This document shows, piece by piece, positions 1-33,484 of a DNA stretch of 33,484 nucleotides. The stretch is from a virus: IMG/VR virus record IMGVR_UViG_3300024062_000033, positions 1 through 33,484 of that record; one strand, given 5' to 3'. Numbering within the stretch: the stretch's first letter is position 1; each line of letters begins with the position of its first letter. Made by a program: the position numbers and the translations under genes. The notes beneath the pieces are model-generated. The model was given only the letters and a program-made list of their open reading frames with translations. It searched no databases and was not told where the DNA came from.

Positions 1-1
1 A

Positions 2-121
2 AGCTACAAATTAAAATATAAGACAAACGTATATTACCTGGTAAATGGTGATGACATTTGGATTAACACAAAAGAAAGTTTAATAAATTGGGCATTGGAG
101 AATTGTGGATTGGAACTTTGA
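2..121 (+). CDS. partial hypothetical protein (C-terminal 39 residues)
   Basis: The frame beginning at base 2 is open for 39 codons and stops with TGA at 119-121; the start lies outside the window. The visible end is rich in Tyr, Asn and Trp and closes with ENCGLEL. It overlaps the next gene by 17 nt, as in a packed phage operon. Its place before a neck-type gene suggests a head-tail connector or other small virion protein, but I do not recognise a family. Confidence 0.45.
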   Translation, partial: SYKLKYKTNVYYLVNGDDIWINTKESLINWALENCGLEL

Positions 122-560
122 TGAAATAGGAACTAAATTGAATAAGATTGCCGAAGGTATGCCTACAATCTTTGCAGACATGAAAGTGATAATCGCTAAT
201 GATGTCAAAGCAAAGCATAGGCAAAGATTAGATAGTGGGCAGCCAAGAAAAAGCTATAAATCTGAAGCATATAAGAAGTTCAGAGCAAAACAAGGAAGGC
301 AAACTGGCTATATTGATATGCAATTGAGTGGTGAATTTGTGAGAAGTCTAACGATAGGAAAAGAAGGTGATGATGTGGTTTATGGTGTTGCAGATAGGAA
401 AGATGGAAAGACTACTACATCAACAATTTATAAAGGTCAGATTGAAAGAAATAATCATGGCGATTTAGTAAAAATAAATTCGGATGACACAGCAAGAGGA
501 ATTGAATCAGCCAATAGATATTTCACAGACAAAATCAGAGAATTATTCGATCAAGTTTAA
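105..560 (+). CDS. putative neck / tail-completion protein (HK97 gp10- or gpG-like)
   Basis: A 151-residue basic protein starting at GTG with GGAG 4 nt upstream (97-100). The centre has a basic stretch followed by GYIDMQLSGEFVRSL. A 'TG-hydrophobic-xx-SG-x-hydrophobic-xxS' pattern of this kind is typical of small virion-morphogenesis proteins that join head to tail (HK97 gp10 or Mu gpG type). Length and position, near the portal if the map is circular and upstream of the capsid genes, fit such a role. The family assignment comes from pattern only. It could also be another small structural protein. Confidence 0.4.
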   Translation: MDWNFDEIGTKLNKIAEGMPTIFADMKVIIANDVKAKHRQRLDSGQPRKSYKSEAYKKFRAKQGRQTGYIDMQLSGEFVRSLTIGKEGDDVVYGVADRKDGKTTTSTIYKGQIERNNHGDLVKINSDDTARGIESANRYFTDKIRELFDQV

Positions 561-601
561 TCATGATTATTACATTAAGCTAATAGCATTAAAGATATTA
601 A

Positions 602-2032
602 ATGACATTGTTAGAAAACATAAAACTGATTAATGGTGGTGGAATCTTCCAAGCGTATGCAGAAGATGCTATCCTATTAAATGGCCGAGTGATAAAGAAT
701 GAACAAGATGTCGGATTAACCGAGCATCAGTACAATTATTTTTATACTAGGCATGATGATAGGCCGATAAGAATTCAAAGTGCTGAAAGGCCAATGTCTA
801 GCAATACACCATATGAGATTGCATCGCCAAAAGTATTAGTATTGCAGTTCAAGGAATACGATTTGAACGGCATTATGTATGCTGTATTGAATGTATTTAA
901 TGGAAATTATAATCGGTTAAGATACGAAGTAAACCAGGTTGAGATACGAAAAGAAATCATCTTAAAATCCGAGATTGGTGAAGTTCGGCCAATGGATGGC
1001 TATAGATTGATCAAGATAAGCTACACCGAGTTTTTGCCATTAGATAATTGTGAAGAAATCACTTGCAATGGCGATGTGGTTATTCCATTAACTAATGATG
1101 TCAAGGTATACATTAATGATGTTTTACGATATGAGCCATCGTGTAATACTAACTTGGAATTAACGCTAGTTGATGATTTAGGCAATCCGATAGATGCGAC
1201 ATACAATGGTACAGAAATAGTTGTGACATTGAGTTGTGCGGATGCAAGAGTGAGCAATAGTGATGATAGCTATGATGTCAATGTGGCGAGTGGTGGAGAT
1301 TTAGAGTTGCCAGATGAAGATATTACTTTAAATGGTGGCGCATTTATAACCAAGCCAAGCGTAAAAGACCAAGACATAGAATTGGTGGATACAAGCGATT
1401 CACCTATTACTCCAGATAGTGTAGTAGGAAACAAGATAGTTGTTAATACATCTGCTGGATGTTCTGCAAAAGGATTATTACCATTAAAGAGTGGGCAGAC
1501 AACAAGCTACGCCACTAATGACGATGGCGATTTAGAAAGAGGTAGAGAAGTAAATGTTCATACGTTATACTATAACAATGGATTTGGCAACACTAACAGA
1601 TTTACCGATGAGTTAGGTGGGCAAACATTCACAAACAATATAGTGATTGACTGGGGTACTTGGGATGGTGGTACAAATGTAAACGGATATATTTTAAGTT
1701 CTAATAGCGATTCGAATACTGGTACTACCGATTGGGCAACTTGGATGAGTGGGCAACCTTATACTACTGGTGGCTTCGGGAATTGGTATGTTGTAAATGC
1801 ATCGGAAATATCTACTTTGATAAATTACAATGATACATCTGGAGTAAATGACTATCCATTTTATAACTCAATTAACCACCGATTGTATACATCTACAACT
1901 GTACCGAGCAATACTACCCACGCTATTTTTAAGCAAAGAAATAGCTTTGATTTAGCTTCGGTTTCAAAAACATCCAATAACTACTCTATGTGGGTAAGGA
2001 CATTTAACTGGGATGGCGCATCACTAACATAA
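602..2032 (+). CDS. tail fibre/adhesin-like structural protein with C-terminal Lcl (DUF1566)-like domain
   Basis: A 476-residue protein. Residues ~1-150 look like a virion attachment region. Residues ~150-300 hold Ig/beta-type segments, with DITLNGGAF and a SAGC turn, as in Bacteroidota phage baseplate proteins. The C-terminal ~150 residues are Gly, Asn, Thr and Trp rich and contain FGNTNRFTDELGGQTF, a VIDWGTW strand, STT and a closing W-x-R-T-F-N-W. That pattern fits the Lcl/DUF1566 fold found in phage receptor-binding and adhesin proteins. It probably sits at the virion surface and contacts the host glycan or protein receptor. No reverse transcriptase or template repeat is near, so diversification by a DGR is not supported. 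The fold call is from memory of the family. Confidence 0.6.
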   Translation: MTLLENIKLINGGGIFQAYAEDAILLNGRVIKNEQDVGLTEHQYNYFYTRHDDRPIRIQSAERPMSSNTPYEIASPKVLVLQFKEYDLNGIMYAVLNVFNGNYNRLRYEVNQVEIRKEIILKSEIGEVRPMDGYRLIKISYTEFLPLDNCEEITCNGDVVIPLTNDVKVYINDVLRYEPSCNTNLELTLVDDLGNPIDATYNGTEIVVTLSCADARVSNSDDSYDVNVASGGDLELPDEDITLNGGAFITKPSVKDQDIELVDTSDSPITPDSVVGNKIVVNTSAGCSAKGLLPLKSGQTTSYATNDDGDLERGREVNVHTLYYNNGFGNTNRFTDELGGQTFTNNIVIDWGTWDGGTNVNGYILSSNSDSNTGTTDWATWMSGQPYTTGGFGNWYVVNASEISTLINYNDTSGVNDYPFYNSINHRLYTSTTVPSNTTHAIFKQRNSFDLASVSKTSNNYSMWVRTFNWDGASLT

Positions 2033-2041
2033 AATAAAAAT

Positions 2042-2284
2042 ATGGCAAAGTATAAATTTGAGCAATTTAAATTACAAATAGACAATCCAACTATCTCGGC
2101 TAACAAGGATAGCATTCATCTTCAAGTGAACAAGAACACTATAAGTTTAGATGTCACATTAGAAACAGATGGTGCAAAGTTTGGAGTGCATTTAACTGAC
2201 ATAAAGGTGAACAACTTAAATTATGAAGGTTATGAGAATCTAATGGAAAGAGTTTTAAACAGATTAAAAGATTACGAAGTATGA
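2042..2284 (+). CDS. hypothetical structural-operon protein
   Basis: An 80-residue protein made of alternating polar/hydrophobic residues, suggesting beta strands, with a short C-terminal helix ending RLKDYEV. It starts 9 nt after the fibre-like gene and overlaps the next start (ATGA type at 2281). No family recognised. It is probably translated with the surrounding virion genes. Confidence 0.6.
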   Translation: MAKYKFEQFKLQIDNPTISANKDSIHLQVNKNTISLDVTLETDGAKFGVHLTDIKVNNLNYEGYENLMERVLNRLKDYEV

Positions 2285-2562
2285 AGTGCTGCAATTCAAT
2301 TATAAATTTAGGATGTTTTGATGTTTGCGATGATTTGCAAACTGGCATTATAGCCGATGAAACTGGTTTGCATATTTTAGAAATCAAGTTTCTATCAATG
2401 ACTATCAAGAAGGAAGTAACATTGACAAGTGGTGATGAGATAGTATTGCCAAAAATGTACATCAATGAGTCAAGTGAAATTATCCTAAATGTAAAAAAGC
2501 CAAGTGGATACATGGCGAGTTCTTATTCATTTAGTACAAAGCCTTGCATAGATGTTACTTGA
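2281..2562 (+). CDS. hypothetical virion-associated protein, Cys-rich N-terminus
   Basis: A 93-residue protein starting at the ATG that overlaps the stop of its upstream neighbour. The N-terminus carries five cysteines within the first 37 codons or so (KCC, GCF, VCD), followed by alternating beta-type segments and a KPSGY motif. I associate this layout with small Ig-like tail or fibre accessory proteins of Bacteroidota phages, but no named family can be assigned. It overlaps the next gene by 11 nt. Confidence 0.6.
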   Translation: MKCCNSIINLGCFDVCDDLQTGIIADETGLHILEIKFLSMTIKKEVTLTSGDEIVLPKMYINESSEIILNVKKPSGYMASSYSFSTKPCIDVT

Positions 2563-2899
2563 TAGCTTTTATTTTGCATCATTTATATTCTTTTTGGCCT
2601 TTACAATTAGGCCAGGTAATATCTTTGATTTTTACAAGTTTTATTTGATTGATAAGTTTTATGGAGGTGATTCACCACAGCTATTAAAGCATGATCTTTA
2701 CCAATACAAGGAAAGCCAAATTGACAATAAATGGTTTAAATTATTAGGTGGGTGTATGTATTGCTTTCAGTTTTGGTTGGCTATTCCATACTACTTTTTT
2801 ATGGTCAAAAAAGGCATTATTTTTTTCTTTATATTTGTAAGCGTTAATTATGTATGGCTAAAGTTATTTGTTTATGTCGAAAGTAAGATTGGAGAATAA
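2552..2899 (+). CDS. small membrane protein with CxxC motif (DUF1360-like)
   Basis: A 115-residue protein with two or three hydrophobic segments: residues ~5-20, ~75-88 and ~90-105. Between the first and second lies GGCMYCFQFW, a CxxC followed by aromatic residues and entry into the membrane, as in DUF1360-like small phage/spore membrane proteins. It overlaps genes on both sides (11 nt upstream, 26 nt downstream), so it belongs to the structural operon. A membrane protein between fibre and scaffold genes is unexpected. It might act in assembly, superinfection exclusion or lysis timing. None of these is shown by the sequence. Confidence 0.6.
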   Translation: MLLDSFYFASFIFFLAFTIRPGNIFDFYKFYLIDKFYGGDSPQLLKHDLYQYKESQIDNKWFKLLGGCMYCFQFWLAIPYYFFMVKKGIIFFFIFVSVNYVWLKLFVYVESKIGE

Positions 2900-3029
2900 G
2901 AAGAACGGAAAAAGTTATGAGTTTAGTGCTGAAGGTGCAGCAATCTTATTAAGCAATCCAGACAAATGGACTAAAACAGATGAATTGCCAAAAGTAAAAA
3001 AGACAAGAAAACGTAAATCCCAAAATTAA
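2874..3029 (+). CDS. small lysine-rich protein before the scaffold gene
   Basis: A 51-codon reading frame (ATG 2874, TAA 3027-3029) that overlaps the membrane-protein gene by 26 nt and ends 3 nt before the scaffold-like start. The product is basic, with a central EFSAEGAAILLSNPDKW and a Lys/Arg tail (KKTRKRK). A similar small basic protein (31430-31594) precedes the major tail gene. Both have a 'residues-NPDKW / YPDRF' pattern followed by a Lys-rich tail, so they may be analogous or distantly related. Function unknown. Confidence 0.55.
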   Translation: MSKVRLENKKNGKSYEFSAEGAAILLSNPDKWTKTDELPKVKKTRKRKSQN

Positions 3030-3032
3030 ATT

Positions 3033-3791
3033 ATGAACTTTTTATCCAAAATTGAGAACGAAGAATTAAGAGCAGAGATTCAAAAAGCAGTTGAAGCAGA
3101 GATTGAGAATGCCAAAGAATTGGTAAGAAACGATGCTGATGCTGTGAAGGAATACAAGATGCAAGGCTTTAAAGAAGCAGAAAGAAAAGTATTAAGAGAT
3201 TTAAAAAAGGCTTTTAATCTTGATGCAACTGATTTAGAAGGTGCAGAAAATTACACAGAGTGGTTCAATGTTGCATTGGGCAAGTTTAAGGACCAAGCAA
3301 GTGCAACTGGCCAAGAATGGCAAGATAAATACATGGCTTTGAAAGATGATTTTAATCGGATTAAAGAAGAAGAAATCCCAGCATTGAAGTCACAAGCAGA
3401 AAGCCAAATCAAATCTTTTAAGATTGACAATATGTTAAATTCAAGATTAAGCAAAATTGAAAATCTTGCTATAAGCGTGGATGATTTGAAGTTGTTAGCA
3501 AAAGCGAAGTTTAATCAATTAGGTGTTGTCTTGGATTTGAATAATGATAGTGTGACTGCATTGACTGATCAAGGCACAAAGCCTACAATAGAAGATAAAG
3601 CATTGGATTTTGATGGTTTGATTAATCATGTAGTAAGTCCATATGTAAAGAAGAATGGTGTAAGCGAAAATAAGCCTACACAATCATTTGCACCAGTAAA
3701 TGCAAGTGATAAAATATCACCTAAAAAAGCCGAAATAATTAATAAATATAAGGCGATGGGTGTTGAAGTTCCAGCAGCATTGTTGGGATAA
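3033..3791 (+). CDS. putative capsid scaffolding protein
   Basis: A 252-residue, charged, largely helical protein. The first ~120 residues are Glu/Lys-rich coiled coil (ENEELRAEIQKAVEAEIENA), the middle is helical, and a flexible region precedes a short helical C-terminus ending in ALLG. A coiled-coil protein of this size directly before the major capsid gene is the normal position and build of a scaffolding protein, which binds capsid subunits during procapsid assembly and then leaves. No protease motif (Ser/His) is obvious, so there is no sign that it is self-cleaving. Call from context and composition. Confidence 0.6.
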   Translation: MNFLSKIENEELRAEIQKAVEAEIENAKELVRNDADAVKEYKMQGFKEAERKVLRDLKKAFNLDATDLEGAENYTEWFNVALGKFKDQASATGQEWQDKYMALKDDFNRIKEEEIPALKSQAESQIKSFKIDNMLNSRLSKIENLAISVDDLKLLAKAKFNQLGVVLDLNNDSVTALTDQGTKPTIEDKALDFDGLINHVVSPYVKKNGVSENKPTQSFAPVNASDKISPKKAEIINKYKAMGVEVPAALLG

Positions 3792-3873
3792 TATATCTTT
3801 CAGATTTGCCATCTGCAATTAGGCAAGTATTTCTGTTAGTGAGCAGTTAATTCACAATTGATTTATTTGTAAA

Positions 3874-3890
3874 ATTTAAAATTTAATAAG
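3874..3890 (+). promoter_or_regulatory. A/T-rich leader motif shared with the major tail gene
   Basis: ATTTAAAATTTA (3874-3885) lies exactly 5 nt before the capsid ATG. The identical 12-mer is at 31632-31643, also 5 nt before the ATG of the probable major tail gene. No Shine-Dalgarno is present. It probably provides an unstructured, efficient ribosome-entry leader for two highly expressed virion genes. The rest of the 99-nt gap holds TTTATTTG (3862-3869), one mismatch from a Bacteroidota -7 box, with no clear -33 element. Confidence 0.45.
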
Positions 3891-4982
3891 ATGGCAGCAT
3901 TAGCACCAGCACAAGCTAGTTGTGTAGTACAATTACAACTAGCCGACATTATGGGTTCAGCCAATCCAGTACTCCACGAAGTACAAAAAAATGGCTTTAC
4001 AACAGCATTAGTTTCAGATGTGAATAGACAAGGATTTGTAATCAATGCACAAGCAAATGGTTCAAGACCACAAGATACATCAAAGCGTAAAATCCAAGTT
4101 CGTTACAGAGCTGGAAATTGCGATTCAGTATCAAGTGGTGAGATGGTTTGTACAGATGAAGATGCAACAGAAGGTGATCCTTATTCTTACCAAGATGTAG
4201 AAGTTAAGCACTACAAAAAGTCAAAGCAAGTAAAATTGTCTAAAACTGAATTCTTGGATTTATGTAGTGGAATTACAACAGAGCAAACCTTGAGAACTGC
4301 TGAACTAGCAGCCGATTTAGTGCGCCAAATGGAACAAGATTTAATTACTGACTATTTAGCAGCGTTGAATACTTATTCTGATGGAGATGATCCTACACCA
4401 GCATCTACAGAAGAAAAAACAATCTCATTGTTTTCTGCTACTGCTGTTCCACAGCCATTTGCTTTAAATTTCGTTTCTAACGAATACAGCAAGAAAGGCT
4501 ACATGGACAATTTCATCATGGTAGGTGGTTACCAAATCAATTCTTGGATTAAATCTCAAGGTTTATTTGTTGGTAACGTAGATGGTGCTGATATTACTAA
4601 AACCAATTTCGATTCTAATGCATACATGAGTTCTGCATACGATGTAATTGCTCGTGCAATTGGAGTTGATACTGAAGATCGTATGGCTTCTTGGATGCCA
4701 GGCGCAATTCAAAGAGTTGATTGGTTGAAGTATGCACCAGAAACTGGCCTAGCTAGAAATACTGATGAAATCTTCAAAGGCACTATCAATTTAGGTGGTG
4801 AAGAATTTGACATATTAATTACTGACCAAGATTGCAACGATTTCGTGACAATTCAGTTGGCTAAAGGATATGGATTATTCATTCCAGAAGCTGGTGTATT
4901 TGGTGGTACTTGCAAAGGTCAAGGAACATTATTGAACTGGATTCTTGATTGTGGCGCATTATCTTGTGCAACAATTAAGTAA
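3891..4982 (+). CDS. probable major capsid protein
   Basis: A 363-residue protein directly downstream of the scaffold-like gene and followed by a strong terminator. It has its own 99-nt leader with an A/T-rich initiation motif, and Arg CGT codons recur, consistent with high expression. The body alternates helices and strands with DVEVKHYKKSKQVKLSKTEF in the first half, a pattern of capsid E-loop/P-domain type. The N-terminus (AQASCVV) resembles that of the probable major tail protein (CAASCAV). No HK97 prohead protease is visible nearby. Assignment rests on position and expression signals; another abundant virion subunit is the alternative. Confidence 0.65.
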   Translation: MAALAPAQASCVVQLQLADIMGSANPVLHEVQKNGFTTALVSDVNRQGFVINAQANGSRPQDTSKRKIQVRYRAGNCDSVSSGEMVCTDEDATEGDPYSYQDVEVKHYKKSKQVKLSKTEFLDLCSGITTEQTLRTAELAADLVRQMEQDLITDYLAALNTYSDGDDPTPASTEEKTISLFSATAVPQPFALNFVSNEYSKKGYMDNFIMVGGYQINSWIKSQGLFVGNVDGADITKTNFDSNAYMSSAYDVIARAIGVDTEDRMASWMPGAIQRVDWLKYAPETGLARNTDEIFKGTINLGGEEFDILITDQDCNDFVTIQLAKGYGLFIPEAGVFGGTCKGQGTLLNWILDCGALSCATIK

Positions 4983-4988
4983 GTAACT

Positions 4989-5008
4989 TTAATTTTGGGT
5001 TAGCATTG
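4989..5008 (+). promoter_or_regulatory. capsid 3'UTR segment complementary to the major-tail-gene leader
   Basis: TTAATTTTGGGTTAGCA (4989-5005), 6 nt after the capsid stop, is the exact reverse complement of TGCTAACCCAAAATTAA (31603-31619) in the 5' leader of the tail gene at 31649. In RNA the pairing extends three more positions (5006-5008 with 31600-31602) as U-G, U-A and G-U. The segment sits directly before the terminator hairpin, the usual layout of a 3'UTR-derived small RNA. Seen directly; the regulatory role is inference. Confidence 0.45.
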
Positions 5009-5009
5009 A

Positions 5010-5046
5010 GGGGTGGTGGTTTATGCCATCACTCCTTTTTGTTTTT
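5010..5046 (+). terminator. Rho-independent terminator after the capsid gene
   Basis: GGGGTGGTGG (5010-5019) pairs with CCATCACTCC (5026-5035) across a 6-nt loop: ten pairs, two of them G-U. It is followed by TTTTTGTTTTT (5036-5046). This is the clearest terminator in the window and separates head genes from the fibre/lysis block. Confidence 0.85.
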
Positions 5047-5059
5047 AAAAAACAATATC

Positions 5060-5929
5060 ATGAGATTTCTATTTATAATTTTTTCTTTATTCGCATTTGC
5101 AAATGCACAATATTACAATGTTGATTTGAACAATGGCATTGTTGAATTTACCGACACGACATCATCTTTTATCAAATATTCATTTACAGCCCAAGAAATA
5201 TCTTATCGTGAAGTGGGTTTAAACAATTTCGACATTTGTGATAATGCTTTTTGTAATGGCTTTGCAATGAAGGAAATATCAAACTTTACAAATAGATCTT
5301 ATCTTCTTGATTCATTAAACTATTGGCAAAGCATAAGTGGAAGCAGTTTTAGTGGCCTATGGCAAACTACCAATGGCTATTATGAGCCAAAGACATCAAA
5401 GCCTTTTAACTTTACTTATCAAGGCTTTACTTTATTAAATGATTCCATTGATTTTGGAGTTTTTAAATTGCCATTTGTGGGTGCATCTGCTGGTGATTTG
5501 GGAACATATAAGTCTTTGATTGGATTTGGTGATGCAACTGGAATAGGTGGTGATTATGCGCATTTATATGGCTATGTTGATTTGTTTGGTGAAAGATATA
5601 ATGCAATTGAAGCGATTGATTCTAGCAGTATTTCATTAAGAAACGACACAACAAAAGCGACTTTAAATGCAAACGGATTAGTATTGCCTAAAATGGGTGC
5701 AGAGCCAAGTGGTGAGCCTGGAAGCGTTTATTTCAATCAAAACACTACCGAATTTAGAGCATACAATGGAAGTCAGTTTCGCACAATTGTAACTTTATCT
5801 GGTGGTGATGGCAGTCCAATTGGAGTAGTAACACCAGCGCATGAAGGCATTATGTTTTGGGATACTGGAACTAACCACATCTATATTTCCGTAGGCACTA
5901 CATCTAATGATTGGGTAAAGCTACACTAA
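5060..5929 (+). CDS. secreted, fibre-like surface protein
   Basis: The start was set at ATG 5060, where a clean signal peptide begins (MRFLFIIFSLFAFANA, likely cleaved before QYY). The frame is open further upstream, but that part would put the signal internally. The mature part is ~270 residues. Its C-terminal half has fibre-type beta motifs (LPKMGAEPSGEPGSVYFN, then FWDTGTNHIYIS and a terminal WVKLH), like the tips of phage tail fibres or collagen-like host-recognition proteins. A signal peptide on a virion-type protein is unusual: it may be exported and shown on the infected cell, or be a fibre-like lysis or exclusion factor. It overlaps the next start by 1 nt. Confidence 0.55.
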   Translation: MRFLFIIFSLFAFANAQYYNVDLNNGIVEFTDTTSSFIKYSFTAQEISYREVGLNNFDICDNAFCNGFAMKEISNFTNRSYLLDSLNYWQSISGSSFSGLWQTTNGYYEPKTSKPFNFTYQGFTLLNDSIDFGVFKLPFVGASAGDLGTYKSLIGFGDATGIGGDYAHLYGYVDLFGERYNAIEAIDSSSISLRNDTTKATLNANGLVLPKMGAEPSGEPGSVYFNQNTTEFRAYNGSQFRTIVTLSGGDGSPIGVVTPAHEGIMFWDTGTNHIYISVGTTSNDWVKLH

Positions 5930-6321
5930 TGGATAGCACTATTGTTCAAAATTACTTTACTAATGGCATAGAAAGCAGTTTTATTTTAGCTGCATTCTTC
6001 TTCTTGTTTTTAGCATTTGTTACAAGTAAGTGGTTTCAGTTTACTATTCGTGATAAAGAGTCTGAACGTACACCGATGGAAGTATCGTGGAAGTTTTGGT
6101 GGCTTGATAATTACAATAGTGTTGTTTCCTTTTTCTTAATGTGTTTTCCGATTATCGTATTTACTGAAGATTTAGTACATTGGCTTGGTTTGAACTTTTT
6201 GCCAGATTCGATTAAGACTGAAAATCCGATGTATGTCTATTACATCTTTGGTTTATCGTTTGGGTGGATATTAGAAGTGATTTTGAAGAAAGCCAAATTA
6301 ATTAGAAACGCACAAATTTAA
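5929..6321 (+). CDS. holin-like membrane protein, three transmembrane segments
   Basis: 130 residues from ATG 5929 (overlapping the upstream stop as TAATG); a TTG start 18 nt upstream is less likely. Hydrophobic stretches at ~18-36, ~66-84 and ~103-118, with charged loops between and a basic C-terminus (LKKAKLIRNA), fit an inner-membrane protein. Lying just ahead of a second small membrane protein and the amidase, it is a candidate holin or antiholin. No named holin family recognised. Confidence 0.5.
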   Translation: MDSTIVQNYFTNGIESSFILAAFFFLFLAFVTSKWFQFTIRDKESERTPMEVSWKFWWLDNYNSVVSFFLMCFPIIVFTEDLVHWLGLNFLPDSIKTENPMYVYYIFGLSFGWILEVILKKAKLIRNAQI

Positions 6322-6325
6322 GGAG

Positions 6326-6577
6326 ATGGATAAGGTAATTATCAGCGCAATTTTGTTGATTCAAGCATTTCAAACTGAAAGTTTTAAGAGCAAATTAATT
6401 GATGTATGCCTAACAATTTCAACTGGTATGGGTGTTTACTTTACAATACCATTTCAAATTTCAACTAACTTTTACGCTCAAGAAATATTCCGAAGCATCA
6501 CGAGCATAGTAACTGCTATTACCATTTTGGTAATTTCACTATTTATCCGTAGATGGTGGAGTAAACGATTTAAATGA
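6326..6577 (+). CDS. putative holin
   Basis: 83 residues with two hydrophobic segments (~2-12 with ~24-42, and ~55-73) and a strongly basic end (RRWWSKRFK). A clear Shine-Dalgarno-like AAGGAG precedes the ATG. It overlaps the amidase start by 4 nt (ATGA), so the two are probably translationally coupled. Size, topology and coupling to the endolysin fit a class II holin, which would permeabilise the inner membrane at the time of lysis. The neighbouring 130-residue membrane protein could share or oppose this role. Confidence 0.55.
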   Translation: MDKVIISAILLIQAFQTESFKSKLIDVCLTISTGMGVYFTIPFQISTNFYAQEIFRSITSIVTAITILVISLFIRRWWSKRFK

Positions 6578-7050
6578 GATTAATTAAGCGCATTTTTATT
6601 CATTGCTCTGCTGGTTTTGGCGATGTAGAAAGCATCAAGCGACATTGGAAGTCTATTGGGTGGAAGTCTGTCGGTTACCATCGCATAATCGCTGAAGATG
6701 GCGAAGTATTCCAGTTAGCACCATACGAGCAAGTGACAAACGGAGTCAAATACTACAATTCATCAAGCATCCATATCTGCTATATTGGTGGAGTGGATAG
6801 AGCAAACGTACACAAGGCAAAAGATAGTCGCACAGAAGCGCAAAAAGAAGCGTTAATTTGCGAGATTGATAATGCTTTACTATACCTTAAACAATTTCAA
6901 AGCATTGAAGAAGTGCAAATATTAGGACATCGTGATATAAGCGAAGATAAGAACCTAAATGGGAAAGTTGATAGCTGGGAACGGATAAAAGAATGTCCAA
7001 GTTTTGATGCCATACCAGAGTATGCATACTTGATGGATAAGCACAAATAA
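6574..7050 (+). CDS. N-acetylmuramoyl-L-alanine amidase (endolysin, Amidase_2 type)
   Basis: A 158-residue single-domain enzyme that would cut the amide bond between MurNAc and the peptide stem. Zinc ligands are visible: His10 in FIHCSAG, His119 in LGHRDIS and Cys141 in ECPSFD, with a YH pair at 35-36. These are the hallmarks of T7 lysozyme/Amidase_2 proteins. There is no signal peptide and no cell-wall-binding domain, so it should depend on the upstream holin. An insert DKNLNGKVDSWE (residues 125-136) between the second and third ligands has the spacing of an EF-hand calcium loop (D-x-N-x-N-G-x-x-D-x-x-E). The start overlaps the holin stop. Confidence 0.9.
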   Translation: MRLIKRIFIHCSAGFGDVESIKRHWKSIGWKSVGYHRIIAEDGEVFQLAPYEQVTNGVKYYNSSSIHICYIGGVDRANVHKAKDSRTEAQKEALICEIDNALLYLKQFQSIEEVQILGHRDISEDKNLNGKVDSWERIKECPSFDAIPEYAYLMDKHK

Positions 7051-7091
7051 CAATAAATACATTTATATCTTATTATTTGTATATTTAAAGG

Positions 7092-7313
7092 ATGAAACTA
7101 AACGAATTAAAGGAAAAGATATTCAAGCTAGATCTTCATCAATACGATGGTATGCATTTGGGTAGTGGTACTATTTTAGATGCAAAACGATTTGTTGAAA
7201 ATCACATTAGTTTTTTAGAATCTAATCCTAACAACAGCACTTTTTTACTTTATTACAATAGGCTGTTTGAATTCTACAAAAAAACAAAACAATGGATTGC
7301 AGACAAGCATTAA
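7092..7313 (+). CDS. hypothetical protein
   Basis: A 73-residue helical protein (MKLNELKEKIFKLDLHQYDG at the N-terminus), following a 41-nt gap that contains a weak promoter-like TATTTG and an AAAGG before the ATG. It overlaps the next gene by 22 nt. No family recognised; possibly a small regulatory or structural partner of the phosphoesterase. Confidence 0.55.
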   Translation: MKLNELKEKIFKLDLHQYDGMHLGSGTILDAKRFVENHISFLESNPNNSTFLLYYNRLFEFYKKTKQWIADKH

Positions 7314-8482
7314 GAACCTATCCAAGACAGGAAGGTGAAAGCAAAAACAAGTGGTTTAAAAGAGTTGCTGAACTTACTGGTTTACACCATAAAAGCATAA
7401 ATAAACACTATTACAAGTATCGCAACTTTGTTGAAACTCAGCGAAAATATGACAAGAATGGCAATGTCATAAGCAGAGTTGAAAAGTTGCAACAAGCCAA
7501 TTTAATTGATGTACCGAAAGGCTTAGAAGTATCAAGAGTAAGCACCAATGTCACTACTGGAAGCCAATGGGTTATACATACTAAAGAAAGCCAAAATAAA
7601 GCGCTTTTTAAGCTAAATAAAGAGTTAATTAAGGAAACATTAAAGGAATTGAACTTGGCGGAATTATCGCCAAGTAAAATCACTCCCACAAGCGATAAGG
7701 TGTTAAAGGTAACTTACACAGATGTTCATGTAGGATTAAATATCACCGAAAATCTTTATGGACTCCGCCAATGGAACGAGTTTCAGCTAATGGATGCACT
7801 CCAAAAAATAGTTTACTATGTAGGCGAACAGTTTAACGGACAATCCAAAATAGTAGTGGCTGATTATGGCGATTTTATGGATGGATGGGATGCAAAGACG
7901 ACCCGTGGGGGGCATATATTAGACCAAAATATGTCAAACGAAGAAGCGTTTAAAGTAGGTGCGCAGTTTAAGATTGAACTTGCTAAGCGATTAGCAAAGT
8001 TTGGAGTGCCTTTAGAGTTTTATAACGTGACTAATGACAATCATAGTGGATCATTTAGTAAGATAGTAAATGTACACGTCAAAGAAGTGCTATCTTATTT
8101 ACTACCCGATGTTAAATACGAGATATTTAACGACTTTATCAGCCATTACTTTGTGGGTAATTGGTGTTTTATTTGCTCACATGGAAAGGATGAAAAGCAT
8201 TTAAAGTATGGATTCAATACTAAGCCAGATGACAAAGCTAAAACGCATATCAATAGATACATAGACAAGCACGATTTACATAAGTATAGGATAGTGTGTG
8301 AATTTGGCGATAAACACCAGTTAATTCGTGATACAAGTCACGCTAAATTTGAATACAATGTGTATTGGGCATTATCTCCAGCATCCGACTGGGTGCAGAC
8401 TAACTTTGCGGATGGGCGCAGAGGTTTCTGTATTGAAGAGATAGCCGATAATTATAAGACATTTACCAATATACAATTATGA
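7292..8482 (+). CDS. calcineurin-like metallophosphoesterase with N-terminal HTH-like region
   Basis: 396 residues, started at the ATG after an A-rich leader (AAAACAAAACA). Residues ~15-45 look like a small helix-turn-helix (TGLHHKSINKHYYKY). From ~138 the phosphoesterase metal motifs follow in order: TDVHVG (D144, H146), GDFMDGWD (D194), TNDNH (N250, H251) and CSHGK (H297), then FGDKHQ. This order is that of SbcD/Mre11- and Ser/Thr-phosphatase-type enzymes that bind two metal ions and cut phosphodiester or phosphoester bonds. GNHD is replaced by NDNH. Similar proteins occur in Bacteroidota phages; the substrate is unknown, with nuclease or protein phosphatase as the options. Confidence 0.75.
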   Translation: MDCRQALRTYPRQEGESKNKWFKRVAELTGLHHKSINKHYYKYRNFVETQRKYDKNGNVISRVEKLQQANLIDVPKGLEVSRVSTNVTTGSQWVIHTKESQNKALFKLNKELIKETLKELNLAELSPSKITPTSDKVLKVTYTDVHVGLNITENLYGLRQWNEFQLMDALQKIVYYVGEQFNGQSKIVVADYGDFMDGWDAKTTRGGHILDQNMSNEEAFKVGAQFKIELAKRLAKFGVPLEFYNVTNDNHSGSFSKIVNVHVKEVLSYLLPDVKYEIFNDFISHYFVGNWCFICSHGKDEKHLKYGFNTKPDDKAKTHINRYIDKHDLHKYRIVCEFGDKHQLIRDTSHAKFEYNVYWALSPASDWVQTNFADGRRGFCIEEIADNYKTFTNIQL

Positions 8483-8889
8483 AAAAACTGATATTGATCA
8501 TCCTATTATTTGGAGTAAGCCAAGCGCAAGTCAATAAAAAGAAATTAAGAAGTAATCTACACGACTGCGAGAAGGCATTATCCGCTTGTTTAAGCGCAAA
8601 AGACACGATAAGTGATACTATCTTTGTCTATAGTGGAAAGGAAGCCGTAAAAGTGGCTAAACAAGTCGAGAAGACAAAGCGCAAAGTGAAGGTCCAGGAA
8701 ACAAAGCAGAACAAATCGAACAATAAAACTGATGTGAAAACTGATTGGTTCTTAAATTTGATGCAAGGAATGACACGAATGACTGCTATTTTAACTGCTG
8801 GTGGTTTTGTTGGTGGTGGAGTAGTGCTTACAAAGTTATTACAAGCAGCTAAAACCAAAATATCTTGGCTATCTTGGCTGCCTATTTAA
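8479..8889 (+). CDS. signal-peptide protein with C-terminal membrane segment (possible spanin-like)
   Basis: 136 residues overlapping the phosphoesterase stop by 4 nt. The N-terminus is a signal sequence or anchor (MKKLILIILLFGVSQAQ). Then comes a Lys-rich, probably coiled-coil region with two Cys (CEKALSACLS) and a Gly-rich hydrophobic segment (ILTAGGFVGGGVVL). It is the last gene of the lysis-region transcript. A membrane-anchored coiled coil beside holin and endolysin is the usual setting of an Rz-type spanin, which fuses inner and outer membranes. The second hydrophobic stretch is not typical, so this is only a suggestion. Confidence 0.45.
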   Translation: MKKLILIILLFGVSQAQVNKKKLRSNLHDCEKALSACLSAKDTISDTIFVYSGKEAVKVAKQVEKTKRKVKVQETKQNKSNNKTDVKTDWFLNLMQGMTRMTAILTAGGFVGGGVVLTKLLQAAKTKISWLSWLPI

Positions 8890-8945
8890 AATCAAGATCT
8901 AAAATAGTAATTAGAAATTTAGTATATTTACATATCTTTTAATGG

Positions 8946-9012
8946 CCCAGTTCTGGGTTGTTTCATTGTTTTTGTTTAGTGGGGATGGTCTTTGATTATC
9001 CCCATTTTTATT
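8946..9012 (+). terminator. terminator region with two hairpins
   Basis: First hairpin: CCCAG (8946-8950) / CTGGG (8953-8957), 2-nt loop, then a T-rich run. Second hairpin: AGTGGGGAT (8978-8986) with ATCCCCATT (8998-9006), nine pairs including one G-U and an 11-nt loop, leading into TTTTTATT. The second is a convincing intrinsic terminator. The first has a very tight loop and may be a pause element. Together they close the lysis block before the early-region promoter. Confidence 0.7.
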
Positions 9013-9073
9013 GGCTTTCAGCAGATTTTGAAAAAAAAATTAAAAAAAAATTCACTTTTTTAGGTACAATATT

Positions 9074-9103
9074 TTGTAGTTTCAATATTTAATATTAAAT
9101 TTG
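9074..9103 (+). promoter_or_regulatory. Bacteroidota-type promoter of the early/replication region
   Basis: -33 TTG at 9074-9076, 19-nt spacer, -7 TAAATTTG at 9096-9103: an exact match to TTG-N19-TAnnTTTG. Transcription should start near 9110, giving a ~36-nt leader to the gene at 9146. It follows a poly-A/poly-T stretch (9030-9060) and the double terminator, so the 8890-9145 gap is a control region between the lysis and early transcripts. Confidence 0.7.
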
Positions 9104-9145
9104 AGTCATCAAAGGCAATAAGCCATAACAATTAAAAACAAAACA

Positions 9146-9418
9146 ATGGAAAACTTAATTGAAACTAAAAAACTTTACGAATCTCCAATTAAAGAAAGAA
9201 ATGAAGAAAAATACGGACATAATGCAAATGTTTGCGTTTGTTGTAATAAACCAACAAATGAAGAAATGTTTGTTCATATGTGTACGAATTGGGAAGCAGT
9301 ACCAGCTAATATAAGTGAAGAAGAATTAATAGAAAATGGCATGGAATCTCAAGGATTATTTCCGATTGGAAAAAGTTGTGCCAAAAAAATGGGTAAAAAA
9401 TACATTTTAAAATTCTAA
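9146..9418 (+). CDS. small Cys-containing early protein
   Basis: A 90-residue protein, first of the early operon, with an A-rich leader (AAAACAAAACA) before ATG. A CVCCNKP knuckle (residues ~29-35), a further Cys in MCTNW and one in KSCAKKMGKK could bind zinc. I recall similar small Cys-containing proteins in Bacteroidota phages, without a known role. Early position suggests host takeover or regulation; nothing in the sequence proves it. Confidence 0.6.
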   Translation: MENLIETKKLYESPIKERNEEKYGHNANVCVCCNKPTNEEMFVHMCTNWEAVPANISEEELIENGMESQGLFPIGKSCAKKMGKKYILKF

Positions 9419-9480
9419 TTAATAAAATATGGGGCGCAGCATCCTACACTGCAATTTTTTCACACCAAAAAACAAAACAA

Positions 9481-9857
9481 TGAAAAATCAAGAATTGATC
9501 AACAGATTAACCGAATTATCCAAACCAACAAACCTGGATCAAAGAAAAGAAAAGCGTGATTTATCATCAATGGCTTACTGCGAGATTAACGAGATTACTG
9601 ATGTAGTTTATGTATCGGTAAGTTTTAATGATGATGATGTTTGGTACGAATATGAAGTGGACTTTGTAAATGTAGTTGAGCATTTTTATGATGTTCGTGG
9701 TGGCCAGGCATTAATTGAATATGATTTTGAAGGCAATTTGACACAATGGATTCCAGTTGAAGATGTTGAGATTGATAACTATGATGTCCTGGAATATATG
9801 ATTGACAATGCACTATTGAAAACTTATAGTGCGATTACTAACAGCGAAAACTTTTAA
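9481..9857 (+). CDS. acidic hypothetical early protein
   Basis: 124 residues. The start was placed at ATG 9481, which follows the recurring AAAAACAAAACA leader. An in-frame ATG at 9429 would add 17 residues and lies on a weak hairpin (GCAG 9436-9439 / CTGC 9449-9452, then TTTTTT). The product is strongly acidic (FNDDDVWYEYEVD, PVEDVEIDNYD) and beta-rich. Acidic early proteins of this size are often DNA mimics or protein inhibitors in phages, but no family is recognised here. Confidence 0.6.
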
Positions 9858-9859
9858 TC

Positions 9860-10009
9860 ATGCTTACTATTATATTTCTCATAGCTACTTGCATATCACT
9901 TATTCTAATCGGATTTGAATTGATTGAAAAAGGCACAATTGAAAAAGAAAACTTTATAAACTTTGTCATAATCGTAACAATTTATTTACTCACTATTTTT
10001 AAACTTTAA
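9860..10009 (+). CDS. small membrane protein, two transmembrane segments
   Basis: A 49-codon frame (ATG 9860, TAA 10007-10009) with two hydrophobic helices, residues ~1-18 and ~33-48, joined by a short charged loop (ELIEKGTIEKEN). It begins 3 nt after the preceding stop and ends 6 nt before the regulator, filling the gap exactly. Early small membrane proteins in phages often act on the host envelope or block superinfection; its role is unknown. Confidence 0.5.
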   Translation: MLTIIFLIATCISLILIGFELIEKGTIEKENFINFVIIVTIYLLTIFKL

Positions 10010-10014
10010 ACAAA

Positions 10015-10218
10015 ATGAAGGTATCAAACTACGAACAGCTAATTGACTACATGAAGTCAAAAAGAAAAGAAAGAAAGATTACTCAAAGCGATTTGGCTGA
10101 TCATCTCAAGACATCTACACAGACCATTCTAAACTATGAAAAAAGCAAGTGCGATATGCCATTGAGCAAAGTGATAGAATATGCCGAATTGCTTGATTTA
10201 TCCATTGAAATTTCGTAA
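10015..10218 (+). CDS. XRE/Cro-type helix-turn-helix regulator
   Basis: 67 residues, nearly all one HTH domain: RKERKITQSDLADHLKTSTQ (helix 2-turn-helix 3) then TILNYEKSKCDMPLSKV, the standard XRE pattern. It would bind DNA as a dimer and repress or activate phage promoters. At this size it has no effector or peptidase-sensitive domain and resembles Cro more than CI. The metallopeptidase gene at 16136 is a possible partner, but they are far apart. Confidence 0.75.
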   Translation: MKVSNYEQLIDYMKSKRKERKITQSDLADHLKTSTQTILNYEKSKCDMPLSKVIEYAELLDLSIEIS

Positions 10219-10236
10219 CTTAACAAAGCAAAAACA

Positions 10237-10434
10237 ATGGAAGATTTTAACCAGTATTATGCATTAGCACAAAAGATGTTAGGCGATGAAAAGGTCAGTA
10301 CATTGGTGGCTGTATTTGAATGCCGAGTAAATCTATGTGATAGAGATAAACTGCATCACAAGTTTGCCATCCATCGCAATGCATTAAAAATGATCAAAGG
10401 AACTAAACAAGTAACAATTAAAATTAAATCATGA
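10237..10434 (+). CDS. hypothetical protein
   Basis: A 65-residue protein with a leader ending in AAAAACA before ATG. It holds CRVNLCDRDKLHHKF, two Cys and two His that might form a small metal site, and a basic C-terminus (GTKQVTIKIKS). It overlaps the recombinase start by 4 nt, so it may be made together with that protein. No family recognised. Confidence 0.5.
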   Translation: MEDFNQYYALAQKMLGDEKVSTLVAVFECRVNLCDRDKLHHKFAIHRNALKMIKGTKQVTIKIKS

Positions 10435-11045
10435 AAGAAAATAACCTAGCTTTAATAAGCGCAGATGAATTATCACTAGTTGAAGATAACAGCCTAAATC
10501 CAAATCAGTTAGCGCAGATTTTAAAGCGCACACCAAAAGCGTATGTGAAAAGCAGACCAGCCAAAGGTGGTGGAACTTGGGATTATGTCACAAGTGGCTA
10601 TGTAAAGAAAGTATTAAACTTGATGTTTGGCTGGGATTGGGATTTTGAAATCCTAGACCAACAAATATTACACGATGAAGTAATCGTAAAAGGTAAACTG
10701 ACTTGCCGAAGCAATGGCCGAACAATTGTAAAGATGCAATTTGGCAACAAAGAAATCATGTACAAGCGTGGAACTGATGCGAATGGCAATAGAATACCAT
10801 TAAGCATTGGTAATGATTTTAAATCGGCTAGTAGTGATTGCTTAAAAAAGTGCGCTGCTGAAATTGGGATAGCTGCGGACATTTATAACAAAGAAGATTT
10901 CAAAGAAATCCAGGTGAAAGACTGGGCCAAAGAGATCAATAATTGTGAATCATTGGCTGATTTGCAGATGATTTGGTCAGCTATGAATGTCAAAGAACAA
11001 GCTAAATACCAAGACTTGGCAGATGAAAAGCAAAAAAGTTTTTAA
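10431..11045 (+). CDS. Rad52-like single-strand annealing protein
   Basis: 204 residues. FGWDWDFEI (~66-74), GKLTCRSNGRTIVKMQFG (~92-109) and IGNDFKSASSDCLKKCAAEI (~130-150) match, in order, the conserved blocks of the Rad52/22 superfamily (Sak-type) annealing proteins of phages. It would coat single strands and anneal homologues during recombination-dependent replication. The exonuclease follows directly, the usual two-component arrangement. The C-terminal ~45 residues are helical and may contact SSB or the nuclease. Confidence 0.8.
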   Translation: MKENNLALISADELSLVEDNSLNPNQLAQILKRTPKAYVKSRPAKGGGTWDYVTSGYVKKVLNLMFGWDWDFEILDQQILHDEVIVKGKLTCRSNGRTIVKMQFGNKEIMYKRGTDANGNRIPLSIGNDFKSASSDCLKKCAAEIGIAADIYNKEDFKEIQVKDWAKEINNCESLADLQMIWSAMNVKEQAKYQDLADEKQKSF

Positions 11046-11052
11046 TAAATAG

Positions 11053-11082
11053 TTGATTATTAAAAAAATATTTTTAGTTTTA
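11053..11082 (+). promoter_or_regulatory. Bacteroidota-type promoter before the exonuclease
   Basis: -33 TTG (11053-11055), 19-nt spacer, -7 TAGTTTTA (11075-11082; last base A instead of the consensus G). It lies between the annealing-protein stop (11045) and the exonuclease ATG (11113), which has the AAAACAAAACA leader. It probably boosts the downstream replication genes. Confidence 0.55.
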
Positions 11083-11112
11083 CATCATATTACTAAACAA
11101 AAAAACAAAACA

Positions 11113-12021
11113 ATGAACTTTGACAATCACATTTTTCGCAGCCATTCAGTTGGCACAATTGTAAACGTACCAAAGCCATTAACTGCAAACCAGGCTGAAA
11201 CATTGGCCGATTATCGCAAAAGAGCAAATGGTGAAGGAAGGCCATTAACAGACAATCAGAAAAAGACTTGGCATTCATTAGAACATAAGTACAATGAAAG
11301 CCAAACATACTCACTTAATGACACAGCCAAAAAATATCTTACTGATTTAGTATTTGAAGCAAGAACTGGCCGAAGATCTAAACTTGAAACAAAGTATTTT
11401 TCAAAAGGCATCGAAGCAGAAAAGGCTGGTAGAGATTTGACATCACGAATATTAAACATTATGCTAATTGAAGATGATGAACGTAAATCCAATGAATGGG
11501 TGACTGGAAAGCGAGATGTAAAAAGTGATGAAGTCATCATAGACATCAAATCAGCGTGGAGTTTTGAATCATTCAACAAGCATTTATTAAGCACTCCTAA
11601 TGAGATTTATTTGCGCCAATTAGACTGCTACATGGATTTATGGAATATAAAAGATTCATTACTGGTCCATGTGTTGGTAGATACACCATTCAATCTTATT
11701 GATGATGAGATTAAGCGTTTAGATTGGAAGTACAATATCAGCGATTTTAATGGTGATATAAGAGATGAATTTGTTGGTGATGTAGTTGATTTAGTTTCCA
11801 ATCATATCTTCACCAGAAAAGGCTTGGAAGATTATTGCATAGAATCTTCAAACGTACACATAGAATGGTTTGATAATTTCATTGAACTAGGAGATGATCA
11901 GCGCATACATATGATAAGCCATTCATATGACCAGGAACGAATCCAACAAAGAAACGAATGCATCAAGATTGCAAGACAATTTATGAATGATGTTCGACCA
12001 ATAAACAATATTATTAAATAA
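11113..12021 (+). CDS. YqaJ/RecB-like PD-(D/E)XK exonuclease
   Basis: 302 residues. The start was taken at ATG 11113 after the A-rich leader; the frame runs on upstream to a TTG inside the promoter, which is not credible. Nuclease motifs in order: SKGIEAE (E at 101/103), GKRDVKSDEVIIDIKSAW (D135, D144 and K146) and YLRQLDCYMD (Q169, Y173), the QxxxY motif. This is the active site of lambda-exonuclease/YqaJ-type enzymes that resect one strand to feed the annealing protein encoded just upstream. Confidence 0.8.
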   Translation: MNFDNHIFRSHSVGTIVNVPKPLTANQAETLADYRKRANGEGRPLTDNQKKTWHSLEHKYNESQTYSLNDTAKKYLTDLVFEARTGRRSKLETKYFSKGIEAEKAGRDLTSRILNIMLIEDDERKSNEWVTGKRDVKSDEVIIDIKSAWSFESFNKHLLSTPNEIYLRQLDCYMDLWNIKDSLLVHVLVDTPFNLIDDEIKRLDWKYNISDFNGDIRDEFVGDVVDLVSNHIFTRKGLEDYCIESSNVHIEWFDNFIELGDDQRIHMISHSYDQERIQQRNECIKIARQFMNDVRPINNIIK

Positions 12022-12035
12022 CAAAAAACAAAACA

Positions 12036-12383
12036 ATGACACAAGCAAAAGAACAAGCCTGGATACAAGGCATCGAAGATGGCACATTTCAAGGAGATGC
12101 AGCCAAGATTTACAACATGATTCAAGACAATCATGTGATGACATTACCAGAAATATCATTGGCAATGGATAAGCGATTTAATCAGTTTAGTGGTCGGATT
12201 TCCGAGTTATTGGATGCTGGTTTAATTAAGGAGTTAAAAGGCGATAAATACAGTCTTTTCCGAATAACGCAAAGCGACCAAGAGAAGTACGAATGTTCCA
12301 AGATGCGCCACAATGAGAAGATTGAAAAGTTGCGCAAGAAAGCAGATGAATTAGGTTATTTCTTAGTCAAAAAAATGTGGTAA
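12036..12383 (+). CDS. winged-helix DNA-binding protein
   Basis: 115 residues. Residues ~22-75 form a likely winged helix: KIYNMIQDN, LPEISLAMDKRFNQFSGRIS (recognition helix), LLDAGLIKELKGDKYSLFRI (wing). A charged C-terminal helix follows. AAAACAAAACA precedes the ATG. Such proteins regulate phage replication genes or assist initiation; the target is unknown. Confidence 0.6.
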   Translation: MTQAKEQAWIQGIEDGTFQGDAAKIYNMIQDNHVMTLPEISLAMDKRFNQFSGRISELLDAGLIKELKGDKYSLFRITQSDQEKYECSKMRHNEKIEKLRKKADELGYFLVKKMW

Positions 12384-12384
12384 G

Positions 12385-12687
12385 ATGAAGGCTGGAAGTA
12401 AAGTGAAAGTTTATTTAGGCAATGTGGCTTGTTGTTATGGCATAGCTACTGGCAGAGCCAAGAAAGTTGGTGATAACATTATACACGAAGTAAAGGAAGC
12501 AGAGCCATTTGAAACTGGAGATGCAGACTATTTTCGAGATCATAACCAGGTATCATTTGACATCAAGTTTGCCAAAGAAATAAAGACATTCAACAATGAT
12601 AAACGAGTATATTTAAATACTGGCACATTTAACTATTACAAGATGAAAAAGGAATGTTTTAAGTACGAACAAAAAACACTATTTTAG
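12385..12687 (+). CDS. hypothetical protein
   Basis: 100 residues, ATG just after the stop of the winged-helix gene. A basic beta-rich N-terminus (GSKVKVYLGNVACCYGIATG) suggests a small barrel-like fold. The C-terminal part is rich in Lys, Asn and aromatic residues. No family recognised. It directly abuts the next gene. Confidence 0.55.
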   Translation: MKAGSKVKVYLGNVACCYGIATGRAKKVGDNIIHEVKEAEPFETGDADYFRDHNQVSFDIKFAKEIKTFNNDKRVYLNTGTFNYYKMKKECFKYEQKTLF

Positions 12688-12969
12688 ATGAACAAGGAAT
12701 TAGAATTTAACAAGTTGAATCTTTTATGCTTGGCCATTATTGATAAGTTTGAAGAAATGGAAGATCAAGGATTGATATTTTACAAACAGAAGCAGTTAGG
12801 CAAAAGATTTGTGGCCGAGTTAGTTAAGGTGACTGGAGTAATTTGCGATGTCGCAATTGAAACGGACCAGGAAGGATACAAAGAAGCCTTAAATGATGTT
12901 CACACAAGCATTGAAAAGATAGATAAATTCATGGATGATATGTATTCTAAAGAGGTCAAAAATATGTAA
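12688..12969 (+). CDS. hypothetical helical protein
   Basis: 93 residues, almost entirely helical, acidic at the C-terminus (HTSIEKIDKFMDDMYSKE). It starts immediately after its neighbour's stop and ends 11 nt before a TAnnTTTG box. No family recognised. The position points to a replication-associated or regulatory role. Confidence 0.55.
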   Translation: MNKELEFNKLNLLCLAIIDKFEEMEDQGLIFYKQKQLGKRFVAELVKVTGVICDVAIETDQEGYKEALNDVHTSIEKIDKFMDDMYSKEVKNM

Positions 12970-12976
12970 TATTTAT

Positions 12977-12988
12977 TGTTTATCTTTG
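12977..12988 (+). promoter_or_regulatory. TATCTTTG -7 box before the initiator gene
   Basis: TATCTTTG (12981-12988) matches TAnnTTTG exactly and sits in TTGTTTATCTTTG, which also occurs at 31402-31414. A -33 TTG at the usual 19-nt distance is missing. Transcription would begin near 12995 and run through the structured element at 13026-13087. Confidence 0.5.
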
Positions 12989-13009
12989 CAATAATCAAAA
13001 CACTACAAA

Positions 13010-13132
13010 ATGATAAAATTTATTAAGTGCGTATGTCTAACATCAATTTTATTGGTGGGGTTAGTAGTGTTTCCTGGCATACGCACTCCTTACTATAAAA
13101 CGCTACGACATGGACAAATTAAGTTGGTTTAA
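13010..13132 (+). CDS. possible 40-residue membrane peptide
   Basis: ATG 13010 to TAA 13130-13132, 40 codons, overlapping the initiator gene by 23 nt. Residues ~4-24 (FIKCVCLTSILLVGLVVFPG) could span a membrane. A good A-rich leader (CACTACAAA) and a -7 box lie upstream. Against it: most of the frame is occupied by a strong inverted repeat (13026-13087) that could be the real feature. Either a small peptide or an RNA leader is possible; both together would also be workable. Confidence 0.3.
   Translation: MIKFIKCVCLTSILLVGLVVFPGIRTPYYKTLRHGQIKLV
13026..13087 (+). ncRNA. candidate structured leader RNA
   Basis: Outer stem AGTGCGTATG (13026-13035) with CATACGCACT (13078-13087), ten perfect pairs. 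Inner hairpin: CTAAC (13037-13041) with GTTAG (13060-13064), then ATCAAT (13042-13047) with ATTGGT (13051-13056, one G-U), TTT loop and a GGG bulge (13057-13059). The 3' side leaves TAGTGTTTCCTGG unpaired; its TCC could pair with the GGG bulge. It lies between a -7 box and the initiator start (13110). It matches no riboswitch class I know. Confidence 0.4.
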
Positions 13133-13850
13133 ATTTACACCAAGCGATTGGATGATGGGCAAGATACAGAGATGCCCAGATATTACACAAGCACGATTTT
13201 TAAGGCTTTGTTGCCTATACTGGAACAAAGAATGTGAACTATCAAAAGAAGATGCTATTATTGAAATTGATCAAGAGCATTTTGATTGTTTGGAGTCAAA
13301 GAAAATTATTTCTTCAATAGATGGTATAATTAATATATCATTTTTAGATGAGCAGTTTCTTGATATTCAAGAAATGAAAGATGGCAGAAGCAAAAGTGGT
13401 GTAATTGGAAATTTAAAACGATGGCATCCAGATATTTATGCAAGATTTAAGGATAAAAAAATAAGCCTTGAAGATGCTATAAAACAATCGCAAATTGTCA
13501 CAGACCAATCGCACACCAATCGCACACCGATCGCAAACCAATCGCAAACTATCGCAGAGAAGAGAAGAGAAGATAAGATAAGATTAGAAAAGATAAGAGA
13601 AAAGAATAGAGAATACGCAATTGAAAATTGCTCACCTACTGACAATCAAAAAAATGAGTTTGAAGAATTCCTTTCGTATTGGTTTGAAATTGGAATGAAC
13701 GATAAAAAGCATAAATTTGAAAAGCAGAAAAGTTTTGACTGGGTGCGAAGGTGGAATACCTGGACTAAAAACAATGAAAAGTGGAAGAAAGAAAAAAGTT
13801 TCGCTAAAAAAGAAAGTGATAATTTTTCAATATCTAAAATAGAAGTATGA
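13110..13850 (+). CDS. phage replication initiator-like protein
   Basis: 246 residues. The N-terminal ~95 residues (WFKFTPSDWMMGKIQRCP, TQARFLRLCCLYWN) look like the winged-helix N-domain of phage replisome organisers and DUF1376-type initiators. Residues ~125-150 are a Gln/Thr/Ser/Asn linker (QSQIVTDQSHTNRTPIANQS) whose DNA is a set of 11-bp repeats. The C-terminal part is Lys/Trp-rich and helical. The helicase-loader gene overlaps by 4 nt. By analogy with lambda O it would bind iterons in its own gene and recruit loader and helicase. No catalytic site is seen. Confidence 0.7.
   Translation: MDKLSWFKFTPSDWMMGKIQRCPDITQARFLRLCCLYWNKECELSKEDAIIEIDQEHFDCLESKKIISSIDGIINISFLDEQFLDIQEMKDGRSKSGVIGNLKRWHPDIYARFKDKKISLEDAIKQSQIVTDQSHTNRTPIANQSQTIAEKRREDKIRLEKIREKNREYAIENCSPTDNQKNEFEEFLSYWFEIGMNDKKHKFEKQKSFDWVRRWNTWTKNNEKWKKEKSFAKKESDNFSISKIEV
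13485..13620 (+). other. putative replication origin: iterons plus purine-rich unwinding tract
   Basis: Six copies of (C)NATCGCA start at 13485, 13506, 13517, 13528, 13539 and 13549. Four read CAATCGCA (13485, 13506, 13517, 13539), one CGATCGCA and one CTATCGCA. Spacing is 11 bp (last 10, first gap 21), one helical turn. Immediately downstream, 13557-13620 is almost all A and G with few Ts (repeats of AGAGA and AGATA), an easily melted tract. Iterons plus a melting tract inside the initiator gene mirror ori-lambda. Confidence 0.65.
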
Positions 13851-14512
13851 ACATATATTTAATTGCCAATGATAATTTTGGGAAGTATCAGCCAAGCCAA
13901 GTTAAGATAGCTGGACATCTAAATGATGTGATCAAGGCAATAGGCAAAAAGTATGAGCCAACATTTGAAATTAAGACTGAATTTGATAAATGGCTATACA
14001 ACAATATGGTATATTACTTTAGTGATGATTCAAGATGCGAATGGAATTTGAGCAAAGGATTGTTATTTCATGGCAAGAAAGGACTAGGAAAGTCTTTGAG
14101 TTTTAAGATCTTCAAAAAGTTGTATTATTACAAAGGCAGTTACAATTACGAACTGGCTAAAAAGAAATTTGACATTCAAGAAATGGATAATCTTAAAGGC
14201 AATGTGCAGACATTCTACGAAAAGTGCAAGTCATCTTTATTCTGCGATGAGATAATGCGTGAAACAAAAGACGATAGTAAGATTATTAATGACTACGGAA
14301 CAAAAGAGCAGCCATTCTCAACTGGAGTGCATCAAATGTATCGGTCATTCTGCGACAAAGGTCAGCTATATCATTTCACGACTAACTACTGGAATATTCA
14401 AGGCTACGAAGATGGCAAACTAATTAGCCATACATACGGAAGCGAGATACACGATAGGCTGATTGAGATGTGCAACATTATTGAATTTAAAGGAGAAAGT
14501 AAAAGGAGATGA
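13847..14512 (+). CDS. DnaC/IstB-like AAA+ helicase loader
   Basis: 221 residues. Walker A HGKKGLGKS (residues 75-83), Walker B LFCDE (131-135), a sensor-1-like FTTNYW (~178) and an arginine-finger region GSEIHDRLIEM (~203) fit DnaC/lambda-P-type ATPases that load the replicative helicase. It overlaps the initiator stop by 4 nt, the classical O-P layout. No phage helicase or polymerase gene is visible, so it probably recruits the host DnaB. It ends in overlap (ATGA) with the C5-methyltransferase. Confidence 0.8.
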   Translation: MNIYLIANDNFGKYQPSQVKIAGHLNDVIKAIGKKYEPTFEIKTEFDKWLYNNMVYYFSDDSRCEWNLSKGLLFHGKKGLGKSLSFKIFKKLYYYKGSYNYELAKKKFDIQEMDNLKGNVQTFYEKCKSSLFCDEIMRETKDDSKIINDYGTKEQPFSTGVHQMYRSFCDKGQLYHFTTNYWNIQGYEDGKLISHTYGSEIHDRLIEMCNIIEFKGESKRR

Positions 14513-15588
14513 AAAATAACAAACACAAATTTCCATACAAATGGACATTGAAAGATGTAAAATTTACTAAAGACAAAGGAAAAGTATTTAGTTGCTTTGC
14601 TTGTGGTGGTGGTTCAACTATGGGGTATAAATTGGCTGGGTTTGATGTTATTGGATGCAATGAAATAGACCCAAAAATGATGGAAGCGTATGTAACAAAC
14701 CATAATCCAAAATACTCATTTTTAGAAAGCATAACAACTTTTAAAGAACGGAATGATTTACCTGATGAATTATACGAACTTGATATTTTAGACGGTTCTC
14801 CACCTTGCAGTAGTTTTTCAATGGCTGGAAATCGTGAAAAAGACTGGGGCAAAGAAAAGAAGTTTAGAGAGGGACAAAGCGAACAAGTCTTAGATACTTT
14901 ATTTTTTGACTTTATAGATTTAGCCAAAGAATTACAACCTAAAGTAGTAATAGCTGAAAATGTAAAAGGTTTATTACTTGGTAATGCTAAAGCGTATGTT
15001 CGTAAAATTTACAAGCAATTTGATGAAGCTGGATATTATTGTCAGCATTGGTTATTAGATGCATCAACAATGGGTGTTCCTCAAAGGAGAGAAAGAGTGT
15101 TTTTTATTTGTTTGCGTAAAGACCTTGCGAAACCTTTTTTATATCAAAAAGATATGTTTACACAAGTGCCTAAACTTAAATTAGAGTTTAATGAAAAGCC
15201 TATTTTGTTTAAAGAAATTTTAGATAAAAACCCGACAAAATATATTACAAAAGACGGTTTATTATATCAATATTGGTTACATAGGTCTGAAAAAGATATA
15301 AATATGTTGAATGGGGCTTTAAAAGCTAAAAATAAAAAAACAGGTTTTAGTGTCGTTTATTTTCACTTAAATGAAGTACCTTTTACATTAACCCAAAAAG
15401 GTAGGACTATCTGCCACCACGAATGTCGAACTTTAACAGATTTAGAGTTTATTAGAGGTTCATCTTTTCCTTTAGATTACAACTTTAATAAAACAAGTGG
15501 TAGCTATTTGATGGGAATGAGCGTACCACCTGTAATGACTGCACAAATAGCAACAAAGATTTATGAGCAATGGTTAAGTAAATTATAA
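14509..15588 (+). CDS. C5-cytosine DNA methyltransferase
   Basis: A complete 359-residue enzyme. Motif I VFSCFACGGGSTMGYKLAGF (27-46), motif IV GSPPCSSFS with catalytic Cys100, motif VI ENV (150-152), motif VIII QRRERVFF (192-199), then a target-recognition region, and motifs IX/X near RTLTDLEFIRG and SVPPVMTAQIA. A ribosome site AGGAG precedes the ATG. No restriction endonuclease is next to it, so it is probably an orphan that protects phage DNA. Compared with its neighbours it appears to use more T-rich codons, which may mark recent acquisition. Confidence 0.92.
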   Translation: MKNNKHKFPYKWTLKDVKFTKDKGKVFSCFACGGGSTMGYKLAGFDVIGCNEIDPKMMEAYVTNHNPKYSFLESITTFKERNDLPDELYELDILDGSPPCSSFSMAGNREKDWGKEKKFREGQSEQVLDTLFFDFIDLAKELQPKVVIAENVKGLLLGNAKAYVRKIYKQFDEAGYYCQHWLLDASTMGVPQRRERVFFICLRKDLAKPFLYQKDMFTQVPKLKLEFNEKPILFKEILDKNPTKYITKDGLLYQYWLHRSEKDINMLNGALKAKNKKTGFSVVYFHLNEVPFTLTQKGRTICHHECRTLTDLEFIRGSSFPLDYNFNKTSGSYLMGMSVPPVMTAQIATKIYEQWLSKL

Positions 15589-15591
15589 AAT

Positions 15592-15789
15592 ATGGCAACA
15601 ATAAAACAAATAGCACTTATTGAGCCACAAATGGCTATATTTGTAATCAGGAAGCTACTGCACAAAATAGAAGATGAAGCCATAAGCCAAGCGATAAGCA
15701 ATCTAAAGGATGAAGATTTTGAAGAACTGGTTAACATCTTAATTTGGCTGGGATACGAAGAAAAAACAATTAAACAAATACTAAAATAA
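15592..15789 (+). CDS. hypothetical helical protein
   Basis: 65 residues, entirely helical and amphipathic (QMAIFVIRKLLHKIEDEAIS, then DEDFEELVNILIWLGYEEKT). It begins 3 nt after the methyltransferase stop. No family recognised. It is likely a small protein-protein adaptor, as it lacks basic DNA-binding character. Confidence 0.5.
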   Translation: MATIKQIALIEPQMAIFVIRKLLHKIEDEAISQAISNLKDEDFEELVNILIWLGYEEKTIKQILK

Positions 15790-15795
15790 AAAACA

Positions 15796-16134
15796 ATGAA
15801 ACCAATAAATCACGCTATTATTAGCAATTACCACGAAGCAAAAAAGAAAAGACAAATGACTGCTGAAGATTTTAAAAGAATCTATGACATCATAATTGAA
15901 GATCATAGGCTAACCGAATTTAAGGATGGCCGAACATCGGATGTAGTTTGCATTCGCCAGGCAATAATGAAGATTGCAAAAAATAGAACAAAAATGACAT
16001 TGAAGCAAATAGGTTCAATATGGGGGAAGGATCACAGCACAATCATTCATGGTCTTAAAAGAGTTGCCAATGCCTACGATACAAATGATGATATTTATAT
16101 GGAGTGGGAATCTGAAGTCTATAGGTACTTTTAA
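15796..16134 (+). CDS. DnaA domain IV-like DNA-binding protein
   Basis: 112 residues. Residues 42-98 resemble the C-terminal DnaA-box-binding domain: CIRQAIMKIAKNRTKMTLKQ, then IGSIWGKDHSTIIHGLKRV, which matches the DnaA signature (I-G-x-x-F/W-G-x-D-H-S/T-T-hydrophobic-x-H). The ATPase domain is absent. It could bind DnaA boxes to compete with or recruit host DnaA, or repress transcription. Its place in the replication region, after the origin, supports a role in host or phage initiation control. Confidence 0.7.
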   Translation: MKPINHAIISNYHEAKKKRQMTAEDFKRIYDIIIEDHRLTEFKDGRTSDVVCIRQAIMKIAKNRTKMTLKQIGSIWGKDHSTIIHGLKRVANAYDTNDDIYMEWESEVYRYF

Positions 16135-16135
16135 T

Positions 16136-16495
16136 ATGATAGTTTACGATTTTGAATATTACCAATTAATAGTGTCAAATAAGCCTTGCGATATATTTAA
16201 TCATTTTAAAGTTGATTATTTGCATGGGTTAAATTTACATGATTGTGAAGCATACAATAACACGAATGAAGATGCGTATATCGCTGGACTTTGCAATTTT
16301 GTACCTAATAGCGACAAGATGTTTATCTTTTTAAACACGAGCCGAATGAACAACTGCAAAGAAAAGATGTCTTTGATATTTCACGAAGCAATGCATTTAT
16401 CATTGGAAATTCACAATCACGATGTAAACGAAAAAGAAGAACAGATTATTAGCTGGGCAGAAGCCGAAGCGAACAAAATATTTGACTTAATTTAA
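16136..16495 (+). CDS. ImmA/IrrE-like zinc metallopeptidase domain protein
   Basis: 119 residues from ATG 16136 (TTTTAATATG after the DnaA-like stop); an upstream in-frame ATG lies inside that gene in another frame and is unlikely. The gluzincin motif IFHEAMHLSL (His83, Glu84, His87) is followed ~20 residues later by an acidic helix (SWAEAEANKI) that would supply the third ligand. Small HExxH proteins of this type in phages and ICEs cut XRE repressors. Here the candidate target is the Cro-like protein at 10015. Pairing is inference. Confidence 0.7.
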   Translation: MIVYDFEYYQLIVSNKPCDIFNHFKVDYLHGLNLHDCEAYNNTNEDAYIAGLCNFVPNSDKMFIFLNTSRMNNCKEKMSLIFHEAMHLSLEIHNHDVNEKEEQIISWAEAEANKIFDLI

Positions 16496-16499
16496 AACA

Positions 16500-16913
16500 A
16501 TGGACATACAAAAATTAACAGACAAGGAATTAAGCACTTTAATAAAGGAGTGCAGAGAAGAACTGCAAGATAGAAAAAACAATCTTGATAATGTTTTGCT
16601 GATTGATGATTTGCAGATATACAAAAGCAAATATGCACGACTGACTTTATTCTACGATTTTTGTAAATCAGTTTATTCTATTAGCGAAAAGGAATTAAAG
16701 CAAAAAAATCAAAGCAAAAAGAAGAAGAACATAAGAAACGCAGTAATAAATTATTTGCTTACTCAAGGATTTAGCCATCAAGATGTGGTTGATGAGTTTA
16801 AGATGGCCAGAACAAGTTTGAGCAGTCCAATTAGCTATCACGAAAAGTATTACAAGCTGGACAAGAACTACACCGATATTTTTGAGGATGTAAAACAATT
16901 TTTTGAGGATTAG
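16500..16913 (+). CDS. hypothetical protein with C-terminal HTH-like region
   Basis: 137 residues: an N-terminal helical, charged region (LTDKELSTLIKECREELQDR), a Lys-rich linker (QKNQSKKKKNIR) and a predicted HTH (YLLTQGFSHQDVVDEFKMAR) followed by TSLSSPISYHEKYY. The C-terminal end EDVKQFFED is repeated as a remnant at 17735-17764, after the next gene. It is probably a regulatory or replication-associated DNA-binding protein. Family not recognised. Confidence 0.55.
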   Translation: MDIQKLTDKELSTLIKECREELQDRKNNLDNVLLIDDLQIYKSKYARLTLFYDFCKSVYSISEKELKQKNQSKKKKNIRNAVINYLLTQGFSHQDVVDEFKMARTSLSSPISYHEKYYKLDKNYTDIFEDVKQFFED

Positions 16914-16915
16914 AT

Positions 16916-17704
16916 ATGGCAAAAATAAATTTAGATAAATATTACACATCAAAAGAACTTGCGAAACATTGTATTGATGTAGTGAATAGTTTAGGATTAG
17001 AAATAACCGAAACCATTGAACCGAGTTCAGGAAATGGAAGTTTTAGTTTGCAAATACCTAACTGTATAGCTTACGATATTGCACCTGAACACGAAAGTAT
17101 AAAAAAACAGGACTTTTTAAAACTAAACCTACCACATAAAAAAGGTAGATTATTTATTGGAAACCCACCTTTTGGAACAAGAAATACATTAGCTGTTAAG
17201 TTTTTTAAACACGCTTGTAAAATGGCTGACTATATTGCTTTTATTTTACCTATAAGCCAATACAATAATAACCAACAAATGTATGAGTTTGATTTAATTC
17301 ATTCGGAAGTATTACCGCTGATTGAATATAGTGGTATTGAGTTACTGTGTTGTTTTAACGTATATAAGAGACCTGAAAATGGTATAAATACAAAGGCAAT
17401 AGACTACAAACTGAATGATGTTTTTGTTGGAGAATATCGTAGAGGTGGAACATATAAAATACTTAAAAACTTTGATTTTGCAATGAACACTTATGGGGCA
17501 AGTATTGGAAAAGAAGTTGCTGAAATAGGAACATTTTGCCAAGAAAATTATGTAATTATTAAAAATGAAACATACCGTGAAAGGATTTTAGAAGTGATGC
17601 GAAAAACCGACTGGAAGAATTTATATCCGTTTATTTCTTCGCCTAAAATTCAGACTTGGAAGATTTATAAATACTTAAAAGAACAAATACCTGAATTGAA
17701 TTAA
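16916..17704 (+). CDS. N6-adenine DNA methyltransferase (gamma-type layout)
   Basis: 262 residues. The SAM-binding region IEPSSGNGSF (34-43) comes first and motif IV NPPFG (83-87) follows, the gamma order. YYTSKELAKHCID at the start is motif X-like. Downstream, IAFILPISQ is motif V-like. There is no clear long target-recognition domain beyond ~150 residues, so it may be a compact specificity module. No restriction partner is adjacent. The gene is bracketed by a 30-nt imperfect direct repeat derived from the previous gene's 3' end, indicating that it was inserted by recombination. Confidence 0.8.
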   Translation: MAKINLDKYYTSKELAKHCIDVVNSLGLEITETIEPSSGNGSFSLQIPNCIAYDIAPEHESIKKQDFLKLNLPHKKGRLFIGNPPFGTRNTLAVKFFKHACKMADYIAFILPISQYNNNQQMYEFDLIHSEVLPLIEYSGIELLCCFNVYKRPENGINTKAIDYKLNDVFVGEYRRGGTYKILKNFDFAMNTYGASIGKEVAEIGTFCQENYVIIKNETYRERILEVMRKTDWKNLYPFISSPKIQTWKIYKYLKEQIPELN

Positions 17705-17722
17705 AAGTGCGTTGGCTTTTTA

Positions 17723-17764
17723 TTTAAAATTTACGAAGATGTCAAACAATTTTTTGAGGATTAA
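17723..17764 (+). pseudogene. remnant of a second allele of the 16500-16913 gene (3' end only)
   Basis: Read in the frame ending TAA at 17762-17764, this gives FKIYEDVKQFFED; the intact gene ends DIFEDVKQFFED. Over the last 30 nt (17735-17764 versus 16884-16913) 27 bases match, and all three differences are synonymous, including TAG/TAA. Synonymous-only divergence points to an orthologous allele shaped by coding selection and not to a fresh copy. No start codon or upstream body remains. Confidence 0.65.
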
Positions 17765-17771
17765 CGTTATA

Positions 17772-17802
17772 GTATAAAAAATCGTTTTAATGTTTTTTAT
17801 AC
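17772..17802 (+). terminator. perfect stem-loop (bidirectional terminator or cassette-end hairpin)
   Basis: GTATAAAAAA (17772-17781) pairs perfectly with TTTTTTATAC (17793-17802) across an 11-nt loop. The A-tract/T-tract stem resembles a bidirectional terminator but has little G+C. It is 68 nt before the next methyltransferase start and directly follows the gene remnant. An attC-like recombination end is an alternative, considered but unproven. Confidence 0.45.
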
Positions 17803-17869
17803 GTTGTTATGTACTGATTTTAAAAAAAGCCACATTGCTGACGATAGGAAGCAAAATAAAGACAAAGAT

Positions 17870-18589
17870 ATGATAGATTTAAGATTAGGCGATTGCCTTG
17901 AAGTAATGAAAGAAATACCAAGTAAAAGTATAGATGCTATTATTACAGACCCACCATACATAGGGATAATCAACGCTAAGTGGGATAAAGGAGAAAACCC
18001 ATTTAATGAAGAATTAGTAAAAGAAATGTTTAGAGTTTTAAAGGCTAACGGAAGCGTTTATGTTTGGTGTGGAATAGGAGAAAAAAGTAACAGTTTGTTT
18101 GATTTTTACCCAATATTAAAAAGTAAATTTTATTTTAAAGACCTTATAACTTGGAAGAAAAAGAAAGGTATAGGAATGAGGAAAGGTTGGCTATATACAA
18201 GGGAAGAATGTTTATGGTTTGTAAAAGATAATAAATCCTTTTTTTGGAATAAAGAAAACCAATATAGCGAAGAAGAAAGAAAGACAAGCAACAAAACAAA
18301 GTGCATACCTAAAAGTAAGTTTAAAAGAATAACAAATGTATGGACTGATATAAGTGAGGCAACAGTTGGAAATCTAAAAAATAAAATAAAATTACACCCT
18401 TGCGAAAAACCTGTTAAATTAATCGAAAGAATAGTTTTAACATCTACAAAAGAAAATGAAACGGTTTTAGATATGTTTATGGGCAGTAACTCAACGGGGT
18501 TAGCTTGTAAGAATACTAATAGAAATTTTATAGGTATAGAAATGAATGACGAATACTATGATATTGCTTGTAAAAGGGTAGGATTGTAG
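17870..18589 (+). CDS. beta-type N6-adenine/N4-cytosine DNA methyltransferase
   Basis: 239 residues from ATG 17870. The frame is open to TTG 17804, but that stretch lacks family similarity, and LRLGDCLEVMKEIPSKSIDA is the typical N-terminus. Motif IV TDPPY (residues 26-30) precedes motif I DMFMGSNSTG (201-210), the beta-class order. GSN replaces the more usual GSG, still seen in active enzymes as far as I know. The middle holds the target-recognition region (YTREECLWFVKDN). No restriction gene is adjacent. Third methyltransferase in 4 kb, probably for restriction evasion. Confidence 0.88.
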   Translation: MIDLRLGDCLEVMKEIPSKSIDAIITDPPYIGIINAKWDKGENPFNEELVKEMFRVLKANGSVYVWCGIGEKSNSLFDFYPILKSKFYFKDLITWKKKKGIGMRKGWLYTREECLWFVKDNKSFFWNKENQYSEEERKTSNKTKCIPKSKFKRITNVWTDISEATVGNLKNKIKLHPCEKPVKLIERIVLTSTKENETVLDMFMGSNSTGLACKNTNRNFIGIEMNDEYYDIACKRVGL

Positions 18590-18617
18590 TATTATGCACA
18601 ACGTGCGAATATAATCT

Positions 18618-19268
18618 ATGTCTAAAATTATGTACAACAAGCGAAAATGCAAAGAATGCAAAAAGGTTTTTGAAAAGAAACAGCCTTTGCAATATGTATG
18701 CAGTCCTATCTGTGCCATTAACTATGCCAAGAAAAAGGAGAAGGTAAAATGGCAAAAGGAAAAGAAGCAGCGATTGATTGACTTGGAAAGCGTAAGCGGT
18801 GTGCAGTCAAAGTACATCCAGCCAAAAGTGAACGAATTAGTAAGGATAATTGACAATGGTCATCCTTGCATTGCTACTGGTAATTTTGGGAAGATGGCTG
18901 CTGGTCACTATTATCATGCTGGTGGGCATTCGCAGATTAGATTTAATCTTCACAATATACACATTCAATCCTTTCAGTCAAATAGCTTTAAGAGTGGGGA
19001 TGCGCTGAACTACCGACAAGGCATCATTAAGACATACGGAGAAGATTACATCGAATTTATGGAGTCATTAAAGCAAACGCCAATAAACGACCATACAAAG
19101 GCTTTCTACCTTGAGTTAAACAACAAGCTAATAGAAGTTAAAAAGTGGCTTAAAGTGCAAGTAAATGGGCAAATACAAGATTCTGCCAATCGTATACAAC
19201 TGCGAAATGAAGTAAACTTGCTATTGGGCATTTATGATAGGCCATATTGCATATTTAAAAACGAATAA
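18618..19268 (+). CDS. ninG: NinG/Rap-like recombination protein
   Basis: 216 residues. An N-terminal zinc knuckle (CKEC at 11-14, then VCSPIC with Cys28 and Cys32) and a Lys-rich helix lead to AGHYYHAGGHSQIRFNLHNI and HIQSFQSNSFKSGDALNYRQ. This is the conserved His/Asn core of lambda NinG (Rap), a structure-specific nuclease that cuts recombination joints. It fits the annealing protein/exonuclease pair encoded upstream. Confidence 0.85.
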   Translation: MSKIMYNKRKCKECKKVFEKKQPLQYVCSPICAINYAKKKEKVKWQKEKKQRLIDLESVSGVQSKYIQPKVNELVRIIDNGHPCIATGNFGKMAAGHYYHAGGHSQIRFNLHNIHIQSFQSNSFKSGDALNYRQGIIKTYGEDYIEFMESLKQTPINDHTKAFYLELNNKLIEVKKWLKVQVNGQIQDSANRIQLRNEVNLLLGIYDRPYCIFKNE

Positions 19269-19269
19269 G

Positions 19270-19761
19270 ATGATAAAATTTAAATATCCAGAATGTTTTT
19301 GGATCATAGCAGAACAGATTGGCTATGCAAGAAATGTAATGAATAAGGAAAATAACAAAATCAATACAAGATTTGATAGAGGTATTAAAAATAAACAAGT
19401 TGATATTTTAGGTGTTTTGGGTGAATTAATTGCAATTGATTATTTAACTAAAAAAAATATAAGTTTTGACTTAGCTAATTTATTAGACTTTAAGTCAAGC
19501 AAGAATCCAGATTTTATATTAAATGGGAAAAGGATTGATGTAAAAACAAATAAATATACCAAATATTCACACCTTTTGGTAAACGAAGAAGCACATAAAA
19601 AAGGCTTTAATAAAATAGATTTATATTGGTTTGTTTATGTAATAGATAAAACAAATGCTGAATTTTATTTTGTTGATTACAATGATGTTAGTAAATGGAA
19701 TTGCAAGTTGATGAAATACACAAATGCGTTCTACATTAAAAGAGAAGATATAAAAAAATAA
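19270..19761 (+). CDS. PD-(D/E)XK nuclease superfamily protein
   Basis: 163 residues from ATG 19270, 1 nt after the ninG stop. VLGELIAIDYL (Glu52), NPDFILNGKRIDVKT (Asp81, then D90-V-K92) give the E...PD...D-x-K active site of the restriction-nuclease fold. There is no DNA-binding domain besides the core and no partner methyltransferase next to it, although three are nearby. It could degrade host DNA, resolve recombination intermediates or act as a restriction-like enzyme. It is very AT-rich, like the methyltransferase block. Confidence 0.65.
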   Translation: MIKFKYPECFWIIAEQIGYARNVMNKENNKINTRFDRGIKNKQVDILGVLGELIAIDYLTKKNISFDLANLLDFKSSKNPDFILNGKRIDVKTNKYTKYSHLLVNEEAHKKGFNKIDLYWFVYVIDKTNAEFYFVDYNDVSKWNCKLMKYTNAFYIKREDIKK

Positions 19762-19839
19762 CTATTAAAAAGCCAATATAACCAGATAAAAGCCTTATAT
19801 TTAAGGTACTCTATTAATTAATAATTTAAACTAAAAAAC

Positions 19840-20142
19840 ATGAGTAAAATGCTAACTGGGTCTATTGACCTGAACAAAATTGACAAGACAAGAATCGTAA
19901 GCACCGACAAAAATGGCAATCCGTTTGAGAATGGTGCAAAGTATTTGAACGTAGTTGTATGGATAAACGATGAAGCCGACAAGTACGGCAATAACGCATC
20001 AATTCAAATAAGCCAATCTAAAGAAGAAAGAGAGTCTGGAGTGAAAGCTACCTACATAGGTAACCTAAAAGAGCCACAGAGCCGAAGTAACGAGCCGACA
20101 AGCGCAAAGCGTGAGTCAGTTGCAGATGACTTGCCGTTCTAA
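19840..20142 (+). CDS. SSB-like single-stranded DNA-binding protein
   Basis: 100 residues: a short beta-rich core (GAKYLNVVVWINDEADKYGN) and a disordered, Ser/Pro-rich tail ending DDLPF, the acidic-hydrophobic tip by which SSB proteins recruit replication and recombination partners. It is shorter than bacterial SSB (~170), so it is a minimal OB-fold at best. The 78-nt leader carries TATATTTA (19796-19803), a near -7 box. Confidence 0.6.
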   Translation: MSKMLTGSIDLNKIDKTRIVSTDKNGNPFENGAKYLNVVVWINDEADKYGNNASIQISQSKEERESGVKATYIGNLKEPQSRSNEPTSAKRESVADDLPF

Positions 20143-20218
20143 TTATAGGCTAAAGAAAAAAAAGTTTAATTTTTTTTTATTTTTTTTTGTGGATATGCTT
20201 TTTTTTAAAAAAATAATG

Positions 20219-20226
20219 TATATTTG
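20219..20226 (+). promoter_or_regulatory. TATATTTG -7 box
   Basis: An exact TAnnTTTG match, 36 nt before the ATG at 20263, in a gap (20143-20262) otherwise made of long A and T runs. No -33 TTG at 19 nt. It could start a transcript for the small genes leading to the terminase. Confidence 0.4.
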
Positions 20227-20262
20227 TGTTACCAATATGGTAAGGCACAAAAACAAAAAGCA

Positions 20263-20481
20263 ATGACAACTCAAGAAATTAACAAAGAAAGAAACGAAAA
20301 AGGAATATTTACAACTTGTAACTCAACGGCTGGATGGTATGCAATTAGTAGAGATGGCATTCATATGATAACATTTTACGAAGGTCATTATACGTTTTCA
20401 GCAAAAGAAGATGTAAATAGATTTTATACAGAAAAAGGTTTTGCAAAAAGAATTACACAACTTTTAAACAGAGGATTCTAA
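20263..20481 (+). CDS. hypothetical small protein
   Basis: 72 residues from ATG 20263 (AAAAAGCA leader). An in-frame extension upstream begins within the promoter and is rejected. Contains CNSTAGWYAISRDGIHMITF and a basic C-terminus. No family recognised. Confidence 0.5.
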   Translation: MTTQEINKERNEKGIFTTCNSTAGWYAISRDGIHMITFYEGHYTFSAKEDVNRFYTEKGFAKRITQLLNRGF

Positions 20482-20484
20482 CAT

Positions 20485-20727
20485 ATGAAGCCTTTAATTG
20501 AAATAATAAACACAGACAATGAGCCAAACCCACTCCAAACAATGGAGTGGGATAAAACAAATAGAATGAGAAAGATAACAACAAGTCACGACTGTCCACC
20601 TATCCCAGTAAGAAATTATGACTGGTCAGCAGCGAGAGAAAATTGGGATGAGGGCGATTTAATTGGCTATGGGAGAACAGAGCAAGATGCTATTGATGAT
20701 TTACTTGAACAAGAGTATTTAAAATGA
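20485..20727 (+). CDS. hypothetical small protein
   Basis: 80 residues. The C-terminal part YDWSAARENWDEGDLIGYGR then TEQDAIDDLLEQE resembles the 'G-x-G-x-T-x-x-x-A-hydrophobic-xx-L' strand-helix pattern of HicB-like/DUF1902 folds. No HicA-like toxin is adjacent, so no toxin-antitoxin claim is made. It overlaps the next gene by 4 nt. Confidence 0.5.
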   Translation: MKPLIEIINTDNEPNPLQTMEWDKTNRMRKITTSHDCPPIPVRNYDWSAARENWDEGDLIGYGRTEQDAIDDLLEQEYLK

Positions 20728-20924
20728 AAGCATATAATGTAAAGTACGGAACAAAAGTAATAGTAATTGATAATGAAATCACAACACCACCTTCGTCAAT
20801 ATTAATAAGTAAAGGAGATGAAATTACAATACATAATGTTGATGGGATGTATTGTAATGGTGTAGATAAAGATGGCAATAGAATTTATATCGCTTCTTGG
20901 ACTGAAGTTGAGCCTTATTGCTAA
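20724..20924 (+). CDS. hypothetical small protein
   Basis: 66 residues, beta-rich, with DGMYCNGVDKDGNRIYIASW near the end. It overlaps its neighbour (ATGA) and shares its transcript. No family recognised. Confidence 0.5.
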   Translation: MKAYNVKYGTKVIVIDNEITTPPSSILISKGDEITIHNVDGMYCNGVDKDGNRIYIASWTEVEPYC

Positions 20925-20939
20925 ACTAAAATAAAAAAT

Positions 20940-21083
20940 ATGATGTCAAATAAATACTATATTGATTGCTCATACAATATTATTAAATGGGCAACTGATT
21001 ATCTTACCGAAGGAGATCAAGACTTTACCATTGAGATAAATGCAGATGAACTGGCCGAAGATTTGTACTATAAAGAAGATTAA
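20940..21083 (+). CDS. hypothetical 47-residue acidic protein
   Basis: ATG 20940 (or the next codon, ATG 20943) to TAA 21081-21083, ending directly at the following ATG. Acidic (TEGDQDFTIEINADELAEDL). Fills the gap between neighbours exactly with an A-rich leader (AAAATAAAAA). No family recognised. Confidence 0.45.
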   Translation: MMSNKYYIDCSYNIIKWATDYLTEGDQDFTIEINADELAEDLYYKED

Positions 21084-21653
21084 ATGCCAAAAGGAAGAAA
21101 AGACATAGTTAATGATGCTGTAAAATTCAGCAAAAACAATCAGCCTAGTTCCAAAGCAAAAAGCAATGGCCATAAAATAGCAACTGCTAGAAGAAACAAT
21201 CTTAAAAAGTTATTAAAGGATTTAGTATTAACTAATAAGAAAAAAATAACTTACAAAGAAAAAGCACTACTTTACCAAATGTATGAAATTGTTTTGTCTG
21301 ATTTTGCATTTCCCAAAAGCATAGATGTTGGTGTTAAGCATTTATATTTCATGCAAAGCAATTTTGGAATTAAAATAGGTGTTTCAAAGAATTGTGAAAA
21401 TAGATTGATGCAAATTCATAAGTATGCGCCAAAAACCAAAATACTTAAAGTAATACCTTATGCAAGTAACTTTGAAAACGAAACTCACAAAAAGTTTAAA
21501 AGGCAAAACATAAAAGGCAATACTACTTATGGCATAGAATGGTTTTTTATTAATGATGATTTATTGGAGTTTATAGACCAGGTGAATAGTGTACAAGATT
21601 TATGTGCTATATTTAACAAATCAATATCTAAACAATTATTGTTAAATTTGTAA
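21084..21653 (+). CDS. GIY-YIG/T5orf172-like nuclease fused to a small-terminase-like N-terminus
   Basis: 189 residues. Residues 1-46 resemble the start of the neighbouring small terminase: FSKNNQPSSKAKSNGHK here, FSKENQPSPKAKSEGHK there. Residues ~86-165 match the T5orf172 (GIY-YIG-type) pattern: HLYFMQSNFGIKIGVSKNCE, NRL, then ENETHKKF and EWFFINDDLLEF. It might be a nicking or homing-type nuclease brought to packaging DNA by its terminase-like DNA-binding start. The fusion is odd; the family call is moderate. Confidence 0.65.
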   Translation: MPKGRKDIVNDAVKFSKNNQPSSKAKSNGHKIATARRNNLKKLLKDLVLTNKKKITYKEKALLYQMYEIVLSDFAFPKSIDVGVKHLYFMQSNFGIKIGVSKNCENRLMQIHKYAPKTKILKVIPYASNFENETHKKFKRQNIKGNTTYGIEWFFINDDLLEFIDQVNSVQDLCAIFNKSISKQLLLNL

Positions 21654-21677
21654 TTGAACTACGAAAAAACTAGGAAT

Positions 21678-22040
21678 ATGCCAGGTGGTAAAGGTAATAT
21701 AAAAGGAACAGAAGGTAATACTTTTTCAAAAGAAAATCAGCCATCACCAAAGGCAAAAAGTGAAGGCCATAAGCGAAAGAAAGCATTGAAGGATTTAGCC
21801 GATGCATTGATTAGTGGTGATAGATTAGAGAAGTGCAAATTGATTGCAAACAAAGTAGGCATTGATTTAAAGGATGGCGAATATACTTTGGACATCGCAA
21901 TGACATTAAGACAAATTGAAAAAGCATTTGATGAAGGTGACACAAGAGCATACCAGGCTGCGATGGATAGATTACTAGGTAAACCACCACAGCAGATTAA
22001 TCAAGTCACTAACATGATTAACTTAAAAACAATTGACTAG
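21678..22040 (+). CDS. terS: terminase small subunit
   Basis: 120 residues from ATG 21678; a TTG start at 21654 overlaps the previous stop and is less likely. A basic N-terminus with a QPSPKAK motif leads to a helical domain (KKALKDLADALISGDRLEK) and the 'AYQAAMDRLLGKPPQ' ending that I associate with small terminases of Gram-negative and Bacteroidota phages. It would bind the packaging site and regulate the large subunit. Its stop overlaps the GTG of the large subunit by 1 nt. Confidence 0.75.
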   Translation: MPGGKGNIKGTEGNTFSKENQPSPKAKSEGHKRKKALKDLADALISGDRLEKCKLIANKVGIDLKDGEYTLDIAMTLRQIEKAFDEGDTRAYQAAMDRLLGKPPQQINQVTNMINLKTID

Positions 22041-23371
22041 TGGATGTTACCTGGTCAAAGAGCATTACACTAAAGCCATACCAATCACTTTATGATTCGG
22101 ATGCAACAATAAATTTAATATTTGGTGGCCGAGATAGTGGCAAAACTTACGCACTACCACAGATACTTACTCATAAGGCATTGCAATATCCGAAGGCAAG
22201 GATAATGCTAATAAGAAAGAATCTAAATGTGGTAAAAACATCAATGTATGATTCCTTCACCAATTTCTTTGAAAGTAGTGGATTGAATCCGTTACAGCAT
22301 CATACCAAAACACCATTAGAGATTAAACTGATAAATGGTTCAGACTTTCTTGGCAGAGGATGTGATGATCCGTTCAAGATTAAGTCCACAACTAATCCGA
22401 GTGATGCATGGATAGAAGAAGCCACAGATATTAGTGAAGATGATTTTGATGTCATACTAACTACTTTAAGAAGCCAAGTTGCGCCAGTTCAAATATGGCT
22501 GACATTCAATCCAGAAGTAGATAAGAATGGCAAGTCCTGGATTAAGGAAAGATTCTTCAAGGATTTTACAGATACTGATTTTGAGCAAAAGGTGTACAAC
22601 AAGGAATATGATTTTGATATAGATGTAAGTGGATCATATGAAAAGATAAAGGTGAAGTGCATACATACTACCTGCGACATTAATCCATACTGCGAGAAAT
22701 CACGAATTGCGATTTACGATAGTTACCGAGAAATAGATGTAAATAAGTACAATGTTTGGAGATTAGGCAAGTGGGGAAGAAAAGAAATCAAATCACCATT
22801 TGCTTGGGCATTTAATACCGATATGATTCAAGAATGGGAACTTGACTATTCGATGGATGTAGACATATCATTTGACTTTAATAATGCGCCATGTACAGCG
22901 ACATTATCACAACAAGATCATAATAGAACATTCAAACGATTTTGGCGAGAAATAAGGCTAGGCACAACTGACAATCACGCTAATGTGTATGATGTGTGCG
23001 AAAGGATAAAAAGATTACTTCCAGATGGTGCATTTATTCGTGTTACTGGAGATAGTAGTGGAAGAAATGATAGTGCAATGGTTCGTGGCAATGCAGATGC
23101 GTTTGAAATTATTAGGCGAGAATTAAATGTGTCAAGCCATCGGATATGGACTCCAAAGAAACAGCCAAGTCATCTGGACAGCTACAATGAGTTTAATGAT
23201 GCATTGCAATTGCGTGATGTGACATTTGATCCGAGCATGAAGTATTTGATTGAAGATTTGCAACAAGTGGAATACCGAAACAAGAACATATTGAAGAAGG
23301 AAGCAGAAGCCAAAGGTATGGGCCATTTGCTGGATTGCGCTAGGTACGATGTTAATAGCTTCTTTTATTAA
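22040..23371 (+). CDS. terL: terminase large subunit
   Basis: A 443-residue packaging motor and nuclease, GTG start overlapping terS. Walker A GGRDSGKT (29-36), Walker B DAWIEEA (122-128), a coupling-type LTFNPE motif (~155-160), then the RNase-H-like nuclease domain with SFDFNN (~280), VTGDSSGRND (~340) and a final acidic cluster (CARYDVN). It would cut concatemers and pump DNA into the prohead. Length is normal for terminases of the PBSX/Terminase_3 type. Confidence 0.95.
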   Translation: MDVTWSKSITLKPYQSLYDSDATINLIFGGRDSGKTYALPQILTHKALQYPKARIMLIRKNLNVVKTSMYDSFTNFFESSGLNPLQHHTKTPLEIKLINGSDFLGRGCDDPFKIKSTTNPSDAWIEEATDISEDDFDVILTTLRSQVAPVQIWLTFNPEVDKNGKSWIKERFFKDFTDTDFEQKVYNKEYDFDIDVSGSYEKIKVKCIHTTCDINPYCEKSRIAIYDSYREIDVNKYNVWRLGKWGRKEIKSPFAWAFNTDMIQEWELDYSMDVDISFDFNNAPCTATLSQQDHNRTFKRFWREIRLGTTDNHANVYDVCERIKRLLPDGAFIRVTGDSSGRNDSAMVRGNADAFEIIRRELNVSSHRIWTPKKQPSHLDSYNEFNDALQLRDVTFDPSMKYLIEDLQQVEYRNKNILKKEAEAKGMGHLLDCARYDVNSFFY

Positions 23372-23410
23372 TGTAAATAATTATGTATACATTTGTTCAA
23401 ACATATTATC

Positions 23411-23659
23411 ATGGCAGAGATATATGATGAGTTAAGAATGAAGAACAGACCATTGACTAACAATGGCAAAGAAAATAGTGACATTTGCATTGATGTTGAT
23501 GGAAGCAAAGCAATTGAATTGACCAATGGAGATTTGAACTTGTATGTAAGCAACTTGGATGAAGTATGCATAATGCAGCGTGGTGGATGTGGTGTATATC
23601 AAGTGAAGATTAGTAATCTTTATGAGTTTGAATTATTAAGAAGAATATTAAACGTATGA
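23411..23659 (+). CDS. hypothetical tail-operon protein
   Basis: 82 residues from ATG 23411 (MAEIYDELRM). The in-frame TTG 18 nt upstream is less likely. Beta-rich and Cys-containing (DEVCIMQRGGCGVYQVKI). It overlaps the next start by 4 nt. No family recognised; the position between terL and the tail chaperone suggests a packaging or tail accessory role. Confidence 0.5.
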   Translation: MAEIYDELRMKNRPLTNNGKENSDICIDVDGSKAIELTNGDLNLYVSNLDEVCIMQRGGCGVYQVKISNLYEFELLRRILNV

Positions 23660-24273
23660 TTAAGAGATTAAAAAGTTTATTTGCTAAAAAGACTAATGTT
23701 GAGCAAACCGATGGCACAAACACATGGGAAATGCAACATATCTACACCGATACTTTGGGCAATAAATGGTACCAGCCGATTGACATTGAGATGTTGCCAA
23801 GCAAAAGATATGCAGCACTAGAAGTAAAGAAGTCTTACCTGGAGATTGGAGTGGATGAGTTTACCTTCAAAGCAGCGTTTAAGATTGCCAAAGAATTGAT
23901 GAAGCAAGGTGACACAGATAATGTTACTAAACTATTGGATGCGCTAGAAGATAGGCTATCTTTTGATTTTAATTCTCGCAATATCCTAGACATGGCAGTT
24001 ACTTTATTCACGATTAACGATGAAAAGATATACCAGTTCAATGAGTATTACGATGAGTTGAAGAAGGAAGCATTGATGAAGGATGCCGATGCCAAAAGTT
24101 TTTTTTTGACAATTTCATTCGAGTTAGCAACAAAATTGACAGCAAAATACGACCAATACTCGAACAGCACCATAGGCGATTTACTCTTAAAGGAAAAGCA
24201 ACTAAACAGCTATTTTGGGAATATAATGCACAAACTAAAGTTGATGAGTACAATGGGATCAACTACAAATTAG
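23656..24273 (+). CDS. putative tail assembly chaperone (gpG-like, 0-frame)
   Basis: 205 residues, two genes before the tape measure, where lambda-like phages encode gpG. Helical, with KKSYLEIGVDEFTFKAAFKI and LFTINDEKIYQFNEYYDELK in the middle. It carries a run of nine T (24099-24107; TTT-TTT decoded at 24100-24105), an ideal T-TTT-TTT slippery heptamer. A -1 slip there enters a frame open to 24371. Chaperones of this type hold the tape measure before tube assembly. Assigned by position, size and slippery site. Confidence 0.55.
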   Translation: MIKRLKSLFAKKTNVEQTDGTNTWEMQHIYTDTLGNKWYQPIDIEMLPSKRYAALEVKKSYLEIGVDEFTFKAAFKIAKELMKQGDTDNVTKLLDALEDRLSFDFNSRNILDMAVTLFTINDEKIYQFNEYYDELKKEALMKDADAKSFFLTISFELATKLTAKYDQYSNSTIGDLLLKEKQLNSYFGNIMHKLKLMSTMGSTTN

Positions 24274-24371
24274 CACAAGGTGATCCAATTAAGATAAGAT
24301 ACTTTGAAAATATGGGAGTGGTGGATTACTATACTACGATTAACACAATAATAATGAATAATGAAAAATAG
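24105..24371 (+). CDS. -1-frame extension of the tail chaperone (gpGT-like)
   Basis: In the -1 frame, from TTT 24105 to TAG 24369-24371, 88 codons are open, giving a 238-residue fusion with the 150 upstream residues. The later part looks like real coding sequence: WEYNAQTKVDEYNGINYKLA, QGDPIKIRYFENMGVVDYYT. The first ~30 codons after the slip look less natural in this frame than in frame 0, so the exact slip site is uncertain. A sequencing indel in the T run is the main alternative. Confidence 0.5.
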   Translation, partial: FDNFIRVSNKIDSKIRPILEQHHRRFTLKGKATKQLFWEYNAQTKVDEYNGINYKLAQGDPIKIRYFENMGVVDYYTTINTIIMNNEK

Positions 24372-24540
24372 TGATTTTTTACAAGAAGCAGTAAATATGT
24401 TTGCACAACTGGACCAAGAAAAAAGCCAAGCAAAGTTTTATTTAAATGGCAATGAGATAGTATTGGACAAGTTGAGCAGTCCGAAGAACAGCCACAACAT
24501 TAGATACGATTTTAAGATAAAAAAAAGAATAATAGTATAA
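24361..24540 (+). CDS. hypothetical small protein before the tape measure
   Basis: A 59-codon frame, ATG 24361 to TAA 24538-24540, overlapping the end of the chaperone extension. It reads SDFLQEAVNMFAQLDQEKSQ then beta-type KFYLNGNEIVLDKL and a basic end (KIKKRIIV). It fits the operon exactly; no family recognised. Confidence 0.5.
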   Translation: MKNSDFLQEAVNMFAQLDQEKSQAKFYLNGNEIVLDKLSSPKNSHNIRYDFKIKKRIIV

Positions 24541-24575
24541 GGATTTATGCCTAAATTACTAGGTGTTTTTTTTAT

Positions 24576-24583
24576 TATCTTTG
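24576..24583 (+). promoter_or_regulatory. TATCTTTG -7 box before the tape measure
   Basis: An exact TAnnTTTG match in the 68-nt gap (24541-24608), preceded by CCTA-aattac-TAGG and eight T, a short hairpin that could be a weak terminator. No -33 TTG at 19 nt. It would start a transcript at ~24590, directly before the tape measure ATG. Confidence 0.5.
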
Positions 24584-24608
24584 TAACATCACCAAGTAAA
24601 TCTATTGT

Positions 24609-27044
24609 ATGGCCGATATTATCCAGGATGTTATATTAAGAGTAAGTTCAGATGCCGAAGATTTACGCAAAGGTGTTGGGCAAGTTGATGACAAGGTAAA
24701 GGAAACAAAAAAGAATACTGGTGGCTTACAAAATTCATTCAAGAAGTTATTACCAGCTTTAGGTGTTGCAGCAATTATTGCTGGATTTAAAAAGATAGCA
24801 ACTGCAAGTTTACAAGCAGCCGATGTCCAGGCTAAAGCAAATCAAAAATTATTAGTTGCTGCTAATGGCAGAGTTGATGTTCAACAAAAGCTAATTAAAC
24901 AAGCACAAGATTTACAAAAGGTAACTACTTTTGGAGATGAACAAACAATTGAAGCACAAGCAAGATTGCTACCTTTATTAAATGGAAATGCCGATGCAGT
25001 TGAGCAATTGATACCATTAATTCAAGATTTAAGCGTATTTACTGGTATGGATTTGGCAAGTGCTGCCGATTTAGTTGGTAAGTCAGTTGGATCAAGCACA
25101 AACGCATTGTCAAGATATGGAATTCAAATTGAAGGTGCTGTTGGAAGTTCAGAAAGATTAGAAAGTGCTATTGCATCATTGAATTCAAGAGCTGGTGGAC
25201 AAGCCGCAGCAGCAGCACAAGTTGGTTTGGGTGCATGGACACAATTTAAGAATTTAGTTGGTGATTTGAGTGAAGAATTTGGATTCTTTTTAATAAAAGG
25301 TTTAAATCCAATAATAGAAGGAATGAAAAGCCTTGCATCTTCAGCCATAGATTATGTACAAACACCATTAAGTGAAACACTAGAAAAGGAAAGATTAGAA
25401 ATTAATTTGCTTGTAAAATCAATTGTGAATAGTAATGATGAGCAAGGAATTAGAAGTAAATTGATAAGTGATTTAAACGAAAAATATCCTAAATTATTAA
25501 AAAATATAAATACTGAAACAATTACAAATGATCAATTGCTAGAAGTCTTAAAAGAAGTAAATAAGGAATACGATTTAAGAATTAAAAAAGCAGCATTAGA
25601 AGAAATTATCGCTGAAAATGTAGAAGAATCTGCAAATCTATTTATTGATTTAAGAGATGCACAAAAAGAAGCCACAGCGCAACTAGAAGTTTTTGCAAAT
25701 AACACAGATAAATCTGTACAAGCATTAGTTGCAAATGAAAATGGACTTTTAAGTTTACAAGATCAGTATGAAGCCTTAAATGTTATTTTGAAGGAAACTG
25801 GGCAATTAGATGGTTCATATAAAGAAGGAACATCTGCAACAAAAGAAGCACTAGAAAGATTAAGTTCTACTATTGAAAAAATATCAAAATTAGAAAGTGA
25901 GTATAATGATTTGAGAAAAGATGGTGTTGATTTAGATGAAGAATACCAAAACTTTATAGCATCAAGTGGAGTTGCTGGTGAAGAAGCAGCCGAACAATTT
26001 ACCAATAATTTTACATCTGGAGTTGAAAAAGAAAAAGATAAACTGCAAGAATTAGATTTATTTGATAAATCGGTATTTCAAGTTCCAGTTGAAGATACTG
26101 AATTTAGATTGGACAATTTGATAAAATCGACTGAAGATGCAATGGCAAAAGTAGAAGCAATACCATTGCCAAAGTTGTTAGAAGATAGATTTATTGCAGA
26201 GAAGTTTGAGATAATAGGACAAAACATGATTGAAGCATTTAGCATGGCAAATGAAGCTATAAATGCTTTACCTATTGGAGAAAAGGCACAAAAAGAAATT
26301 GAAAGGCTAGATGAGTTAATTGAAAAGCAAAAAGAAGCAGTTGATAAGGCCAAGACATATGCTGAAGAAGGCAATTCTGAACAACTAGCATTGGAAGAAA
26401 CCAGATTGTCTAACTTGGAAAACTTGCAAAAGCAAGAACAACAACAAAAAGAACAAGCCTTAAAGCGATCATTAGCTATTCAAAAATCAATGGCATTAGC
26501 TGAAATTGCCATAAATCTTGCAACTACTTTGTCAAACATTGATAAAACATCTGCTGCACTTGGGCCATTGGGTATTCCATTAAAGACTACACAAACTTTA
26601 CAAGCAATTGCACAAGCAGCCATTAATACTGCTGCTGTGTTATCTGCTAATGCATCATTCTATGAAGGTACAGAAGATACTGGTAGAGGTGGTAAATTGG
26701 ATTCTAAAGGTGGATTCGCAGCGATTCTGCATCCAAACGAAAGAGTAATGAATGCGCAACAAAACAAGCGCATAAAACAAGCATTAGGCAATGTAAGTAA
26801 TGATGATTTAGTTGCTATGATTGAGAATAGTAAATCTTTATCTGTTAATCCAGGTGGTTTATTGGTTGATTCTAGCGCAATAAATGAAAAGATGAATACC
26901 AAGATGGATGAAATGATTTCGTTGAATAGAGAGATGCTAAAGGCTATGAAACGCAATGGTGTTAATGTTAGTATTGATCGTAATGGTTTAAGCGTGATGA
27001 TGCATCAAATGGTGCAAAGACAAAACATCTTAAATAGTATATGA
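24609..27044 (+). CDS. tail tape measure protein
   Basis: 811 residues, the largest gene in the window. The N-terminus is polar and helical, followed by a hydrophobic Gly/Ala stretch (LPALGVAAIIAGFKKIATAS, ~50-69), extended coiled coils (EKQKEAVDKAKTYAEEGNSE), a second hydrophobic region and a Gly-rich C-terminus with ASFYEGTEDTGRGG, LDSKGGFAAILHPNERVM. I associate the last motif with tape measures of Bacteroidota phages. It sets tail length, predicting roughly 110-130 nm at ~0.15 nm per residue. It overlaps the next gene by 4 nt. Confidence 0.9.
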   Translation: MADIIQDVILRVSSDAEDLRKGVGQVDDKVKETKKNTGGLQNSFKKLLPALGVAAIIAGFKKIATASLQAADVQAKANQKLLVAANGRVDVQQKLIKQAQDLQKVTTFGDEQTIEAQARLLPLLNGNADAVEQLIPLIQDLSVFTGMDLASAADLVGKSVGSSTNALSRYGIQIEGAVGSSERLESAIASLNSRAGGQAAAAAQVGLGAWTQFKNLVGDLSEEFGFFLIKGLNPIIEGMKSLASSAIDYVQTPLSETLEKERLEINLLVKSIVNSNDEQGIRSKLISDLNEKYPKLLKNINTETITNDQLLEVLKEVNKEYDLRIKKAALEEIIAENVEESANLFIDLRDAQKEATAQLEVFANNTDKSVQALVANENGLLSLQDQYEALNVILKETGQLDGSYKEGTSATKEALERLSSTIEKISKLESEYNDLRKDGVDLDEEYQNFIASSGVAGEEAAEQFTNNFTSGVEKEKDKLQELDLFDKSVFQVPVEDTEFRLDNLIKSTEDAMAKVEAIPLPKLLEDRFIAEKFEIIGQNMIEAFSMANEAINALPIGEKAQKEIERLDELIEKQKEAVDKAKTYAEEGNSEQLALEETRLSNLENLQKQEQQQKEQALKRSLAIQKSMALAEIAINLATTLSNIDKTSAALGPLGIPLKTTQTLQAIAQAAINTAAVLSANASFYEGTEDTGRGGKLDSKGGFAAILHPNERVMNAQQNKRIKQALGNVSNDDLVAMIENSKSLSVNPGGLLVDSSAINEKMNTKMDEMISLNREMLKAMKRNGVNVSIDRNGLSVMMHQMVQRQNILNSI

Positions 27045-28765
27045 TAAGAATTTACTTAAATAGTGTTGCTGATAGTGACACACCAATAAATGCACCATCA
27101 TTGTGGCTAGAAGCAACATCTAATTGTCAAGGCATTGAAGATTTAGAATTGACATACAATAGAAAAGATGATGTTGCACAGCGAGGTATTTCCAATTCAT
27201 TGGAGTTTTATGATTCATCATACGATTTGCTTTATGATAAATTAGTAGTAAATAAAGCAGAGCATATTTGGGTAAAGATTGAAATTGATGGATGGCCATA
27301 TGTATTTCCATATTTGCAAATAAGATGGAATGCAATTGAATGGTGTACGGATAGATGTTCAATGACTGCGAATCTTACCACATGGAATAGTGATATAAAT
27401 TCATACAAAGTATTGAAAAGCACATTGATCTGGGATGAAGATTTCTTGAACAATTTAGTTTATGAGAATCCATTTACTGGAGTAAGTGAACCAGCGCATC
27501 CATTAATGAGGGTTTTATGGCAGAAAGGTGGTGTGACAAACAATAAGAAATGGTCATATGGAATGATTGGTGTTTACATTCGCCATTACTTTTATAACTT
27601 ATGCCACAAAGCTGGATTTACTCCAAGTTCTTCAATATTCGATTATACTGGTTTAAATGGATGGACTGGTGATAATTATGATGATGAATACTACGATATA
27701 CCATATCAAAGTGGTACACCATCGCCAAAAGCACCTAGAAATCCATATCACAATGCTGCTGTGTTTTTAAACTTGGCATCTAGTGATGAACCAGCACAAT
27801 ACGATTACTTGCAAATTGGCCAAGCAGATAGGCCATCACCAACAGAATTGAACAATGCATTAAATTATAATGGCATTGATTTCTTAAATAAGTTTGGTGA
27901 AGTATTTAATGCTAAATTTAGAATCAAGAATGGCGCATTAGAATTTGAAAGAAAAGATTACTTTTTTCAAAGCCAAAATGTTTGGGTAGACTTAACACAT
28001 GAAACACAATGTCTTAAATTAAAGCCACAAGACAACTGGGCATATTTAAGATTGGAATATGGTACTGAAAATAGTATGTGGAGTAAAGGCAATGCATTTC
28101 TAGAAAGAGGATCTTTAAATTATACTCCACAACAAGTTGCACAGATTTATCCACCATTTCCAATATTTGCAGAAAAGTATTATGATGAAATTGTTGAATG
28201 GAATAGTCCAGTAAGCACAAAGCAAGAAGGTGAATTGTACCGAGTTTTGCAGTTTAGTAAGTTAAGAACTAAAACTAATGGTGTGGCAAGAGATAACAAT
28301 ACAAACAAATTTGGTTTGCACGTTTGGAGTTTAGAATCAGACCAGCCATTTTTAGCTTGTATTAGTGAAGCATCGCCAATGAACAATAAGAATATTTATC
28401 AAAGCTATGATTATGTAGATAGTTCTGGTGTTTGGAATGAATACTACAATAGACCATTTTTTACAAAGAAACAAAGCAAAGCAACATTAAGTAATGGCAA
28501 TGATTATGAATTAAATTGGAAAGGCACATTGTATGATAATTTCCATTTCATAGATGATCCTAGAAGAAGGCCAAACAATAGAGGATATGAAGCAAAAGAG
28601 CCTTACAAAAGCTATGAATATAGTATTACTACAGATTTCACTTGTGATATGCTTGATGATTTTGATATTGATAGTGTAATTTTGACAAAGGAAGGAACTG
28701 CAAGTATGGAAGAAGTGGTGTTTAAGTTTAAGAATTTAGAAGTAGAAATTAAAGGATTCGTATGA
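27041..28765 (+). CDS. putative distal tail/baseplate protein
   Basis: 574 residues, start in overlap with the tape measure stop. Large, beta-rich, with many Trp and Tyr (WVKIEIDGWPYVFPYLQIRW, NGWTGDNYDDEYYDIPYQSG). Directly after the tape measure is the normal position for the distal tail protein or tail hub. I recognise the general style of Bacteroidota phage baseplate proteins but no named domain. A glycan-binding function is possible given the aromatic content. Confidence 0.55.
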   Translation: MIRIYLNSVADSDTPINAPSLWLEATSNCQGIEDLELTYNRKDDVAQRGISNSLEFYDSSYDLLYDKLVVNKAEHIWVKIEIDGWPYVFPYLQIRWNAIEWCTDRCSMTANLTTWNSDINSYKVLKSTLIWDEDFLNNLVYENPFTGVSEPAHPLMRVLWQKGGVTNNKKWSYGMIGVYIRHYFYNLCHKAGFTPSSSIFDYTGLNGWTGDNYDDEYYDIPYQSGTPSPKAPRNPYHNAAVFLNLASSDEPAQYDYLQIGQADRPSPTELNNALNYNGIDFLNKFGEVFNAKFRIKNGALEFERKDYFFQSQNVWVDLTHETQCLKLKPQDNWAYLRLEYGTENSMWSKGNAFLERGSLNYTPQQVAQIYPPFPIFAEKYYDEIVEWNSPVSTKQEGELYRVLQFSKLRTKTNGVARDNNTNKFGLHVWSLESDQPFLACISEASPMNNKNIYQSYDYVDSSGVWNEYYNRPFFTKKQSKATLSNGNDYELNWKGTLYDNFHFIDDPRRRPNNRGYEAKEPYKSYEYSITTDFTCDMLDDFDIDSVILTKEGTASMEEVVFKFKNLEVEIKGFV

Positions 28766-30555
28766 CAATTACAGATATAAAAGTATATGATAATAGTGGC
28801 TTATTGTGGAGTTTAGGTGATACACCATTTGTATCATTTGGTTCATTTGGGCAGTATTTAAAGGTGGTTACAAGAGTAAGTACAAGTGCAGCTGTGACTG
28901 GTAATCTAACTTTTGATGCAGCGATGTTTAGTCCAACAATATACAATGCCAATCCAAGCAATATACATCCAGTTTATGGAAGTGCAGCCAGAGGGTTTAT
29001 TCTTGATGTTTCATCATTGGCAGTAAGCACACCAACATCAATGCTTTACTATGGCAATGATAGAAGCCATAATATCGGCACAGCGACATTGGAGATATTG
29101 AATGTAGGCAAAACTGATTTCAGCGTTACTCATGAGTTTAATTTGTTGAAGGATGTGAACGATTGGATGCATTCAACAGATGCAACTACATTGGATAATT
29201 CAGATGCATTTACAAGCTATGGAGATGCGACAACTATTTACGATGTCATTAAGTATTACAATGTTTATTTGTGGAATGCCAATGGCGAATTTGATGCCAA
29301 TGGTGCTGCACTAGCATTTAGCAAGAATGATGAATACAATAATGGTCCAGGCATAGTAAGTGACATTGAGTTTGAATACTACGATGGTGTGACTTTAAAA
29401 GATAGTTTGTTGAGCAATGTTGATACTACTATAAGAGTGAAGTTTGATGATTTTGACAGCCTTGCTTATAGAGTAGATTTGATATTGGGTTCACAAGACA
29501 TCCAAGCAGAATTAAATGCATCAAGAGATGAGCAATTAAACTTACTTACTTATACTACAACTACAATCACCACAATAAGTGGTACTGATAAATATGCTGA
29601 ATTCTTGATTGATAAAGATGATCTTGAATATAAGAACTATCAGATAGTTGCAGTTGTAAAGAATGCAGCTAACAAAAGCACAAGCAAAGGTGTTGCAAGT
29701 TTGGTTAAATTTAGCTTTACCGAATGTGTGCCATCAATAGAAGTAAATTGGAAGTCATATTTAAACACAAGAGCAACAAGTAAGATTGATTGCGCTGGAT
29801 ATGAACGTATGGCATTGGAATTAAAAATATGGCATGATCAAAACACATCATCTTTGCCATCGCCAGGTTATGAAACTTGTTTGAGTAGTCAAGGAATAGC
29901 AAATGCAACATTGATGACAAGTTTGCAAACCATTACTATTCCGTTATTTGGTGAAACGCATATTTTCACAAACGATGGTGGAACATTAAGTAGTAACTAC
30001 ACACAAGATGAGATTGAAACTGGAACTGATAGTGGACATGATTACACAATCATTCGTATGTTTTTTAGAGTTGAAGAAAACTATGTAGGCCAATTGACTA
30101 CATTAGATGCATCATTTTATTCGGTGTTTAATCAGTTGTTAATCGTAAACAATGCTGTGGTGTCAGTTCCGATGGTAGGCCATACAATCAATCAGCCATT
30201 AGAGATAAGATGTGCGATTTATGAAAATGATAATCCATCTGCTGACATAACTGCACTAGATGTGTACGATAGCGATGGAAGAAAGTATGGTGCTATTTGT
30301 GAAGATAGTGAATACATTGAGTGCATTGCTGAAAGTTTAGTTGCGTATGATGTCCAGGCACTATTGGTTAAGCCTAACAATATAAGTGAAGAAGAACTAT
30401 TTGCATCCGTACAAAGTGAATCGTATTTTGCTACATTGACTAGTCCATACATTTATGATTTGGAAGGAGATTTCACAACTGGTGGAGATTGCAAGTTTAA
30501 AGTTCAAAATATTAATTTAGATTACAATAAAATAATGGTAGTATGTTGCAAGTAG
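28762..30555 (+). CDS. putative tail/baseplate structural protein
   Basis: 597 residues, ATGA overlap with the upstream gene and a 13-nt overlap with the next. Low-complexity beta-type composition, rich in Asn, Asp, Thr and Ser (VSTSAAVTGNLTFDAAMFSP; FEYYDGVTLKDSLLSNVDTT), with Ig-like segments. A host-contact or tail-tip role is likely. No lyase or hydrolase motif was seen. Confidence 0.55.
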   Translation: MTITDIKVYDNSGLLWSLGDTPFVSFGSFGQYLKVVTRVSTSAAVTGNLTFDAAMFSPTIYNANPSNIHPVYGSAARGFILDVSSLAVSTPTSMLYYGNDRSHNIGTATLEILNVGKTDFSVTHEFNLLKDVNDWMHSTDATTLDNSDAFTSYGDATTIYDVIKYYNVYLWNANGEFDANGAALAFSKNDEYNNGPGIVSDIEFEYYDGVTLKDSLLSNVDTTIRVKFDDFDSLAYRVDLILGSQDIQAELNASRDEQLNLLTYTTTTITTISGTDKYAEFLIDKDDLEYKNYQIVAVVKNAANKSTSKGVASLVKFSFTECVPSIEVNWKSYLNTRATSKIDCAGYERMALELKIWHDQNTSSLPSPGYETCLSSQGIANATLMTSLQTITIPLFGETHIFTNDGGTLSSNYTQDEIETGTDSGHDYTIIRMFFRVEENYVGQLTTLDASFYSVFNQLLIVNNAVVSVPMVGHTINQPLEIRCAIYENDNPSADITALDVYDSDGRKYGAICEDSEYIECIAESLVAYDVQALLVKPNNISEEELFASVQSESYFATLTSPYIYDLEGDFTTGGDCKFKVQNINLDYNKIMVVCCK

Positions 30556-31385
30556 TTACTGATATAGATAATAGTAGTGATGTTTTTTTAAGCACAAACA
30601 CAAAGACTAGATATGTGGATTTCCCCAATCAAATATCATGTGGAGAAAATTATCCGACATTTGGTGAATGCACCAATTGTGCACCATATTCGCATCCGTT
30701 TGAAAGCAATAGCATCTTACCTATTCAATTTGCATTAGGCAACTATAACTTTTCTGATGTAACTATTGCAAAGGTGCAAATAATAGATAGAAGTGGTACC
30801 ATAATAAAAGAAGCAGACTACATTGCAATAACAAATAACATTGATATAGTCAGCAATACCTGGTCTGAAGTAAATGGATTGCGTTTGTCGGTTACATTTA
30901 GGCCAAGTAACTTTACCGATCAAGTTTTTTATGTTCGTGGAGTATTCCAAATTGATGGTGTGGATTTAGAGTTTACATCACAAGCCTATTGCAGACAAAG
31001 GTGTGAAGATTTATTGAAGATCAGCAGTCAATATAGAGATGGTGCAATTGATTGTCTAGGCGCATACTATGATGGCACATACGAGAATAATATCTACTTA
31101 AATACTGATATAGAGTTAAGTGAGTTTGAGATGAATGATGTTGCCTACAATAGTCAAGGACAAAAAACATACTCAAAGAATTGGGATGCATACACAATCA
31201 AAGCAGTATTAAATGAAACGGCAGCCAAGCATCTTAAATCAGTATTGCAAGGAACAAACATTCTTGTGAATGGCAAAAGTTATTTTAACACATCATTGTT
31301 TGAGAAAGGCAATACAAGTAGTGGTCTTTGGATGGTAGAAGTCACCTTGTATAGACAATGTGAAAGCGACATAAAGAGATGCTAA
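30543..31385 (+). CDS. putative tail-tip structural protein, Cys-rich
   Basis: 280 residues with nine or more cysteines, including CTNCAPYSHPF near residue 40 and YCRQRCEDLL near 152, spaced as if to bind metal or to form disulfides. The body is beta-rich. It closes the tail operon and is followed by a -7 box. No family recognised. Confidence 0.5.
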   Translation: MLQVVTDIDNSSDVFLSTNTKTRYVDFPNQISCGENYPTFGECTNCAPYSHPFESNSILPIQFALGNYNFSDVTIAKVQIIDRSGTIIKEADYIAITNNIDIVSNTWSEVNGLRLSVTFRPSNFTDQVFYVRGVFQIDGVDLEFTSQAYCRQRCEDLLKISSQYRDGAIDCLGAYYDGTYENNIYLNTDIELSEFEMNDVAYNSQGQKTYSKNWDAYTIKAVLNETAAKHLKSVLQGTNILVNGKSYFNTSLFEKGNTSSGLWMVEVTLYRQCESDIKRC

Positions 31386-31401
31386 AAAGCGCATTAATAA
31401 T

Positions 31402-31414
31402 TTGTTTATCTTTG
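31402..31414 (+). promoter_or_regulatory. TATCTTTG -7 box before the major tail gene block
   Basis: TATCTTTG at 31407-31414 within TTGTTTATCTTTG, the same 13-mer as at 12976-12988. No -33 TTG at 19 nt. It would start a transcript for the 31430 gene and the probable major tail gene. Confidence 0.5.
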
Positions 31415-31429
31415 TAGAAATTGACAAGT

Positions 31430-31594
31430 ATGAAAGTATATGATACATGGCACAATGGAAAAGAAGTGGTAAAAACCAAAGAGCAATTCGAAGTGGCCAA
31501 CAAACTTTATCCAGATAGATTTGTGAAGTCAAAGCCAAATAACGAATTACCGAAAAAGAAAAAAGAAAATAAAGAAGCCGAGCAAGGCGAATAA
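31430..31594 (+). CDS. small lysine-rich protein before the major tail gene
   Basis: A 54-codon frame (ATG 31430, TAA 31592-31594). It reads YDTWHNGKEVVKTKEQFEVA then YPDRFVKSKP and a Lys/Glu tail (PKKKKENKEAEQGE). It resembles the small basic gene at 2874 in size, position before a virion gene, and a [N/Y]PD[K/R][W/F] core followed by a Lys tail. Function unknown. Confidence 0.5.
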   Translation: MKVYDTWHNGKEVVKTKEQFEVANKLYPDRFVKSKPNNELPKKKKENKEAEQGE

Positions 31595-31599
31595 AAACA

Positions 31600-31643
31600 T
31601 AGTGCTAACCCAAAATTAATTTTTTTTTATAATTTAAAATTTA
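31600..31643 (+). promoter_or_regulatory. 5' leader of the major tail gene: complement of the capsid 3'UTR and shared A/T motif
   Basis: TGCTAACCCAAAATTAA (31603-31619) is the exact complement of 4989-5005. A T-run follows, then ATTTAAAATTTA (31632-31643), the same 12-mer 5 nt before ATG as at the capsid gene. Base-pairing by a capsid 3'UTR RNA would end ~30 nt before the start codon, so it could alter leader folding or stability more than block the start itself. Confidence 0.45.
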
Positions 31644-31648
31644 TCAAA

Positions 31649-32227
31649 ATGGCATTATGTGCAGCAAGTTGTGCAGTTAGCGTTCCAAGTTTCCCAAACG
31701 CTGGTTGTGAAATCGAAACAAGAAAGGCTGGGATTCAATATTTAGGACTAATCAAATGTGATTATGTTTTTGCAGACATTACCGATCCAACTGAATGGGC
31801 ATCGGCAGTAGCTGCTGACAATGTACACATCACTACTGAAGGTATTGGTGCTAAACCAGAAACTACAAAGGTAAGCATGAAACTTTCTTCATGCCGACCA
31901 GAGCAGAAAGTTGGTGAAACACACACGATTACTTTCAGAACTTATGGTGTTGATACGGCTGCCGATACTGATTTCGCAGTTCATAACAATGCAAAAAACA
32001 ATTTAGGTGCATACCGATTGTTTTACATCGGTTGTGATGGTTTATTTTATGTTCATCCAGAGTACGCTACAGAAAGCGCTGGATTTCAAGTGTCAGAAAA
32101 CAAGTGGGATTACATTATGAATGAAGATTCTAATGAACCAGCGTTTTATGACATTGAAGTTTCTTTTGATTACATCGGCATTGTAGGTGGAATTGCCTTG
32201 CCAGGTGTTATGGAAGAATTAGCATAA
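31649..32227 (+). CDS. probable major tail protein
   Basis: 192 residues with seven cysteines and a beta-rich body (VHITTEGIGAKPETTKVSMK; ETHTITFRTYGVD), ending in FYDIEVSFDYIGIVGG, all in the style of tail-tube subunits. Own promoter box and A/T-rich leader suggest high expression. The start CAASCAV resembles the capsid start. It is placed after the baseplate-type genes and before the portal, which is unusual for a tube gene, so a minor virion role cannot be excluded. Confidence 0.55.
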   Translation: MALCAASCAVSVPSFPNAGCEIETRKAGIQYLGLIKCDYVFADITDPTEWASAVAADNVHITTEGIGAKPETTKVSMKLSSCRPEQKVGETHTITFRTYGVDTAADTDFAVHNNAKNNLGAYRLFYIGCDGLFYVHPEYATESAGFQVSENKWDYIMNEDSNEPAFYDIEVSFDYIGIVGGIALPGVMEELA

Positions 32228-32250
32228 TTTAGAGCATTACAACAAGCATA

Positions 32251-33484
32251 ATGGATTATATTTTTGATAAAGTAGATAGTATTGCTGGCCTTATTCCCAT
32301 TAAACAATGGGAAAAGGCTAGTGATAAGATCTTATTGCACACAAGAGGCAAAGGTCTTAAAGAGTTATTGCATAAGTATAGACCAAATGAGCCGAAAGAT
32401 ATTACCGAATATAGAGCAAACAACAGTTATTTATACACTAGAGATAGTTTCATAAAGGCTATTGATGCGTTCAAAAAATCCGTAAATTCAGTTGGTTTAT
32501 CTTATGATGTGCAAGAAGAACTAGAAGATGTACTAGCAAATAAGCGCATTAATACTACATTAGGCACTTATTCATTGGTGCAATATCTCATATCTATTTT
32601 TCAAGAGATGGTAGAATATCCAAATGCACATTTGGTGTGGTTACCAGTTAATCCGAATTTAAATGCAGAGTATTATCCACCTAACCATCCGATGGGAGTG
32701 GACAATTTCAATGTTCAGTTAGACTTTGAGCCATTTATTGCAAAGAATGTAGTTTACTTTGATTCAAACACAGCAGTTTGGGTACATGGCAAATGGAAGT
32801 TTAAGCATGGTGGAAAGTGGCAAAGTGCGAAGTATTACATGGGAGTTGATCCAAGTGGATATTATCGGCACATTCCAGTTGGGTATGTTAATGGCAAATT
32901 AAAGTATGTCACCGAAGAATACTTTGTGCCAGATAACGGATTTGGAGAAAGGCCAACAAGACCATTAGGTGGTGATTTGTCATCCGTAGAAGTAATGGGT
33001 GAAGATTTGCAATACTTTGAAAGTTACCTGGCGAATGCTGCCGAATATGGCAAAGATTTCCTATCATCTTATTCCGATGCCAAAGCAGTACAAATCAAGA
33101 ATGCTTATCCGTTAAGAGTATTCAATGAATCAATTTGTGGAAGTTGTAATGGTCAAGGCTATCGAACAATAAAAGGTGAAGATACAGCTTGTATGGATTG
33201 CAATGGTAGTGGCAAAATGTTCACTACATCACCATACGGAGATATTCAAAGAAAGCCAAGTGGAAGAAGAGATGACAATGGCAAATCTGTTCCATTTGTA
33301 GAGTATTACTCAAGTGGATCAGACATCATTGAGTTCAACATGAATCATTGTTTCAATACTTTATTGCCGAAAGTAGATGATGCATTGTGTTTGAATTATG
33401 TAAGAACAGCGCAAAGTGGCACAGCTAAAGAAGAAGATAAAGAAAGCTACTATGCATTAATGGAGAAAATAGTGAATAACTATA
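32251..33484 (+). CDS. portal-like protein, truncated by the window edge
   Basis: 411 codons from ATG 32251, open to the window end. Residues 296-321 form a DnaJ-like zinc knuckle (CGSCNGQG and, 18 residues on, CMDCNGSG). The following region SDIIEFNMNHCFNTLL, then YVRTAQSGTAKEEDKESYYA, fits the 'QSG-x-AKE-x-D' helix seen in portal proteins. The N-terminal half (VWVHGKWKFKHGGKWQSAKY) is beta-rich. A portal would be the vertex for packaging and tail attachment. The identification is moderate; size cannot be judged as the C-terminus is missing. Confidence 0.55.
   Translation, partial: MDYIFDKVDSIAGLIPIKQWEKASDKILLHTRGKGLKELLHKYRPNEPKDITEYRANNSYLYTRDSFIKAIDAFKKSVNSVGLSYDVQEELEDVLANKRINTTLGTYSLVQYLISIFQEMVEYPNAHLVWLPVNPNLNAEYYPPNHPMGVDNFNVQLDFEPFIAKNVVYFDSNTAVWVHGKWKFKHGGKWQSAKYYMGVDPSGYYRHIPVGYVNGKLKYVTEEYFVPDNGFGERPTRPLGGDLSSVEVMGEDLQYFESYLANAAEYGKDFLSSYSDAKAVQIKNAYPLRVFNESICGSCNGQGYRTIKGEDTACMDCNGSGKMFTTSPYGDIQRKPSGRRDDNGKSVPFVEYYSSGSDIIEFNMNHCFNTLLPKVDDALCLNYVRTAQSGTAKEEDKESYYALMEKIVNNY

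Follow-up and report, generated by a model that had tools for sequence, protein, structure and literature searches.

Phages need set head:tail protein ratios, and the DNA described here raises the question of whether two presumed virion genes are linked through RNA, the 3′UTR of one being complementary to the translation leader of the other. The window that we analysed is an entire linear IMG/VR virus record of 33484 nt. In it, TTAATTTTGGGTTAGCA at 4989-5005 (+ strand) has its exact reverse complement at 31603-31619. No other perfect inverted pair in the window is as long as this 17-nt match, which extends to 20 of 20 pairs (4989-5008 with 31600-31619), with G-U at two columns. The first element lies in the 3′UTR of the presumed major capsid gene (3891-4982, + strand, 363 aa), directly before a strong intrinsic terminator (5008-5037, + strand), and the second in the leader of the presumed major tail protein gene (31649-32227, + strand, 192 aa), where it ends 29 nt upstream of the ATG at 31649. 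A first-pass annotation of the sequence had described these sites and pairs, the adjoining terminator and a distance of ~30 nt to the tail-gene ATG, all of which we found again. However, it placed both copies in leaders, whereas the capsid-side copy belongs to a 3′UTR and only the other to a leader. The names capsid and tail are putative labels kept from that annotation, with no profile, PDB or structure-search support: neither protein gave a convincing PHROGs, Pfam or PDB match, and their structure models (pLDDT 27) were useless for identification.

Windows simulated under a third-order Markov model held on average ~0.11 perfect inverted pairs of 17 nt or longer, and 13 of 120 such windows had at least one; the first-pass annotation had estimated 0.03-0.15. 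When noncoding segments alone were simulated the longest pair measured 16 nt, with none of 60 simulations reaching 17. Bacterial 3′UTRs that pair with leaders are known from icaR, hbs and hly (PMC3868564, PMC7821165), and extended complementarity of the icaR and hbs type, between a 3′UTR and a translation leader, is present in the window. Rfam returned no match at the curated gathering score anywhere in the window.

Protein-guided scans of viral contigs yielded a single relative, on two contigs from one metagenome (L001 and L017/L019). Its capsid protein is 91% identical to that of the window (L001) and its tail protein 89% (L017/L019), whilst 4-fold sites are ~50% diverged. The contig ends of the relative overlap by 167 bp, and because this overlap is only 97.6% identical, L001 and L017/L019 may be sibling strains rather than one genome. 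The comparative evidence thus comprises two genomes, one of them possibly sibling contigs. Phage isolates had only the portal C-terminus in common with the window, at 35-37%. Matches to the 17-mer occurred in 13 other viral contigs, with none of the matching loci coding for a homologue of the structural proteins in the window, and L022, which matched a looser pattern, was judged unrelated by inspection.

Terminase and tape-measure genes are recognisable in the window, and its methyltransferase region matches mainly phages of Bacteroidota (Flavobacterium, Cellulophaga, Polaribacter). The sequence TAnnTTTG is the sigma-A -7 box consensus of flavobacteria (PMC9723704). Such boxes are found upstream of late genes in the window and, together with the methyltransferase-region matches, make a Bacteroidota bacterium the likely host. 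To our knowledge, this phylum does not use Shine-Dalgarno sites.

On the linear record the two sites are 26.6 kb apart. This is probably not their true separation, because the record is linear while the genome ends adjoin: the contig coordinates of the relative indicate that the two ends of the window meet across ~2.7 kb absent from the record, which in the relative hold the portal C-terminus and the genes that follow it. The distance is probably ~9.6 kb instead, within one co-directional gene run; in the relative, tail leader and capsid 3′UTR are ~9.6 kb apart, and those genes that are visible in between share one strand. The genes seen between the two sites of the window are likewise all co-directional, and from 31620 to 4982, as far as the window covers this stretch (~2.7 kb absent), there is neither a strong terminator nor a noncoding TAnnTTTG box. 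Upstream of the tail leader, a -7 box TATCTTTG (31407-31414, + strand) that is kept in the relative is the predicted promoter of the tail-leader transcript, and would start it just upstream of a short ORF of 54 aa (31430-31594, + strand; 75% identity over residues 1-32). The capsid leader lacks a full box and a strong terminator was not found before 5008, so one transcript may hold both sites. From this arrangement, the sites are probably the 5′ part and the 3′ end of one late operon, and may be the two ends of a single operon mRNA instead of involving a separate 3′UTR-derived sRNA. At the place of the terminator, L001 has an 11-pair stem of different bases followed by a U run, as read from its sequence.

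Both sites have homologues in the relative, with 4 changes in the UTR element (window TTAATTTTGGGTTAGCATTG; relative TTCATTTTGGGTTGACATTA) and 6 in the leader site (reverse complement in the window TTAATTTTGGGTTAGCACTA; in the relative TCAATTTTGGATTGACATTG). Although both sites changed, 18 of the 20 pairs are kept. Columns 14 and 15 are double compensatory (A-U to G-C and G-C to A-U), at columns 2, 11 and 18 a one-sided change left the pairing intact, and the pairs at columns 3 and 20 are broken. The first-pass annotation held that uncompensated change in related phages would speak against its proposal; in this one relative the pairing instead survived, with compensation. If the 4 + 6 changes fell at random, at least 18 pairs would persist with a probability of 0.0035 for a transition share of 0.33, of 0.025 for 0.6 and of 0.35 if all changes were transitions; 9 of the 10 site changes are transitions, a class that makes up 28% of the background changes at 4-fold sites and 39% of those in noncoding DNA. 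Two or more double compensations would by themselves arise with a probability of ~0.08-0.14 (transition shares 0.33-0.8), and they are weaker evidence than the retention of pairs.

Moreover, on the coding strand the two sites are each other's best duplex partners in both genomes. When the UTR served as query, the tail leader came first at -26.6 in the window (next -18.5) and at -23.4 in the relative (next -19.8), and with the tail leader as query the UTR came first at -27.8 and -21.9, respectively. In neither genome did any of 2000 dinucleotide shuffles reach the energy of the duplex (z -7.4/-7.1 and -6.8/-5.9). Cognate duplexes (-26.6 and -23.9) are stronger than those formed by swapping sites between genomes (-21.3 and -16.6), and of the 108 complementary pairs with a mappable counterpart in the relative, this one ranks best by combined energy. 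The capsid gene's own leader was considered as a second target of the UTR and is unsupported: the duplex reaches -11.8 in the window, placing this leader eighth among the leaders, and -8.2 in the relative.

What the pairing might do is suggested by the fold of the tail leader. An arm at 31597-31607 (+ strand), overlapping the pairing site, is predicted to pair with the start-codon region at 31650-31660 (+ strand), with P ~1.0 in all contexts at both 37 and 20 C. With the pairing site blocked, opening the start costs 2.6 instead of 7.7 kcal/mol, and this drop of 5.1 kcal/mol is the largest among 52 genes given the same fixed block (-49..-29). Start-sequestering folds are not rare in themselves, with P at least 0.97 in 4 of the 52 genes. 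In Flavobacterium johnsoniae, translation is affected by structure in the start region (PMC6847099). In the relative the anti-start helix is weak (P 0.01-0.8) and blocking the pairing site lowers the cost from 4.0 to 3.4 kcal/mol, a gain of 0.6; as read from the sequence, all three leader changes within the anti-start arm keep the anti-start pairs.

As a whole, the best explanation, which we hold tentatively, is a conserved pairing of 3′UTR and leader RNA that releases the tail start codon. The sequences show the complementarity, its first rank in both genomes and its compensated survival; we infer that the two RNAs meet, that the effect is activation and what purpose it serves. The tail leader would by default form an OFF hairpin, with its arm bound to the start region. 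The 3′ end of the late transcript, that is, the capsid 3′UTR before the terminator, would pair with this leader and capture the anti-start arm in a 20-bp duplex, acting within one and the same operon mRNA or, as a fragment that ends at the terminator, on other copies. With the arm held in the duplex, the A/U-rich stretch where ribosomes load (-29 to -1) would stay free and the start codon would be released, such that tail synthesis would rise once transcripts extending beyond the capsid gene exist. Release is favoured because the tail leader is predicted to sequester its start codon in a hairpin, which pairing would open; it is our best guess from modelled folds rather than a conserved finding, because the helix of the relative is weak and its gain only 0.6 kcal/mol. 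A narrower version, in which the late structural operon of a dsDNA phage loops so that the capsid 3′ end pairs ~9.6 kb away with the tail leader, close to the 5′ end, and opens the tail start codon, we consider unlikely. If true, it would confine efficient tail translation to completed transcripts or to their presence. Of the RNA circuit proposed in the first-pass annotation, the RNA-RNA pairing is supported by its compensated survival in one relative; that it balances head and tail levels, we infer. A role as a trans-acting terminator, the duplex being followed by U9 at 31620, was rejected as a conserved function, as the relative does not retain the U run (GAATTTGTTAAC).

The same conserved pairing could instead be negative, offering a substrate to RNase III or hindering early ribosome binding, so that completed late transcripts damp tail synthesis. 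A long perfect duplex would suit RNase III, and in Staphylococcus aureus the icaR 3′UTR pairs with its own 5′UTR, blocks translation and feeds RNase III (PMC3868564). The likeness to icaR extends to a 3′UTR pairing with a translation leader, possibly on the same transcript. However, the icaR system concerns a single gene, whose 7-nt motif pairs over the Shine-Dalgarno sequence and covers the ribosome-binding site (PMC3868564), whereas the phage duplex is 17-20 nt long, joins two genes ~9.6 kb apart in a likely host phylum without Shine-Dalgarno use, and stops 29 nt upstream of the ATG with the A/U-rich leader free. Simple blocking is argued against because the pairing site lies upstream of this loading stretch, and the start region in the window's fold is opened, not closed, by pairing. 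We regard a negative role as rather unlikely.

It is distinctly less probable that the conserved pairing protects an RNA end or processing site from nucleases, be it the capsid 3′ end beside its terminator or the leader that follows the 54-aa ORF. The site between the short ORF and the tail gene is a plausible processing point and the UTR element abuts the terminator stem, and hbs and hly provide precedents (PMC7821165). In hbs of Bacillus subtilis the two UTRs that pair, over 14 nt, belong to one transcript, as those of the phage might, but a single gene is involved and its role, protection from RNase Y, was experimentally shown (PMC7821165). In hly of Listeria monocytogenes the 3′UTR of one mRNA likewise pairs with the leader of another, but these are separate transcripts of a host genome (PMC7821165), whereas the phage sites probably share one operon. 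Against protection, no processing site is known here and no sequence feature singles it out.

A chance inverted match caught in neutral decay would be similarly improbable in our view. Complementary pairs are numerous (228), and ~0.11 perfect pairs of this length are to be expected per window. However, both arms are noncoding in a window whose noncoding share is 1857 of 33484 nt, and the pair is still the best in a genome ~50% diverged at 4-fold sites.

Least probable is a shared DNA-level site in opposite orientations (a promoter -7 box, regulator or recombination site), an alternative raised in the first-pass annotation: as DNA both window copies do hold a full sigma-A -7 box, the perfect Bacteroidota TAATTTTG, which occupies 4990-4997 and, in the other copy, lies on the - strand, but this sole recognisable DNA motif is absent from both sites in the relative (TCATTTTG and CAATTTTG), whose two copies differ from each other at 4 of the 20 columns, two of these keeping G-U and two being broken. 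Transcription from a promoter at 4990 would immediately reach the terminator at 5008, and no inversion was seen, gene order and strand being the same in both genomes. Because the box is lost at both sites of the relative, RNA pairing fits better than a DNA site; the pairing is better kept than the motif, which modestly favours RNA.

Control of virion-protein mRNA by a pairing phage RNA is also seen with STnc6030 of prophage BTP1, but that RNA is antisense to the tailspike gene itself (PMC12197685), whereas here a capsid 3′UTR would pair with a leader of the same strand. A limited literature search found no case of same-strand pairing between a capsid 3′UTR and a tail leader in a dsDNA phage. 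Little is known of how late translation is tuned in Bacteroidota phages, whose hosts do without Shine-Dalgarno use, and a conserved 3′UTR-to-leader pairing, if true, would constitute an RNA link between two presumed virion genes.

Other leaders in the window have features of their own. The presumed capsid and tail genes share an A/T-rich leader type, and their leaders with the first codons (3848-3908 and 31606-31666) are 75% alike over 61 nt, ungapped. Further upstream, the presumed capsid leader holds a strongly conserved stretch at 3801-3846, CAGATTTGCCATCTG.AATT.GGCAAGTA.TTCTGTTAGTGAGCAGT, with a homologue before the capsid gene at 4957 in L001. Either TTGCC/GGCAA could fold together or TGCCATCT could pair with the start region AGATGGCA, making this a possible two-state leader. 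Upstream of the tape-measure gene (24541-24608) a terminator-like hairpin and U run are directly followed by TATCTTTG; the layout is identical in the relative, with different stem bases (GGGTGTA/TACACCC). A near-identical leader, ACAAAAAAACAAAACAATG, stands before four separate genes (7276, 9464, 11097 and 12020). Lastly, a 35-nt direct repeat (89%; 16878-16912 and 17729-17763) that copies the end of the preceding gene flanks a methyltransferase-like ORF (16916-17704), and looks like the trace of a duplication or insertion.
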